64,000 nucleotides of DNA from contig NZ_MTSD02000002.1 of the NCBI RefSeq assembly GCF_001995095.2, positions 496,001 to 560,000 on the forward strand, in the 5' to 3' direction. This document shows, piece by piece, positions 1-64,000 of the stretch; positions within the stretch are counted from its first letter, which is position 1; the number at the start of each line of letters is the position of its first letter. Source of the stretch: Oceanospirillum linum (lineage in GTDB: Bacteria > Pseudomonadota > Gammaproteobacteria > Pseudomonadales > Halomonadaceae). Both the position numbers and the translations under genes were made by a program. The notes under the pieces are model-generated. The model made no database searches. It had not been told where the DNA came from and was given only the letters and a program-made list of their open reading frames with translations.

Positions 1-94
1 AACAAACCTTATGACAGCAGTCAGAAGGCAGTTATTAACTGTGATTAACAAAGTTCACCAAGAAGGCTTGTGGCAAGGAACACTTAGAGGATAA

Positions 95-125
95 CAAAAA
101 AAAGCCTGTGCTTTTCAGCACAGGC
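95..125 (-). terminator. Rho-independent terminator of serS
   Basis: An 8-bp perfect stem (GCCTGTGC / GCACAGGC) with a 6-nt loop is followed, on the minus strand, by a run of eight or more T. It lies about 30 bp past the serS stop. Bases 1-94 hold no gene that I can support. Confidence 0.9.
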
Positions 126-156
126 CGTTTCTTATAGCAGATATATAAGCAGCAGA

Positions 157-1443
<1,287 letters not shown>

Positions 1444-1465
1444 TTAGTTTCAGTCATATTCCCGG

Positions 1466-1843
1466 TCAGGCAAGCTGCTTGCCCAACCACATGCCAACAG
1501 CTACCGCAGCCAAACAGCAAACGACACTCAAAATGATGTACAGAATTGCTGCAGATACCCGTCCGCTTTGAAAAAGATTCAGTGATTCCAGTGCGAAAGT
1601 GGAAAAGGTGGTAAATGCACCGGTGAAACCCGCCATCAGAATCGCCTGGCCATGAGGCTCCAGCCTGAGTTGCTGGACAAGAACCGTGTACAAAAAGCCG
1701 ATCAGCACAGACCCGACAACATTAACGGTTAGCGTTCCGTAGGGGAAACTTCTGCCAAACCATTGCGTGACAGCCCCAACAACCCAATAACGGCCCATCG
1801 CCCCGAAAGCCCCGCCAATAGCTACGGCTAACATCTGATTCAT
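1466..1843 (-). CDS. crcB: Fluoride ion transporter CrcB
   Basis: Small inner-membrane Fluc/CrcB protein of 125 residues; such proteins form dual-topology dimers that export fluoride. Four hydrophobic segments are visible. Family motifs include GGAFGAMGRYW near the N terminus, FPYGTLTVNVVGS, and the GFTGAFTTFSTF segment carrying the phenylalanine and threonine residues that line the fluoride path. The ATG is preceded by GAGGA. It lies between hemerythrin and serS and is close enough to serS to share a transcript. I see no fluoride riboswitch upstream. Confidence 0.95.
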   Translation of the reverse strand: MNQMLAVAIGGAFGAMGRYWVVGAVTQWFGRSFPYGTLTVNVVGSVLIGFLYTVLVQQLRLEPHGQAILMAGFTGAFTTFSTFALESLNLFQSGRVSAAILYIILSVVCCLAAVAVGMWLGKQLA

Positions 1844-2006
1844 GGGTTATCCTCTTCCGGTTCCTGAGGCTCTGAATTAAAGACAGAGCTCTGGCAGTCA
1901 CATCACTGAAATCCAAGGGGCATCATTGTAGAGAAAAGAGCAGCATTTCCAAAGCCCTAGCCAGTGAATAATCACGGATAAATTGATGCGGGTGTCTCTT
2001 GAGACG

Positions 2007-2031
2007 AAAAAGCCCGCCAAATAGGGCGGGC
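2007..2031 (-). terminator. Rho-independent terminator after the hemerythrin gene
   Basis: GCCCGCC and GGCGGGC form a 7-bp GC stem with a short loop, and minus-strand TTTTT follows. It lies ~60 bp past the stop of the hemerythrin gene. Confidence 0.8.
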
Positions 2032-2088
2032 AGCTTGTAACAACTCACAGGTTTAGGCATTTATCGTTGCCTTTGAGAACTCAGTGGA

Positions 2089-2643
2089 TCAGGCAACCGC
2101 ATTTTCCTGAATCAGCGATTTGTACAACCGCTTATACTCCTCTGCAACGTTGTCACCAAAAAGCGGATCCTCACGGGTTTGCAGTTTGACCTGCAGATTG
2201 AGCCAGTCTTTACCTTGCAGCAGTTTTTCCAGCATAGGGAAGATCTTACCCTCTTCATGATTGAGATGGTCATACTGGCGGCAGATGAAATCTTCCAGGC
2301 GCCGATTAAAGATATCCATTGAGACAACTGAATCCATCAGGATACTTTCAATAAGTTGCTGAAACTCACGGGTATCATCACGGATCTGCTTATGCTCCGC
2401 CGCTACCTCAGCAAGCGCCTGCTTACTGGATGGATACTGCTGAATGGCGTAATCATAGATCTGATCTTCAAGAGGGTGGTGGTGGGCATCGGCGTAATCA
2501 ACAATGTAGGTGATAACGTCGAGAATCAGCTGATAATCAGGATTCTCTCCCGCTTTGAGACTTACCAGCTTATCTTTTAGAACATCTAATAGTCGACTGA
2601 GACTCAGGTGATCCAGATGCAGTTGTGACATGATCGTACTCAT
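2089..2643 (-). CDS. Hemerythrin HHE domain protein
   Basis: A 184-residue soluble protein with the hemerythrin-like (HHE cation-binding) fold. Iron-ligand-like residues can be seen: H9-x2-H near the start (LHLDHL), HHHPLEDQIYD at ~55-65, E and H in AAEHKQIRDD, and DHLNHEEGKIFP at ~125-137. Proteins of this family bind O2, NO or iron, or act in nitrosative and oxidative stress; the role here is not shown. The start ATG has a near-perfect AGGAGGTG ribosome site 6 nt upstream. It interrupts the otherwise conserved rarA-crcB-serS order, so it is probably a local insertion. The 276 bp upstream (2644-2919) hold no gene I can support. Confidence 0.9.
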   Translation of the reverse strand: MSTIMSQLHLDHLSLSRLLDVLKDKLVSLKAGENPDYQLILDVITYIVDYADAHHHPLEDQIYDYAIQQYPSSKQALAEVAAEHKQIRDDTREFQQLIESILMDSVVSMDIFNRRLEDFICRQYDHLNHEEGKIFPMLEKLLQGKDWLNLQVKLQTREDPLFGDNVAEEYKRLYKSLIQENAVA

Positions 2644-2919
2644 CTCACACCTCCTCTATTTTTGATAGGTAAATACACCGCCCAAGCGGCTTAGCTTGCT
2701 TGTCGCCCTCACCACCTTATTCATTTTCTCTTATTGGCCATCAGGCTTGGCGGCAACTCTTTTCCAAAACGTCCCATCGAATATAGTCAGCCTCAGGAAA
2801 ACTGCGCATGACCTGTATCAAAAACACCGAATAAAAAAACAGCGCTATTTGTCGCATATCAGACTTACTGTAACTCGGGCTGAGCTGAGAAAAGTAACAA
2901 AGAGAGAAAAAAGGCTTCA

Positions 2920-4257
2920 TTACTTACCGGGATAACGCTTCAGCTCACTCTCTGCATCTTTCTGCGCCAACCACTGCATTTTCTGAGCAATTTTCTGCTC
3001 CAAACCACGATTTTCAGGGTAGTAGTAACGCGTTTCCGCGAGCTCTTCCGGGAAGTAGTTTTCACCCGCCGCATAAGCATCCGGCTCATCGTGGGCGTAA
3101 CGATACTCCTGACCAAAGCCCATCTCTTTCATCAGCTTGGTCGGAGCATTTCTCAGATGTACCGGCACATCATAATGGCCGGTCTCGACCACATGGGCCC
3201 GAGCTTTATTATAGGCTTTATAGGCAGCATTACTTTTTGGCGCTGATGCCAGATAGAGAATCGCCTGCGCTACCGCCAGCTCACCTTCCGGACTACCAAG
3301 ACGTTCCTGCACATCCCAGGCGTTAAGGCATAGTTGAAGGGCACGGGGATCAGCATTCCCGATCTCTTCGCTGGCCATGCGCACCACACGCCGGGCGATA
3401 TAGAGCGGATCACAGCCGCCGTCAAGCATACGGCAAAACCAGTACAGAGCAGCATCCGGCGCAGAACCACGAACGGACTTATGCAGCGCTGAGATCTGCT
3501 CGTAAAACAGATCGCCGCCTTTATCCATACGACGGGTGCTTTCCGCCAGGACTTCAGACATCACCTGGCCATCAATCCGGCGACCATCAGGGGTGTCTTC
3601 CGCTAAATCAGAAGCCACCTCCAACAGATTCAAAGCCCGGCGAGCGTCGCCATCTGCAGCCTTGGCTAATAGTTCAAGATGCAGATCATCAACCTGAAGT
3701 TTTTGCTTGCCAAGACCACGCTCAACATCTGTTATCGCATGATGCAAAACCTGCATCAAATCTTCAGACTCAAGACTGCGCAGCACATAAACCCGGGCAC
3801 GGGAGAGCAGTGCATTATTCAGTTCGAAAGAAGGGTTCTCTGTGGTGGCACCCACAAAGATAAAGGTGCCATCCTCAACAAAAGGCAGGAAAGCGTCTTG
3901 CTGGGATTTATTAAAGCGATGCACTTCGTCAACAAACAGTAGGGTTTTACCGCCATGGGCACGGGTTTGTTGCGCACGCTCCACAGCGGCCCGAATCTCT
4001 TTCACCCCGGACAGAACAGCAGAAATGCTTTCAAAGCGCGCCTTAGTCAGCTCAGCTATAAGGCGTGCCAGTGTCGTTTTACCTACCCCGGGCGGCCCCC
4101 AGAAAATCATTGAGTGCAGCTGATCCCGCTCAATAGCCTGCCGCAACGGCTTATCCAGCGCCAGCAGGTGCTGCTGGCCAGAGTATTCATCCAGTGTCTT
4201 GGGCCGCATGCGCGCCGCTAAAGGCTGCCATTTTGGCTGCTCTGCAAAAAGATCCAT
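2920..4257 (-). CDS. rarA: Replication-associated recombination protein A (AAA+ ATPase)
   Basis: RarA/MgsA of the WRNIP1/Mgs1 clamp-loader-like family acts at stalled replication forks. The 445-residue length is typical. Walker [12 protein letters not shown] is near residue 55, Walker [17 protein letters not shown] near 110, sensor 1 GATTENPSF, and the arginine finger region [10 protein letters not shown]. The C-terminal tetramerisation domain ends with family sequences such as [13 protein letters not shown] and YFPEEL. It lies 9 bp downstream of lolA and is almost certainly in the ftsK-lolA-rarA operon. Confidence 0.97.
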
Positions 4258-4266
4258 CAGATCGGC

Positions 4267-4911
4267 TTAATGCATAATGACATCGATACCGTCCGGTATC
4301 GCAAAGGTGAAACGATCATCAGGAAGCTCAGGGTTAAAACGGGTGGCAAACAGCTCAATAGAAGTGCGCTGCCCCAGGCTGTCAGCAAGCAGTAAGGACG
4401 CCAGTTGTCCCTGAGAAAAGCTCAGCCGTAACTCTTCAAACAAGGACTCCTGACCCGTAGGAATAAGAAGAAACTCTTTAAACTGAGCTGAATCGCGGGT
4501 CAGCCTGATCGAAAAACGCTCTTCGATCGAGGTGATATCCCCGCTGAGTAACATGGCCGGAGTCTGGTTCTGAGCCTGAGTAACCTGTTGCACCGTGACC
4601 TGCTCAAGATCCGGGTCATATAACCATAGGGTTTCACCATCGGAAACTACAGTTTGAGGGAAAGGCGTCTCCGTGGACCAATAAAACTTACCTGGCCGGG
4701 CAAGGCTCAAATGGCCGGATACTTCCTGTAAACGGCTGCCTTTAGCATCAAGAATACGTTGCTGAAAGTCCGCATCCAGGCTCTGCATTTGAGTCAATAA
4801 CTGACTCAGCTGCTCGGTGGCTGAGACTTCAGAAGCGGCAGCCTGAACACGTGACACCTGAAAGACACACACACTGGCCAAAACCAGAAACAAAGTAATA
4901 AAGCGTTGCAT
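4267..4911 (-). CDS. lolA: Outer-membrane lipoprotein carrier protein LolA
   Basis: Periplasmic chaperone that carries lipoproteins from LolCDE to LolB. The 214-residue precursor starts with a Sec signal peptide (MQRFITLFLVLASVCVF ... VQA) with a cleavage site around residue 25. The mature part has the family blocks QFADFQQ-like (DADFQQRILD), GHLSLARPGKFYW and DGETLWLYDPDLEQVTV. I chose the ATG at 4911 because AAGGA lies 6 nt upstream; an ATG 21 nt earlier has no such site and would lengthen the signal peptide. It follows ftsK by 41 bp. Confidence 0.96.
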   Translation of the reverse strand: MQRFITLFLVLASVCVFQVSRVQAAASEVSATEQLSQLLTQMQSLDADFQQRILDAKGSRLQEVSGHLSLARPGKFYWSTETPFPQTVVSDGETLWLYDPDLEQVTVQQVTQAQNQTPAMLLSGDITSIEERFSIRLTRDSAQFKEFLLIPTGQESLFEELRLSFSQGQLASLLLADSLGQRTSIELFATRFNPELPDDRFTFAIPDGIDVIMH

Positions 4912-4952
4912 AGAATTCCTTAAATTAAGCACTCAACCCTAATCGGGCAAAG

Positions 4953-7931
4953 TTACTCCTGCGGTTGACTGGGTGGTGCCAGCACTTCGCGCTGACCGTT
5001 GCTCCCCATACCGGAAACCACGCCCGCGGCCTCCAGTGACTCCACCATTCGAGCAGCACGGTTATAACCGATTTTAAAACGCCGTTGTATTCCTGATGCA
5101 GAAACCCGGCGGGTCTCGGTGATAAACTCCACCACCTCATCGTAAAGTGCATCCCGGTCTTCATCACCGGAATCTGCACCGCCACCTTCAGATGGGACAC
5201 CGTTCTCCTCCCATCCGTTCAAAATACTGTCGACATAGTCCGGCGCTCCCCGGCGCTTCCAGTTCTCTACGACCCGGTGCACCTCGTCATCATCAACAAA
5301 GGCACCATGCACACGGACTGGCATTGCGGTGCCCGGTGGTAGATAAAGCATATCACCATGCCCCAGCAGCTGCTCTGCTCCGCCCTGATCCAGAATGGTT
5401 CTGGAATCAATTTTAGAGGAAACCTGAAATGCAATACGGGTTGGAATATTCGCCTTAATCAGACCGGTAATCACATCCACCGATGGACGCTGAGTCGCCA
5501 GAATCAGGTGAATACCCGCCGCACGGGCTTTTTGCGCAAGGCGGGCGATTAACTCTTCCACTTTTTTGCCAACGATCATCATCATGTCGGCAAATTCATC
5601 AATCACGACCACAATAAAAGGCAGCTTCTCCAGCGTTGGAGGCGCCTCTCCCTGTTCTGGTTTAGCCGTTGGGTCAGCAACCCGGGCACCCTGAGCCGCC
5701 GCTTCATCCAGCTTGCTGTTAAAGCCTGCAATATTACGCACACCCATGGCGGCCATTAGTTTATAACGGCGCTCCATCTCGGCAACACACCAGCGAAGAG
5801 CATTAGCCGCATCCTTCATATCCGTTACCACCGGAGTCAACAGATGCGGAATACCGTCGTAGACCGACAACTCCAGCATCTTGGGATCAACCATGATCAG
5901 GCGAAGCTCTTCCGGTGTCGCCTTAAACAGCATACTCAGCAGCATAGCGTTCACACCCACAGATTTACCGGAACCTGTGGTGCCTGCCACCAGTAAGTGC
6001 GGCATTTTAGCAAGGTTAGCAACAACCGGCTGCCCGGCAATATCGTCCCCCAGGGCCAACGTCAACGGCGAATCAGATCTGGAGTAGGAGACATGATTCA
6101 GCACCTTATGCAGGCGTATCATCGCCCGATTCTGATTCGGAATCTCAATCCCCACGGAGGACTTACCCGCGATCACCTCCACCACCCGTACACTGGTCAC
6201 CGCCAGCGCCCGGGCAAGGTCCGTGGCCAGATTGGTAATTTTACTGGCCTTGACCCCAGCGGCCGGCTGGATCTCAAAACGGGTGATCACAGGCCCGGGA
6301 TGTACATCCACCACCTGAGCGACCACATTGAACTCTTTCAGTCGTACTTCAAGCAGCTCAGACATAGTCTGCAACTGCTCCGGTGTATAGCTTGGCTTAC
6401 TAACACTATCACCCTGGGTCAGCAGTTCAATACTGGGCTTATTACCCGTAATTTCACCGACAGGCGTCGTATCCGGCTTCTGAAAGCGAGCAACGCTCCA
6501 GATCTCACCATCTTCAGTGGTTTGCGTTACGGCGGCCAGGCGCTCATCCATTGATGGCTCGTCATCCTGAACCACGCCATGGTTGGTCACTGGCGGAAGC
6601 GGCTGCTTCTCCTCTCCCTGCTCTGTAGCGGATAACGGAATCTCTTCGGCTTCCCCGGCAGAGTGGGTGCCATTGGCTGCCACAGCTGCATCCGGTTCAG
6701 CGGAGAACGATGTTTCTGGAGCTGGAGCCGGCTCTGGCGAATGGCTGAAGGCCTGTTGTAACGAGGATGACATATTCAGCGTTGGTTCAGAGGCATTCAG
6801 CGAGTCATCTGCAATCAGAGGGTGGTCAAAAGACAAGCCCGGCTCAACCCGTTCCTGTATCGGGCTTCGGCGATCCACCTGACCATCATTCGTACGAAAC
6901 AGAGGAGGCAAAGCAGGAAGGCTCTGCAGCAAGCGTTTACGCCAGGCAGAAAGTTTTGAACGCCCGTCATCATACTCCGAAACTGACTCCGGTGGACTCT
7001 CATAATATGCATTCTGAAACTCAGGTTCTTTCTGTCCAACAGCTACGTTCTGCTCAAATACCCCTGGTGCCGAGGGCTCTTGCTGAGGTTGCCCTCCGGA
7101 ATAGGCGTCCCGGACCGGGGCAAAAAAAGCATCGCTTTCTAACGCAGTGCCTGATGGGGGCGTATCTGATGGAGACCGTGTCCGGGCCTGCCCCTGGTAA
7201 CGGTCACTATAAAGCTGATCACCTGAAGGTGCTGAAAACTGCTCAGGCAACCCTGCACTGGAGTCCTTCGCTTCCTGCTTTAGCCAGGTATATACCCGCT
7301 GAGCACCGGATTCGGCGTAAAAACCTACGGCATCCATTATCAGCAACCATGACCAGCCTGTAAGCAGAGAGAAGCCAACCATCCAGAGTGCCAGCATCAG
7401 AAGCGTCGCCCCCATCAGCCCGAGGCTCGCCAGAAACAAACTGGTAAATGCTTCACCGATAATGCCGCCCGGCCCGCTGGGCAGTGCACTCTCTGCATGG
7501 TAAAAATGCAGACTGGCAAGGGTCGCATTGGCACAAATCCAAACGACAAAGCCTAACAGCCGCAACCCCAAGGCTACGCCATCCAATTGTTGTCGGCCAA
7601 GATAAATACGGTGGGCGGCATAATAAACCATAGCTAGGGGAAACAGATACGCTGAATAACCTGTCAAGCTCAATAACAGGTCTGATGTGTAGGCCCCAAA
7701 ACGTCCCATCAGATTACCTGTAACCCCTGCACTCTGGCTCCGTGACCAGCCGCCATCATCCGCATTAAAGCTGATCAACGCCAAAAGCAGGAAACTGCAG
7801 AGCGCCAGAATCAGAATAACAACCCCTTCGCGGGCGCCTCTGCGAATCCGGTCAGCAAGATCCTGTCCAAACTCAGGCTGTACATCGTTATCAAGCGACT
7901 GATTCGGTTCAGACTGTTGGTCTGTTGTCAT
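4953..7931 (-). CDS. ftsK: DNA translocase FtsK
   Basis: Septum-located DNA pump that aligns chromosome dimers for XerCD at dif. The 992 residues comprise an N-terminal domain of about four transmembrane helices (residues ~30-215), a low-complexity Pro/Ser/Glu-rich linker (~225-510), the RecA-like motor with Walker [11 protein letters not shown] and Walker [15 protein letters not shown], and a C-terminal winged-helix gamma domain (from ~925: [26 protein letters not shown]) that reads KOPS sequences. It is the first gene of the ftsK-lolA-rarA operon. In Pseudomonas trxB lies next to it; here aat is divergent, with 165 bp between them. Confidence 0.97.
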
Positions 7932-8096
7932 GAAACTATTACCCTATTGGATTGTGCCCTTATAATACCTGAGCAAAGAGATAAGCAAAACGAAGGCGGT
8001 CGATTTCCTGAGCAACTTTCTGATACCTCCTTTCTGAACAAAAGACATGTAAAATACGAGATCACTTTCAGAATCGATAAATGAGCTGTTTTTTTT

Positions 8097-8816
8097 ATGA
8101 TAGAGCTGCCCTGGCTGAATCCTGAACAACCACCATATTTCCCACCGGTAACCGAAGCTTTAGCAGACCCACAGGGGCTTCTTGCCTTCGGCGGCCAACT
8201 GAACGCTCAGTGGCTATTAACATCCTACCAGCAGGGTATTTTCCCCTGGTTTAATCCGGGGGAACCCATTCTGTGGTGGTCACCTGACCCTCGAATGGTG
8301 ATTTTTCCGGAACATTTTAAAATACGCCGCAGCCTGAAAAAAACACTGCGCAAACAGCCATTTGAGATCACCTTCGACAGGGCATTCGCAGAGGTGCTGG
8401 ACGGCTGTGCAGCAGCACGCAACTACACAGATGAAACCTGGATCACAGATGAGATGCGCAGTGCTTACCAGGAACTCCACCAGATGGGTCATGCTCATTC
8501 AGTCGAGGCCTGGCAGGAGGGTAAATTAGTTGGCGGACTCTATGGCGTTGCTATCGGTCGGATTTTTTGCGGCGAATCGATGTTCGCCCGCACCACTGAT
8601 GCATCCAAAGTCGCCTTTGTTCATCTGGTACAGCAACTCAAGGCCTGGCAGTTTGAGCTGATTGATTGCCAGGTTTATTCTGATCACCTGGCAAGCTTCG
8701 GCGCCGAAGAGATCGATAGAACGTGCTTTCTTGACTATCTTAAACAATACGCAACCGCCGCTATGCCGGTGGGACACTGGTCACTGGAACAACGCATTAA
8801 GGAAACTGTGCTTTGA
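8097..8816 (+). CDS. aat: Leucyl/phenylalanyl-tRNA-protein transferase
   Basis: Adds Leu or Phe from charged tRNA to proteins with N-terminal Lys or Arg, making primary N-degrons for ClpS/ClpAP, whose genes lie 2-4 kb downstream. The 239 residues match the family, with FPPVTEAL near the start, GLLAFGG, the YQQGIFPWF block, LWWSPDPRMV, and GESMFARTTDASKVAF. The ATG has no clear Shine-Dalgarno sequence (a run of T precedes it). Its end overlaps the start of bpt by 4 bp, so the two are probably translationally coupled. Confidence 0.97.
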   Translation: MIELPWLNPEQPPYFPPVTEALADPQGLLAFGGQLNAQWLLTSYQQGIFPWFNPGEPILWWSPDPRMVIFPEHFKIRRSLKKTLRKQPFEITFDRAFAEVLDGCAAARNYTDETWITDEMRSAYQELHQMGHAHSVEAWQEGKLVGGLYGVAIGRIFCGESMFARTTDASKVAFVHLVQQLKAWQFELIDCQVYSDHLASFGAEEIDRTCFLDYLKQYATAAMPVGHWSLEQRIKETVL

Positions 8817-9595
8817 GTAGCGACGCACCTTTTATTGAACCTCAGCTGCGCTTTTACATGACAGTCCCCCACGACTGTAGCTATCTGGCGAATCATACAG
8901 CAACAACCCTGCTTCTCGACCCGGAGCAGCCTGTTAACCAGCAGGTGTACGACTTATTGACCCTGGTTGGCTTTCGGCGCAGCGGCAAACACCTATATCG
9001 CCCTAACTGCAAAGGCTGCAATGCCTGCATCTCAGTCCGCGTACCAACGGAAGAGTTTCTGCTGAAGCGCAAACATCGCAAGACGCTGAACCGGAACAAA
9101 GACCTGACCGCCACCATCATGCCTGCAGCTTATGTTCAGGAGCACTACGATCTGTATGAGCACTACATAAATGAACGTCATGCTGATGGGGGTATGTTCC
9201 CTCCCTCGGAGGAGCAATATAAATCCTTTCTGACGTTGGATAAGCATTTCTCCCATTTAGTGGAGTTTCGGGACAGAGACAATAAGCTTGTGGCAGTATC
9301 TGCCATGGATACCCTGAGCCACGGCATATCCGCTATCTATACGTTTTTCGACCCAGAACAGCCCCAACGCTCCCTTGGCGTCTACGTGGTTCTCTGGCTG
9401 ATCCTGCATGCCCGATACCACCACCTGCCCTATGTTTATCTGGGTTACTGGATCGAAAACTGTCAGAAAATGAATTATAAAACGGACTACCAACCACTGG
9501 AGCAACTCCGGGACAATCACTGGCACCCTCTGGAACTATCACCACCCTCAGCAAAGACGGCAGCTAAGCAATCCGACACAGACAAACCCGCATAA
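8813..9595 (+). CDS. bpt: Aspartate/glutamate leucyltransferase (bacterial ATE-like)
   Basis: Transfers Leu to N-terminal Asp or Glu, the second arm of the bacterial N-end rule feeding ClpS. The 260 residues include the Cys cluster YRPNCKGCNACISVRVP, the KRKHRKTLNRN segment, and the C-terminal ATE domain with VYVVLWLILHARY and LPYVYLGYWIENC. The start is TTG, overlapping the aat stop as TTGA; no later Met gives the full N-terminal domain (FIEPQLRFYMT). The last ~20 residues are a variable polar tail. Confidence 0.95.
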   Translation: MSSDAPFIEPQLRFYMTVPHDCSYLANHTATTLLLDPEQPVNQQVYDLLTLVGFRRSGKHLYRPNCKGCNACISVRVPTEEFLLKRKHRKTLNRNKDLTATIMPAAYVQEHYDLYEHYINERHADGGMFPPSEEQYKSFLTLDKHFSHLVEFRDRDNKLVAVSAMDTLSHGISAIYTFFDPEQPQRSLGVYVVLWLILHARYHHLPYVYLGYWIENCQKMNYKTDYQPLEQLRDNHWHPLELSPPSAKTAAKQSDTDKPA

Positions 9596-9682
9596 AACGC
9601 TTATATTTTGCGCCAAAGACTCAAGGATTGACCCGCCCCAATGCACCAAACAGAAAGATTTCAGGCTTTTTTTCGGGAATTT

Positions 9683-9711
9683 TTGATTAGCAGAGGAAAA
9701 TAAGGCAAAAT
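9683..9711 (+). promoter_or_regulatory. Candidate infA promoter with a long leader
   Basis: TTGATT (9683-9688), a 17-bp spacer and CAAAAT (9706-9711) resemble a sigma-70 promoter. If used, it gives a ~200-nt untranslated leader before infA. The remainder of the 9596-9914 gap shows no gene or tRNA. Confidence 0.4.
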
Positions 9712-9914
9712 ACGCGCGCTTATTTTGTGTGTGGCGTCATCTGATTTTACACCAAGCCCATAAACACAGAACCTGAGTCCTGAAGCGTGTATGCTCTCAC
9801 CTCTCAGGCAGCGTGTAGCACCAAATGATTCGTACCTGTACTCCGCCTGAGAGACCAATCTGGTCAACTGGAGTGCAGTTTATAGACCGCAGAAGAACCC
9901 GAGGTAATTCCTGC

Positions 9915-10133
9915 ATGGCAAAAGAAGATTCTATTGAAATGGAAGGCACCGTGGTCGACACGCTGCCCAACACAATGTTCCGCGTTGAGCTGGAAAACGG
10001 CCATATCGTTACTGCTCATATCTCTGGAAAGATGCGTAAAAACTACATCCGCATTCTGACTGGCGACAAAGTAAAAGTGGAACTGACGCCATACGACCTG
10101 TCCAAAGGCCGTATCGTATACCGCGCCCGTTAA
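9915..10133 (+). CDS. infA: Translation initiation factor IF-1
   Basis: IF-1 is a 72-residue OB-fold protein that occupies the ribosomal A site during initiation. The sequence [19 protein letters not shown] is the standard start, with [16 protein letters not shown] in the middle and the usual [11 protein letters not shown] end. The open frame extends 30 codons upstream, but the conserved ATG at 9915 with GAGG upstream fixes the start. It lies alone between bpt and the convergent clpA, and a strong hairpin terminator follows. Confidence 0.98.
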
Positions 10134-10173
10134 TCACGGAGCCTCCCGTCAGGAGGTAGCGATATAGTTTCTG

Positions 10174-10223
10174 AAAAGCCCGATACCTATTCTGAATAAC
10201 CAGAATAGGTATCGGGCTTTTTT
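10174..10223 (+). terminator. Strong terminator after infA
   Basis: A 17-bp-plus inverted repeat (GCCCGATACCTATTCTG and its complement) with a 6-nt loop is flanked by AAAA on the left and TTTTTT on the right. It could work on both strands. Confidence 0.9.
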
Positions 10224-10266
10224 GTTTGGCTACTATCAAACGGATAACCCTGCGAACCCGGCAGAA

Positions 10267-10290
10267 ATAAAAAACCCTGCCGAAGCAGGG
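10267..10290 (-). terminator. Terminator of clpA
   Basis: CCCTGC-cgaa-GCAGGG stem with a stable tetraloop; minus-strand TTTTTTA follows. It lies 33 bp past the clpA stop. Confidence 0.85.
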
Positions 10291-10322
10291 TCTTATTATG
10301 GCAGCACAAAGTTACCTAAAAC

Positions 10323-12599
10323 TCAGGCAACCTCGCCAGCTTTTTCAGCCTCAAGTACTATTTCGCCATTATCATCCAACGAAACATGCACCTCACCGCC
10401 ACCTGTCTCAGCAAGATCGCCAAAAAGGATTATCTCCGCCAGTGGCTTCTTGATTTTCTCCTGAATCAGGCGAGCCATCGGTCTGGCCCCCATCTCAGGA
10501 TCATAACCATTCTCCGCTAACCAGTTCTTAGCATCATCATCCAGTACCAACTGTACCTTTTTCTCATCCAGCTGCGCCTGCAACTCCACCAGGAACTTAT
10601 CAACCACATTACGGATCATCTCAAAGTTCAGTGCAGAGAACTGAATAATGCCATCCAGACGATTACGGAACTCCGGCGTAAAGGTCTTGCGGATCACCTC
10701 CATACCATCCGTACTGTGATCCTGATGAGAAAAGCCTATGGAACGACGACTGATCGCCTCAGCACCAGCATTTGTGGTCATAATCAGTACCACGTTACGA
10801 AAATCTGCTTTGCGACCATTATTGTCCGTCAGCGTACCGTGATCCATCACCTGCAACAGCAGGTTGAAAACTTCCGGATGCGCTTTCTCAATTTCATCAA
10901 GCAACAAGACACAATGCGGGTTCTTGGTAACAGCTTCCGTTAACAGGCCACCCTGGTCGTAACCGACATAACCCGGAGGTGCGCCGATCAATCGTGAAAC
11001 AGTATGACGCTCCATATACTCAGACATATCAAAGCGAATCAGCTCAATACCCATAATATGAGCAAGCTGCTTGCTGACTTCTGTTTTACCAACACCGGTC
11101 GGCCCGGCAAACAGGAAGGAACCGATCGGCTTCTCAGGTGCTTTCAGACCCGCCCGGGACAGTTTTATCGCATTAGACATCGACGTGATCGCATCATCCT
11201 GACCAAACACCAGCATCTGCAGGTTTTTCTCAAGATCCTTGAGCACTTTCTTATCGGATGTTGTTACGCTTTTCGGTGGTATACGGGCGATCTTGGCTAC
11301 AACAGCCTCGACCTGCTCGACACCTATCGTATCAACGCGATCCTCTTCTTTTAGCAAGCGCTGATAGGCACCTGCCTCGTCCACCACATCAATCGCTTTA
11401 TCCGGCATATGACGGTCATTAATATAGCGATCCGCTAAGGTCGCTGCAGCTTCCAGAGCCTCATTGGTATATTTCAGCTCATGGTGCTTCTCAAAGCGGC
11501 TGCGCAAACCTTTGAGAATCTCAATGGTGTCATCTACGCTCGGCTCCATCACATCTACCTTCTGGAAGCGACGAGCCAGGGCACGGTCTTTCTCAAAAAT
11601 GCCGCGGAACTCCTGGAAAGTGGTCGAACCGATACAACGGATCTCGCCGGAACTGAGCAAAGGTTTCAAAAGATTGGAAGCATCCATCACACCACCGGAT
11701 GCCGCGCCAGCACCGATAATCGTATGAATTTCATCAATAAACAGAATAGCATGGGGTTGCTTTTTCAACTCCCCAAGCAGAGCTTTCAGGCGCTTTTCGA
11801 AGTCACCCCGATACTTGGTACCCGCCAGAAGCGCACCCATATCCAGTGAATAGACGATGCTATCGCCAATAACGTCCGGCACCTCACCATCAATGATGCG
11901 CTTAGCCAAACCTTCAGCAATAGCCGTTTTACCAACACCTGCCTCGCCTACCAACAGAGGGTTATTCTTGCGACGACGGGCCAGAATCTGAATCACCCGC
12001 TCCACTTCATGATCACGGCCTACCAGAGGATCGATACGACCAAGACGTGCCTGTTCGTTCAGGTTCGTGGAGTAACCAGTCAGTGGATTATTGGCAGCCC
12101 CCTCCTGAGTACCATCTTCCGTTTCTTCATGCTGCTCATGCTCTACCGGCGCCTCATGGCCGGCAACCTTGGAGATACCATGGGAGATATAGTTAACAGC
12201 ATCTACCCGGGCAACATTCTGCTGGCGCAGGAAGTAAACAGCCTGACTTTCCTGCTCACTAAAAATCGCCACCAGCACATTAGCACCGGTTACCTCACTT
12301 TTACCGGAAGACTGAACATGGAAAACAGCGCGCTGAAGCACTCGCTGAAAACCCAGTGTCGGCTGAGTCTCACGCTCCAGCTGATCATCCGGAATCAAAG
12401 GCGTTGTCGAGTTAATAAAATCCTGCAACTCGATACGTAGTTTATTCATATTGGCTCCGCAGGCGTGGAGTACACGTGCGGCAGATTCATTGTCCAATAG
12501 CGCCAGTAACAGGTGTTCAACTGTCATAAACTCATGGCGCCTGCTACGGGCTACGGTGAATGCAGCATTTAACGTTGATTCGAGGTCTTTGCTTAACAT
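10323..12599 (-). CDS. clpA: ATP-dependent Clp protease ATP-binding subunit ClpA
   Basis: Hexameric AAA+ unfoldase that feeds N-degron and ssrA-tagged substrates to ClpP. The 758 residues show an N-terminal ClpS-docking repeat domain (residues 1-~145), an acidic linker, AAA-1 with Walker [14 protein letters not shown], and AAA-2 with Walker [14 protein letters not shown] and the D2-small domain. An IGF-type ClpP-binding loop is visible as SIGFSHQ. It lies 78 bp downstream of its adaptor clpS. Confidence 0.98.
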
Positions 12600-12677
12600 G
12601 GGACTACCCTCTCTTGCCGCTTTTTTATATCGGCCCTTTTTGTTCCGGGATCGATTCCGGTATCAGCCCTTACAGCT

Positions 12678-13040
12678 TCAATCAGCCTGCTCAATATCAC
12701 ACATCAGTGGGTGTTCATGTTCTCTTGAGCACTGATTTACCTGGGCACACTTGGTTTCAGCAATATCCCTGGTAAATATTCCGCACACACCCTTGCCTTG
12801 GGTGTGTACTGCCAGCATGACTTGCGTGGCCTTCTCCTCATCCATGTTAAAAAACACGGAGAGCACTTCAACAACAAACTCCATCGGTGTGTAGTCATCA
12901 TTCAACATCACAACTTTATACATTGGGGGACGCTGAAGCTCTGGTTTTGACGGAGCGACGGCCACTCCGCTGTCACCGTCGTCCTGATAAGGATCTGAAG
13001 AGTCATCCTGATTAACGATGGTGAAATAAGGGTTTGCCAT
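12678..13040 (-). CDS. clpS: ATP-dependent Clp protease adaptor ClpS
   Basis: N-recognin that binds destabilising N-terminal residues and hands them to ClpA. The 120-residue protein has a flexible acidic N terminus and the core with [19 protein letters not shown] (the DDYTPM block is the N-degron pocket), a [19 protein letters not shown] segment, and ends in a variable tail. It is the first gene of clpS-clpA. The cspD gene that often lies divergent from clpS is absent here. Confidence 0.96.
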
Positions 13041-13529
13041 GGCGGTACCGCTAATCCTCTATTTTTGAGTTTTGTTTAAAACATGCTTTAGCTAAAAAAT
13101 AAGCACAGATTAGGTCAAACTCAAGTTTATAAATCGATCAAAGAGACAAATGTCACAGCTTTCAGGGCCATTAACATTATGTCTCAGAGTCCATTGAGGT
13201 TTAAGGAGTTCAGTTTTAGGGCAAACATTTATCAGCCCGAACTGAAAATACTTAAATCACTCACCTGATACAGATATGGGGTTAATAACCTACTTATAAA
13301 CTAAGAATAATTAAAAAATTCGGAAACACAATGCACAAAAGCGAGTTAACGCCTTATTTTATCAAGGCTTTACCTATTACGATGAACATAAAACCCCCTA
13401 TACGACCTGTTACCACAGGGTATCTCTGGTATATCATGCCGGACTTTTAATCAGCCCGCCCCAAAACCATCTGATACAACACTCGTATTGGTCTTTTACT
13501 CTGCCAAACACCAAAAGGATCACTCCGCC
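13041..13529. other. Gene-free AT-rich divergent region between clpS and rluE
   Basis: About 490 bp of low-GC sequence must hold the promoters of clpS and of rluE. A 39-codon frame (13331-13450) lacks a good ribosome site. I see no tRNA, repeat or mobile element. Confidence 0.5.
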
Positions 13530-14225
13530 ATGAGCCGACTTATTCTGTTTAACAAGCCCTTTCAGGTACTGTCGCAATTCACAGACTCTGAAGGGCGTAA
13601 TACCTTGGCAGATTTCATTACCGAGCCCGGTATATATCCGGCAGGCAGACTGGACTACGACTCCGAGGGTCTGTTGCTTCTGACCAACGACGGCAAGCTA
13701 CAGCACCGAATTGCATCACCGGATATGAAATTACCTAAAACCTACATCATTCAGGTGGAAGGCGATATTACCGAAGAAGCACTGCAACAACTTCGCAGAG
13801 GAGTAAGCTTAAAAGACGGCCAGACCCGCCCCGCCAAGGCCCGAAAAATTGACAATCCCGAATTCCCACCCCGAAACCCACCGGTACGGGAGCGGAAGAA
13901 TATACCAACCTCCTGGGTAGAGCTGATCATCAGTGAAGGCCGCAACCGACAGGTACGCCGTATGAGTGCTGCGGTAGGCTTTCCAACATTAAGGCTGATT
14001 CGCACCTGCATCGGCAGCTGGAAGTTGGACAATCTGAAAATCGGCGAGCACAAAGAGATCGACGTTAACCTGCCTGTCGTGACAAAACCAACGTCAGGTG
14101 CATCAAAAAATGGCTCCCGAGCAAGAAATACACGCAGCAACAGTGGAAAAAACAGCAATCGCCCCCACTCTAAATCCCATAACAGTGCAGGCAATAAACG
14201 TCATACCGGCAAACCTAAGCGCTGA
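13530..14225 (+). CDS. rluE: 23S rRNA pseudouridine synthase of the RluE type
   Basis: RsuA-family pseudouridine synthase, most like RluE, which modifies U2457 in 23S rRNA. I chose the ATG at 13530 ([11 protein letters not shown]) with AAAGGAT upstream. The S4 domain is absent, as in RluE. The catalytic block [21 protein letters not shown] holds the Asp nucleophile, and [22 protein letters not shown] is the family's C-terminal motif. After about residue 185 comes a basic Ser/Asn/Arg-rich tail of ~45 residues, not part of the catalytic fold, probably for RNA binding. nudJ follows after 50 bp, an arrangement also known from other gammaproteobacteria. Confidence 0.9.
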
Positions 14226-14275
14226 ACCCGTTTCATTAACTGCTGATTACCGCAGAGAGAACTTTAAGGATTACC

Positions 14276-14761
14276 ATGCTGTCACGTGATGATGTCTGGA
14301 AACCCAACTGTACCGTTGCCACTGTGGTGGTGAAGAAGGACATTGAGAGCGGCGAAGACCGCTATCTGCTGGTGGAAGAGTGGAGCCAGGGTCGCCGGGT
14401 ACTGAATCAACCGGCAGGCCATGTCGAAAAAGATGAAAGCCTGATCAACGCCGCCATCCGGGAAACATTGGAAGAGACCCGCTGGGAGGTCAGAATCACT
14501 GGTTATATGGGGCTTTACATCAATAAAGCATCCGAACGCCTGACCTATCACCGGCACTGCTTTATCGCTGAACCAACCAAGCATCACCCTGAAGCGCTAC
14601 TGGATAAGGGCATTGAACAAGCCCACTGGCTTAGCTGGGAAGAACTCCTGCAACAGCAGGAAAAAATGCGTAGCCAAGCCGTGATGATCTGCTTTAAAGA
14701 CTACCGCAAAGGTAAGCGCTACCCCCTTGAGCTGATTACCGATCTTGATCACCCAGGCTAA
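14276..14761 (+). CDS. nudJ: NUDIX hydrolase, NudJ-like phosphatase
   Basis: The Nudix box runs from GHVEKDESLINAAIRETLEE (residues ~50-69), with the Mg-binding REtlEE core. NPAGH-like NQPAGH precedes it, and this combination is typical of NudJ, which hydrolyses nucleoside tri- and diphosphates and thiamine pyrophosphate precursors. The length of 161 residues is typical. The ATG follows AAGGA by 6 nt. It sits just before mnmA, as in E. coli and Pseudomonas. Confidence 0.88.
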   Translation: MLSRDDVWKPNCTVATVVVKKDIESGEDRYLLVEEWSQGRRVLNQPAGHVEKDESLINAAIRETLEETRWEVRITGYMGLYINKASERLTYHRHCFIAEPTKHHPEALLDKGIEQAHWLSWEELLQQQEKMRSQAVMICFKDYRKGKRYPLELITDLDHPG

Positions 14762-14936
14762 ACCTAAGCCCAGGCGCTTAATGCACCGGTAAAGAAAGAT
14801 AACCCAAAGCCCATCACTTTAACTGCATGGGCTGACAACATCCGTTATAATCCCAGCGGACCTGCTTCAGGGGATTTGGCTTAATTTCACGATACACCAG
14901 ATCACCTAAATACTGTAAACCGATTAGCGAAACATC

Positions 14937-16094
14937 ATGCCAAACAGTCAAAACGCTTCAGAAACTCAGCCAACACCTAACAGCACAACCGACAACAGTC
15001 AGACCAAAGTTATTGTCGGCATGTCAGGGGGTGTTGATTCATCCGTATCAGCTGTGCTTCTGATGCAACAGGGGTATCAGGTCGAAGGCCTGTTTATGAA
15101 AAACTGGGATGAAGACGACGGCACCGAATACTGCACCGCGAAAGAGGATCTGGCAGATGCCCAGGCCGTGTGCGACCGCATCGGTATCAAACTGCATAAA
15201 GCCAATTTTGCCGCAGAATACTGGGACAACGTATTTGAGCATTTTCTGGCAGAATATAAAGCCGGACGCACACCAAACCCGGACATTCTGTGTAACAAAG
15301 AGATCAAATTCAAAGCCTTTCTGGAGTATGCAGAAGCTCTCGGCGCTGACCTGATCGCCACTGGACACTACGTACGCCGCGGAATTCAGGGTGGTAAAGC
15401 AACCTTGCTCAAAGGTCTGGATAACAACAAAGACCAGAGCTACTTCCTGCATGCTGTTGGCCACAACGAGATCGGTAAAACCCTGTTCCCGGTAGGAGAG
15501 ATCGAAAAACCGGAAGTCCGTCGCATTGCGGAAGAACACGATCTGATCACCGCCCGCAAGAAAGACAGCACCGGTATCTGTTTTATCGGAGAACGGCGCT
15601 TTAAAGACTTTCTTCAGCAATATCTGCCGGCACAACCCGGAACCATCACTACTCCGGATGGTGATGTGATCGGCAAACACAGCGGCCTGATGTACTACAC
15701 CATCGGACAGCGTCAGGGACTGGGCATTGGCGGTCTGAAAGAGTATTCAGAAGATCCTTGGTTTGTGGCCGAGAAAGATCTGGATAACAATATTCTGATC
15801 GCGGTTCAGGGCACAGACCATCCTTTGCTGTTCAGCCGCGGCCTTAAAACAGAAAACGTTGACTGGGTTGCACACCAGCCACCGGTTGATGGCGAATTTA
15901 AATGTCGGGCCAAAACCCGCTACCGCCAGGACGATCAGGCCTGCACCGTAAAACCTTTAGGCAACAATGAGTTCGAAGTGATCTTCGATGAGCCGCAACG
16001 CGCGGTTACACCGGGTCAATCCGTGGTCTTCTATCTTGATGACATCTGCCTGGGTGGTGCCGTCATTGAGAAAACCTGGCGCGATAACGACTGA
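14937..16094 (+). CDS. mnmA: tRNA-specific 2-thiouridylase MnmA
   Basis: Thiolates U34 of tRNA-Lys, -Glu and -Gln using ATP and sulfur relayed from IscS. The PP-loop [12 protein letters not shown] lies at residues ~28-39, the first catalytic Cys in [12 protein letters not shown] and the second in [12 protein letters not shown], followed by the [10 protein letters not shown] segment. The ATG at 14937 leaves a ~22-residue polar, Asn/Thr-rich N-terminal extension; there is no closer Met before the PP-loop. A TATAAT at 14846-14851 may be its -10 element. It is followed by hflD after 56 bp. Confidence 0.97.
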
Positions 16095-16150
16095 ACTAAC
16101 CCCCCGACGTAACACCCGAACCATCTGACGACAGGAATACAGGGACAATT

Positions 16151-16777
16151 ATGAGTTCAAACCGACAAGATCAGGAACAGGCTTTGGCTCTTGCAGGTGT
16201 ATTTCAGGCCGCAGCCCTAGTGCACCAACTGGCCAATAAAGGCATGGTGGCACAGGATAGCTTTGAAACCAGCATCAGCAGCATTCTGGAAACAGACCCG
16301 GTAAACACCCTGGCAGTCTACGGTGGGTCACCTCAGGGCCTGGCGTTAGGGGTTAAAACGCTGCGTGGCTTTATTAACAAAGACGCAGATACCTCAGCCC
16401 ATGTCTTACGTTATGCAATGTCCATTCTCTATCTGGAAAAACGCCTGCGCAAAGATGATCAAATGCTTCAGGCCATCGGGCAGCGTCTTGAACAGGTAAA
16501 AATGCAGAGCCATCACTTCTCGAACACCCACGAAAATGTGATCGCCAATATTGCCAGTCTCTACCAGGACACCATCAGCACCTTTTCTTTCCGGATTCAG
16601 GTGCAGGGCGAACCCAATATTCTGCGCCAGGCCAACAACGCCGAAAAAGTACGAGCCCTGCTCTTTGCCGGTATTCGCTCGGCCATTCTTTGGCATCAGT
16701 TAGGTGGTCGTCGTTGGAGGCTGCTTTTGGGGCGCAAGAAGATACTTCGTGCCCTGGATGACCTGTCCCAGCCATAA
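16151..16777 (+). CDS. hflD: High frequency lysogenization protein HflD homolog
   Basis: A 208-residue all-helical peripheral membrane protein; in E. coli it binds lambda CII and lowers lysogeny. Family features include the start DQEQALALAGVFQAAALVHQLA, GGSPQGLALGVKTLRG and the end GIRSAILWHQLGG with a basic RRWRLLLGRKK tail. AGGGAC precedes the ATG. The gene normally lies between mnmA and purB; here an Abi_2 gene separates it from purB. Confidence 0.95.
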   Translation: MSSNRQDQEQALALAGVFQAAALVHQLANKGMVAQDSFETSISSILETDPVNTLAVYGGSPQGLALGVKTLRGFINKDADTSAHVLRYAMSILYLEKRLRKDDQMLQAIGQRLEQVKMQSHHFSNTHENVIANIASLYQDTISTFSFRIQVQGEPNILRQANNAEKVRALLFAGIRSAILWHQLGGRRWRLLLGRKKILRALDDLSQP

Positions 16778-16794
16778 AACCAAGACGGCCATCA

Positions 16795-16822
16795 TTGACT
16801 TTTTTTAGTTTGAAGCTATGAT
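16795..16822 (+). promoter_or_regulatory. Sigma-70 promoter of the abi gene and its leader
   Basis: TTGACT (16795-16800), a 16-bp spacer and TATGAT (16817-16822) give one of the best promoters in the window. It begins 18 bp after hflD, so the Abi_2 gene is independently transcribed, starting near 16829. Confidence 0.75.
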
Positions 16823-16828
16823 TACCGC

Positions 16829-16923
16829 AACAACACCCCTCCCGCTACCCGTAAGATCAGCGCCCTGTGAGGGGTTACTCGTTTCTGGGGCTGGTAAAGA
16901 CTCTCTACAGCATTGGAAGCCAA
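16829..16923 (+). ncRNA. Structured leader, candidate abiF-type antitoxin RNA
   Basis: The predicted transcript folds at once into a 7-bp stem (ACCCCTC 16835-16841 with GAGGGGT 16869-16875). Inside it is a second 4-bp stem (CGCT 16843-16846 / AGCG 16859-16862) closing the loop ACCCGTAAGATC. The CCC in that loop could pair with GGGG at 16887-16890 to make a pseudoknot. Known context: an abiF RNA motif has been described next to Abi_2/AbiF genes, and RNA antitoxins have been proposed for such HEPN proteins. That this leader is one of them is my inference from position and folding only. Confidence 0.5.
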
Positions 16924-17868
16924 ATGAGCCGCAAATCACCTCCCAAAATCGCTTTTACCAAACCCTCTGCAAGCTTTGCTGAGCAAATACGTCTACTCCA
17001 ACAACGAGGCTTAGTGATTCGTGATATCACAAATGCCGAGTTCTATCTAAGACAGCTAAACTACTATCGCTTTGCCGCCTATTGTTTGCCCTACGAGCAA
17101 GATCATGTGAGTCATACCTTTATTGCTGGCACGCAGTTTGAGCAAATCCTAAATCTATATGTGTTCGACCGAGAATTACGCTTATTGGTGCTAGATGCCA
17201 TAGAACGCTTTGAAGTGTCATTACGCACGCAAATTGCTTATCAGTTGAGCCAAAAATACCAAACGGCACATCCTCATTTAAAACCAGAATTATTTGGTGA
17301 TTTATTAGAGTACGCCAACAGCCTTGGCAAGCTTACAGGCGAAGTGAAGCGCAGTCGCGAGGAGTTTATTAAACATCTCACGCAAAAATACCAGGAGCCA
17401 CTACCGCCTATTTGGGCTTGTGTTGAGCTGTTAACCATGGGCCAGCTTTCCCGCTGGTATAGCAATATCAAGCTGCGTGCCGACCGCCAAATCATAAGCA
17501 AAAACTACGGCCTAGATGAAAAAACCCTTTCCTCATTTTGTGAGCATTTGTCGCTAGTGCGCAATTTAAGTGCGCATCATGCCAGACTGTGGAACCGTGA
17601 CTTTACCAAAACAACCGTACTGCCACGCCATGGCGACCCGGCACTGATTCGAAGCTTACAACACTTGCCCGATAGCGACCGGCGGTTACGAAAAATTTAT
17701 AACACCTTGGTGATGCTGGGTTATATCATGGATCTGATCAGCGGTGAGCACCATTGGAAGCAACGACTCATCCAACTGATCGATAGCCATAAAATCGACA
17801 TCGACCGCATGGGCTTTCCGGCTGACTGGAAAATGCGGCTGATTTGGCAACAAAAGCAACCTACTTAG
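16924..17868 (+). CDS. Abi_2 (AbiD/AbiF-like) abortive infection HEPN protein
   Basis: A 314-residue protein of the Abi_2 family, associated with abortive phage infection. Visible blocks are QIRLLQQRGLVI, the signature YLRQLNYYRFAAYCLP (residues ~41-56), DRELRLLVLDAIERFEVSLRTQIAY, and the HEPN RNase motif RNLSAH (R213, H218) followed by HARLWNR. HEPN R-x4-H motifs cut RNA. The frame is open from a GTG at 16867, but that lies inside the structured leader; the ATG at 16924 with GGAA upstream gives the usual family start. Its codon use is more AT-rich than hflD and purB, and it splits a conserved gene pair, so it is probably transferred. No partner protein gene is present. Confidence 0.85.
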   Translation: MSRKSPPKIAFTKPSASFAEQIRLLQQRGLVIRDITNAEFYLRQLNYYRFAAYCLPYEQDHVSHTFIAGTQFEQILNLYVFDRELRLLVLDAIERFEVSLRTQIAYQLSQKYQTAHPHLKPELFGDLLEYANSLGKLTGEVKRSREEFIKHLTQKYQEPLPPIWACVELLTMGQLSRWYSNIKLRADRQIISKNYGLDEKTLSSFCEHLSLVRNLSAHHARLWNRDFTKTTVLPRHGDPALIRSLQHLPDSDRRLRKIYNTLVMLGYIMDLISGEHHWKQRLIQLIDSHKIDIDRMGFPADWKMRLIWQQKQPT

Positions 17869-18004
17869 CATCATCACAACCATACTCATCGACCTGATAG
17901 AAGATCTGCTACGGCAGCGCTTTTACACAGGTTTTATTCTAAATTATTGTACTGCCCCCTTATAGTCGTGGTCATGTGTAATCCCAGCCTAAATTCAGGT
18001 ATGA

Positions 18005-19414
<1,410 letters not shown>

Positions 19415-19483
19415 GCCATGACAACTGTTCCTAGCCCTCATCTGTGCTAAGAACATTCATGCTCAACGTTTTACCTACCCAAG

Positions 19484-19514
19484 AAGGCTCTGATATTTGT
19501 CAGGGCCTTTTTCT
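19484..19514 (+). terminator. Terminator of purB
   Basis: AAGGCTCTGA pairs with TCAGGGCCTT (one G-T pair) around a short AT loop, then TTTTTC. Confidence 0.75.
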
Positions 19515-19591
19515 TTGGCTTATGTTTTCTATCTGAAAAATAAACGATCTGCATAAGACCAACAGATTTCTGAAAAAGACTGGAAAAAACT

Positions 19592-20761
19592 ATGTTACAA
19601 CTCCCTGAAAGCCTGCTGGGTCATATCAGCTACGAAGAGTTTCTGCGGGATTACTGGCAGAAGAAACCCCTGTTTATCAAAAATGCGATTCCCGACTTTG
19701 AATCCCCCATTGATGAACATGAGCTGGCGGGCCTGGCCCTTGAAGAGCAGGTCGAGTCACGACTTGTTATGGAAACCGGCCCTAAGGGTGAAAAATGGCA
19801 TCTTGAAAATGGCCCTTTTAAAGCGGAGCGCTTCAATGAGCTACCAGAGAGCCATTGGACACTGCTCGTTCAGGCTGTCGATCACTACGTTCCTGAAGTC
19901 GCAGCCCTGATAGAAGCCTTCGATTTCATCCCCAGCTGGCGGGTCGATGACATCATGATCAGCTACGCCCCCAAAGAAGGTAGTGTTGGTCCTCACCTGG
20001 ATTACTACGATGTCTTCCTACTGCAAACCCAGGGCTCACGTCGTTGGCAGATCGGCGGTTTCGCTGATGATAAAACGCCGTTTATTCCGGATGTACAGCT
20101 GCGTATTCTGCAGGAATTCGATGCCACAGAGACCTTCATCTGCGAACCCGGCGACCTCCTCTACCTGCCGCCACAACTTGCCCACTACGGAGTTTCGCAA
20201 TCTGATGACTGCATGACCTGGTCTGTAGGCTTCCGGGCTCCCTCTGCCGATGAGATTGTAACCTCTCTTGCCGACTTTATTGGAGAATCCCTCTGCGAAG
20301 ATGACCGCTACCAGGACCCTGATCTGGAACTACAAAGCCATACCAGCGAAATCGGTGCTGATGCGATCAACCGCGTACAGGCGATCATTCAGGAGAAACT
20401 GGCAGATAAAGCGACCATCAAAGCCTGGTTTGGCCGCTATATGACCCAGCCCAAGTATCTCGACCAGCTAATTCCGGCTGAAACAGCCCTGACACAGGCA
20501 AAAATGGAGCAGGAAATCACACAAGGGATGGCAATCTGCCTGAGTGAAGGTAGCCGAATGGCCTTTTCAGAAGCCGAAAATGGTCTTTTACTCTTTGCCG
20601 ATGGCGATGGCTTTGAAGTTTCTGCAGCAGATCGTGAGGTAGTACTCTTTCTTACGGAGCAGAAACATCTGACCGATCATGAATTATCCTCATCTTCTGA
20701 AGATTTTAAAGCAATAGTATTGGATCTGGTAAATCGCGGCACTCTCTATCTTAGTGACTAA
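19592..20761 (+). CDS. roxA: Ribosomal protein uL16 arginine hydroxylase RoxA (YcfD-type JmjC oxygenase)
   Basis: 2-oxoglutarate/Fe(II) dioxygenase of the cupin/JmjC fold; E. coli YcfD hydroxylates an Arg of ribosomal protein L16. The 389 residues match. Fe ligands are visible in PHLDYYDVFLLQTQGSRRW (HxD at ~132-134) and the distal His in LPPQLAHYGVSQ. A helical dimerisation region and a winged-helix C-terminal domain follow. The gene begins with MLQLPESLLGHISYEEFLRDYWQKKPLFIK, typical of the family. It lies downstream of purB, as in related genera. Just past the stop an inverted repeat (GACAG/CTGTC) may end transcription. Confidence 0.92.
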   Translation: MLQLPESLLGHISYEEFLRDYWQKKPLFIKNAIPDFESPIDEHELAGLALEEQVESRLVMETGPKGEKWHLENGPFKAERFNELPESHWTLLVQAVDHYVPEVAALIEAFDFIPSWRVDDIMISYAPKEGSVGPHLDYYDVFLLQTQGSRRWQIGGFADDKTPFIPDVQLRILQEFDATETFICEPGDLLYLPPQLAHYGVSQSDDCMTWSVGFRAPSADEIVTSLADFIGESLCEDDRYQDPDLELQSHTSEIGADAINRVQAIIQEKLADKATIKAWFGRYMTQPKYLDQLIPAETALTQAKMEQEITQGMAICLSEGSRMAFSEAENGLLLFADGDGFEVSAADREVVLFLTEQKHLTDHELSSSSEDFKAIVLDLVNRGTLYLSD

Positions 20762-20928
20762 ACCATTGTAGACAGTCACGGTTTATCACCATGGCTGTCT
20801 GCATCCTGAGCCCTCTTTTAATGTCACTGCTCTTTATAACCTCTCGCTACACCTCATCATTAGCCCCGCTCAGCGAAGGGCCTCTTTTAAGCGCCTGAAA
20901 GCCAGCAACAGCTATCGCCGCCCACACA

Positions 20929-20944
20929 AGATTGTCGACAATCT
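20929..20944. promoter_or_regulatory. 16-bp perfect palindrome upstream of aceA
   Basis: AGATTGTCGACAATCT is a perfect palindrome 464 bp before aceA, in the 646-bp gap (20762-21407). Its centre TTGTCGACAA resembles operators of GntR/FCD-family regulators. The same gap holds GTAGTC-a-GACTAC (around 21043) and a TTGTA...TACAA dyad (around 21067). No gene is apparent in the gap; a minus-strand 75-codon frame at 21182-21409 looks like chance. Confidence 0.45.
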
Positions 20945-21407
20945 ACCAGAGATTGAGCGAAAAGCCTCCCTATGGTGCAGTCACTTCTGAAAGTAAAACT
21001 ACAACACTATTGCGCTGCAACAAGGAAAATTCATTCAAACGGTAGTCAGACTACAGGAAACAATTTGTAGTGTAGTTACAACAAGTTATATAGCCCAAAG
21101 TAGCGTTTGCAAAGGGTTCACTGCTTAGGGCATAGTAAAAACACACAAAACGACAAACACTCGTTTTAAGCGCTGGATAAATTAATTCCGGCACTTAAGA
21201 ACGAACTTGCCAAAGGTGATAGAGCAGCGAAACATTTCACTGTTTCTTAAAATCACAGGCACACAAAATGATCTGCTTTGACGGCACATCAAAGCGGAAC
21301 GGAAGGATACCCTAAGCCTGCAGCACAACGTTGATACCCCAATAATACGGATCAACAGGCAGGTTCCGGGGAATAACCTAACAGGCACACTCTGTAGAGG
21401 AAAAAGC

Positions 21408-23003
21408 ATGTCAACTTACACACAAGACATCGATGCAGTAGCAAAACTGAAAGAAACCAACGGTTCTCCTTGGGATGCCATCAACCCTGAATCTGCAGCA
21501 CGTATGCGCGCTCAGAACAAATTCAAAACCGGTCTGGATATCGCTAAGTACACTGCTGGCATTATGCGTCGCGACATGGCTGAGTTTGACAAAGACAAAA
21601 CCAAATACACTCAGTCTCTGGGTTGCTGGCACGGTTTTGTTGGTCAACAGAAACTGATCTCTATCAAAAAGCACTTTGGTTCCACTGAGCGTAAATACCT
21701 GTACCTGTCCGGCTGGATGGTTGCGGCTCTGCGCTCTGACTTTGGCCCTCTGCCTGACCAGTCTATGCACGAGAAGACTGTTGTAGCAGATCTGGTTGAA
21801 GAGCTGTACACCTTCCTGCGTCAGGCGGATGCCCGTGAACTGGGTGGCCTGTTCCGCGAGCTGGACAAAGCACGTGAAGCTGGTGACAGCAAACTGGAAG
21901 CTGAAATCCAGAGCAAGATCGACAATCACGAAACTCACGTTGTCCCAATTATTGCGGATATCGATGCAGGCTTCGGCAACGCAGAAGCAACCTACCTGCT
22001 GGCTAAAAAGATGATCGAAGCGGGTGCCTGTGCACTGCAGATCGAAAACCAGGTAGCAGATGAGAAGCAGTGTGGCCACCAGGACGGTAAAGTAACGGTA
22101 CCTCACGCTGACTTCCACGCGAAAATCCGTGCACTGCGCTACGCCTTCCTCGAACTGGGTGTAGATGACGGTGTTATCGTTGCCCGTACTGACTCCGAAG
22201 GTGCTGGCCTGACCAAAGAGATCGCAGTTGTACGTGAGCCGGGTGATCAGGGCGATATTTACAACTCCTTCCTGGATGTTGAAGAAGTTGCTCCGGAAGA
22301 CACCGCTGAAGGTGATGTACTGATCAGCCGTAACGGTAAGCTGGTTCGTCCTAAGCGCCTGGCTTCCGGTCTGTACCAGTTCCGTCAGGGCACAGGGCAC
22401 GAGCGTTGCGTATTTGACTGTATTGAAGCGATTAATGCTGGCGCTGACCTCCTGTGGATTGAAACTGCAGTACCAACCGTACACGAAATCAAAGATATGA
22501 TGGACGATGCACGTAAAGTACACCCGGATGCGAAGCTGGTTTACAACAACTCACCATCTTTCAACTGGACACTGAACTTCCGTCAACAGGCATACGACGC
22601 ATGGGTTGAAGCGGGTAAAGATGTTTCTGCCTACGACCGTGCCGATCTGATGAACGCCAAGTACGATGACTCTGAGCTGTCTGCTGAAGCTGACGCCCGT
22701 GTTCGTACCTTCCAGGCAGATTGCTCACGTGAAGCAAACGTATTCCACCACCTGATCACACTGCCGACATACCACACCACTGCTCTGTCAGTAGACAACC
22801 TGGCTAAAGAGTACTTCGGTGACGCAGGTATGCTGGGCTACGTTGAAGGCGTACAGCGTAAAGAGATCCGTCAGGGTATCGCTTGTGTGAAACACCAGAA
22901 CATGTCAGGGTCTGATATTGGTGACGATCACAAAGAATACTACGCAGGTGAAGCTGCACTGAAAGCTGGCGGTGCGAAAAACACCTCTAACCAGTTCAGC
23001 TAA
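21408..23003 (+). CDS. aceA: Isocitrate lyase
   Basis: Cleaves isocitrate to glyoxylate and succinate, first step of the glyoxylate bypass. The 531-residue length marks the long Pseudomonas-type enzyme. Visible are the DIDAGFGNAEATYLLAKKMIEAGA Mg site, the catalytic Cys loop DEKQCGHQDGK (the usual KKCGH is KQCGH here), IVARTDSEGA, and NNSPSFNWT. Start ATG with GAGG upstream. A terminator follows. Growth on acetate, fatty acids or the products of amine breakdown would need it. The gene shares this region with monomeric IDH, so both branches of the isocitrate node are adjacent. Confidence 0.97.
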   Translation: MSTYTQDIDAVAKLKETNGSPWDAINPESAARMRAQNKFKTGLDIAKYTAGIMRRDMAEFDKDKTKYTQSLGCWHGFVGQQKLISIKKHFGSTERKYLYLSGWMVAALRSDFGPLPDQSMHEKTVVADLVEELYTFLRQADARELGGLFRELDKAREAGDSKLEAEIQSKIDNHETHVVPIIADIDAGFGNAEATYLLAKKMIEAGACALQIENQVADEKQCGHQDGKVTVPHADFHAKIRALRYAFLELGVDDGVIVARTDSEGAGLTKEIAVVREPGDQGDIYNSFLDVEEVAPEDTAEGDVLISRNGKLVRPKRLASGLYQFRQGTGHERCVFDCIEAINAGADLLWIETAVPTVHEIKDMMDDARKVHPDAKLVYNNSPSFNWTLNFRQQAYDAWVEAGKDVSAYDRADLMNAKYDDSELSAEADARVRTFQADCSREANVFHHLITLPTYHTTALSVDNLAKEYFGDAGMLGYVEGVQRKEIRQGIACVKHQNMSGSDIGDDHKEYYAGEAALKAGGAKNTSNQFS

Positions 23004-23079
23004 GACCGGCTTTGAGTGAACAGCTCAAGCTAACCGGTTATAGGGAAGTAATCTGAACCTGGTTCAGAGATCTCCTAAG

Positions 23080-23112
23080 AAGGCGGCCCTTGCAAAAGGA
23101 GCCGCCTTTTTT
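23080..23112 (+). terminator. Terminator of aceA
   Basis: AAGGCGGC and GCCGCCTT form an 8-bp stem with a 13-nt loop, followed by TTTTTT. Confidence 0.9.
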
Positions 23113-23180
23113 ATTACTCTGCTTTTTTTACGTTAGAATGGCATACGGCTTTAACTGCAAACTGAACAAGTGGTTTAACT

Positions 23181-23750
23181 ATGACGACAGATACACCCGT
23201 TTTTCTAAAAGATGCACAAGATTTATTAACGGAACAGGGGTTTGCCACAAGCAATATCTGGTATCACGGCACCTCAACTGCACTGGTCGATTCCATTCAG
23301 GAACAAGGTCTCAAACGTTCCGGTGACCAGGCCTTAAAAGAAGCCGCAAAGAAAACCATGGCCACCATTGGCGATGACCATTACAGCGAAACCACGGAAC
23401 CGGTATTCCTGACCCAAAGCAAAGAGCTGGCCTTCTACTGGGCTCAGCAAACCGTCAGAAATCGCCATGTTCGCATCGAAGGCGACGAGCAGCCCGTCGT
23501 GCTTTCCGTCACCTTGCCTGATGACATTAACAGCGCAGTAAAACCCGATGTGGGTGCAGCCAGTCTGCTGATGGTAAAAGAAGGTGAAAACTACATGGCC
23601 TTTCTGGCAGCTATTTACCAGGCAAATAAACAGCCGGTACCGTCTATTGATCTGATGAAAGCAGATCGTATGGATTACCTCAATCTGTTGGGGATGGCCT
23701 ATATCGACCAGGATCTGCCAGCAAACGTTATCGACCTTATTTGCGAATAA
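23181..23750 (+). CDS. Uncharacterised protein with an ADP-ribosyltransferase-like motif
   Basis: A 189-residue soluble protein I cannot assign to a named family. Its N-terminal third has WYHGTSTALVDSIQEQGLK (residues ~27-45), the pattern of the first strand and helix of ART-fold enzymes such as KptA and PARPs, where the His and the following GT/S bind NAD. VFLTQSKELAFYWAQ (~74-88) matches the second H-Y-x element (the Tyr). A candidate third-position residue is not clear. No signal peptide. It lies alone between aceA and icd, with a weak ribosome site and a hairpin after the stop. Its function and activity are unknown; an ADP-ribosyltransferase or RNA 2'-phosphotransferase-like role is inference. 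Confidence 0.6.
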   Translation: MTTDTPVFLKDAQDLLTEQGFATSNIWYHGTSTALVDSIQEQGLKRSGDQALKEAAKKTMATIGDDHYSETTEPVFLTQSKELAFYWAQQTVRNRHVRIEGDEQPVVLSVTLPDDINSAVKPDVGAASLLMVKEGENYMAFLAAIYQANKQPVPSIDLMKADRMDYLNLLGMAYIDQDLPANVIDLICE

Positions 23751-23778
23751 ACCCAGAGTAAAACTGCTTTTTAGTCTT

Positions 23779-23809
23779 CAGCCCGCATACAACTTGCGGG
23801 CTGATTTAT
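23779..23809 (+). terminator. Terminator after the ART-like gene
   Basis: CAGCCCGCA pairs perfectly with TGCGGGCTG across a 7-nt loop, followed by ATTTATTT. Confidence 0.7.
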
Positions 23810-24048
23810 TTCTGCTATCCATCCCCGGCAAAGGTTCCATCAAGCGCTGTTTTGTAAAAAATTTTCCAGTCGATGCTAAAAACAGGCCCTTACTAGCCAT
23901 AAGTTGTAATTCTCCACCATATAAAAAGGTGATGTTTTTTAGTACAATCCAGCGCCAACAGACAGAATAAAACTCCTTCAGATCTGGGATGGCCACAAGC
24001 CATCCAGTGTTAGGTCTTTGGCTACACGCCATAACAATAGGGATAAAA

Positions 24049-26286
24049 ATGACAACTCCAAATTCAGAGCAAAAAATCGTCTATACCCTCACTGATGAAG
24101 CACCGATGCTGGCAACTGGCTCACTCCTGCCTATCGTGCGCTCCTTCACGGCTGCTGCGGGTATTAAAGTAGAAACCAGTAACATCTCCGTTGCATCCCG
24201 TATCCTGGCTGGCTTTGCTGACCGTCTCACTGACGAGCAGAAACAGGAAGCAACCGATACTCTGGTTGAACTGGGCGAGCTGACGAAAGATCCTTCATGC
24301 AACCTGATCAAACTGCCTAATATTTCAGCCTCTATTCCTCAGCTGAAAGCCGCTATTACCGAGCTGCAGTCCCAGGGTTACGACCTGCCGGATTATCCGG
24401 ATGAAGCGACCACAGACGAAGAAAAAGATATCCAGTCCCGTTACGCAAAAGTTTTGGGTAGTGCTGTAAACCCTGTTCTTCGCCAGGGTAACTCTGACCG
24501 CCGTGCACCTCCGGCTGTTAAAGCGTTTGCCCGTAAATTCCCGCACTCCATGGGTAAATGGAGCAAAGCATCTCAGTCCCACGCTGACTATATGCGCGAC
24601 GGTGATTTCTTCTCCAGCGAGCAATCCATCACCATGGATGCAGCTGATGACGTTCGTATCGAGTTCGTTGATAAAAGCGGCAATGTTGAAGTTAAAAAGA
24701 CCCTTCCTCTGGAAGCCGGTGAAGTCTTCGACAGCATGTTTATGAGCGCCAAAGCCTTGGACACTTTCTTCGAACGCACTCTGCAGGAGTGTAAAGAAGA
24801 TGGTGTTATGTGGTCTCTGCACGTTAAAGCGACCATGATGAAGGTATCCCACCCTATTGTATTCGGCCACGCGGTTCGTGTTTTCTATCGCGAAGTGTTC
24901 GACAAATACGGTGATCTGTTCGAACAGCTTGGCGTAAACCCGAACAACGGTATGGCCAGTGTTTACGACAAGATCAAAACACTGCCTCAGTCTCAGCAGG
25001 AAGAGATCGAAGAAGCGATTCACGCCTGCTACGAGCACCGCCCTGAAATGGCGATGGTTGACTCTGTCAAAGGTATCACCAACCTGCACATCCCAAGCGA
25101 TGTTATCGTTGATGCATCCATGCCTGCGATGATCCGTAACTCCGGTAAAATGTGGGGCCGTGACGGCAAGACTAAAGACACTAAAGCGGTAATGCCTGAG
25201 TCTACTTACGCCCGTATCTACCAGGAGATGATCAACTTCTGTAAGACCAACGGTGCATTTGACCCAACGACGATGGGCACAGTGCCTAACGTAGGTCTGA
25301 TGGCGATGAAAGCTGAAGAGTACGGCTCTCACGACAAGACCTTCGAGATGACTCAGGACGGGACTATGCGCGTCGTTAAATCCGACGGCACCGTACTGAT
25401 GCAGCACGAAGTAGAAAATGGTGATATCTGGCGCGCCTGCCAGACTAAAGACCCTGCTGTTCGTGACTGGGTGAAACTGGCTGTGACCCGTTCACGTCAG
25501 TCTGACACACCTGCAATCTTCTGGCTGGACGATGAGCGTGCTCACGATCAGCAACTGCGCCTGAAAGTTGAAAAATACCTGCAGGATCATGATACCGACG
25601 GTCTTGACCTGAGCATCATGGATTATAACAGTGCGATCCGGATCTCTATGGAGCGCATGATTCGTGGTAAAGACACCATCTCTGTAACCGGCAACGTACT
25701 GCGCGACTACCTGACCGACCTGTTCCCAATTATGGAACTGGGTACATCAGCGAAGATGCTGTCTATCGTTCCTATGCTGAATGGTGGCGGCATGTACGAA
25801 ACTGGCGCAGGCGGTTCTGCACCTAAACACGTACAGCAGGTTCAGGAAGAAAACCACCTACGTTGGGATTCACTGGGTGAATTCCTGGCACTGGCCGTTT
25901 CTCTGGAAGAGATGGGCATCAAAAATGACAACGCCGATGCCAAGCTGATGGCAAAAGCGCTGGATGCTGCAACCGGTAAATTGCTGGAGAACAATAAGTC
26001 TCCTTCCCGTAAGGTTGGTGAGCTGGACAACCGTGGTTCTCATTTCTATCTGGCGATGTACTGGGCTCAGTACCTGGCTGAACAGACTGAAAATGCTGAT
26101 CTTGCGAAACGCTTTGTTCCTCTGGCGAAAGCTCTGACTGAAAATGAAGAGAAAATCATCAAGGAACTGGCTGACGCACAGGGCAAACCAGCTGATCTGG
26201 GCGGTTACTACCACCCGGACATGGCTAAAGTTGACTCTGTGATGCGTCCAAGCAAAACTCTGAACGATATCCTGGCTTCCCTGTAA
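24049..26286 (+). CDS. NADP-dependent isocitrate dehydrogenase, monomeric type
   Basis: Monomeric (~80 kDa) NADP-IDH, 745 residues, converts isocitrate to 2-oxoglutarate. The sequence matches the Azotobacter/Vibrio enzyme: [21 protein letters not shown] at the start, the conserved [14 protein letters not shown] segment, [21 protein letters not shown]-like [20 protein letters not shown], and the end [19 protein letters not shown]. An open frame reaches 20 codons upstream, but the ATG at 24049 with AGGGA is the family start. In Pseudomonas the homolog (idh) lies by clpS; here it is downstream of aceA. Confidence 0.97.
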
Positions 26287-26324
26287 GACGCCGATATCGG
26301 AATGAATCGAGCCTAGCGCTCAAC

Positions 26325-26353
26325 AAAAACCCGGGCTTGCCCGGGTTTTTTTA
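26325..26353 (+). terminator. Terminator of the isocitrate dehydrogenase gene
   Basis: AACCCGGGC-tt-GCCCGGGTT stem flanked by AAAAA and TTTTTTT. It can probably stop transcription from both sides. Confidence 0.9.
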
Positions 26354-26393
26354 TACACCTTGATTCTGAAAGTGACGAGAGATTAGCCTGTAT

Positions 26394-26489
26394 CTAAGGG
26401 TCAGCAATACCCGCTGCTTTCATAGCCTCAGCCAAACGCTCTTGTAGCCGGAAAATCTGAGACTGCATCATTTGCAGCGCCTCCATCAT
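26394..26489 (-). CDS. Possible 31-residue coiled-coil microprotein
   Basis: A short frame starts 2 bp after the stop of the 26492 gene, on the same strand, with GAG just before two consecutive ATG codons. The product is amphipathic (heptad-like L, M and A with MMQSQIFRLQERLAEAMKAAG). The close spacing suggests translational coupling. It could be a real small subunit or only residual coding potential; no family is recognised. Confidence 0.35.
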   Translation of the reverse strand: MMEALQMMQSQIFRLQERLAEAMKAAGIADP

Positions 26490-26491
26490 CT

Positions 26492-27208
26492 CTATAGCAG
26501 AGACCGGAGCATCTGCTTTAAAGCTAATAACCACTGATTCCACTGGCGGGCATAACCTTCCAAAAGATCTGGCTGTGAGTCAGCGCAACTCTGATCAATC
26601 ACCAACGTCATCGTACCCCCATCCAGCTCAGTCTGATTGCGGGGGTGGCTACGGGCAATCAAAGCATCTTCTGTTTTATAAACCCAATAACTTTTAGCGG
26701 GGTCTATTGTCATGTACGCAGAAGCACCAAAATGGGTATCCACTAAAAAGCTGTCGGCACCCTCAGCAATAGAAACACCAAAAGCAAACCAGGTCTCGGG
26801 TTTTAAATCATGCATACTGGGCTTAGCACGCTGAGCGGCATCAATGGTGCTGAAACGACCGGAAAGCCGGTCCAGTGCAACCCGGGACTCCGCCCCCAGC
26901 AAAACAGCAACCCCTTTCCATTTCAGAAACTCAGCATCCAGCTGCCACTGATCACCGCGAATGCGGTAATTTTGCAATGAACATTCAGGAAAGCGGGTCA
27001 CCGAAGCCAGATACCAGGCATCCCCCAGAGCCTCAAACTCCAGACGGGCAATGGGCTGCTCACTGTTAAAGCGGGAGTACACATAAAAAGGCGCGATCAA
27101 TGACCCGAGCACAAGCAACACAAGTACCAAAGGCCAGAGTCGCCACAGATGAAGCAAACGCCTGCCCAGAGAGACCTTAGCCTTGTTTGCTTTCCCCATA
27201 GCTGCCAT
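26492..27208 (-). CDS. Uncharacterised membrane-anchored protein
   Basis: 238 residues: a basic N terminus (KANKAKVSLGRRLLHLWR), one strong transmembrane segment (residues ~26-45, LVLVLLVLGSLIAPFYVY), then a ~190-residue domain expected in the periplasm. It has a Cys in PECSLQNYRIRGDQWQLDAEFLKW and another in IDQSCADSQP, which could form a disulfide. Pseudomonas homologs are labelled vaguely as multidrug transporter-related, without evidence; I do not adopt that. AGAGGGA precedes the ATG. Three tandem 19-bp repeats lie directly upstream. Confidence 0.75.
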   Translation of the reverse strand: MAAMGKANKAKVSLGRRLLHLWRLWPLVLVLLVLGSLIAPFYVYSRFNSEQPIARLEFEALGDAWYLASVTRFPECSLQNYRIRGDQWQLDAEFLKWKGVAVLLGAESRVALDRLSGRFSTIDAAQRAKPSMHDLKPETWFAFGVSIAEGADSFLVDTHFGASAYMTIDPAKSYWVYKTEDALIARSHPRNQTELDGGTMTLVIDQSCADSQPDLLEGYARQWNQWLLALKQMLRSLL

Positions 27209-27221
27209 AACAGTATCCCTC

Positions 27222-27278
27222 TATAGCCTGTTGCACCTGATATAGCCTGTTGCACCTGATATAGTCTGTTGCACCTGA
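27222..27278. repeat. Three tandem 19-bp direct repeats
   Basis: TATAGCCTGTTGCACCTGA occurs at 27222-27240 and 27241-27259, and once more with a single change (GCC to GTC) at 27260-27278. The array fills most of the 80-bp gap between rlmJ and the membrane protein gene, so it lies in the latter's 5' region. Confidence 0.95.
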
Positions 27279-27288
27279 GCAATCAGAA

Positions 27289-28122
27289 TTATTCACCCAC
27301 CAGCCAGCGTACATCTGCAACCGCTGTCTTACCCAACATCGCCTCAGCCAGCGCTGGCAGTGATTCTGATAACTGCTCATCCAGCTGAAAAGGAGGATTC
27401 ACAATCATCATACCGCTACCAATCATACCGAAAGTTTCATCCTGTCCAGCCTCACGGCTGATCTCTGCAACCAAAATACGGCGAATCCCACTGCGTTCAA
27501 AGCTGTCCAGCATCATCTGACTCTTATCTGCAATCAACATCGGATACCAAAGAGCATATACCCCCGTAGGCCAACGTTTATAAGCCGCTTTGATACTTTT
27601 CAGGGCCTTCATATAATCGGTCTTGATCTCATAGGAAGGGTCCATCAGCACCACACCACGACGAGGTTCCGGCGGTACGATACCCGGCAACCCTTCAAAG
27701 CCATCACGGTGATGAATCGCCGTATCCGGCCAGCGTGACGCCTTGCGCTTTAAGACACTGGTTTCATTGTTATGCAGTTCCATCAGTTGCAGCTTGTCAC
27801 CGGCACGCTGAAAGTGGTGAGCAATTGCCGGAGAACCCGGGTAGCGTGCCAATATGCCAGATGGATTATAGTCTTTGATCAGCTCACGATAACTCTCGGG
27901 TAGCAAGGGGTGCTCCAGAACCTTCAGAATTCCCTCCGCTGCTTCACCGGTTTTTACCGCTTCATCGCTCAACAGGTCATAATCAACACCACCAGAATGG
28001 GTATCAATATAAGAATATGGCTTCGCTTTTTTGTGCATTGACTGAAAAATAAGTGCCATAGTCAGATGCTTAATCACATCGGCATGATTTCCCGCGTGGT
28101 AAGCGTGACGGTAACTGAGCAT
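27289..28122 (-). CDS. rlmJ: 23S rRNA (adenine(2030)-N(6))-methyltransferase RlmJ
   Basis: SAM-dependent methyltransferase that makes m6A2030 in 23S rRNA. The 277 residues begin MLSYRHAYHAGNHADVIKH, the standard family start; the open frame goes 39 codons further upstream without family similarity. YPGSPAIAHH, the catalytic motif IV as MDPSYE (most N6-adenine methyltransferases have DPPY), and AGQDETFGMIGSGMMIVNPPFQ are visible. The Ser in DPSYE is a mild variation, not a clear loss of function. Confidence 0.94.
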   Translation of the reverse strand: MLSYRHAYHAGNHADVIKHLTMALIFQSMHKKAKPYSYIDTHSGGVDYDLLSDEAVKTGEAAEGILKVLEHPLLPESYRELIKDYNPSGILARYPGSPAIAHHFQRAGDKLQLMELHNNETSVLKRKASRWPDTAIHHRDGFEGLPGIVPPEPRRGVVLMDPSYEIKTDYMKALKSIKAAYKRWPTGVYALWYPMLIADKSQMMLDSFERSGIRRILVAEISREAGQDETFGMIGSGMMIVNPPFQLDEQLSESLPALAEAMLGKTAVADVRWLVGE

Positions 28123-28264
28123 ATAAAAACCTTTGGTCAGGAAGTTGAGGGATGCAGATATCTCTGCACAATGGCGTATTGTAGCACTGGCTCTATTTGC
28201 GCACCTAACAATGCCCAACAGCGCCGATATGAGTGTCACTCATAGCATGCTGAAAATCAGTGGC

Positions 28265-28292
28265 TTGACTCACAAAAAGATCACTATATGAT
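28265..28292 (+). promoter_or_regulatory. Promoter of the btuB leader
   Basis: TTGACT (28265-28270), 16-bp spacer, TATGAT (28287-28292). Transcription would start near 28299, at the 5' edge of the riboswitch. Confidence 0.7.
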
Positions 28293-28299
28293 GCGCCTA

Positions 28300-28470
28300 C
28301 GTTTTGAGCTGGGGAAGACAGGTGAAAGTCCTGCGCTGCCCCCGCAACGGTAAAGGATCGCGGCAAAAGCCGTATCTGAGCCCGGTTACCAGCTCACAAC
28401 GCTTTGGAGTTTTTTCTGACTCCCGAGTATTTACGGTGTTGCGGAGGGCGACACCGGTGTGACTCATGCC
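28300..28470 (+). ncRNA. Cobalamin riboswitch upstream of btuB
   Basis: The leader has the conserved elements of the cobalamin aptamer: GGTGAAAGTCCTGC, the GCCCCCGCAACGGTAA core, and the B12-box-like segment CCCGGTTACCAGCTCAC at ~28381. After the aptamer come a GGAGT/GACTCC hairpin and a GGTGT...ACACC stem-loop near 28434-28455 that may form the expression platform. Binding of adenosyl- or methylcobalamin would reduce btuB expression. Which ligand form is preferred cannot be judged by eye. Confidence 0.9.
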
Positions 28471-28549
28471 TTATCCTTTTACGGACAATGCCACTGTTGC
28501 GCCTGCCCTCCCTCACGCTTATCTATTGCGCTGAGGATTGTGTTTTACC

Positions 28550-30391
28550 ATGAAGAAAATTATTCTGGCTACCGCTGTTTCTGCTGCCCTATCTCCTGTT
28601 GCTTTTGCTGCAGACCCTATGACCATCGTCATCACTGCCAGCCGCACCGAGCAGGCTCAGACGGATACCGTGTCATCCGTTACCGTTATTACGAAAGAAG
28701 ATCTTAAACAGCAGCAACCGAAAAGTGTGACCGAAGCACTGGCGGCAACTCCCGGTATTCAGATTCGCTCTAATGGTGGATACGGACAGGAAAGCAGCCT
28801 TTTCCTGCGCGGCATCAGTCAGGATCGCATGCTTGTTTTAGTTGATGGCGTTCAGATCGGCAGTGCAACACTGGGTGAGGTCAGCCTTCACCACCTGCCG
28901 GTTGATCAGATAGAGCGTATCGAAGTTGTACGCGGTGCCCGCTCCAGTCTGTATGGTGCCAACGCCATTGGTGGTGTGATTCAGATCTTCACCAAACAAC
29001 AGAAACAGGAACACAGTCACGCCGAGATTGCCCTTAGCGGAGGCAGCAACAATACTCAACAAGGTGCTATCAGCATTAGCCACAGCGATGGTCAAAGCCA
29101 GCTCAGAGCTAATATCAGTCACTTCACCACTGACGGCTTTGATATTAAGCCTGACCAGGCAGACCTAGGAGCTGACGATGATGGCTATACCAATAGCTCT
29201 GTAAAGCTGGATGCAGAACACAAAGTCGGCAAACATACCTTCCTGGCAGGTATGCAGTACACCACCGGTGAAAATGACTATGACCGCGCATACCTTGGTT
29301 ATGATGCGGATCAGGGTAAATCCATCTATACCAACGATGCGGTCAATGAGTTTGTTTACTCCAGCTTCTACGCCGGTATCGAATCCGCGCTATCTGATAA
29401 TCTGACGCTGAATGCAAAAGCCAGCCACTACAAAGACGATAACCAAACCGTTCTGGCAGGCGAAGATCAGAACAGTTTTATTACCAATACCGAAAAGCTT
29501 GAGCTGCAGGCAACCCGTTATTTCGATAATGAGCTACTTCTGGTGGCCGGTTTTGACTATAAAAAAGATGATGTTTCTGACTCCACACAGAGTTACGACG
29601 AAGAGACCCGGGACAACAAAGCGCTGTTCGCGCTTCTGGAAAAGAGCGGTGAAAAATACCAGGCTGCTCTGTCCGCGCGTATTGATGACAACGAAGCCTT
29701 TGGTAGCTTCAGCACCTATGGTATCGATGCCAACTACCAGGTAGCGCCCAAAGTAAAAATCACCGCAGGCTTCGCCACGGCGTTTCTTGTGCCTACCTTC
29801 AACGACATGTACTGGCCTAACCAGGGTAACCCTGACCTTGATCCGGAAACGTCAGACACCGCAACTCTGGGTCTGAACTTTCAACCTGAGAGTCATCTGA
29901 GTTTTGACATTAACCTCTACCAAACTCAGCTGGACGATATGATTGCCTGGGCACCGGATGCAGACGGTAACTGGAAGCCAAGTAATGTTGATAGCGTCAG
30001 GATCACAGGTGCCGAACTGATTGCCAGTGCAGACCTGGGCAATACGCAACTGACGTTTAATGCCAACCTGTTGGATACAGAAGATAAACAAGAGAAAAAA
30101 CAGCTGATTTATCGGGCCAAGCAAACAGCGAATCTGCGTGTAAATCATACCCTCAACCAGCTGACATTAGGCTTTGATGCTCAGTTTACCGGCGAACGGT
30201 ACACCGATGCACAAAACACCGATAAACTGGGCGGCTTTACACTGTATAATCTGGACGCACGATACCTGTTCAGCCCTCAGTTGGACCTGTCTGCCAGCAT
30301 CAAAAACCTTACGGACAAGGATTATGTCAGCACAAAAGGTTATGCAACCGCAGGTCGCACGGTATTCGGCACATTCCGCTACCGCTTTTAA
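28550..30391 (+). CDS. btuB: TonB-dependent vitamin B12 receptor BtuB
   Basis: Outer-membrane cobalamin transporter, 613 residues. Signal peptide MKKIILATAVSAALSPVAFA, then the TonB box-like DPMTIVITASRTEQ, the plug domain (VTEALAATPGIQIRS, FLRGISQDRMLVLVDG, RIEVVRGARSSLYGANAIGGVIQI) and a 22-strand barrel ending in Phe (FGTFRYRF), the signal for barrel insertion. The ATG at 28550 is preferred over one 12 nt upstream because the signal peptide begins there. Regulation by the preceding riboswitch supports the B12 assignment. cobO follows after 37 bp. Confidence 0.95.
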   Translation: MKKIILATAVSAALSPVAFAADPMTIVITASRTEQAQTDTVSSVTVITKEDLKQQQPKSVTEALAATPGIQIRSNGGYGQESSLFLRGISQDRMLVLVDGVQIGSATLGEVSLHHLPVDQIERIEVVRGARSSLYGANAIGGVIQIFTKQQKQEHSHAEIALSGGSNNTQQGAISISHSDGQSQLRANISHFTTDGFDIKPDQADLGADDDGYTNSSVKLDAEHKVGKHTFLAGMQYTTGENDYDRAYLGYDADQGKSIYTNDAVNEFVYSSFYAGIESALSDNLTLNAKASHYKDDNQTVLAGEDQNSFITNTEKLELQATRYFDNELLLVAGFDYKKDDVSDSTQSYDEETRDNKALFALLEKSGEKYQAALSARIDDNEAFGSFSTYGIDANYQVAPKVKITAGFATAFLVPTFNDMYWPNQGNPDLDPETSDTATLGLNFQPESHLSFDINLYQTQLDDMIAWAPDADGNWKPSNVDSVRITGAELIASADLGNTQLTFNANLLDTEDKQEKKQLIYRAKQTANLRVNHTLNQLTLGFDAQFTGERYTDAQNTDKLGGFTLYNLDARYLFSPQLDLSASIKNLTDKDYVSTKGYATAGRTVFGTFRYRF

Positions 30392-30428
30392 TTCACTGAA
30401 GCTTTAAACAAGACCCACCGGAGATCCC

Positions 30429-31028
30429 ATGACTGATCGTGATACCCGCCATAAAAAGGCGATGCAGAAACGTAAAGAGATAGTCGATGCTAAAGTTGCC
30501 AAGGCAACGGAAGAGCGTGGCATCGTCATTGTCATTACCGGCAACGGCAAAGGTAAAACGACCTCCGCATGGGGCACGGTAGCCCGCAGCCTGGGTTACG
30601 GCTACAAAGTAGCGGTGACCCAGTTTATTAAAGGCACCTGGGACTGTGGTGAGCGGGATATCTTTGAAGGTAACCCAAACCTCAGCGTTCACGTGATGGG
30701 CACCGGCTTTACCTGGGAAACCCAGGACCGTGAGCTGGATAAAAAAGCCTGCCGTGCCGCCTGGGAGCAAACGCTGCCACACCTGCAGGATGACGCAGTA
30801 CACCTGGTGGTACTGGACGAGATCACCTACATGCTGAAGTACGGCTATCTGGAGATTGAAGAGGTGCTGGAGGCACTGAAAAATCGCCCGGAGCAGCAAT
30901 CCGTTATTCTGACCGGTCGGGCCGCCCACCGGGATCTGATCGAATATGCCGATACCGTATCGGAAGTGCGTGATGAAAAACATGCCTTTAATGCCGGTAT
31001 CAAAGCTCAGAAAGGCATTGATTGGTAA
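30429..31028 (+). CDS. cobO: Cob(I)yrinic acid a,c-diamide adenosyltransferase
   Basis: CobA/BtuR/CobO-type corrinoid adenosyltransferase (199 residues) that makes the Co-C bond of adenosylcobalamin from ATP. P-loop GNGKGKTTSAWG at residues ~37-48, FIKGTWDCGERD, LVVLDEITYMLKYGYL and the end LTGRAAHRDLIEYAD-TVSEVRDEKHAF are family blocks. It is downstream of btuB and therefore probably also under the riboswitch, linking uptake with conversion to coenzyme. No de novo cobalamin genes are in the window. Confidence 0.96.
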   Translation: MTDRDTRHKKAMQKRKEIVDAKVAKATEERGIVIVITGNGKGKTTSAWGTVARSLGYGYKVAVTQFIKGTWDCGERDIFEGNPNLSVHVMGTGFTWETQDRELDKKACRAAWEQTLPHLQDDAVHLVVLDEITYMLKYGYLEIEEVLEALKNRPEQQSVILTGRAAHRDLIEYADTVSEVRDEKHAFNAGIKAQKGIDW

Positions 31029-31055
31029 GAAGGGTAATCTCCTCACCCGACAGAT

Positions 31056-31101
31056 AAAAGCCCGCAGGCCGCTGAAAAATCAGCGGCCTGCGGGCTTTTT
31101 G
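31056..31101 (+). terminator. Bidirectional terminator between cobO and aroF-II
   Basis: AAAAGCCCGCAGGCCGCTG and its complement form a perfect ~19-bp stem with an AAAAAT loop, T-rich on both sides. It serves both convergent genes. Confidence 0.95.
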
Positions 31102-31167
31102 TTTCTGTCACGTTACGGTCTATAGCCCGGTCACCGGAACCCATAAGGGAAACCGATACCCTGTCAA

Positions 31168-32520
31168 TTATCGGGCTGCTTTTAAACTATCCGCAATCAG
31201 AAATGCCAGCTCAAGGGACTGATCCGCATTCAAACGCGGATCGCAGAAGGTATGGTAACGGTCCCCCAGATCATCTTCACTGATCTTAAAGCGCCCGCCA
31301 ATGCATTCCGTTACATTCCGGCCTGTCATTTCCAAATGCACACCACCGGCATGGGTTCCCTCGGCTTTATGGATCGCGAAGAAACCACTCACTTCGCCCA
31401 GAACCGAATCCACATCACGGGTCTTATAACCCGTGGATGCCTTGATCGTATTACCGTGCATCGGATCACTGCTCCAGACCACATTACGGCCTTCCGCTTC
31501 AACTTTACGGATCAGTGCCGGCAGGTGATCGCCAATCTTGTCTGCCCCCATACGAACAATCACATTCATACGACCGGCTTCATTATCAGGGTTGATCGCA
31601 TCCAGCAGACGGATAAAGTCATCAGGGTCTGTCGTCGGGCCCGCTTTAACCCCAATAGGATTTCTCACGCCCCGGCAATATTCCACATGGGCACCATCCA
31701 GTTGACGGGTACGATCACCAATCCAAAGCATGTGAGCCGAGCAACCATACCAACCACCGGTCAGGCTATCCTGACGCGTCAGGGCCTGCTCATAAGGCAG
31801 GAGCAGAGCCTCATGGGCGGTATAAAAGCGCGTTTCATTAATACTGGGGGTGTTTTGCGGGCTAATACCACAAGCCTGCATAAAGGCCAGCGTCTCATCA
31901 ATACGCTCAGCCAGATCATGGTAACGCTCCGATGCCGGGCTTTTGCTGACAAAATCCCGATTCCACTGATGCACCTTATGCAGGTCCGCCATACCGCCCC
32001 GGGAAAACGCACGCAGCAGATTCAGTGTAGAAGCCGCCTGATTATACGCCTTCACCATACGGGCAGGATCAGGTACACGGGCAGTCTCAGTGAAGGCATT
32101 ATCATTAATAATATCGCCACGGTAAGATGGCAGAGTAACGCCATCCAACGTCTCCGTATCCGAAGAGCGGGGTTTCGCAAACTGACCGGCCATACGACCC
32201 ACTTTAACCACAGGGCTCTGACCGCCAAAGGTCAGTACCACTGCCATCTGCAACAGCACCATAAAGGTATCGCGGATATGGTTAGCGGAAAACTCATCAA
32301 AGCTCTCCGCACAATCACCGCCCTGCAACAGAAAGGCGCGGCCGGCGGCAACATCCGCCAATTCAGCCTGAAGCTGACGGGCTTCTCCGGCAAAAACCAA
32401 AGGTGGCAAGCCAGCCAGCTCCTGCTCAACATTGTGTAGTGCGCCCTGATCCGGATAATTCGGCATTTGTCGCGCGGTTTTCTCTCTCCAGGATGCCGGT
32501 GTCCAGATGGTATTACTCAT
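31168..32520 (-). CDS. Class II 3-deoxy-7-phosphoheptulonate synthase
   Basis: Plant-like (class II) DAHP synthase, first step of aromatic amino-acid synthesis from PEP and erythrose-4-phosphate. 450 residues from [14 protein letters not shown]; the eight codons upstream are not conserved. Family blocks: [65 protein letters not shown] and [15 protein letters not shown] with Mn ligands. Enzymes of this class are either housekeeping or linked to phenazine and similar pathways; nothing here suggests a secondary metabolite cluster. Confidence 0.95.
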
Positions 32521-32807
32521 AACGATTCCATTTATTCTCTGCATATAGCGACCTGCTCTCAGACAAAACAGGCCAACCTTAGGGTAATGTGTAACAGTCT
32601 GATTATTCTGATGAATCCCTTTGACATTACTATGTCACCGCCCCAAGGGGAACCCCGAAGACCGCAATACAGAGCCTTAAAAGCAAAAAATAAATATCAG
32701 ATTCATTTGTCGCCGCTGTCATTTGCCTTTTCCCTTTGACCTTCGTACCCTACGGCCCCCGATCAGCCCTCAGGATCATACCGTTAACGCATCAGGCAGA
32801 ACACGCA

Positions 32808-33437
32808 ATGAAACACCGGCCAGCTAACACCGTTATCGTATTGGATTTCGAAACCACAGGCTTATCACCCAATCAGGGAGACAGGGCGATAGAGATCGGA
32901 GCGGTTCGGCTTGAAGATGGCCAGATCAAAGATCGCTTTCAACGCTTAATGTATCCGGGCCGACGCATCAGTGGTTTTATTGAGAGCTATACGGGCATTA
33001 GCAATCAGATGCTCAGCGATGCGGAACCCGCCAGCAAAGTGATGGCTGAATTTGCCGATTTTATCGAAGACTTCAACCTTGTGGCCCACAACGCGTCTTT
33101 TGACAGTAAGTTTTTGATCAGCGAGCTTGCCCGTACGGATCATAACAGTGCATATCTGTTCGCCTGCTCCATGCTGATCGCCCGCCGCCTTTATCAGGAT
33201 GCCCCTAATCATAAGCTGGGCACTCTGGTGCGCTTTAAGAGCCTTCCCACAGATGGTACTTTTCACCGAGCCCTGGCCGATGCCGAAATGACAACACACC
33301 TTTGGCTGGCCATGCTGGAAGATATAAGCACCCGCTACGGTATCGATCAGGCGGATTTTGCTCTGATGCAGAAACTGGGCAAAACGGCTAAACACAGCAG
33401 CCATCAATTTTTACTGAAACATGCCGTAACCGGCTGA
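32808..33437 (+). CDS. DnaQ-type 3'-5' exonuclease
   Basis: DEDDh exonuclease domain protein (209 residues) resembling the epsilon subunit of DNA polymerase III but without its polymerase-binding tail. ExoI VLDFETTGLSP (D, E), ExoII LVAHNASFDSKFL (D), ExoIII HRALADAEMTTHLW (H, D). I start it at 32808, where conserved sequence begins; the frame stays open 24 codons upstream. It may act in repair or RNA trimming; substrate unknown. Just downstream, ATTATCAAA/TTTGATAAT (33478-33499) forms an AT-only hairpin. Confidence 0.85.
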   Translation: MKHRPANTVIVLDFETTGLSPNQGDRAIEIGAVRLEDGQIKDRFQRLMYPGRRISGFIESYTGISNQMLSDAEPASKVMAEFADFIEDFNLVAHNASFDSKFLISELARTDHNSAYLFACSMLIARRLYQDAPNHKLGTLVRFKSLPTDGTFHRALADAEMTTHLWLAMLEDISTRYGIDQADFALMQKLGKTAKHSSHQFLLKHAVTG

Positions 33438-33646
33438 GGTATCCCGCCTTATGTTTTCAAAGATAAGAAAGATCTTATTATCAAATTTTTTTTGATAATG
33501 AATCAAACAGTACACTGTTTATCAATAAAATAGATCAGCCTACTATAAGCCCCATACCGACTAGAAACTACATAGCGAAAAGAACGAACGGCGCCCCCAT
33601 AAGGTGTCCCGCTATCTACCCTGACAAGATCCAGTAGGAATGACTT

Positions 33647-33937
33647 ATGACAAAACTTACGATTGTAGCCAATATCATTGCCAGCGAAGACAGCATTGAG
33701 CTGGTAAAAACAGAGCTGCTGAAGCTGATCGATGCTACCCGGACAGAAAAGGGCTGCATCAACTATGACCTGCACCAGGATAACGAAAACCCAGCGCACT
33801 TTCTGTTTTATGAGAACTGGGAAAACCGTGAGCTATGGCAAGCCCATATGGCGAACCCGCTCTTAGCTGATTATATGGCAGCCACAGAAGGAAAAGTTGC
33901 AAGCTTCACTCTTAATGAGATGACAAACATTTCCTGA
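33647..33937 (+). CDS. Antibiotic biosynthesis monooxygenase (ABM) family protein
   Basis: 96-residue dimeric alpha-beta barrel protein of the ABM/YgiN quinol monooxygenase type. The start MTKLTIVANIIASEDSIELVK, KGCINYDLHQDNENP and FLFYENWENRELWQAHMA...L are typical. These proteins oxidise quinols or act as small heme-free monooxygenases; the substrate is not evident. It precedes a nitroreductase gene by ~130 bp, suggesting a redox or electrophile-stress role. Confidence 0.88.
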   Translation: MTKLTIVANIIASEDSIELVKTELLKLIDATRTEKGCINYDLHQDNENPAHFLFYENWENRELWQAHMANPLLADYMAATEGKVASFTLNEMTNIS

Positions 33938-34068
33938 TCATCCAAAAGAGCTTTCCCGGCAGACAATCAAAAGCCGCTTTTTTGTCTCTCTGAATAAACT
34001 CAGCCACAGCCTATATTTGCAGGTTCAGAGAGAGCGGTAGCTTTTCACTTTTATTTAGGATAATCGCA

Positions 34069-34725
34069 ATGACACACCCTATTATCAAAGATCTGAAACA
34101 ACGCTATACCGTTAAACGTTACGACCGCACAAAGCGTATACCCCAACAGGAACTTGAGGTAATTTATGAGGCGATCCGCCTTTCCGCATCATCGATCAAC
34201 TCACAACCCTGGAAGTTTATTGTGATCGAAAGCGATGCGGCTAAAGAGCGGATGCACAGCACATTTAAAAATATGTACCAGTTTAACCAGCCCCACGTTA
34301 AAGCGGCGTCACATATCATTTTATTCGCCTATAACCCCCGCTATACCCGTGAAGACTACGCACAGGTTATCGATAAAGACATTACAGTGGGCCGAACCGC
34401 ACCAGAGAATCGCGAACAGGCATTCGGTGCCTTTGCATTTGCTGAATCGAACACCGATGAATCCGGCGATACCTCAGCCTGGACAAAGGCTCAGACTTAT
34501 CTGGCCCTTGGCAACACCCTGCATGTGCTTGCACGGTTAGGCATAGACTCAACCCCTATGGAAGGCGTTGATTCCCAGCTGATTAGTGAAGAGTTTAAAG
34601 AAGAGCTGGGGGGCTACCGTTGTGATGTTGCTCTGGCCATGGGTTACCATGACCCCAGTGAAGACTACAACGCGAAATTGCCGAAATCCCGCCTTGATTC
34701 AGATTCCGTACTGAAGGTTCTGTAG
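34069..34725 (+). CDS. NAD(P)H-dependent nitroreductase family protein
   Basis: 218-residue flavoenzyme of the NfsB/FRase I group. KRYTVKRYDRTKRIP carries the FMN-phosphate Arg and Lys residues; LSASSINSQPWKFIVIES is the classic FMN-binding block; the C terminus has GYRCDVALAMGYHDPSEDYNAKLPKSR. It reduces nitro compounds or quinones with NAD(P)H. RBS TAGGA lies 9 nt upstream. Confidence 0.92.
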   Translation: MTHPIIKDLKQRYTVKRYDRTKRIPQQELEVIYEAIRLSASSINSQPWKFIVIESDAAKERMHSTFKNMYQFNQPHVKAASHIILFAYNPRYTREDYAQVIDKDITVGRTAPENREQAFGAFAFAESNTDESGDTSAWTKAQTYLALGNTLHVLARLGIDSTPMEGVDSQLISEEFKEELGGYRCDVALAMGYHDPSEDYNAKLPKSRLDSDSVLKVL

Positions 34726-34776
34726 CTCTCTCAGAGGCAGGAAAATTCAGGAAGAACATTTGAGAGAAAATCTGAG

Positions 34777-34848
34777 ACACCCATAATTCCACCCCTGCTC
34801 AGAGCACAGATCAAGTGCCTGGTGTTGATCCGGTTGAACTATGGGTGT
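34777..34848. repeat. 72-bp inverted-repeat unit between nitroreductase and tetR
   Basis: ACACCCATA (34777-34785) and TATGGGTGT (34840-34848) are perfect inverted arms around 54 nt. It could be a small structured RNA element or miniature element remnant; no coding content. Confidence 0.4.
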
Positions 34849-34893
34849 TCCTTATCTATTGATTATTAGAAGAGAATGCACCCTGGCTGATAT

Positions 34894-35481
34894 TTATAAT
34901 TTTCTCATCAACATGAACATTTGGTTGATCATGGGTTCAGCAAATTGCTCTACATCAGGACGATTAAAATAACCACGCAAACCTGTAAATTGCACCTGAA
35001 AAAAGCGCGCATATTCAACAGCAGTTAACGTATTACTTAATTCACCTTTATTTATTGCTTGCTCAAAAATTTGCGTTAAATAGGCTTCAAACTGGGCCAT
35101 TAAATCTAAGCTCAACTCATATAATTTTGAGTCTTTCTCAGCGAACTCACTGTTTGCTTTAACCAGCATACAAATAGCGCTTGGACTGCAACCCTTTGTT
35201 TTAATTATCACATTCTCTACAAATGCACGTAACCCACCAAGCACCGTATCGGCACTTGATAAGAAACCCTCTATTTGGGTTTTCATTTGTACGGTGTAAT
35301 CTTTCAGCGATTCGCAATATAGCCCTTCTTTAGAGCCAAAGGCCGAGTAAATACTACCCGGGCGCATATTAACGGCTTCCTGTAAGTCACGCGTTGACGT
35401 TGCATGGAAACCTTTCTGCCAAAATAGCTGACTGGCAACGCGAACTACATTCTCCCGTTCAAACTTAACCTTATTAGCCAT
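34894..35481 (-). CDS. TetR/AcrR family regulator
   Basis: 195 residues starting MANKVKFERENVVRVASQLFWQKGFHATSTRDLQEAVNMRPGSIYSAFGSKEGL, a clear TetR helix-turn-helix (residues ~10-55). The rest is an all-helical ligand domain; a Cys in TKGCSPSAICML could sense electrophiles. It is divergent from the carboxymuconolactone decarboxylase-like gene and two palindromes lie between, so it very probably represses both. The gene and its neighbour are AT-richer than the surroundings. Confidence 0.9.
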   Translation of the reverse strand: MANKVKFERENVVRVASQLFWQKGFHATSTRDLQEAVNMRPGSIYSAFGSKEGLYCESLKDYTVQMKTQIEGFLSSADTVLGGLRAFVENVIIKTKGCSPSAICMLVKANSEFAEKDSKLYELSLDLMAQFEAYLTQIFEQAINKGELSNTLTAVEYARFFQVQFTGLRGYFNRPDVEQFAEPMINQMFMLMRKL

Positions 35482-35497
35482 GGCGCTCTCAATCAAT

Positions 35498-35536
35498 TTG
35501 AACATTCGCTCAATTTTAACTTGAGCAGTCGCTCAA
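35498..35536. promoter_or_regulatory. Tandem operators for the divergent TetR regulator
   Basis: Two 16-bp copies: TTGAACATTCGCTCAA (35498-35513, imperfect) and TTGAGCAGTCGCTCAA (35521-35536, perfect 6-bp arms), 23 bp centre to centre. They fill the gap between the tetR start and the CMD gene. Confidence 0.75.
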
Positions 35537-35593
35537 AATCAAATACTCTGTGTCCCGAAGCAACTTAAAACGATGAATCATTAGGAGCCAACC

Positions 35594-36136
35594 ATGGCCG
35601 AATTTACCTTATACACTCAAGAAAACGCACCTGAAGCCGCAAAACCGCTACTCGCTGATTCCGTAGCAGGGTTTGGTATGCTTCCTAACCTGCATGCCGT
35701 CATGGCCGAAGCGCCAACATTACTTAAAGGTTACCAAGTACTGCATGAGCTGTTTCAAAAAACATCATTCAATGCAGAAGAGCTAACAGTAGTGTGGCAA
35801 TCAATTAACGTAGAGCACGACTGCCATTACTGTGTTCCTGCTCACAGCGGTATTGCAGCGGCAATGAAGATTGACCAAAGTATTGTTGATGCACTTGTAA
35901 ACAAAACACCACTTGAAAACCCTAAGCTGGAAACGCTTCGCGAAACGACACTGGCCATGACACGTGAGCGTGGTGTGATCAGCAATGAGCAGATCGAAAA
36001 GTTCTTTGCAGCAGGTTACGGCAACCAGCAATTGCTTGAGATCATTCTTGGTTTATCTCAAAAAGTAATGAGTAATTACACGAACCATCTTGCAGATACA
36101 CCGGTAGATGAGGCATTTAAAAAGTTTGTAAAATAA
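35594..36136 (+). CDS. Carboxymuconolactone decarboxylase (AhpD-like) family protein
   Basis: 180-residue all-helical AhpD-like protein. The redox motif VEHDCHYCVPAHSG has E, C-x2-C and H in the order of alkylhydroperoxidase AhpD. Such proteins reduce peroxides with a thiol partner; many with this layout are under TetR control and induced by electrophiles. RBS AGGAG 8 nt upstream. A good terminator follows. Confidence 0.9.
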   Translation: MAEFTLYTQENAPEAAKPLLADSVAGFGMLPNLHAVMAEAPTLLKGYQVLHELFQKTSFNAEELTVVWQSINVEHDCHYCVPAHSGIAAAMKIDQSIVDALVNKTPLENPKLETLRETTLAMTRERGVISNEQIEKFFAAGYGNQQLLEIILGLSQKVMSNYTNHLADTPVDEAFKKFVK

Positions 36137-36162
36137 CTTACGGCTTTTAAATACTGATATAT

Positions 36163-36192
36163 AAAAAAAGGCAGCCTGGGCTGCCTTTTTTA
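36163..36192 (+). terminator. Terminator after the CMD-family gene
   Basis: AAAAAGGCAGCC-tg-GGCTGCCTTTTT perfect hairpin with A and T tracts. Confidence 0.9.
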
Positions 36193-36287
36193 TGTAAACA
36201 GGTAGCTCGGAAAACAACGGCCAGCATGGCGGACTGTGTTTTTGAAGAGGGTACATCAATACACAGAGCCCATCACTGAACCAGAGC

Positions 36288-36599
36288 TTATATCAGATGA
36301 GCACCGGAACTACCCTGCCACGGGCGGATGTTTTTTAACTGATCAGTCAAAGCTTCTTCTGCAATCTCAGTATCATAGGCCACCTGCAAACGCAGCCAGT
36401 AACCGTTAGACAGGCCAAAAAACCGGCACAATCTAAGGTCAGTATCTGCGGTTATCGACCGCTTACCGGCGATAATCTGACCGATCCGCTGAGCAGGCAC
36501 GCCAATCTCCTTCGCCAATCGGTACTGAGAAATACCCATCGGCTCAAGAAACTCTTCTTTTAGCAACTCGCCCGGCGTTACAGGATCGAGATCACGCAT
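36288..36599 (-). CDS. higA: HigA-type antitoxin
   Basis: 103-residue XRE-family antitoxin. MRDLDPVTPGELLKEEFLEPMGISQYRLAKEIGVP is the HigA/VapI signature with helix-turn-helix at residues ~22-45 (YRLAKEIGVPAQRIGQIIAGKRSI). It is 10 bp downstream of the toxin gene higB, the order (toxin first) that marks HigBA. It should bind the HigB toxin and repress the operon through the palindromes at 36908. Confidence 0.93.
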   Translation of the reverse strand: MRDLDPVTPGELLKEEFLEPMGISQYRLAKEIGVPAQRIGQIIAGKRSITADTDLRLCRFFGLSNGYWLRLQVAYDTEIAEEALTDQLKNIRPWQGSSGAHLI

Positions 36600-36609
36600 A
36601 AACGACCTC

Positions 36610-36888
36610 CTAGTGATAATCGACAATTTCAACATCTTCAGCCCCTGCCTTCGTCCAGCGGAAGCATATCCGAAACTGCTTATTAATTCGGATACTGTAC
36701 TGACCGGAACGGTTTCCATACAGCGGCTCCAGCATATTACCGGGGGGCACTTTGAGATCATTCAACTGACCGGCAACTTCAAGCTGGCGGAGCTTTCGCA
36801 AAGCAACACGCTCGAAATTGATAAACCGCCTTACGCGGTGACCACCGGCCAGTTTTTCTGTGTCCTTACATTTGAACGATGCTATCAT
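36610..36888 (-). CDS. higB: HigB-type mRNA interferase toxin
   Basis: 92-residue RelE-superfamily toxin. MIASFKCKDTEKLAGGHRVRRF, RKLRQLEVAGQLNDLKVPPGNMLEPL and RSGQYSIRINKQFRICFRW are standard HigB blocks, including the basic residues used in ribosome-dependent mRNA cutting. The open frame runs further upstream into sequence antisense to the broken brnA copy, so the ATG at 36888 is chosen. Confidence 0.92.
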   Translation of the reverse strand: MIASFKCKDTEKLAGGHRVRRFINFERVALRKLRQLEVAGQLNDLKVPPGNMLEPLYGNRSGQYSIRINKQFRICFRWTKAGAEDVEIVDYH

Positions 36889-36907
36889 GACCTGATAATA
36901 GCGCAGC

Positions 36908-36929
36908 GCGTTAATAACGCCAAGCGTTA
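36908..36929. promoter_or_regulatory. Overlapping palindromes, HigA operator
   Basis: GCGTTAATAACGC (36908-36920) and TAACGCCAAGCGTTA (36915-36929) share TAACGC and give two dyads, 20 bp before higB. Confidence 0.7.
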
Positions 36930-36967
36930 CTATTAATTTGCAGCAGGCGATGTAAAGGTAAACCTCT

Positions 36968-37152
36968 ATGAAAGCGCATGAGTTTGATGCCAAGTTTGAA
37001 AGTGACGACGACATTCTGGGTGATCTGGATCTGACGCAGGCCAAGCGCCCTATGCAGAAGAAAAACGGGTGAATGTTGATTTCCCAGCCTGGATGCTGGA
37101 GTCACTGGATAAAGAAGCCAGTCGGGTCGGTGTTACCCGTCAGTCGATATTA
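36968..37152 (+). pseudogene. Broken copy of brnA antitoxin
   Basis: A near-identical duplicate of the intact brnA at 38864. From the GGTAAACC ribosome-site region on, about 190 bp match with few substitutions. One base is missing in the A-rich stretch after CAGAAG (37052-37060), shifting the frame to a TGA, and the match ends abruptly at CAGTCGAT where ParE-side sequence begins. No brnT is attached. It marks a recombination junction inside the island. Confidence 0.85.
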
Positions 37153-37449
37153 TGTTTGGTTTTCTGGTAATTCTAGCTGCCTCTCACTCCGCCAGACTCG
37201 TATGAGCACGACCTCTTTAGCCTGTCGGAGATAGACAACCCGAAACGGCGCGTGAATCAACTCGCGAAGATGATCCACGTTGAATTCAGGAACAACTCGC
37301 CCAGCATCAGGGTGGACTTGAAGCATTTCACAGTGCTCCAGGATAGCAACCACGAAATCATCACCGATATGTGGCACACCCTGCTCTTTGTAATACGCCT
37401 GAAGAGCCTGTAAGTCCTCAAGAGCGGACTGTGCGATGCGTAATTCCAT
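37150..37449 (-). CDS. RelE/ParE-family toxin
   Basis: 99-residue toxin of the ParE/RelE fold: MELRIAQSALEDLQALQAYYKEQG, HPDAGRVVPEF, LRELIHAPFRVVYL and VWRSERQLEL. It is expected to poison gyrase (ParE) or cut mRNA (RelE); sequence alone does not decide. Its ATG directly follows the antitoxin stop. Its 3' end abuts the broken brnA. Confidence 0.9.
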   Translation of the reverse strand: MELRIAQSALEDLQALQAYYKEQGVPHIGDDFVVAILEHCEMLQVHPDAGRVVPEFNVDHLRELIHAPFRVVYLRQAKEVVLIRVWRSERQLELPENQT

Positions 37450-37719
37450 TTACTTGATACCTAACGTTTTTCTAGCGTCCTCCAACGATACGGTGTTGCC
37501 CTCGCGAACATCCATAAGCCCCTGCGCCACCGCCGTTACAAACCGCAATTCCTCTGCGGTTCTCTCATAATCCTCCAACCCCTGAACAACAGCTATGCCG
37601 CGGCCACGGCTGGTGAGCAAGATGGGACGATGCGTCTCTTGCGCCCGACCAACCACCTTTCCGGGGTTGACCTTCAGGTCTGATAGAGGAATGACATCCT
37701 CGGAAAATTTCACGTGCAT
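37450..37719 (-). CDS. Phd/YefM-family antitoxin
   Basis: 89 residues, with VIPLSDLKVNPGKVVGRAQETHRPILLTSRGRGIAVVQGLEDYE, the DNA-binding Phd fold, and a C-terminal toxin-wrapping tail. Partner of the ParE-like toxin. Upstream is a TGGTGC-N8-GCACCA dyad (37742-37761) that should be its operator. Confidence 0.92.
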   Translation of the reverse strand: MHVKFSEDVIPLSDLKVNPGKVVGRAQETHRPILLTSRGRGIAVVQGLEDYERTAEELRFVTAVAQGLMDVREGNTVSLEDARKTLGIK

Positions 37720-37741
37720 ACTGATTACCTGGTCAACGATT

Positions 37742-37761
37742 TGGTGCCATTATTAGCACCA
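37742..37761. promoter_or_regulatory. Operator of the Phd/ParE operon
   Basis: TGGTGC (37742-37747) and GCACCA (37756-37761) around 8 AT-rich bases, 22 bp upstream of the antitoxin ATG. Confidence 0.6.
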
Positions 37762-37783
37762 GTTAACAGATGCGGTCAAGAAA

Positions 37784-37935
37784 CATAACGCTTGCATCAT
37801 GCGCACCTGCGAAATGAAGCCGGAGGCGCAATCGGGAGGTTTTTCTACAGTCTGAAGGCTCGCGTAATAGGCGCTCGACTAGAGCATCCAGTGGAGGCCC
37901 ATCGAGCCGGAACAAATTTGATGCACTGGTTAGGA
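37784..37935 (-). repeat. attC-like site after the GNAT gene
   Basis: On the minus strand the GNAT stop codon lies inside CCTAAC (37930-37935), the R'' box position typical of integron cassettes. Then CAG-TGCATCA (37919-37928) pairs with TGATGCA-AGC (37790-37799), and GTTATG (37784-37789) takes the R' place. The central ~120 bp is only weakly palindromic. The whole is ~150 bp, at the long end for attC. Confidence 0.5.
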
Positions 37936-38355
37936 AAGCTCCCGCTCCATATAGTGAGTCCCGTCTTCAGTTTTGCAGATCCTGAATCCTTTTCGTTCAT
38001 ATAGAGCCGCTGCTGGGTTTGCACAAAAAACACGAAGCCGAAGCAATTGAAAGCCTTCTTTCCGGGCGACACCAATAGCGAAATTGATTGCCTGCGTCCC
38101 CACTCCCTTATTGTGCCAATCCGGATTGATTTGAAGGTCGCGAATGTAATAGGCGCAACTATCATGACTCAATCGCAAGCATCCAATCGCACACTTATCT
38201 ATAGCTATCTCGTAGTTCTCAAATTCCTTCCAGTTCGCATCGAATAGCGCATGATCCCAGCGAATTCCAAGTTCTTTGTAGTACGGCTCCATGTTCCGAA
38301 GAGTCAGTTGCTCAACAAAACCCTTGTTTTTCGCTTGCCGGAATGTGAGATTCAT
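37930..38355 (-). CDS. GNAT family N-acetyltransferase
   Basis: 141-codon gene of the GCN5-related acetyltransferase fold: DLQINPDWHNKGVGTQAINFAIGVARKEG carries the acetyl-CoA motif (Q/RxxGxG/A as HNKGVG), and NPAAALYERKGF is motif B. Substrate unknown. I start it at the ATG at 38355 (MNLTFRQAKNKGF); the open frame extends 22 codons into the upstream hairpin. Flanking attC-like sites suggest that it is, or was, a gene cassette. Confidence 0.88.
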   Translation of the reverse strand: MNLTFRQAKNKGFVEQLTLRNMEPYYKELGIRWDHALFDANWKEFENYEIAIDKCAIGCLRLSHDSCAYYIRDLQINPDWHNKGVGTQAINFAIGVARKEGFQLLRLRVFCANPAAALYERKGFRICKTEDGTHYMERELS

Positions 38356-38362
38356 TCGAGAC

Positions 38363-38519
38363 TTCCTAACGAGCCTGTAGGAAAACCTGTTTCTAACCTG
38401 CTTTTCCCGCCCACAGCTCACTCTCTGTTGTTAATTGTCAATTGCCGGTTTTTATCGGCCATCGTTTGTTTATTCTATATTTCCGGCCTTTTTAGAAACA
38501 AGCTCGTTTTGGGTTAGCT
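38363..38519 (-). repeat. Second attC-like inverted repeat upstream of the GNAT gene
   Basis: CCTAACGAGC (38365-38374) and GTTTCTAA (38389-38396) pair with TTAGAAAC (38492-38499) and GCTCGT (38502-38507), followed by GTTAGC (38513-38518). GTTAGGA on the minus strand at the GNAT side matches the R' box at the other end of that gene. Arms have unequal spacers (14 and 2 nt), as in attC extrahelical bases, but the loop is large. Confidence 0.45.
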
Positions 38520-38524
38520 AAATT

Positions 38525-38590
38525 ATGAGCGCCCTAGCGGAGATGATCTATAAGCAGATCACGGCAAAACTCTCATTGCTGAATGAGTAA
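38525..38590 (+). pseudogene. 3' fragment of a DUF6435-like gene
   Basis: Encodes LAEMIYKQITAKLSLL, matching the C-terminal EEAEAIYKQITALEAE of the complete gene at 44002 (25 of 29 nt identical in the core GCGGAG...ACGGC). A chance ATG makes a 21-codon frame. It is probably a relic from recombination between the two sites. Confidence 0.5.
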
Positions 38591-38610
38591 AAAGGGTATA
38601 AATTTTACTC

Positions 38611-38877
38611 ATGGTGACATTTGAGTTTGACGAGAAAAAAAGCCAGTCCAATCTCGAAAAACACGGGATTGATTTCCATACCGCGCAGGGTTTATGGAAC
38701 GACTCAGATTTGCTCGAAATTCCAGCCAACACCAGTGACGAGCCAAGGTTTCTAGTGATAGCAATGCTTAACGGCAAACACTGGTCTGGCATTATTACCT
38801 ATCGAGGTGATCACATCCGCATCATCTCGGTCAGGCGTTCCCGCAAAGCGGAGGTAAACCTCTATGAAAGCGCATGA
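38611..38877 (+). CDS. brnT: BrnT family toxin
   Basis: 88-residue RelE-like ribonuclease toxin. FEFDEKKSQSNLEKHGIDFHTAQGLW and RIISVRRSRKAEVNLYE are the diagnostic start and end (RKxE-Y). Its end overlaps the start of the antitoxin brnA by 14 bp, as in the Brucella pair. Confidence 0.95.
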   Translation: MVTFEFDEKKSQSNLEKHGIDFHTAQGLWNDSDLLEIPANTSDEPRFLVIAMLNGKHWSGIITYRGDHIRIISVRRSRKAEVNLYESA

Positions 38878-39106
38878 ATTTGATGCCAAATTTGAAAGTG
38901 ACGACGACATTCTGGGTGACCTGGATCTGTCACAGGCCAAGCGCCCTATGCAGAAGCAAAAACGGGTGAATGTTGATTTCCCGGCTTGGATGCTGGAATC
39001 ACTGGATAAAGAAGCCAGTCGGGTCGGTGTTACCCGTCAGTCGATTATTAAAATCTGGCTGGCTGAACGGCTGGAAGCCGTCGCCCATCATCATAAGTCC
39101 CGGTAG
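38864..39106 (+). CDS. brnA: BrnA family antitoxin
   Basis: 80-residue antitoxin with a C-terminal ribbon-helix-helix (RVNVDFPAWMLESLDKEASRVGVTRQSIIKIWLAERL) that binds DNA, and an N-terminal part that covers BrnT. A frame-broken duplicate lies at 36968. Downstream to 39316 I see no gene; around 39275-39300 the sequence TGTCCGATTTTGTTGACCAG looks like the end of an IS3-type element, without a transposase. Confidence 0.94.
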   Translation: MKAHEFDAKFESDDDILGDLDLSQAKRPMQKQKRVNVDFPAWMLESLDKEASRVGVTRQSIIKIWLAERLEAVAHHHKSR

Positions 39107-39316
39107 TTTTCAAGATAGTTGCCCTCTATCGCCATTCCCGCATTTCCGTGGGAGTGGCGCCTTTCCCCTCTATCTATCAGTGTCTGAAGGCTTTGGTATT
39201 TCAATCTGAGAGGATTCCAGCTGCTCCCGCAGTATGGCAATTTTCAGCTCGCTGTTCTGCGGCAAATTAGCAAATTAATGTGTCCGATTTTGTTGACCAG
39301 AACATACCCCACCCTG

Positions 39317-40375
39317 CTAAGAAGGAATATAATTCACACCTGATTTTGAAAGTTCCAAAGACCATGTGTACGAGCTTGTATCAGGGGAATAATTATGGAT
39401 AACCCAATTCTTATGAATCCCCTCTTGATATCGCCTACCAATATCAATCGCTAACGTGGACTGTACTGACAGAAAAAGATGGATTTTTTTACATCCACTT
39501 TTTCTTGAGAGTTCATCAATGACCTTACAAATCTCATCTGAAACTCTATTAAGATTTCCCTGATTATTAACTAAATTCCTTTCAGAATTTTGATTCGAAG
39601 AGACTATTAAAGTATTTTTACTCAATTCTTCTGGCAACTGATCTTGGCTTATCGGTGAAGTGAAACCTATAGCCAGCCCCACATCCCCAGATTGATTTGG
39701 GTTAATATCCGCTGTTTGATGCGGAGACAAACCAATTTTCATATCCTCATCATCCAACAGTTTCCAAGCCCCATCTCGATGAAATTTATCGAAGTAAATA
39801 ACTGAGCATCTCAAGTTTCGCAGCATATACCCGTATGCGACTAAAAGTGGAATTCTAGCCAAACCACCAAAGTACAGTCTCTTGCAGTCATCATGAACAA
39901 TGAAACGATTTAATATATCCACCAACAGCTCAGAATTATAAAGCTGGATCTGTCGTTTGAAATCCTCATCACTCCCCACTATAGCTTGGCCTAACGTCAC
40001 AGCCTCTCGGCAAAATTCTTTCTCTGCCCGATCTAGAACCCCATCTGGAAATTCTCTCGACATCCCAGGCATTGAAGAAATTAGAACTCTAGAAGTATGC
40101 CTAACATTAGACTTCAAATCCGAATAAATTAAATAGCCTCCAATAACCATCAAGAATATAGAAAACCAAAGTGGTTGCGATGCATCTGAAAGGCTAGCAC
40201 TAATAGACTCAACAGGTGATTCAGAGTTGAATCTTATAGTCACATCAATAGCGGAATATAGTATCGACAATGAAAAAGGCCACAAACAAAGTTTGGCCCC
40301 AATAGAAATTTTAGGGTAAGGGGATTTTTTGAGACGCCACGCCGTAACCCAAAGCCACTTAAACTTCTCCCACAT
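39317..40375 (-). CDS. CBASS effector: two-transmembrane SAVED protein
   Basis: 352 residues. Two hydrophobic helices at ~25-48 and ~69-86 are followed by a cytoplasmic domain that carries SAVED-type features: AYGYMLRNLRCSVIYFDKFHRDGAW, GLAIGFTSPIS and KKIHLFLSVQSTLAIDIGRR. SAVED domains bind cyclic oligonucleotides. 2TM-SAVED effectors (the Cap14 type) have been reported to act as membrane channels that kill infected cells. Its ATG overlaps the preceding stop as TAATG, so translation is coupled to E1-JAB. I infer the SAVED call from context and partial motif; it is the only weakly diagnosed part of the operon. Confidence 0.8.
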   Translation of the reverse strand: MWEKFKWLWVTAWRLKKSPYPKISIGAKLCLWPFSLSILYSAIDVTIRFNSESPVESISASLSDASQPLWFSIFLMVIGGYLIYSDLKSNVRHTSRVLISSMPGMSREFPDGVLDRAEKEFCREAVTLGQAIVGSDEDFKRQIQLYNSELLVDILNRFIVHDDCKRLYFGGLARIPLLVAYGYMLRNLRCSVIYFDKFHRDGAWKLLDDEDMKIGLSPHQTADINPNQSGDVGLAIGFTSPISQDQLPEELSKNTLIVSSNQNSERNLVNNQGNLNRVSDEICKVIDELSRKSGCKKIHLFLSVQSTLAIDIGRRYQEGIHKNWVIHNYSPDTSSYTWSLELSKSGVNYIPS

Positions 40376-41670
40376 TAGCAGTCATCCTCCAAAGCAAATT
40401 CCACCGATTCTCCATCTATGATTCCAAAAATTTTCAACTCATCAGTCCCAATAATAATAAAAAACAACTGCCGGTCTTGATTTTCAGATTCATGAACCAG
40501 CCAATCATTCAAGTCCAGATTAGATGGCGATGGAATGGATTGAGGATGTGTATGCCAAGTCCCTATATATCCCAACAAACCATCAGAACTAGAAAAGTAT
40601 TCATCAACAATTTTCTGGTGAGGAGCAGGATCTAGCTTAAAATATGCCCGACTCTGGATATCCGATTTTTGAGGAGAGGTAATTCGATACAGAGTGTAAG
40701 TGCTGTCCTTTCCATAGCCAATCAACAAGCCTGCCGATTCAACATCACTAGAACCTTCTTGCCGATATGATTTTAGCTCTTCAGCTACTGAAACAGGAAT
40801 TCGAAGCTTAAGGCCATGACCTGCATATGTGATAAATTTTTGATCTGAACAAACGTCACACATTGGGTGACATAGTGATTGAACTTTCAGGTTTTTATCA
40901 AATGAGGAATAACGACGGCTCAGCTTCAAGCCCTGATCTATGACATCATCGTCATCTCCTTTCCAACTCACCTTCGCGGATTCAGTTTGTTTTCCTCTCA
41001 AGTATTTTAGAGCAAGATCCGTAGAAATTAATGCTGTCTGACTTGAGCTAAGGTGCCCATACGGAATAAACATCTCTCCACAACCAGCAAAATTTTTAAC
41101 TACCTCTTGGTCAGGTTCCAGAAAATTCAGGTTTGATGCCAGTCCCCTACGGCCATTCTCTGGATCAACATAAGCACACTTCAGACACCCCTCACTTTTC
41201 GGGACATCAAGCACCGCATGACCACCAATACCATAGCCTTCAAGCCAGGTATAAATAACAGGGGTGTTAATGCTATTTTGAGCGACGAAGTCTTGGAAAA
41301 TTCGTTCTTGTGTAGGAGAACCGATTGCCACGATAACGAGATCAAACTCTCTCAAGATATCTTGATATCTAAGGTTCAGAAGAGAATATATGATGCCGTT
41401 CGCCTCAAGCCATGGGTATTTAGACATTAGCTGATAAGAAACAGCTAAGGACTTAGGCTCAAACAGCCACCGAGAATCCAGTAAATGTCTGTATATATTA
41501 GATGGGGAATATTCATCAGGGTCGACTATAGATAACGAACCAACCCCAGCAGCACCTAACTTATCTGCAATCTCACTACCAACAGATCCACAACCTATAA
41601 GTAAGACTTTCTTACCTGAAAGAGCATCCTCTGCTCCACCTCGAAATAAAAGTTCTTCCTTATTCATCAT
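40375..41670 (-). CDS. CBASS E1-JAB fusion (Cap2 C-terminal part plus Cap3)
   Basis: 431 residues. An E1/ThiF adenylation domain has the nucleotide loop GCGSVG (26-31), D50 and the N58...R61H motif, paired Cys G162-C-LK-C165 and C271-DV-C274 as a zinc site, and a candidate catalytic Cys in AGCGEM (C198). From ~300 a JAB/JAMM isopeptidase domain follows with E311, H373-T-H375, S383 and D386, the full zinc set. In type II CBASS, Cap2 joins the CD-NTase C terminus to target proteins and Cap3 removes it. Here E1 and JAB are one chain. The frame stays open ~45 codons upstream of this ATG (to 41804), giving a coherent sequence (GVFGVDTLSGVSYFG...WRVEPVSL) that continues the E2 gene after a one-base shift; no ribosome site fits the ATG. 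Confidence 0.9.
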   Translation of the reverse strand: MMNKEELLFRGGAEDALSGKKVLLIGCGSVGSEIADKLGAAGVGSLSIVDPDEYSPSNIYRHLLDSRWLFEPKSLAVSYQLMSKYPWLEANGIIYSLLNLRYQDILREFDLVIVAIGSPTQERIFQDFVAQNSINTPVIYTWLEGYGIGGHAVLDVPKSEGCLKCAYVDPENGRRGLASNLNFLEPDQEVVKNFAGCGEMFIPYGHLSSSQTALISTDLALKYLRGKQTESAKVSWKGDDDDVIDQGLKLSRRYSSFDKNLKVQSLCHPMCDVCSDQKFITYAGHGLKLRIPVSVAEELKSYRQEGSSDVESAGLLIGYGKDSTYTLYRITSPQKSDIQSRAYFKLDPAPHQKIVDEYFSSSDGLLGYIGTWHTHPQSIPSPSNLDLNDWLVHESENQDRQLFFIIIGTDELKIFGIIDGESVEFALEDDC

Positions 41671-41719
41671 TATTAGTGAAACTGGTTCAACTCTCCAGTT
41701 CGCCAGTTTCTCAAAACTA

Positions 41720-42595
41720 TCAGGAAATGACTTTTTGGATTTGCAAAAAAATCGAACTCCAAAATATGAAACACCTGAAAGAGTATCGACACCAAATACC
41801 CCCCCAGAACTCTTTTACACGCCGGGACTTTAGAGATTTTTCGATCCCTGATCGAACATCGCTACTAAGCAGTTCAAGAAATTGTAATACCCACCTCTTT
41901 AATTCCGCCTCATCGGATGGAAAATCTAATCCGACCTGCCCAACTGAGGCATAAAATGCAGAAATATACTCCGAAGCATTGGAACGAATCGACAACGACA
42001 AATAATTTGAAATACTCGATTTCAAATATTGCTCCGACACCGCCACATAGGACTGACCCAGGGGGTTAACATGAGAACCCGATATCGGTCTGAAGATTTC
42101 CAAAATCTGGAAGTCTTTCAACTCACGAACACATATCAAAGATTCGACTTTTTTGGACTGTTCCTTTAGCCAAGTACATTGCCAATTAGCTGTAAACTCC
42201 CTCAAAAGTTCACTTTTGTTGAATTCAGGATCTATCATAAGTCGTGTCAAAAGATCCTTATGCCGCCGAATTGACTCTTCAAAAGCTAATTCAGGGCATT
42301 CATAATTAACAGAAACGGAATCCAAGTTATTGACACATATCGACCCCAAGCCTTTCATAGCAGGGTCGCTAGAAAGTAACACATGGGCTAGCTGCCCATA
42401 TTTTTCATTATTATCCAAATAAAAATGTGGCAGAGATGTAATCTCTGCCACATAGCGATGCAAAAGACTGACTACCGTCCCTTCAACGTCGAAGGACACG
42501 CGAAGGTAATCCTCTCCCATAAACTCCCACGGCTCAACATCAAATTCTGAGTCCAGAAAGTACTCGTATATCTTGGAGTAATCGAGCTTATGCAC
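41720..42595 (-). CDS. CBASS E2-like domain (Cap2 N-terminal part), frame ends early
   Basis: 291 residues from a GTG at 42595 (AGGGA 9 nt upstream), overlapping the CD-NTase stop by 8 bp; a GTG 54 nt earlier is possible. It resembles prokaryotic E2 domains of Cap2: RVSFDVEGTVVSLLHRYVAEITSLPHFYL, HVLLSSDPAMKGLGSICVNN with the likely catalytic Cys (residue 87), and W- and D-rich helices after. The last ~25 residues (IWCRYSFRCFIFW...) are Cys/Phe-rich and unlike the rest, because a G7 tract at 41799-41805 shifts the frame. Removing one G links WG to VFGVDTLSG and on into E1-JAB. Confidence 0.75.
   Translation of the reverse strand: MHKLDYSKIYEYFLDSEFDVEPWEFMGEDYLRVSFDVEGTVVSLLHRYVAEITSLPHFYLDNNEKYGQLAHVLLSSDPAMKGLGSICVNNLDSVSVNYECPELAFEESIRRHKDLLTRLMIDPEFNKSELLREFTANWQCTWLKEQSKKVESLICVRELKDFQILEIFRPISGSHVNPLGQSYVAVSEQYLKSSISNYLSLSIRSNASEYISAFYASVGQVGLDFPSDEAELKRWVLQFLELLSSDVRSGIEKSLKSRRVKEFWGGIWCRYSFRCFIFWSSIFLQIQKVIS
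41799..41805 (-). other. G7 homopolymer frameshift in the E2-E1-JAB gene
   Basis: Minus strand ...TTCTGGGGGGGTA.... With six G the E2 and E1-JAB frames join into one ~770-residue protein; with seven they are separate. This could be a sequencing error, a true mutation, a phase-variable tract or a +1 shift site. Confidence 0.8.
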
Positions 42596-43676
42596 CTTGA
42601 GAAGTCCCTGAAGCACCAGCTGTCGGGAAGTATGATGCGGCTGTTGCACCTACTACTGATTCACATCCTTTAGAGCCAGAAGAATTGGGAATTTTGAAGT
42701 CATCACCAAAGACTTTATTCAAAATTCCGCATTGCTTGATCTCATCTGTTTCGCTACTGGCTTCCTCCAGCTTACTCAGCAGACTTGTCAGCTTGTTTCT
42801 AAACAATGTACCAATGTTGGTATCACTGCCTGGCTCTGACAGAGTTCCAACTTTATGTTGAAAAACATCTCGATGTGGAGATTTAGGCAAATTTACGGAT
42901 AGCCGATATAGGGCTTGGTCGTATGAATACAATTGTCGAATATATCCGGCATTCAGCATATTTCTGACAACCTGTTCAAGCGCAGTTAAATCATCCTTCA
43001 CATCTGAACAGTAACCGGGCTGGTACTGCTCTTTAATCATGATAGTCAGACCGATAGAGAAAAGCTTTTTCCGCGACTGTTCATTGAAATTGACGTCCCT
43101 CCAGCGTTTCATATAGCGAACCAGTCGCTTGAACTGCTTTCTCTTACTCACAGAGCTTTCACCATAACCAGAGGCTTCGTTGATCCAATCAATCAGGCCT
43201 TTAGGGTCTGAAGGTGACCACTCCTTATTTTCAGCTAACGAGCCAAGCTTACCCACTGCTAGCTTATAGTTCCCACTGGAGTCACGAGTGTAAATTGTGT
43301 AGTCAATGTGCAGATTGATGCTTAAGTAGTCCGCGGTTACACATGGCTTTTTGACTTTTGGATTTTTAAAACTTCTCTTCTTCAGAACGTCGAGCGCAAC
43401 ATCTTTCGGTTTGACCGGATCTTCAGGCGCAGAGTCTGCATCAATGACTAGTGCCCTATCAATGTCATAGTCGCCCTCGAGGCTATTGATTGCAGTGTTA
43501 ACTGAAAAAGACCCCTGTAAGAAGGTCTCAACTACTGGATACCCCTCCTCAATAAAGCGATTTTTTAAGTCATTAAGAATACTATCGTCTTTCTCTTTAG
43601 CTTTTTTATAACCTGGCGACTGACCTGTTAAGTAAATCGCTTTATCAAAATTATTGAAGTGGGTCTGGATTGGCAT
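42588..43676 (-). CDS. CBASS cyclic-oligonucleotide synthase (CD-NTase)
   Basis: 362-residue cGAS/DncV-like nucleotidyltransferase. Motif GS at residues 55-56 (LQGSFSVNTA), catalytic Asp 71 and 73 in GDYDIDRAL, and a third Asp at ~125 (HIDYTIY). The C terminus is a flexible Gly/Ser/Thr/Ala-rich tail ending in GTSQGA; in type II CBASS the C-terminal Gly or Ala region is the site of conjugation by Cap2. CGGAG stands 9 nt before the ATG. It is the first gene of the operon. Clade and product (cGAMP, other di- or trinucleotide) cannot be named by eye. Confidence 0.92.
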   Translation of the reverse strand: MPIQTHFNNFDKAIYLTGQSPGYKKAKEKDDSILNDLKNRFIEEGYPVVETFLQGSFSVNTAINSLEGDYDIDRALVIDADSAPEDPVKPKDVALDVLKKRSFKNPKVKKPCVTADYLSINLHIDYTIYTRDSSGNYKLAVGKLGSLAENKEWSPSDPKGLIDWINEASGYGESSVSKRKQFKRLVRYMKRWRDVNFNEQSRKKLFSIGLTIMIKEQYQPGYCSDVKDDLTALEQVVRNMLNAGYIRQLYSYDQALYRLSVNLPKSPHRDVFQHKVGTLSEPGSDTNIGTLFRNKLTSLLSKLEEASSETDEIKQCGILNKVFGDDFKIPNSSGSKGCESVVGATAASYFPTAGASGTSQGA

Positions 43677-43876
43677 GCTGTAGACTCCGAAGGCAAGATA
43701 TCCTTATAGATTGTGATGGAACCATCCAATTCAAGAGCTAAATTAAAACTTTCTTACAAGTTCCAGTAATCTGCTGATACCTATCTGGTACGAATAGACA
43801 GATAAAGCGCAAGTTGTGGGCCGCTTTAGTAGAGTATGCTTTCAGCACGTTGAAAATGCTTGCAGGTTAGACCGAT

Positions 43877-43907
43877 ATGCATTCCCACGTAGAACGTGAG
43901 GAACGAG
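43877..43907. repeat. REP-like palindromic repeat, copy 1
   Basis: Starts ATGCATTCCCACG and contains the hairpin CCACGT-agaa-CGTGAGG, then AACGAG. Of the three copies, the most conserved. The remaining gap 43677-44001 shows no gene. Confidence 0.7.
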
Positions 43908-44001
43908 TTGTGTTCTGAGTATTCCTCTCCTCCCCCAACATCGACTTATCGGTTTTCCTCGTACAAGCCTGACATTCTTTTTAACTGTAGGCGGTACATC
44001 T

Positions 44002-44181
44002 ATGTTTTCTCTCTTTAAGTCTGACCCGAGCAAGAAACTGAAAAAGGAATACGCGGCTAAGCTGGAGCAGGCGATGCTGGCTCAGCGTAATGGCGATATT
44101 AAAAGCTATTCGTTTCTGACGGAGGAGGCGGAGGCGATCTACAAGCAGATTACGGCGCTGGAGGCGGAGCAATCCAAGTAA
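44002..44181 (+). CDS. DUF6435 family small protein
   Basis: 59-residue charged helical protein (MFSLFKSDPSKKLKKEYAAKLEQAMLAQRNGDIKSYSFLTEEAEAIYKQITALEAEQSK). DUF6435 proteins of this size and start are common in marine gammaproteobacteria; function unknown. It sits between two REP-like repeats and next to CBASS. A 3' fragment of a related copy is at 38525. Confidence 0.8.
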   Translation: MFSLFKSDPSKKLKKEYAAKLEQAMLAQRNGDIKSYSFLTEEAEAIYKQITALEAEQSK

Positions 44182-44188
44182 GACGGGG

Positions 44189-44219
44189 ATGCATTACCAC
44201 GTAGAACATGATGAATGAG
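44189..44219. repeat. REP-like palindromic repeat, copy 2
   Basis: ATGCATTACCACGTAGAAC then ATGATGAATGAG; same 31-bp unit as 43877 with several changes. Confidence 0.7.
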
Positions 44220-44262
44220 TCATTCCAGTGCTGGATGCCGCGCAATACAGTGTAAGACCCGT

Positions 44263-44292
44263 ATGCATTACCACGCGGAGCGGGAGTACGAG
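44263..44292. repeat. REP-like palindromic repeat, copy 3
   Basis: ATGCATTACCACGCGGAG then CGGGAGTACGAG; the loop base pairs CCACGC-ggag-cggg are kept only in part. Confidence 0.65.
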
Positions 44293-44314
44293 TCGAAGGC
44301 CGACCCACAAAAAA

Positions 44315-44338
44315 AGCCCCGATCGGTCAACCGGGGCA
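44315..44338 (-). terminator. Terminator of the bauA-bauC-like operon
   Basis: GCCCCG and CGGGGC form a stem with a TCGGTCAAC-type loop; minus-strand TTTTTTT follows. Confidence 0.8.
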
Positions 44339-44392
44339 ACAAGCATCAAAAGGTGCACTTTTTACGGTGCGTAGAGAGGTAAGGACTGTCGA

Positions 44393-45898
44393 TCAGCTCG
44401 GGAAGGCGAAGCTGACGCCTTCACGTACGCCGCTGGAGGGCCAGCGTTGGGTGATGGTTTTACGTTTGGTGTAGAAACGAACACCATCCGGGCCGTAGGC
44501 GTGCAGGTCTCCAAACAGGGAGCGTTTCCAGCCGCCGAAGCTGTGGTATGCAACCGGCACCGGCAGCGGTACGTTGATACCCACCATGCCCACTTCGATC
44601 ATATCGGAGAAGTAACGGGCGGCTTCACCGTCGCGGGTGAAGATGCAGGTGCCGTTGCCGTATTCGTGATCGTTGATCAGCTGCATCGCTTCTTCCATGG
44701 TGTTAACGCGCACCACCTGCAGCACGGGGCCGAAGATCTCTTCTTTGTAGCTAACCATCTCCGGTGTGACGCGGTCGATCAGGGTTGCGCCGACAAAGAA
44801 GCCGTTGTCGTAACCGGCTACCTGAGGTTCGCGGCCATCAACGACGACGGTTGCGCCATCTTTTTCAGAACTTGAGATATAACCCACGACTTTATCCCGA
44901 TGCTGGGCGGTAATCACTGGGCCAAAATCATTACTTTGATCTGAAAACGCGCCAACTTTCAGCGGTTTCATCGCTTCCTGCAGTTTACTGACCAAGGCAT
45001 CAGCGGCCTGGTCGCCTACAGCAACAGCCACGGACAAGGCCATGCAGCGCTCACCGGAGGAGCCAAAGGCCGCCCCCAGCAGCTGGTTAACGGCGTTATC
45101 CATATCCGCATCCGGCATCACAATGGCGTGGTTTTTCGCACCGCCTAAAGCCTGACAACGTTTACCGTTGGCATTGGCGGTAGCGTAGATATATTCCGCA
45201 ATCGGTGTGGAACCCACAAAACTAACCGCCTTGATGCGCTTATCCGTCAGCAGGGTATCAACCGCTGTTTTATCACCATTAACAACATTCAACACACCTT
45301 CCGGTAGACCCGCTTCCTGTAAAAGCTGTGCGATATACAGTGTTGAGGATGGATCACGCTCAGAGGGTTTCAGCACAAAGGTGTTACCGCAGGCGATAGC
45401 TAACGGGAACATCCACATCGGCACCATGGCGGGGAAGTTAAACGGGGTAATACCGGCAACCACACCTAAGGGTTGGAACTCGCTCCAGGAGTCGATATTC
45501 GGGCCAACGTTTTTGCTGTATTCACCTTTTAATAACTCTGGAATACCGCAGGCAAACTCAACGTTTTCGATACCCCGTTGCAGTTCACCCATGGCATCGT
45601 GGGCGATCTTGCCGTGTTCTTCGCCGATCATGGCGCAAATTTTGTCCGCGTTCTCTTCCAGCAGTTGCTTAAAGCGGAACATCACACGGGCACGTTTCAG
45701 CGGTGGCGTCTGACGCCATGCAGGATAAGCCGCCTGTGCTGTGGCAATCGCCTCTTCAACAGTGGCTTTGGATGCCAGACCCACCTGCTTGCTGATTTCA
45801 CCCGTTGAAGGGTTGTAAACCGGCTGGCTGCGCTCGGCGTCCTGTACGATCTTGCCGTTGATCAGATGGCCGATGGTTGTATCTGATGTCGTTGTCAT
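44393..45898 (-). CDS. mmsA: CoA-acylating (methyl)malonate-semialdehyde dehydrogenase
   Basis: 501-residue aldehyde dehydrogenase of the MmsA/IolA/BauC type, which turns malonate or methylmalonate semialdehyde plus CoA into acetyl- or propionyl-CoA and CO2. Family features: GITPFNFPAMVPMWMFPLAI, FVLKPSERDPS, and the catalytic Cys in GSSGERCMALS (unlike the FxxxGQxC of other ALDHs). As it follows the beta-alanine transaminase gene by 45 bp, malonate semialdehyde is the likely substrate (BauC role). A valine-pathway role is the alternative. Confidence 0.93.
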   Translation of the reverse strand: MTTTSDTTIGHLINGKIVQDAERSQPVYNPSTGEISKQVGLASKATVEEAIATAQAAYPAWRQTPPLKRARVMFRFKQLLEENADKICAMIGEEHGKIAHDAMGELQRGIENVEFACGIPELLKGEYSKNVGPNIDSWSEFQPLGVVAGITPFNFPAMVPMWMFPLAIACGNTFVLKPSERDPSSTLYIAQLLQEAGLPEGVLNVVNGDKTAVDTLLTDKRIKAVSFVGSTPIAEYIYATANANGKRCQALGGAKNHAIVMPDADMDNAVNQLLGAAFGSSGERCMALSVAVAVGDQAADALVSKLQEAMKPLKVGAFSDQSNDFGPVITAQHRDKVVGYISSSEKDGATVVVDGREPQVAGYDNGFFVGATLIDRVTPEMVSYKEEIFGPVLQVVRVNTMEEAMQLINDHEYGNGTCIFTRDGEAARYFSDMIEVGMVGINVPLPVPVAYHSFGGWKRSLFGDLHAYGPDGVRFYTKRKTITQRWPSSGVREGVSFAFPS

Positions 45899-45943
45899 AT
45901 TGATTCGCTCCTGGTGCTTGAATTGGGTAAAGGTTCCGCGGTC

Positions 45944-47308
45944 TTAATCAACTTCGTTCAGAGATTCACCGATTGCGTTAATCACGCTATCAATCTCATC
46001 GGTCTCAACGGTAAAGGGCATACCCAGCTGCAGGGTGTCGCCGCCGTAACGCACATAAAAACCTTTTTCCCAACACTTCATCGCCACCTGATAAGGGCGC
46101 AAAGCCGGTTCACCCGGTGCAGATTCCAGCGTGATACCACCCGCTAAACCATAGTTACGGATATCCGTCACATGGCGCGAACCTTTAAGGCTGTGCAATA
46201 TCTCTTCAAACTTAGGCGAGATCTGCTTAACACGGGGAATCAGCTGGTCTTTTTCCAGAATATCCAAAGAGGCTAAACCTGCAGCACAGGCCAGCGGGTG
46301 TGCCGAGTAGGTATAACCGTGGGGCAGTTCGATCATGTAATCCTTGCCACCGTTATCCATAAAGGTATCGTAGATCTCCTGTTTGGCGATCACGCCACCC
46401 ATAGGAACAACACCGTTGGTGATCTGCTTCGCGACAACCATAAGGTCTGGCGTTACACCAAACTCTTCTGCGCCGGAGTAAGAACCCATACGGCCAAAGC
46501 CGGTGATCACTTCATCAAAAATCAGCAGTAAGTTGTGCTTATCGCATAGCTCACGCAGGCGCTTCAGATAGCCTTTTGGTGGTGGAATCACACCAATAGA
46601 ACCGGCCATCGGCTCCACAATAACACCGGCCACATTAGAGGCGTCACTTACCGCAAGCAGCTCTTCCAGATAGTCCGCCAGGTGCGCGCCATCATCCGGC
46701 ATACCTTGCACAAACTTATTATCAGGCAACATCGTATGGGGCAGATGCACCGCATCAATACCCTGACCATAAAGCACACGGTTCGGGCCGATGCCACCAA
46801 CACTGATACCGCCAAAATTCACCCCGTGATAACCCTTTGCACGGCCAATAAAACGGGTCTTAGTGCCCTGGCCTTTTTTACGCCAATAGGCCCGGGCCAT
46901 TTTCAATGCTGTTTCAACCGCTTCAGAGCCTGAGCCGGTAAAGAAAACACGATTCAGATCATCCGGCATAAGATCTGTTATGCGTTCGGCAAGCTGGAAA
47001 GATTTAGGGTGGCCGTACTGAAAAGCAGGGATATAATCTAACTGTTTGACCTGCTGGCTAACCGCTTCAACGATCTCAGGGCGAGCGTGACCGGCACCAC
47101 AGTTCCAAAGACCCGAAAGGCCGTCAAAAATCTTACGACCATCTGCGTCGGTGTAATAATGGCCTTCAGCTGAAACCAGTAAACGCGGATCTTTTTTGAA
47201 TTCTCGGTTACTGGAGAAAGGCATCCAGTGGGCATCCAGTTGTGACTGGGTTAAATCACAGTTCGCCATGCGCTGCTCTTTTTGCTTCAGGCTATCGTTA
47301 GAAGGCAT
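45944..47308 (-). CDS. bauA: Beta-alanine (omega-amino acid)--pyruvate transaminase
   Basis: Class III PLP aminotransferase, 454 residues. SSNREFKKDPRLLVSAEGHYYTDADGRKIFDGLSGLW is typical of the omega-amino acid:pyruvate group; FTGSGSEAVETALKMAR binds PLP phosphate; IFDEVITGFGRMG has the Asp, and Lys in VAKQITNGVVPMG is the Schiff base. It moves the amino group of beta-alanine to pyruvate. GAGGTG precedes the ATG at 47308; a later ATG (MANCDL) is possible. With the downstream mmsA and the divergent LysR gene it matches the BauR-bauA-bauC layout known in Pseudomonas. Confidence 0.92.
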   Translation of the reverse strand: MPSNDSLKQKEQRMANCDLTQSQLDAHWMPFSSNREFKKDPRLLVSAEGHYYTDADGRKIFDGLSGLWNCGAGHARPEIVEAVSQQVKQLDYIPAFQYGHPKSFQLAERITDLMPDDLNRVFFTGSGSEAVETALKMARAYWRKKGQGTKTRFIGRAKGYHGVNFGGISVGGIGPNRVLYGQGIDAVHLPHTMLPDNKFVQGMPDDGAHLADYLEELLAVSDASNVAGVIVEPMAGSIGVIPPPKGYLKRLRELCDKHNLLLIFDEVITGFGRMGSYSGAEEFGVTPDLMVVAKQITNGVVPMGGVIAKQEIYDTFMDNGGKDYMIELPHGYTYSAHPLACAAGLASLDILEKDQLIPRVKQISPKFEEILHSLKGSRHVTDIRNYGLAGGITLESAPGEPALRPYQVAMKCWEKGFYVRYGGDTLQLGMPFTVETDEIDSVINAIGESLNEVD

Positions 47309-47535
47309 ATCACACCTCGGTAAAATAGTTATTGGGTTCCTCTGTCTGTATAGGGCTGGGTTATTCACTAACCACCGGTTCGGCTAAACCCTGTAAACAG
47401 ACAGGTGATAACGCGTAACACCTTGATCGACTTTCCATTATCAGCAGTTTCTTAGTTTATTAAATCCCAACATATTTACTCTGATGTAACTATTTGGTTA
47501 ACTAAAAGCTATCAGCCACTCCCCGGAAAATCGCA

Positions 47536-48465
47536 ATGAAGCCTAAAGATAATTTTCTGCCCCGCCAGCTGGGGGATGCCCATATTCGCCTGTTACGTAT
47601 TTTTAAGGTTGTTGTGGAATCCGGTGGCTTTGCCGCCGCCGAAGTACAACTGAATATCAGCCGACCAGCGATCAGTCAGGCAGTCACAGAACTGGAAGGC
47701 CTGATTAATGCCCGCCTGTGCCATCGGGGACGCTCCGGTTTTTCTGTCACTGAGGAGGGCGAGATCGTCTATCAGGCTACCCTGCAGCTGTTGGCAGGCC
47801 TTGAGGATTTTCGCAGCCAGATCAATGCCATTAACCGGGACCTGAAAGGCGAACTGAATATCGGCATTACCGACAATATGGTGACGGTGCCACAAATGAG
47901 AATTACTCGTGCCCTGGCCGCTTTAAAAGACCGGGGGCCGGAAGTGGTGATCAATATCCGCATGATCCCGCCCAATGATATTGAAAGCGCCGTTCTGGAT
48001 GGCAGCCTGCATATTGGCGTAGTACCGGATCTGCGCACGCTGCCCGGCATCGATTATCAACCTCTGTATCAGGAGCAGTCCCTGCTCTATTGCAGCTACC
48101 AGCACCCTTTGTATCCGCAGGATGATCGTCGCCTGAGTGATAAAAAGCTGGCGGATTATGATGCGGTGCTGCCGGCTTACGCCCAGGCGGCTCAGATTAA
48201 AAAGCAGCAGATGATTTTAAAGGCCAGTGCCAGCTCCACTGACCGGGAGGGCATCGCCTTTTTGATTTTGAGTGGTCGTTATATCGGTTTTCTGCCCACC
48301 CACTACGCCCAACGCTGGGTTACTGAAGGCCGGTTACGGCCACTGCAACCGGAGAAGCGCTTTTTCCATACTCACTACAGCGCCATTACCCGAAAAGGCG
48401 CACGGCCAAATCAGATTCTTTCTGCGTATCTGGAAGAGCTGGCGAAAACGGCAGATGAGGAATAA
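47536..48465 (+). CDS. LysR-family regulator, BauR-like
   Basis: 309 residues, with an N-terminal winged helix-turn-helix (LRIFKVVVESGGFAAAEVQLNISRPAISQAVTELEGLI) and a substrate-binding domain. It is divergent from the beta-alanine genes with 227 bp between, the usual position of an activator of the divergent operon. The likely inducer is beta-alanine; this is inference. Confidence 0.88.
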   Translation: MKPKDNFLPRQLGDAHIRLLRIFKVVVESGGFAAAEVQLNISRPAISQAVTELEGLINARLCHRGRSGFSVTEEGEIVYQATLQLLAGLEDFRSQINAINRDLKGELNIGITDNMVTVPQMRITRALAALKDRGPEVVINIRMIPPNDIESAVLDGSLHIGVVPDLRTLPGIDYQPLYQEQSLLYCSYQHPLYPQDDRRLSDKKLADYDAVLPAYAQAAQIKKQQMILKASASSTDREGIAFLILSGRYIGFLPTHYAQRWVTEGRLRPLQPEKRFFHTHYSAITRKGARPNQILSAYLEELAKTADEE

Positions 48466-48502
48466 AAAAACTGGCCGTTTACTTTGACAAGTAACGGCCA
48501 GT
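48464..48502 (-). terminator. Terminator of the chemoreceptor gene
   Basis: CTGGCCGTTTACTT pairs with AAGTAACGGCCAG (one bulge); on the minus strand TTTTTTT follows. It overlaps the last base of the LysR gene. Confidence 0.75.
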
Positions 48503-48540
48503 GATGATGTCCCTATCAATGGATCATGTATTCGGGCGTT

Positions 48541-50484
48541 TTAAACTTTAAACTGAGAGATGATGCGTCGCATATGCTCTGCACGCTGATTTAAGGTTTC
48601 AACTTCACGAATCTGACTCTGCGAACTGTTGTGTATCGTACTTGCCATATCCGAAATTGATTGGGCTGATTCATTAATACTGTTCACAACAGCAGCCTGC
48701 TCTTCCGTCGCGGCTGCAACCTGAATATTCCCTTCACTGATCACATCGAAACGATTACGGATTGAAGTCAGTGATGAAGAGGCTTCAACAGCCTGTTCTG
48801 CTAATGCAGAGCTACTTTTGGCCCCCTCTTCTGTAACCGCAAGTGATGCCGCAGCAGCCTCCTGTAGCTGTTCAATCTGAGTGCGAATCTTTTCGGTGGA
48901 ATCCTGTGTCCGACTCGCCAGAGTACGCACTTCATCGGCAACCACGGCAAAACCACGCCCCTGCTCACCGGCTCGGGCTGCTTCAATAGCGGCGTTAAGT
49001 GCCAGTAAATTTGTTTGCTCTGAGATACCACTGATAACATCAACCACAGAGTTAATTGAATCAGCCTGATTGGCCAGTTCTAAGATCGACTTTTCACTGC
49101 CGGTCATCGACTCAGCCAAGTCCGTCATCGTTGCGGAAAGCTGAACGATCACATCATTGGTGCTGTGCGTATCCTTTACCGCACTGGAGGTATCATTTGC
49201 AGTGGTCTGGGCAATCGATGAGACCTCACTGATGGTTTGCCCTATTTCAGTAATAGCCGTGGCAACCATTTCAGTTTGTTGCTGCTGACTATCGGATAAC
49301 TGTACCGATTCTTCTGCGATATTTTTTAGTTGCCCGACACCGGTACTGATCGCCTGTTCTGCCTGAGTAATCTCTCGCACCAGCTCGGCAAATTTACTGA
49401 GAATGGCATTAAAACCACTGGCCAGATAACCCAGTTCATTTCGGGCCTGGTCATCCAGTTTCAGGGTTAAATCACCACCCGATGCCGCCATACTGTTCAG
49501 CTTATCGCCGACCCCGGTGATGCTTTTACTAACACTGTGGGCAATATAATAAAAGACCAGTATGAATATCACCGCCAATACAATACCGGAGAAAATAGAG
49601 TTACTGACAACGCTATTCACCTGATCGGTTAGCTCAGACTGAGGCAATACCGTCACCAGACGCCAGCCAATACTCGTCAGCGTGGTGGAAGCGACGTACA
49701 TCTGCTGCCGTTCTAATTTGCCTTTACCGATACTGACCTCTTCAGTACTGTTTTTCATACCGGTGACCAGTGAACTGTCAAAGCCTAACTGGTCAATGGG
49801 TTTACCAATCAGGCTATTATCCGGGTGGGCAACGACCTGATTATCAGCATTCAGCAGAAACATAAAACCCGCCTCACCCACCTTGGCACTTTCAACAATG
49901 CTGATGATAGAAGAAACATCATAACCAAGGCCCGCAACGCCTATCGCCTTACCATCTTCCCCTTTCACTAACACGTTGACATATACCGTAAGATTCTTGG
50001 TTGTTTCGTCAACTTGCATATTCAGGGCAACGTCTTTGCCTGATGCCAGCGAGTTGTAAAACCAGCTATCCCTTGGCTCACTCCGTGACACCTGTTTAAA
50101 GAACCCTTTATTGGTGTAGTAATTGTTGGACAAACCAGAAACAAAGAATGACATCGCTGCGCCATTATTACTTACAAAGCTCTGCAAATAATTTTCCACA
50201 GATGCCGTCACCTCACTGGGTTCACCACCTTCTGCCCATTGTTTGATAAACGTATTCTCTGCAATGCTGCGCGACAGAATAATAGGCTCACTCAGCTGAT
50301 ACTCGATCTGCAGTTTGCCCTTATCCACAATACTGGGGAGTAGTTCTTTTTCAGTCAGAGTGTTGAACGTCGAAGAGAAGCCTGTGATATTGATGTAACT
50401 GATAATGCTGATAATCAATAAAAGGGCGAGAACCATAGAGCCGAGAAGAAGGGTTTTTAACTTGAGATTCTGAGGATTAACCAT
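48541..50484 (-). CDS. Methyl-accepting chemotaxis protein with a Cache sensor
   Basis: 647 residues. TM1 (~10-30), a large periplasmic double-Cache domain (~35-280, with [38 protein letters not shown]), TM2 (~285-310, [18 protein letters not shown]), HAMP (~312-365), and a cytoplasmic helical hairpin whose tip reads [38 protein letters not shown]. Its place next to polyamine and beta-alanine genes suggests, but does not show, sensing of an amine or amino acid. ATG at 50484 follows GTGAGG; a GTG 12 nt earlier is possible. The 407-bp gap before puuC contains the dyad GGTTTGC-N5-GCAAACC (50542-50560) and no gene. Confidence 0.93.
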
Positions 50485-50541
50485 AGTTAACCTCACTTAC
50501 ACTTAGGAGGGTCATCATATTCAATCGCCTTATGACGGTAG

Positions 50542-50560
50542 GGTTTGCAAGCCGCAAACC
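50542..50560. promoter_or_regulatory. GGTTTGC/GCAAACC dyad between chemoreceptor and puuC
   Basis: Perfect 7-bp arms around AAGCC. The same half-sites occur as a wide pair upstream of puuA (57907 and 57977), so a common regulator could bind both. Confidence 0.4.
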
Positions 50561-50891
50561 AATTAAATACTCTTCCCTGATCACAGTAGACTGCTACTGT
50601 ATTTATCCCTTGTACTTTTTAGTTATCTCATGATTGTTACAATTAGTATATAAAGAATTTACATATTACTGTCACCATCGAAGCTATAACCAAAGACCTG
50701 CTTTCCCCATTGCCCGACTTATACCTATCCGGTGATATAGCTGGTCACCTTTCTTCAGCGCACACTTGACGGCAGGACAAAACACAACGCAAAATCCGAA
50801 CAATGATTCGCATTAATCCATCTGCGTTCGCAAAAGCTTTCAACAAATAAGAACACTCGCACCCCGAGAAAAAGCATAGCAGGATAAAAAT

Positions 50892-52397
50892 ATGACCACC
50901 CAGCAAGCTGCCGTAACTGATTTCAACTGGCAGGAGATGGCTGACACCATCGCCATGCCTAACCACGCCATCATCAATGGCGACAATGTCAGTGCCCGCT
51001 CCGGTAGAACCCAACCGGTCGTTAACCCGGCAACGGCTGAATCCCTCACTGAAGTCGCCGACTGTGGCCCGGAAGATGCAGATATTGCGGTTAAGGTTGC
51101 CCGCGACACCTTTGAATCCGGTGTTTGGTCAGCAATGGCTCCCGGTGACCGTAAGCGCGTACTGCTGCGCTGGGCTGACCTGATCGAGAAAAACCATGCG
51201 GAGATCGCCCTGCTGGAAAGCCTGAGCGCCGGTAAGCCGATCAGTGATTGCTTCTACGTTGATGTGCCCAGCTGCCTGAACACCCTGCGCTGGACAGCGG
51301 AAGCCACCGATAAGGTCTATGACGAGATCGCGCCCACCGCCGCCGATACACTGGCGCTGGTGAAACGCCTGCCACTGGGTGTTATCGCGGCTATTGTGCC
51401 CTGGAACTTCCCCCTGTCGACCACCGCCTGGAAACTGGCCCCGGCACTGGCAACCGGCAATTCAGTGATCCTGAAACCTGACCCGAAAACGCCTTTCACA
51501 GCACTTAAAATCGCTGAACTGGCGCATCAGGCCGGACTACCTGCCGGTGTGTTGCAGGTGCTGCCCGGTGATGGCATCAGCCTGGGCAAGCATCTGTCTT
51601 TACACCCGGATATTGACGGTCAAACCTTTACCGGCTCCACCGGCGTGGGCAAACTGCTGATGCAGTATTCCGGCCAGTCCAATCTGAAACGAACCTTCCT
51701 GGAGCTGGGTGGCAAAAGTGCCAATATTGTATTTGCCGATGCCAACTTAGAAAAAGCGGCGGATGCTGCAGTACTGGCCGGATTCTTTAACTCAGGCCAG
51801 ACCTGTACCGCTGGCACACGTCTGCTGATTCAGGATGAGATCTACGATGCATTTCTGGCCATGGTGCTGGAGCGGGCGAAAAACTGGTGCCCGGATAACC
51901 CATTGAACCCATCAACCAACATGGGCCCGGTGGTGGATCAGCGCCAGCTGGATACCATTCAGGGTTATGTGCAGAAAGGCTTAGATGAAGGTGCCAAGCT
52001 GGTTTACGGCGGCAAGGTGATGGAGCATCCCCTGGGTGGTTTCTTCCATGAGCCGACCATCTTCGCGGAGGTCGATAACAGCATGACGATCGCCCAGGAA
52101 GAGATCTTCGGCCCTGTCATGTCTGTGATCCGCTTTAAAGATGCCGCAGACGCGATACGCATCGCCAACGACTCACCCTACGGCCTGGCCGGTGCCGTAT
52201 GGAGCCTGAACATCAACACCGCACATAAGGTTGCCGCAGCAGTTCGTACCGGCACCATGGGCATAAACAACTACTTTGGTGGTGATATCACGGTTCCGTT
52301 CGGCGGCTTTAAAGAGTCCGGTAATGGCCGCGACAAGTCCCTGCACGCCATGGACGACTACACCGAACTGAAAACCACCTGGATTGAGTTTGAGTAA
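50892..52397 (+). CDS. puuC: Gamma-glutamyl-gamma-aminobutyraldehyde dehydrogenase
   Basis: 501-residue NAD(P)-aldehyde dehydrogenase of the PuuC/KauB type. PWNFPLSTTAWKLAPALATGNSVILKPD binds the cofactor, LELGGKSANIVFADA holds the catalytic Glu, and NSGQTCTAGTRL the catalytic Cys. It oxidises gamma-glutamyl-gamma-aminobutyraldehyde, third step of the Puu putrescine route, also other omega-amino aldehydes. It is separate from puuB and puuA by ~4-6 kb but in the same region. Terminator downstream. Confidence 0.92.
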   Translation: MTTQQAAVTDFNWQEMADTIAMPNHAIINGDNVSARSGRTQPVVNPATAESLTEVADCGPEDADIAVKVARDTFESGVWSAMAPGDRKRVLLRWADLIEKNHAEIALLESLSAGKPISDCFYVDVPSCLNTLRWTAEATDKVYDEIAPTAADTLALVKRLPLGVIAAIVPWNFPLSTTAWKLAPALATGNSVILKPDPKTPFTALKIAELAHQAGLPAGVLQVLPGDGISLGKHLSLHPDIDGQTFTGSTGVGKLLMQYSGQSNLKRTFLELGGKSANIVFADANLEKAADAAVLAGFFNSGQTCTAGTRLLIQDEIYDAFLAMVLERAKNWCPDNPLNPSTNMGPVVDQRQLDTIQGYVQKGLDEGAKLVYGGKVMEHPLGGFFHEPTIFAEVDNSMTIAQEEIFGPVMSVIRFKDAADAIRIANDSPYGLAGAVWSLNINTAHKVAAAVRTGTMGINNYFGGDITVPFGGFKESGNGRDKSLHAMDDYTELKTTWIEFE

Positions 52398-52447
52398 ACG
52401 GTAGCCGGAGAACCCCGTCACAGCCTCTAAGCAGAGCCTCTAAGCAA

Positions 52448-52480
52448 AAGCCCCGTTATTCAGTGCGAATAACGGGGCTT
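52448..52480 (+). terminator. Terminator of puuC
   Basis: AAGCCCCGTTATTC and GAATAACGGGGCTT perfect 14-bp stem, loop AGTGC, then TGTTTTTT. Confidence 0.93.
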
Positions 52481-52506
52481 TGTTTTTTCTAAGCGGTTAA
52501 TACCGG

Positions 52507-52761
52507 TCAAACGCCACAACCACCGCCGGAACAGCCACCACCCGTCATACAAGGCGGCGGAGTCGGGTTCCTCAGCGCAGAGCTCTTCACCACCCCCGCA
52601 GCAGTCAGCAACTTGGTCACTGGGGTTTGCGGATCAAGATTACCCAACTCAAGACCACCTACTTCGCACAGCTGTTCCCAGGTCTCGACGGTTTGCGCCA
52701 TCGGGTGACGCACTTCATACACTTCGCCATTGGCTTCACAACGGTAATCGTAGGTGGGCAT
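52507..52761 (-). CDS. FmdB-like zinc-ribbon family protein (degenerate)
   Basis: 84 residues. The start MPTYDYRCEANGEVYEVRHPM is that of FmdB/CxxC_CxxC_SSSS proteins, but the usual CxxC is CEAN here and the second pair is a lone Cys (QLCEVGG). The tail ends GGGCSGGGCGV, Cys/Gly-rich. Function unknown for this family; the loss of zinc ligands suggests a divergent subfamily. Confidence 0.8.
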   Translation of the reverse strand: MPTYDYRCEANGEVYEVRHPMAQTVETWEQLCEVGGLELGNLDPQTPVTKLLTAAGVVKSSALRNPTPPPCMTGGGCSGGGCGV

Positions 52762-52873
52762 GGTTTATTCAATCCTTCTCTAGCAAACCGGCTTATCAAT
52801 ACAAATTAAAAGGTTATTTAATGTCCTTAGATAGGGGGCTTTAAAGCCACTTTCAAGCGCGGGCTTTTAATCT

Positions 52874-52978
52874 CTATGCCTCATTTTCCGGCCAGACCTC
52901 ACCCAGAAACCGTTCCAGCTACTCGATAATTTTCACGATTCTCGGCAGATGGCGTTGGCGTTTGTGGCCGACCATCAG
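52874..52978 (-). pseudogene. Possible 3' remnant of a LysR-type gene
   Basis: Translates as LMVGHKRQRHLPRIVKIIE-stop-LERFLGEVWPENEA, close to C termini of LysR proteins but with an in-frame TAG and no upstream part. It lies in the 52762-53020 gap. Confidence 0.3.
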
Positions 52979-53020
52979 CTTTAGTCATCGCGTTTGAATT
53001 ACTTCGGCAATGAGATGAGC

Positions 53021-53572
53021 TTAGGAGAGTCGGTCTGCCTTAAAGGCCGACTCGATACTGTAAGCCGCGATCACCTTATGAAAGGGTTTAATCACCTGCA
53101 TATAAGCGCGCCCTATACCGGTATACAGATTCACACGGGTACTCAGGGTGTACAGACCATCTTCATGGTTCTGCAGCGATAACCAGACCGCCATATGCCG
53201 CTCTTCAGAGCCAACAATCACCTCATCTGCTGTGGCTTTGAGGATGGTCATTGCACCGGCTTTAGCGCCCTCTTTTATTTTATTGGCGGTAGTGGCCATG
53301 CCTTCCGGACTGGTTTCGAATCCGAACAACCCCACCAGTTTATTGCGCAGGCTAATCATAAAACGCACCGGCTTCGGCAGCTGCCCGAAGATCGCCAGAT
53401 ACACACGACGGGCATCCTGAGTCTGATCCTTCAGCTGAAAGGCAAAAGCATCCTGATAGCCTTTTCCTTTCGCCATTCCGTGCAGACTGCTGTTTTCCGG
53501 CAGCGGACAAACCACTGCTTTACCTTGCGGTATAGGCTGACGGTTTATCGCATCTTTGGTCGTATTTTCCAT
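53021..53572 (-). CDS. DUF2867 domain-containing protein
   Basis: 183-residue protein of the DUF2867 family (AYSIESAFKADRLS end, VWLSLQNHEDGLYTLSTRV centre, FMISLRNKLVGLFGFET). No membrane segment or enzyme motif is clear. AGGGAGA precedes the ATG. It lies 55 bp upstream of the tetR-type gene on the same strand as that gene, so may be cotranscribed with the pair behind it. Confidence 0.75.
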   Translation of the reverse strand: MENTTKDAINRQPIPQGKAVVCPLPENSSLHGMAKGKGYQDAFAFQLKDQTQDARRVYLAIFGQLPKPVRFMISLRNKLVGLFGFETSPEGMATTANKIKEGAKAGAMTILKATADEVIVGSEERHMAVWLSLQNHEDGLYTLSTRVNLYTGIGRAYMQVIKPFHKVIAAYSIESAFKADRLS

Positions 53573-53627
53573 GGTTAGTTCTCCCTATAATTTTCTTCAG
53601 ACTAAGAATGGCTCAGGCTAAAACGGC

Positions 53628-54179
53628 TCAGGCCAAGCCACTCCAACCTTCAATCATCTCTGCCATCAGATCATCCATCTGCCGCCACTGCTCGCGGCTT
53701 ACCTGATCCCCCGCCTGCACACAGCCGACAAACTTCCAGTAGAGAATGCCCGCCAGTAGCTCCGCTTTATCCTGTTTAGCCTCCGGCAGCATTGAGAAAC
53801 ACTGTCCGGTCAGATAATCCAACCGAATCTGATCTGCTTCCTGCACGGCCAGCTTCGCCAGCTCATCCTGCCACGCCCAGTGACGCACCGCGCTTTCAAC
53901 CGACAACGCTTTATCATCAATCAGATCCAGTAGGCTATTTCGACGCTGCTGCCATTCCGGAAGGTTCTGCACCTTATCGATCAGCTGCTGACTGTAATGC
54001 TCGCGCCAGTAGCTTAAAAGCTCAGTCAGAAAGACGTCACGATTCTTAAAATGATGGTAAAAAGAGCCTTTAGTTGCCCCCGCCCGCTGACACAGGGGAT
54101 CAATCTTCACCTGCGCCACACCGGCTTCTACCAGCAGTTCCAACCCCAGCGCCAGCCAGTCATCTTTCAGCATTTTCAT
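53628..54179 (-). CDS. TetR family regulator
   Basis: 183 residues: MKMLKDDWLALGLELLVEAGVAQVKIDPLCQRAGATKGSFYHHFKNRDVFLTELLSYW is a canonical TetR helix-turn-helix. It overlaps the upstream DUF6463 gene by 20 bp and shares its transcript. A 27-bp palindrome 5' of that pair should be its operator, giving autorepression of the DUF6463-tetR-DUF2867 unit. Confidence 0.9.
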   Translation of the reverse strand: MKMLKDDWLALGLELLVEAGVAQVKIDPLCQRAGATKGSFYHHFKNRDVFLTELLSYWREHYSQQLIDKVQNLPEWQQRRNSLLDLIDDKALSVESAVRHWAWQDELAKLAVQEADQIRLDYLTGQCFSMLPEAKQDKAELLAGILYWKFVGCVQAGDQVSREQWRQMDDLMAEMIEGWSGLA

Positions 54180-54576
54180 AGTATTGAAGTCTCTTGTTCA
54201 GCTTTAATTCAGCTGTCTTGCCACCATAAGCCACCAGCAACCCAAGGGGCATAAAGAACCAGGCTCCGGATTGAGGCAGTACAAAAGCGACAACACAACC
54301 TGCAGCCAAAAGCGCATATCCTAACCATTGAGGTAATGTTCCGATTCGATTCAACCACTGCTGCATCAGTACACCCAGCACCCACCAGAAAATCCCCAGC
54401 ATTAAAAACCAGAGTATGGAGCTACGGGCAAAGTCGATCTGGCCATTCTGCTCGACGGTGTTCCAGAAACCGGCTTCTGCCATGCCCCGCAGTACCTCCC
54501 ATCCCAACACGACACCCAGTAGGTTATGAATGGTTGCGATAATGATGAGTAGCCAACCTGAATTTCGATACCACAT
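54160..54576 (-). CDS. DUF6463 family membrane protein
   Basis: 138 residues with four hydrophobic helices (~8-28, ~55-75, ~82-100, ~100-118) and a polar C terminus. Starts MWYRNSGWLLIIIATIHNLLGV, the family N terminus; the frame upstream is unsupported. Function unknown. Upstream of tetR with a 20-bp overlap; this pairing of a small membrane protein with a TetR regulator is common for such families. Confidence 0.8.
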   Translation of the reverse strand: MWYRNSGWLLIIIATIHNLLGVVLGWEVLRGMAEAGFWNTVEQNGQIDFARSSILWFLMLGIFWWVLGVLMQQWLNRIGTLPQWLGYALLAAGCVVAFVLPQSGAWFFMPLGLLVAYGGKTAELKLNKRLQYYENAER

Positions 54577-54630
54577 AAAACACTCCTTTTTGCCTATCCC
54601 TGTTATTAGGCCATGATCGAATAAAACCAA

Positions 54631-54657
54631 AAACATACCATACGGTATAGTATGTTT
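54631..54657. promoter_or_regulatory. 27-bp palindromic operator before the DUF6463-tetR operon
   Basis: AAACATAC-c-ATAC-g-GTAT-a-GTATGTTT, symmetrical around 54644, 54 bp upstream of the DUF6463 ATG. It is likely bound by the TetR gene two genes downstream. Confidence 0.75.
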
Positions 54658-54724
54658 TGACCTTTGACCAGAATTTGTTGAATGATCAGCCAGTAAACGT
54701 TGCACCAGAGTTTCTTATACGAAC

Positions 54725-54763
54725 AAAAAAAAGCCCAGTCAGGCATCTGCCTGTCCGGGCTTT
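54725..54763 (-). terminator. Terminator of the cupin gene
   Basis: GCCCAGTCAGGC and GCCTGTCCGGGC (two mismatches) with an ATCT loop; minus-strand TTTTTTTT follows. Confidence 0.75.
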
Positions 54764-54810
54764 CGGGTATCCGCAATTACTGAGCGGATCAGAAAAACGT
54801 CAGCGGATCA

Positions 54811-55185
54811 TCAGCCTTCGCTCTCTTCATAAATCGCGTAGAATTTTTTCGCGTGGCCGATGGTTTCCCAACTGCCTTTATAGCCCGCCGGAATCACAAA
54901 AGCATCTCCGGCACTCAGGATCTCCTGATGACCTTCCGCATCCGTAAGAATGGCGCGGCCTGAGATCAGGTAGCAGAACTCATCTTCGGTGTAATTCAGG
55001 TTCCATTTGCCTTCGGTTGACGACCAGACACCACAAAAGAAATTTTCTTTGCTATTGGTGAAGAGGTTTTCCACGCTCTCCATCGGCTTACCCGAGATCA
55101 CCCGATCAAGACTGATGGGTTCATCTGCACCATCAGCTGCTTTATATTCACTACGTATCCGCTGTAGCTTTTTTACCTGTGTCAT
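54811..55185 (-). CDS. Cupin domain-containing protein (cupin_3/DUF861)
   Basis: 124 residues with one cupin barrel: FFCGVWSSTEGKWNLNYTEDEFCYLISGRAILTDAEG and GDAFVIPAGYKGSWET. The family often accompanies FAD-oxidase and polyamine or amine catabolism genes, but its role is not established. It lies upstream of the terminator, next to the tetR and puuB genes. Confidence 0.8.
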   Translation of the reverse strand: MTQVKKLQRIRSEYKAADGADEPISLDRVISGKPMESVENLFTNSKENFFCGVWSSTEGKWNLNYTEDEFCYLISGRAILTDAEGHQEILSAGDAFVIPAGYKGSWETIGHAKKFYAIYEESEG

Positions 55186-55340
55186 TTTGATCTCACTTTT
55201 AGTTGTCGTTGTGCATTAAAACGACCTGACCGTGAGAGCAGGTTTTACTCAGAGATAACAGCGTTGCTCAGAACAGAAAATACCGGACCTGAATCGAGGC
55301 GATGACACTTTAAGCCCGAGAAGGTGGTTTTAAGCCCGGT

Positions 55341-56033
55341 TTAGCTGTCAGAATCAGACAAATATTCCGCCAGCAGGGCGTTCAGCATAAATTCAAGATC
55401 CGTTAGTGTGCGCTTAGCGCGGTCTCCCTTCTGATTGACCACAACCAGAAAAACACTATGGGTGACTTCCAGATAGAGACGCCCGAGACGCTCACGCTCA
55501 CGAATATGTCGCCTGATACCCATACGGCGAAAAACCTCTGCCATACGGCTGATCTCCAGCTCATCATGGCGCTCATCCAGCTCCCGCAGTTCCGGTACAG
55601 AAAACATCGCCTGAACCAGGGTCAGAATCGCTTTCTGACGACGGTAAACACCCAGCTTGATTTTAAGCATTTTCGACAATAGGTCCGGCAGCGGCAGCGT
55701 TTCTATTGGCCAGCTGGCGATTTCATCCAAAGCCGATTCAACCTGCTCCAGCCAACGGGTGCCCATGGCATGCAAAATCGCCTGTTTGTTGGGAAAATAG
55801 TGATACAGTGAACCCACTGAAATCCCCACCGCTTTAGCAATTAGAATCGTATTCAGATCATCCAGACCCACCTCTTCCAGTAACTCACCGGTGACATCAA
55901 TAATCTGCCGGGAACGCTGTTTGGATCGGTCCTGAACCGGTGCATTACGGGGCTCAAGACTCTGGGTCTGCTTTTTACGGCGCACCGCACTGGATACAGC
56001 CTGAGCCTTCGAGCCTGCCTTTGCATCATTCAT
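55341..56033 (-). CDS. TetR family regulator beside puuB
   Basis: 230 residues. A basic ~30-residue tail leads to the helix-turn-helix (RQIIDVTGELLEEVGLDDLNTILIAKAVGISVGSLYHYFPNKQAIL). Its place next to puuB suggests it controls the puu genes, where E. coli uses the unrelated PuuR. Candidate sites are the palindromes in the puuB-puuA gap. Confidence 0.88.
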   Translation of the reverse strand: MNDAKAGSKAQAVSSAVRRKKQTQSLEPRNAPVQDRSKQRSRQIIDVTGELLEEVGLDDLNTILIAKAVGISVGSLYHYFPNKQAILHAMGTRWLEQVESALDEIASWPIETLPLPDLLSKMLKIKLGVYRRQKAILTLVQAMFSVPELRELDERHDELEISRMAEVFRRMGIRRHIRERERLGRLYLEVTHSVFLVVVNQKGDRAKRTLTDLEFMLNALLAEYLSDSDS

Positions 56034-56291
56034 AGAATCACTTTACCTGTATGCCGTGTCATTCTGCTGCTTCTGATGAGGGCGCATTATACGGATGCTA
56101 TAGGGTTTGCCCAGAACTTCTCTGTCGGACATCCCCCATGATCACCGGGTACTGCAGCCTGACCATCAGGCCCGGCAAAGACCTTATCTCTGATAATTAA
56201 CCTGCTCTCCTTATATCAGATCCTAATTATTTTTTAGCTTTCAGTGGGTCGCCAGATTCAGCGTTAACCACAGGTACAGAAGCTTCTGCGC

Positions 56292-57587
56292 TCAGGAAAA
56301 TTTATCCCGTAGCGAATAAAACAGCATGCCAGCCACCAGTCCCGGCCAGCGCAGCAGAGTCCCTCCGGGAAAGGTGGGTGTCGGCACCCTTGAAAACAGA
56401 TCAAAGCGCTCGGCACTACCGCTTATCGCCTCCGCCATCAGTTTGCCACCCAGGGTTGCCAGTGCGACACCGTGGCCGGAATACCCCTGAGCCACAAAGA
56501 TGACATCATCGATACGCTCAAAGTGCGGCATACGATTCATTGTGATCGCCAATGTGCCGCCCCAGCCGTAATCGATCTTCACATCCTTCAGCTCCGGGTA
56601 GTACTCCAGCATATAAGGGCGGACAAAACTGCCGATATCTTTCGGGAATTTTGACGAGTAGTTTTCACCGCCACCCCAGAGCAGCCGGTTATCACCGGAC
56701 AGCTTGAAGTAGTTGATCACAAAACGGGAATCCGCTACGGCAACATCATCACGGTTAATGCGACGACAGGTGGCCTCACTCAAGGGTTCCGTCGCCAGAA
56801 TAAAGTTGTTGATAGGCATAATTCTGCCCGCGATACGGGGTTCAAGCTTGCCCAGATAACCGTTACAGGCCAGTAGCAGGTATTTGGCTTTTACCGCGCC
56901 CTGCTCACCAAACACCTCAACCCCTTTGCCCGCGGTGCTATGGCAGCGTTCGTAATGACTGACACGACTGTTTTCAAAAAACTGAACACCGGCTTTTTCT
57001 GCTGCTGCTGCAAGGCCTAACGCATAGTTCAGTGGATGCAGATGCGCACCTTCTGTCCAGTACTCTCCGGCGCCAAAGCGCTCGCAGCCCAGCATGTCAG
57101 AAACCTCGTCAGGCTCTACATACCTGAGGGCGTCGTAGTTCAGTACTCTGTTTTTATACTCAACCGTCTCTTTGATATCTGCGTTATGGGATGGTTTAGC
57201 GGCAACGTGCAGCACACCTTTTTTCAGATCACAATGGATTCCGTGCCGGGACACCAGGTCTTTCACCAGATCGACCGACTCCAGTGACATCTGCCAGAGC
57301 ATATCCGCACCGGCCAGGCCCACTTTCTTCTGCAGATCTTCATGGCTCATATTGTGGCCCTGACAAACCTGGCCACCATTGCGGCCGGAAGCTCCCCAGC
57401 CGATACGTTCCGCTTCCAGAACCGCCACCTGATAACCCTGCTCCGCCAGGTGCAGCGCCGCTGACAAGCCAGTAAAGCCAGCACCTACGATACAGATATC
57501 AGCCTGCACCTCACCCTCAAGGGCAGGATAGTCCGGCTTGGGGTTTGCACTGTCGGCGTAATAAGAGGGTGTATAGCCCTGTGTCAT
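56292..57587 (-). CDS. puuB: Gamma-glutamylputrescine oxidoreductase
   Basis: FAD-dependent DadA-type oxidase, 431 residues, that oxidises gamma-glutamylputrescine to the aldehyde with O2. GAGFTGLSAALHLAEQGYQVAVLEAERIGWGASGRNGGQ contains the FAD GxGxxG and the family GASGRNGGQ; VAQGYSGHGVALATLGGKLMAEA is the C-terminal FAD block. It stands divergent from puuA with 525 bp between. Confidence 0.93.
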   Translation of the reverse strand: MTQGYTPSYYADSANPKPDYPALEGEVQADICIVGAGFTGLSAALHLAEQGYQVAVLEAERIGWGASGRNGGQVCQGHNMSHEDLQKKVGLAGADMLWQMSLESVDLVKDLVSRHGIHCDLKKGVLHVAAKPSHNADIKETVEYKNRVLNYDALRYVEPDEVSDMLGCERFGAGEYWTEGAHLHPLNYALGLAAAAEKAGVQFFENSRVSHYERCHSTAGKGVEVFGEQGAVKAKYLLLACNGYLGKLEPRIAGRIMPINNFILATEPLSEATCRRINRDDVAVADSRFVINYFKLSGDNRLLWGGGENYSSKFPKDIGSFVRPYMLEYYPELKDVKIDYGWGGTLAITMNRMPHFERIDDVIFVAQGYSGHGVALATLGGKLMAEAISGSAERFDLFSRVPTPTFPGGTLLRWPGLVAGMLFYSLRDKFS

Positions 57588-57683
57588 ATCAAAATCTCCA
57601 AAAAACCATTCTGGGGCTCTGCATGTTCATCATGTGGTCTTTGCGATGCGCACTCTTAATGTGCACATAAAGCTTATAAAACC

Positions 57684-57712
57684 GCTTTATGACGCATTTA
57701 AGGTCATAAAGC
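57684..57712. promoter_or_regulatory. Palindrome in the puuB-puuA gap
   Basis: GCTTTATGAC (57684-57693) and GTCATAAAGC (57703-57712) are perfect 10-bp arms with a 9-bp spacer, about 100 bp before the puuB ATG. A second imperfect dyad (AAGAAAT...ATTTCTT, 57843-57872) lies beyond. Either could be the operator of the neighbouring TetR protein. Confidence 0.6.
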
Positions 57713-57906
57713 ATATTTGATAAAGGTAGCCGCCAGAGGGTAAAACCCCGCAACAAACCGAATAATACTTCTAATAATTTTATGAAACAAGCTTGGTTTA
57801 CAGGGGCTTAAAAGAAAAAATAACCACTTTTTGATATTTCATAAGAAATTTACTATTGCTTTAGTATTTCTTTTGACCTAGCCTTGAAACCGAAACATAA
57901 TTCGGT

Positions 57907-57988
57907 TTAACGGTTTGCATTCAGCAATAAATCACACAACAAAAAATTCTGTTTCTGCAAGGAAAAGATCCGAACCGCAAACCGTTAA
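57907..57988. promoter_or_regulatory. Wide 12-bp inverted repeat upstream of puuA
   Basis: TTAACGGTTTGC (57907-57918) and GCAAACCGTTAA (57977-57988) are perfect complements 58 nt apart, ending 125 bp before puuA. Could be looping operators or a stem of the leader RNA. Confidence 0.6.
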
Positions 57989-58112
57989 TCACGAACAACC
58001 CAGACAACTGGTCAATAAAAGCTGCAGACAACGCCCTAATCCTCGGTTATAAGACGCCGACAAATCAAAAAGCATGCCTGCTGCTGATACTAAAATTATG
58101 TGAAGGTGAGTT

Positions 58113-59459
58113 ATGGAAGCCGTAGCCAGGTTTCTCAAAGAGAACGCAATCTCAGAAGTTGAATCCACCCTGCCGGATATGACCGGTAATGCCCGTGGAA
58201 AATTTTATCCACCTAAGAAATTCCTTGATGAAAAAGGTGGCCGCATCCCGGAGACCTTACTGGTACAGACCGTTACCGGGGATTGGGCAGCCAACCACTT
58301 TGATATTGTCGATGCCGCTGACAAGGATATGATTCTGCATCCGGACCCGGACACCTTGCGGATTGTGCCCTGGGCCAACGAGCCAACAGCTCAGGTCATT
58401 AACGACTGCTATACCACAGATGGCAAACTGCACCCTCTCTCCTGTCGTTCTATTCTGCGTTATGTGTTGTCTCTGTTTGAAAAAGAGGGACTGAAGCCTG
58501 TTATCGCACCGGAAGTTGAATTCTATCTGGTACAGAAGAACATCGATCCGGACTATCACCTGAAACCCGCCATTGGTCGCTCCGGTCGACGGGAAACGGC
58601 CCGCCAGTCCTACAGCATCGATGCGGTTAACGAATTTGATCCTCTGGTGGATACACTTTATGACTACTGTGAAGCCCAGGGTCTGGATGTCGACACCCTG
58701 ATTCATGAAACCGGCGCGGCCCAGATGGAGATTAACTTCCTGCATGGTGACCCGCTGAAGCTGGCCGATCAGGTCTTTATCTTTAAGCGTACCCTGCGTG
58801 AAGCCGCCATGAAGCACGGAGCCTACGCCACCTTTATGGCTAAGCCGATGGAGGAAGAACCCGGCAGTTCCATGCATATCCACCAGAGCCTGATCGACAT
58901 TAAAACGGGTGAAAATATTTTTGCCGGTAAAGATGGTGAGAAATTCAGCCCTGAGTTCTATCACTACCTGGGCGGCCTGCAAAAGTACACGCCAAATGCG
59001 ATCAGTTTCTATGCACCTAACGTGAACTCATACCGCCGTTTTACACCGGATATGTCAGCCCCTGTTAACACTAAATGGGGTATCGACAACCGCACAACAG
59101 GTCTGCGGGCCCCGGAGGCACCACCTGTCGCGACCCGTATCGAAAACCGCTTTCCCGGCGCTGACTGCAACCCTTACCTTGCTATTGCCGCAAGCCTTGC
59201 CTGTGGCTATCTGGGTCTGAAAGGTAAGATTCAACCGACCAAGCCCACCACAGATGCCGCCGCAGAAGAAGGTGATCAGGTCGAGGTTGCCCGTACTCTG
59301 GAAGAAGGCCTGCGCCTGCTGGAAGATTGCCCGGAGCTAAAAGAGATCTTCGGTAACCAGTTTGTGGATGCCTACATAGGCGTTAAACGTGCGGAGTTTG
59401 AAACCTTCAATAAGGTGATCAGCTCCTGGGAGCGGGAATATCTGCTACTGACGGTTTAA
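58113..59459 (+). CDS. puuA: Gamma-glutamylputrescine synthetase
   Basis: 448-residue glutamine-synthetase-fold ligase that joins glutamate to putrescine with ATP, first step of the Puu route. EVEFYLVQ, MEINFLHGDPLKLADQVF, AKPMEEEPGSSMHIHQSL and RIENRFPGADCNPYLAIAASL are the active-site blocks of the PuuA/type III-like group. GAAGGTGAG stands 6 nt before the ATG. A terminator separates it from the polyamine-binding gene. Confidence 0.93.
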   Translation: MEAVARFLKENAISEVESTLPDMTGNARGKFYPPKKFLDEKGGRIPETLLVQTVTGDWAANHFDIVDAADKDMILHPDPDTLRIVPWANEPTAQVINDCYTTDGKLHPLSCRSILRYVLSLFEKEGLKPVIAPEVEFYLVQKNIDPDYHLKPAIGRSGRRETARQSYSIDAVNEFDPLVDTLYDYCEAQGLDVDTLIHETGAAQMEINFLHGDPLKLADQVFIFKRTLREAAMKHGAYATFMAKPMEEEPGSSMHIHQSLIDIKTGENIFAGKDGEKFSPEFYHYLGGLQKYTPNAISFYAPNVNSYRRFTPDMSAPVNTKWGIDNRTTGLRAPEAPPVATRIENRFPGADCNPYLAIAASLACGYLGLKGKIQPTKPTTDAAAEEGDQVEVARTLEEGLRLLEDCPELKEIFGNQFVDAYIGVKRAEFETFNKVISSWEREYLLLTV

Positions 59460-59510
59460 TACTTTTCCACAGAACTTTTTCCACAAAATTTTCTACAGAA
59501 AAAACGTGCT

Positions 59511-59558
59511 GAAAAAGTCACCGGTGCTACGGGAAAAGCTCTGAGCACCGGCTTTTTC
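59511..59558 (+). terminator. Terminator of puuA
   Basis: GAAAAAG...CCGGTGCT pairs with AGCACCGG...CTTTTTC. Between it and potF (to 59767) lies another hairpin CCCTGCG-N8-CGCAGGG (59685-59706) and no gene. Confidence 0.8.
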
Positions 59559-59767
59559 AACACCCGATCAATAAAAACAAAAGATCACAGGCATTAAGTC
59601 TTTTCAGAGCCGGAAAAAACTGAAAAAATCCGCCCTCTGACGGGCCTTATCCCGAGATCCTTCCTCCTTTAGGTGAAATGCGGCCCCTGCGTTTATTTCC
59701 GCAGGGATATACCTCCGGAAGGAAACGCCCTAACGCGAAACATTAGAAAAACAGGAAAGGAAAGCTG

Positions 59768-60883
59768 ATGAAAAAAATGATAATGCCCCGTCTCAAGCTG
59801 ACCCTCTCAGCACTGACTCTGGCCTTCACTGCCGCCACGGCACAGGCAGAAGAGGTACTGAACTTCTACAATTGGTCGGACTATATCGCCGAAGACACCA
59901 TTGCCAAATTCGAAAAAGAAACCGGCATTAAGGTGAACTACGACGTTTACGACAGTAACGAAATTCTGGAAGCGAAATTGCTGGCCGGCAACTCTGGCTA
60001 CGACCTTGTGGTACCCAGCTCGCACTTTATGGAGCTGCAGATCAAGGCCGGTATTTTTATGAAGCTGAATAAAGATCAGCTGAGCAACATTAAACACCTT
60101 GATCAGGATCTGATGGCGACCCTGAGCAAAAAAGACCCCGGAAACCAGTATGGCGTCCCCTATCTTTGGGGTACAACCGGCATAGGTTATAACCCGGAGA
60201 TGGTAAAAAAAGTTCTGGGTGAAGACGCACCGGTGGATAGCTGGGATCTGGTCTTTAAGCCCGAGAACATCAAAAAACTGCAGGAATGTGGCGTTACTTT
60301 CCTGGATTCAGCGGATGAAATGATCCCGTTCGCCCTGAACTACTTAGGGGAAGAGCCAACCAGCAATAAACGCTCCGACTACAAGATGAGTGCTCCGGCC
60401 GCGAAGTTGCTGACCTCTGTTCGCCCTTACGTGAAACAGTTCACCTCGTCACAGTATGTTAACGACCTGGCAAATGGTGACAGCTGTGTTGCCGTGGGTT
60501 ACTCCGGTGATGTCTTCCAGGCTGCGGCCCGTGCTGAAGAAGCCGGTAACGGCGTGGAAGTGATGTACACCATCCCGAAAGAAGGCACCGAGATCTGGTT
60601 TGATATGCTGCTGATTCCGGCTGATGCCAAGAACGCAGAAAACGCGCACAAATTTATTAACTTCCTGCTGCGCCCTGAGATTATCGCCGAGATCACGGAC
60701 TATGTCTGGTACGCCAATCCGAATAAAGACGCTACCAAACTGGTCGATACTGAAATTGTCAGCGACGGTGCTATCTACCCGGACGATGCCACCAAAGCCA
60801 AGCTCTATATGACAGACAAACCGTCAATGTCTGTGCTGAAAGTGCGTAACCGTCTGTGGAGTGATATCAAAACAGGTCGCTGA
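59768..60883 (+). CDS. potF: Polyamine ABC transporter substrate-binding protein
   Basis: 371-residue periplasmic binding protein of the PotF/SpuD type. The signal peptide ends ...TAATAQAEE (residues ~26-28). Mature blocks: VLNFYNWSDYIAEDTIAKFEKETGIKV, EILEAKLLAGNSGYDLVVPS, GVPYLWGTTGIGYNP, ending NRLWSDIKTGR. It binds putrescine, probably also spermidine. No permease or ATPase genes follow in the window; a terminator comes after 40 bp, so the transporter is encoded elsewhere. Confidence 0.93.
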   Translation: MKKMIMPRLKLTLSALTLAFTAATAQAEEVLNFYNWSDYIAEDTIAKFEKETGIKVNYDVYDSNEILEAKLLAGNSGYDLVVPSSHFMELQIKAGIFMKLNKDQLSNIKHLDQDLMATLSKKDPGNQYGVPYLWGTTGIGYNPEMVKKVLGEDAPVDSWDLVFKPENIKKLQECGVTFLDSADEMIPFALNYLGEEPTSNKRSDYKMSAPAAKLLTSVRPYVKQFTSSQYVNDLANGDSCVAVGYSGDVFQAAARAEEAGNGVEVMYTIPKEGTEIWFDMLLIPADAKNAENAHKFINFLLRPEIIAEITDYVWYANPNKDATKLVDTEIVSDGAIYPDDATKAKLYMTDKPSMSVLKVRNRLWSDIKTGR

Positions 60884-60923
60884 TCAGACGCTGACCTGAG
60901 GTTCGCTCAATAACGCAAAAACA

Positions 60924-60960
60924 GGCCCTTGCTGACCTTACGGCAGCAGGGGCTTTTTTT
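60924..60960 (+). terminator. Terminator of potF
   Basis: GGCCCTTGCTG and CAGCAGGGGC form a stem followed by TTTTTTT. Confidence 0.88.
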
Positions 60961-61164
60961 GTCTCCCGCCATGAAACCTGTTCTGGTTGCACTTCCCTAC
61001 ATAGCTTTTACAAAAGGCTAACACGGGCATATTTGCACTGTGCTTAAATAAAAGCCTTCAAAAGCCAATAATAACGGATCCGTATTGCAGCGAATAATGA
61101 AGCTGCAGCATCGGCAGGATGCCGCTCTGCACGGCTCTGAAAGGGAAAGTACAACGAGGCCCCC

Positions 61165-61887
61165 ATGACCACACTGTTTTCTTTAATACGCACTCTGCTA
61201 CTGATCGCTCTGATGACAACCGGTATGGTAATGCTGGCAAACAGCGCAAACGCAGCCGTAATGAGTGCAACCCAGTTTTATGCACAAAGCGCTGAGGCTC
61301 TGGTCGAAGAAACCAGACGACTGGAAGAGCAAACAACCAAGGCACTTCAGCTGCATCAGCAGCTATTAAAAAACCAGGTCAGCACCCGAGAAGCCTTTCA
61401 CTATCACCTGTACAAACTGACAACGGCAGAACAGACCACAGATGAGATCCTTAATCCGGCCCGCTTCAGAATAGGTATTCCATCCAAGCATGGCATCAAA
61501 CCGGAACAGTACCCCGCCATGCAGATCTCCCTGACAAAAGACAGCCCTCTGAATACCCGTTCAGCAGATATCCGGGATCTTGTCCGGGAAGAAAGCCGTC
61601 GCTATGAAGAGGTACTCCAGGATAACGAAGCGGCGTTCACTGAGGTTCAGGAATCCCTGAGTTATCTGAGCGAGCTACACCAACAGCTTATGGCCAGTCG
61701 CACAAGCGATGAAGCCAAACGCAAGTACGAGCAACTCCTGCGCCGCCTGTCAACGGCCAAGCAGCAGTACTATCGTGCCCTGGATGAATTCTGTATCGCC
61801 GCGGCACAGGCTGAGTACAAAGGCCTTACGGGCAAACGTTTGGTTCCCGGCAGCTCACCGTTTCAGCTAAGTGGAGCGGGTAGTTAA
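61165..61887 (+). CDS. Uncharacterised secreted coiled-coil protein
   Basis: 240 residues. Signal peptide MTTLFSLIRTLLLIALMTTGMVMLANSANA, cut near residue 31. The mature part is long helices rich in Glu, Gln, Arg and Leu (AEALVEETRRLEEQTTKALQLHQQLL; EEVLQDNEAAFTEVQESLSYLSELHQQLM), likely periplasmic coiled coils. No family recognised. It lies alone between potF and the convergent qhpG. The 281 bp before it hold no gene. Confidence 0.75.
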   Translation: MTTLFSLIRTLLLIALMTTGMVMLANSANAAVMSATQFYAQSAEALVEETRRLEEQTTKALQLHQQLLKNQVSTREAFHYHLYKLTTAEQTTDEILNPARFRIGIPSKHGIKPEQYPAMQISLTKDSPLNTRSADIRDLVREESRRYEEVLQDNEAAFTEVQESLSYLSELHQQLMASRTSDEAKRKYEQLLRRLSTAKQQYYRALDEFCIAAAQAEYKGLTGKRLVPGSSPFQLSGAGS

Positions 61888-61915
61888 TCTTTACTTTAGC
61901 CCTCAGCTTTAAACA

Positions 61916-61954
61916 AAAACGCCAGCTAACTGTTAAAACAGAAGCTGGCGTTTT
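61916..61954. terminator. Bidirectional terminator
   Basis: AAAACGCCAGCT (61917-) and AGCTGGCGTTTT (61943-61954) are perfect 12-bp arms between two convergent genes. Confidence 0.88.
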
Positions 61955-61980
61955 CGGTTTATGCACTCATCTAACGGGAG

Positions 61981-63354
61981 CTAAGATTCCCCAAAGCCAA
62001 CGGATGTCAGCCACCCTCGAATGGCATTAAGCTGGGCGGGATTCTGAATCCCGACGGAATGGCAATTTTGCTGATCGGCAAACCAGGCATCAAAGGCTTG
62101 CCGATTTGCCAGCTGTTTGGCTTGGTTCACCACAGGTGCCAGCGGAATTCCCGCCAGATGCCAGATACCTAACGGCTGATCCGGTGTAATCACCACTTCC
62201 TGTTCTGCAATCAGGCCATCGGCCACCACCGGCATCATCTCAACACTCAGCTGATCAAAACGCACTGTCTTATGCACGGGTTCCGCATCCGGCCACTGGC
62301 AGCGATTCTGCCAGAATGGCGCACCCTGCCAGCGTTCTTCCAGCTGATAAAAGTCCCTTCCTATACGGGCAAAGCGATAAAACAGCCCTTCGACCCTATC
62401 CCGATAAAAGCGTGCCGCAAGTTCAGCATCTGCAGGCTGACGAATCAGGGTATTGATCACCGCAGGTGCCTGTAGCGCTGATGACAACGCCTGAAAAATA
62501 CCGTTACCGGATAGCGGATCAACCGCCATGGCGGCATCACCGACACGAATCCAGTTGCTGCCGATATTCTCCTCCACCAGCACAGGTGTGCTGATACGGC
62601 CATGGGGCACGCCCACAGGTTTGGCATTTCCTGTAAACGCCTTAGCTTCAGGAATGGCAAGAAAACGCTGCTGGCAATACTTCGCCAGCTGTTGCTTGAC
62701 GGGAAGTTCAGCTGCAGAGACATCCACCGTCAGCTGCAGATAGCGGCGACCATCTTCCAGCATCGCCATCCACGCCCAACCATCCGGCAGACTGATCGCC
62801 ATGGAACGGCGCTGGCTAACAGATTCAGCCCCGTTATCACTGTGCCAATACTGCAACAGAGACAGTGTCTGTGGCCCCCGACTGCGGGCAAAGTCCGCCT
62901 GAGGCGCTGCCCTACCACGGGCTTCCACCATAAAGTCCGCTGAAAGGCTTTCCCCGTTATCCAGCATCACCTGCACAGAAACGCTAGATTTATCGTTCAG
63001 TGCAACCAGTCCCTGAACCTGACGCACCCGTTGGCGGATTACATGAACACCCGCCGCCTCCAGATCCTGAAGAATCCCCGCATCCAGCTTTTTCCTTTCA
63101 ATCAGGGATTCAGTATTGGCACTGTTCGCTTCACCATTCCAATGCGCAGAACGGGCAGAAGGTTGCGGCAGACAACTCAGCCCCTTGCGAAAACCCGCAT
63201 GACGCAGCCCCTGAATCACCCGGTCTGAGATACCCTCGACCGCATCAAAGGGTCGGGCTTCTGTGACCAGAGTGACCTCATATCCAAGCGCCTTCATACC
63301 CAAAGCCACCGCTCCGCCAGCCGGGCCACCGCCCAGAATCAGAATCTGCGTCAT
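61981..63354 (-). CDS. qhpG: Flavin monooxygenase of quinohemoprotein amine dehydrogenase maturation
   Basis: 457-residue single-component FAD monooxygenase of the tryptophan-halogenase-like fold. GGGPAGGAVALGMKALGYEVTLVTEARP is the FAD Rossmann motif, GDAAMAVDPLSGNGIFQAL the second FAD motif (GD). In QHNDH assembly QhpG hydroxylates the crosslinked Trp of the small subunit QhpC to allow CTQ cofactor formation. The call rests on fold plus its position 2 bp after the subtilisin-like gene, the qhpE-qhpG pair; no other qhp gene is in view. Confidence 0.75.
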   Translation of the reverse strand: MTQILILGGGPAGGAVALGMKALGYEVTLVTEARPFDAVEGISDRVIQGLRHAGFRKGLSCLPQPSARSAHWNGEANSANTESLIERKKLDAGILQDLEAAGVHVIRQRVRQVQGLVALNDKSSVSVQVMLDNGESLSADFMVEARGRAAPQADFARSRGPQTLSLLQYWHSDNGAESVSQRRSMAISLPDGWAWMAMLEDGRRYLQLTVDVSAAELPVKQQLAKYCQQRFLAIPEAKAFTGNAKPVGVPHGRISTPVLVEENIGSNWIRVGDAAMAVDPLSGNGIFQALSSALQAPAVINTLIRQPADAELAARFYRDRVEGLFYRFARIGRDFYQLEERWQGAPFWQNRCQWPDAEPVHKTVRFDQLSVEMMPVVADGLIAEQEVVITPDQPLGIWHLAGIPLAPVVNQAKQLANRQAFDAWFADQQNCHSVGIQNPAQLNAIRGWLTSVGFGES

Positions 63355-63356
63355 GC

Positions 63357-64000
63357 TTATAACCCTTCCTCTGTTTTACGCTCCAGCCCCTTATACGCCG
63401 CGCTTTCCCTAAGGAGTTCACGCACCTGAGAGGGACGCAGACGGGATGTATCTTCCGGTCGCGTCGCTATCAGATGAGCAATATGGCCGGTCATCCATGC
63501 CGTGCCCATACTGGCACCGGACTGCTGACCATCAAGGCTTTTCACATGGCCGCCAAAATCCCCTTGGGCGGTTTCCAGATAAGACCACTCATGCCTTTGG
63601 CAACGGGCATCGCCTGTCATACGGAACACACCGGGATAGGCTGCCGGATAGACCGCAGCTCCCTGAGCCGGGTTTGCCGCCGCCAGCAGCACACCGCTCC
63701 GCAGAGCGCTCAATACAGAGTTTTCCAGCTCTGACTTATCCTGACGTACACCAAGGCTCAGATTGATCAGGTCCACCTCCTGCTCCACCAGCCAGTCAAT
63801 GGCGGCGGATAGCTGCAAGGTGGTGGTGGAAAAGCTCTGCTGAAACACCTGAGCGCAATAGAAAGAAGCCATCGGTACCTGATGCCGGATCACCGCCAAC
63901 ACCCGTGAGCCATGCCCCAACTGATCCGGCATGGTCTCTTCCCGCCAGAGCGCCTGATCCCGAATCACAAAGGCAGCACTCTCAGCCACATGAGCAGCCT
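63357..64000 (-). CDS. qhpE: Subtilisin-like serine protease, 5' part outside the window
   Basis: The frame runs off the right edge; at least 214 codons are seen. Catalytic His in LGHGSRVLAVIRH, oxyanion Asn in AAANPAQGAAVYPAAYPGVFRMTG, and Ser in SGASMGTAWMTGHIAHLI (instead of GTSMAAP). The Asp would lie upstream. QhpE is the protease that removes the leader peptide of QhpC before export. It is a cytoplasmic-type subtilase. Call supported by adjacency to the QhpG-like gene. Confidence 0.75.
   Translation of the reverse strand, partial: AAHVAESAAFVIRDQALWREETMPDQLGHGSRVLAVIRHQVPMASFYCAQVFQQSFSTTTLQLSAAIDWLVEQEVDLINLSLGVRQDKSELENSVLSALRSGVLLAAANPAQGAAVYPAAYPGVFRMTGDARCQRHEWSYLETAQGDFGGHVKSLDGQQSGASMGTAWMTGHIAHLIATRPEDTSRLRPSQVRELLRESAAYKGLERKTEEGL

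What the first reader, a model, noticed from the sequence alone, without database searches (positions are those of the whole stretch)
40375..42595. E2, E1 and JAB of the CBASS operon are one gene split by a single-base shift at a G7 tract
The E2 frame ends with ~25 residues of Cys/Phe-rich nonsense after the G7 run at 41799-41805. The E1-JAB frame stays open upstream of its ATG to the same tract and reads as a natural protein. Removing one G joins them as WGVFGVDTLSG... into a ~770-residue E2-E1-JAB chain. This would be a Cap2-Cap3 triple fusion. The tract could switch a conjugation system on (G6) and off (G7), which would be a striking way to tune a type II CBASS. It may also simply be a sequencing error or a new mutation.
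Basis: partly seen in the sequence, partly recalled or inferred. Interest (0 to 1): 0.85.

Follow-up and report, generated by a model that had tools for sequence, protein, structure and literature searches.

The report
Defence gene split at G run
An anti-phage gene that relatives carry in one piece is cut in two at a run of seven Gs, and other long G runs in the same genome, including those in two DNA-repair genes, show the same break, which points to a mutator strain or assembly errors rather than a defence switch.

Summary
On the minus strand the E2 frame leaves its family at a G7 run (41799-41805), and the E1-JAB frame is open back to that run. The two pieces fit end to end on one known 736-position model. 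Seven relatives carry one uninterrupted E2-E1-JAB gene; the triple module was described in 2006.

The switch idea is not supported. The run is private: the three closest relatives have G4 there. The window branch shows no relaxed selection, so the break is recent or artefactual. It is not specific to CBASS: of 48 G/C7 runs with coding signal on both sides, 12 change frame, 11 in the direction seen here, against 1 of 42 A/T7 runs in the same genome and 0 of 27 G/C7 runs in one congener. mutL (G7) and mutS (G8) are split as well, and intact in 8 of 8 and 13 of 13 relatives searched.

Most likely CBASS was a bystander in a lineage that lost mismatch repair; G-run assembly error is the main rival, and only reads can separate them.

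The parts
42588..43676 (-). CD-NTase gene (362 aa), intact, ending in Ala
   Evidence: Pfam DncV-like NTase and SMODS, PADLOC PDLC00795 E 2.8e-110; GS...DxD motif; C-terminal 14 residues identical in four operons
41720..42595 (-). E2 piece of the triple-fusion gene, likely start GTG at 42595, ending in 27 residues that match nothing
   Evidence: PDLC00838 positions 1-259; E2 Cys motif ICVN. The start is inferred from the profile start and the relatives' frames.
41799..41805 (-). G7 run at which the reading frame changes
41671..41798 (-). Stretch upstream of the E1-JAB ATG, open in the E1 frame and homologous to the joining region of intact fusions
40375..41670 (-). E1-JAB piece (431 aa); no Shine-Dalgarno-like sequence close to its ATG
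   Evidence: Pfam ThiF and Prok-JAB, PDLC00838 positions 303-730; GxGxxG, two CxxC, JAMM motif, upstream sequence
39317..40375 (-). 2TM-SAVED effector gene (352 aa), intact
   Evidence: Pfam SAVED E 2e-27, PADLOC PDLC00670 '2TM' E 2.2e-193

Best explanation
The locus is a type II CBASS operon: CD-NTase, an E2-E1-JAB triple fusion (Cap2 and Cap3 in one chain) and a 2TM-SAVED effector. In this genome the fusion gene is interrupted by a frame offset at a G7 run (shown). The offset is recent or artefactual (supported by the selection test). It is one of many frame changes at long G/C runs in this genome, including in mutL and mutS (shown, as assembled). The most likely cause is replication slippage in a lineage that has lost mismatch repair (inferred). 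With the gene split, conjugation and deconjugation of the CD-NTase should be lost while CD-NTase and effector genes remain intact (inferred from published Cap2/Cap3 biology).
For: One gene: the pieces are consecutive on PDLC00838 and the frame is uninterrupted in L008, L011, L012, L013, L014, L015 and L017. Recent: N/S on the window branch against the Marinomonas branch is 0.83/0.88 (E2), 0.43/3.0 (junction), 0.27/0.55 (E1), 1.19/1.13 (JAB). Genome-wide: 12 of 48 G/C7 runs with coding signal on both sides change frame, 11 of 12 in one direction; for 7 of the 12 the same Pfam family continues across the run. Same genome: G/C4 16 of 761, G/C5 4 of 184, G/C6 4 of 49, A/T7 1 of 42; runs of 8 or more 3 of 7. 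Congener G003 at G/C7: 0 of 27. Fisher p 0.003 against G003, 0.002 against A/T7. mutL split at G7, intact in 8 of 8 relatives searched; mutS split at G8, intact in 13 of 13. Mismatch-repair-deficient P. aeruginosa lines: 104 of 108 indels in G:C runs, insertions 3.32 times deletions (PMC4702332, passages). Seven mutS/mutL lineages: 86% of microindels in homopolymers (PMC3764201, passages).
Against: No reads, so a G-run-specific assembly error would look the same. The method has a floor: controls gave 2 of 10 at G/C7 in a G004/G005 sample (both in the other direction), 1 of 24 at G6 in G001 and 2 of 26 at A/T7 in G003 plus G001; against all G/C7 controls pooled p is 0.017. For 5 of the 12 changes Pfam did not confirm continuity. 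The CBASS run itself scores 'not both coding' and is known by homology only. G7 and G8 counts against congeners show no clear excess of long runs. In Vibrio mutS mutants there is no insertion bias of this kind (PMC5854121, passages). The transition excess expected of such mutators was not testable.
Confidence: 0.52

Rival explanations
1. Assembly or sequencing artefact: run lengths at long G/C homopolymers are miscalled in this draft, so the CBASS gene, mutL, mutS and the others are intact in the organism.
For: A quarter of the testable G/C7 runs change frame in one draft of 285 contigs, including in cydB, mutL and mutS, which are single open frames in the relatives searched for mutL and mutS. 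No sign of relaxed selection on the split gene.
Against: A/T runs of the same length are hardly affected (1 of 42 at A/T7), whereas homopolymer miscalls usually strike both kinds (recalled). The bias towards G:C runs and insertions is the published one of mismatch-repair-deficient P. aeruginosa. murG, dnaB, infB and pyrG (named by eye) have in-frame G7 runs, but four genes prove little.
Confidence: 0.38
2. An ordinary, isolated loss-of-function mutation in CBASS in a repair-proficient strain.
For: The break is recent and private.
Against: It does not explain the frame changes at other long G/C runs of the same genome.
Confidence: 0.05
3. A CBASS-specific phase-variable tract that switches the conjugation arm on and off.
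For: A G7 run in a coding frame is a possible slippage site; the rest of the operon is intact.
Against: The run is not retained in relatives; other G/C7 runs of this genome behave alike; no report of it in the listings of my paper searches.
Confidence: 0.04
4. Programmed frameshifting or transcriptional slippage at the G run that makes both E2 alone and the full fusion.
For: The two frames meet at a homopolymer.
Against: The seven intact relatives encode the fusion in one frame without such a run; the tail after the run matches no family model.
Confidence: 0.01

Closest known systems
E2-E1-JAB 'triple module' proteins, row 6a of Iyer et al. 2006 (PMC1779556, passages read)
   Same: The same three domains in the same order in one polypeptide, in the intact relatives
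   Different: Row 6a genes mostly neighbour a metallo-beta-lactamase gene; here the neighbours are CD-NTase and SAVED genes, and the window copy is split
PADLOC PDLC00838, a 736-position CBASS 'E1-E2' model
   Same: End-to-end match for seven relatives (e.g. 1318 bits, positions 1-735, for M. shanghaiensis) and for the two window pieces taken together
   Different: Labelled E1-E2 although its last part corresponds to JAB here; the window copy lies in two frames
Type II CBASS Cap2 and Cap3 as separate proteins (solved: E. cloacae Cap2 7to3, Cap3 9ild)
   Same: Best Foldseek matches of the predicted L011 fusion; CD-NTase ends in Ala, as is usual with full Cap2 and Cap3 (PMC10097602, passages)
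   Different: Fused in this subfamily; in L009 and L010 JAB is annotated as a separate gene
Mismatch-repair-deficient hypermutators of P. aeruginosa (PMC4702332 and PMC3764201, passages read)
   Same: Indels concentrated in homopolymers, above all G:C, mostly insertions in the laboratory lines, rate rising with run length
   Different: Inferred here from a single assembly without reads, parent strain or substitution spectrum
Homopolymers in human mismatch-repair genes MSH6 and MSH3 as mutability switches in tumours (PMC11250277, only the start of the abstract in listings)
   Same: Repair genes that themselves carry coding homopolymers which are mutated
   Different: Human cancer; here bacterial mutS and mutL, and switching not shown

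Membership tests
Type II CBASS | CD-NTase with catalytic GS...DxD motif | tested here: met
Type II CBASS | CD-NTase C-terminal residue Gly or Ala, used for conjugation | tested here: met
   Ends in Ala; last 14 residues identical in the window, L011, L012 and L013; criterion from PMC10097602 passages
Type II CBASS | Cap2: E2 and E1 domains in one protein | tested here: not met
   Met in the seven relatives; in the window as assembled the domains lie in different frames. The operon is of this kind; this gene, as assembled, is broken.
Type II CBASS | Cap3: JAMM motif | tested here: met
   ESAGLL and HTHPQSIPSPSNLD
Type II CBASS | Effector gene in the operon | tested here: met
   2TM-SAVED
Type II CBASS | Anti-phage activity | not testable with these tools
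   needs an assay
E2-E1-JAB triple module (Iyer row 6a) | Three domains in one polypeptide in that order | tested here: not met
   Met in seven relatives; interrupted in the window as assembled
E2-E1-JAB triple module (Iyer row 6a) | Neighbouring metallo-beta-lactamase gene | tested here: not met
   Neighbours are CD-NTase and SAVED
Phase-variable contingency locus | Repeat tract retained among relatives | tested here: not met
   Run absent at the homologous site in the loci read
Phase-variable contingency locus | Tract length varies among strains or within a culture | not testable with these tools
   One genome per species is held; no reads
Mismatch-repair hypermutator | mutS or mutL inactive | tested here: inconclusive
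   Both split at G runs as assembled; reads needed
Mismatch-repair hypermutator | Indels concentrated in homopolymers, G:C above all | tested here: met
   12 of 48 G/C7 against 1 of 42 A/T7 and 16 of 761 G/C4, as assembled
Mismatch-repair hypermutator | Excess of transitions | not tested
   No close strain to compare with

The most novel reading that the evidence does not exclude
In this species both mutS (G8) and mutL (G7) carry long coding G runs that can switch mismatch repair off and on. While it is off, every long coding G run in the genome becomes a reversible switch, the E2-E1-JAB gene of CBASS among them. Phage defence would then be tuned through a genome-wide mutability switch and not through a tract of its own.
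Probability: 0.12. Interest if true: 0.65.

Novelty: new member of a known kind. Interest (0 to 1): 0.33.

Why it matters
It corrects a tempting story: an apparent CBASS on/off switch is one case of a genome-wide G-run effect. If the run lengths are real, this genome is a lineage with both core mismatch-repair genes broken at coding G runs and a phage-defence conjugation enzyme among the casualties, which would make the link between mutability and defence testable. If they are not real, its annotation holds many false pseudogenes. Either way, the intact Cap2-Cap3 triple fusion of the relatives is a handy system for studying conjugation and deconjugation by one chain.

Tried and rejected
A CBASS-specific switch was rejected because the run is not retained and other G/C7 runs behave alike. 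Programmed frameshifting was rejected because the intact relatives use one frame. Searches with E1-JAB found no relative in viral contigs or phages (E up to 1e-20); a megablast of the operon found nothing in E. coli genomes. Plasmids gave 70 records; among the 30 listed, one (H1) has E1 and JAB in one gene. Families PDLC00838 in 97 kin genomes: only the own genome; in 398 of the phylum: own plus two others. Run counts do not show a clear excess of long runs: G7/G6 is 84/380 here and 51/264, 53/258, 52/230 in G003, G004, G005; G8 is 20 here and 9 to 24 in five congeners. A strand test was uninformative: 11 of 13 changed runs and 56 of 71 others lie on the locally G-rich strand. In-frame G7 runs in essential genes were too few to separate error from mutation. 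A terminator-like 13-bp hairpin inside E2 is perfect in the window and L011 but weaker in L012 and L013, so it was dropped. A first ORF-based classification of runs counted antisense ORFs as intact and was replaced by codon scoring. Paper searches for CBASS with phase variation, with homopolymer and frameshift, and for Cap2, Cap3, fusion and JAB listed nothing that I recognised from title and abstract start as a phase-variable or G-run-split CBASS; of these hits I read only passages of PMC10097602, and only this library was searched.
Full report
What is there. The minus strand of 39317-43676 holds a CBASS operon: CD-NTase (42588-43676), an E2 piece (42595 to 41720), an E1-JAB piece (41670 to 40375) and a 2TM-SAVED effector (40375 to 39317), identified by Pfam and PADLOC. 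A C7 on the plus strand lies at 41799-41805, the only G/C run of 7 or more in the window. Up to this run the E2 frame matches its family; the residues after it match nothing. The E1-JAB frame is open from just upstream of the run. The pieces match positions 1-259 and 258-731 of one 736-position model.

One gene in relatives. A genome scan returned 15 loci and plasmids gave 70 records, of which I fetched three. Uninterrupted E2-E1-JAB frames were found in L008 (Vibrio plasmid), L011 and L012 (Marinomonas; E1-JAB 83% identical), L013 (Oceanospirillaceae MAG), L014 (Vibrio qingdaonensis), L015 (Parendozoicomonas) and L017 (Enterovibrio MAG): open frames of 750-781 codons, all matching the model nearly end to end. 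L016 is split at a stretch of N with a TAA, and L018 is cut near a contig end, so neither tells. In L009, L010, L019-L024 the frame ends after E1; a separate JAB gene is annotated in L009 and L010. L025 matches only the JAB part. The architecture is not new: Iyer et al. 2006 describe a triple module with E2, E1 and JAB in that order (PMC1779556, passages), and PADLOC has a model of that length.

The run is private and the break is recent. At the homologous site L011, L012 and L013 have G4, and the Vibrio-like copies have other codons. A parsimony count with L013 as outgroup shows no rise of non-synonymous change on the window branch: E2 29N/35S, joining stretch 3N/7S, E1 7N/26S, JAB 19N/16S, against 29/33, 6/2, 16/29 and 17/15 on the Marinomonas branch; CD-NTase 20/45 against 22/49, SAVED 20/38 against 18/30. 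The joining stretch has few changes. The window operon aligns with L011 over 4.4 kb and not beyond. Its E1-JAB is more similar (83%) than MutL is between the same genomes (60-62%), which suggests horizontal spread (inference).

Where the cut falls. In an AlphaFold model of the intact M. shanghaiensis protein (mean pLDDT 73, pTM 0.55, so only local features are used) the site lies in strand 260-271 (block pLDDT 93) and the E1-JAB ATG corresponds to the end of strand 301-309. Cap2 (7to3, 7tqd) and Cap3 (9ild) are the best solved relatives by Foldseek. Both pieces should therefore lack part of a folded core (inference).

Not specific to CBASS. The genome has 84 exact G7 runs. I scored 35 codons on each side of each run by codon usage. 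48 of 84 have coding signal on both sides, and 12 of the 48 change frame at the run, 11 of them in the direction seen at the window's run. The CBASS run is one of the 36 left out, because its codon usage is foreign. For 7 of the 12 the same Pfam family continues across the run (DAO, CydB, AraC arabinose-binding, NMT1, enoyl-CoA hydratase, FMN oxidoreductase, MutL C-terminal domain); for 5 it was not confirmed. Of 8 distinct runs of 8 or more in the loci then fetched, 7 have coding signal on both sides and 3 of these change frame, 2 of them in the usual direction. Other classes in the same genome: G/C4 16 of 761, G/C5 4 of 184, G/C6 4 of 49, A/T5 17 of 524, A/T6 5 of 148, A/T7 1 of 42, A/T8 1 of 8. 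Controls: G/C7 0 of 27 in G003, 2 of 10 in a G004/G005 sample, both in the other direction, 0 of 2 in G001; G/C6 0 of 10 in G003 and 1 of 24 in G001; A/T7 2 of 26 in G003 plus G001. Fisher p is 0.003 against G003, 0.017 against the pooled G/C7 controls, 0.002 against own A/T7. With a stricter score threshold the figures are 9 of 37 at G/C7 and 0 of 25 at A/T7 (p 0.008).

Mismatch repair. mutL is open for 521 residues and its C-terminal domain continues in another frame at a G7 run; homologs are single open frames of 627-682 codons in 5 of 5 congeners and 644-657 in 3 other genomes. mutS is split between model positions 1-267 and 267-839 at a G8 run and is a single open frame of 860-926 codons in 13 of 13 relatives. 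Mismatch-repair-deficient P. aeruginosa lines have 96.3% of 108 indels in G:C runs and insertions 3.32 times deletions (PMC4702332, passages). Seven mutS/mutL lineages carry 79-268 microindels each, 86% in homopolymers (PMC3764201, passages). In Vibrio mutS mutants one species keeps a deletion bias and the other shows no significant bias (PMC5854121, passages). The pattern here fits the Pseudomonas case, but a G-specific assembly error cannot be excluded.

Likely working state. By published Cap2 and Cap3 biology (PMC10097602, passages) an intact fusion should conjugate the CD-NTase through its C-terminal residue and release it again. With the gene split as assembled this arm should be dead, while CD-NTase and effector genes are intact and might still act against some phages (inference).

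Verdict. The one-gene reading is close to certain; the switch reading is unlikely; between a mutator lineage and an artefact I lean to the former at 0.52 against 0.38.

Noticed in passing
L099 (mutL, G000:C252 from 24092) and L302/L303 (mutS, G000:C220:59340-61897): Both core mismatch-repair genes are split at coding G runs (7 and 8) in this assembly and are single open frames in the relatives searched (8 of 8 and 13 of 13).
   Followed up: partly
L041, L047, L081, L086, L096, L098, L119, L130: Further genes interrupted at G/C runs of 7-9: FAD oxidoreductase, cydB, AraC-type regulator, NMT1-GGDEF, enoyl-CoA hydratase, FMN oxidoreductase, EAL protein, sigma-54 activator (in L130 the adjoining domain follows in another frame).
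   Followed up: partly
window 36956-37148 and 38852-39045: Two direct repeats (95-97% identical) 1.9 kb apart that cover the end of a BrnT-like toxin gene and the start of its CopG-like antitoxin gene; an intact BrnT ORF was seen only at the second copy, so the first looks like a remnant.
   Followed up: no
window 36288-39106: Cluster of type II toxin-antitoxin genes (HigB-like with HTH protein, ParE with Phd/YefM, BrnT with CopG-like) and a GNAT gene directly beside the CBASS operon.
   Followed up: no
window 43863-44294: Three copies of a 46-nt repeat (the others 80% and 61% identical to the first) between the CBASS operon and an aldehyde dehydrogenase gene.
   Followed up: no
window 42425-42453: Perfect 13-bp hairpin with a T-rich tail inside the E2 coding sequence, also perfect in L011 but weaker in L012 and L013; terminator-like, possibly chance.
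   Followed up: partly
L007 (G260:C29:43594-45153): A remote PDLC00838 relative with internal stops (1 TGA, 1 TAA) as assembled.
   Followed up: no
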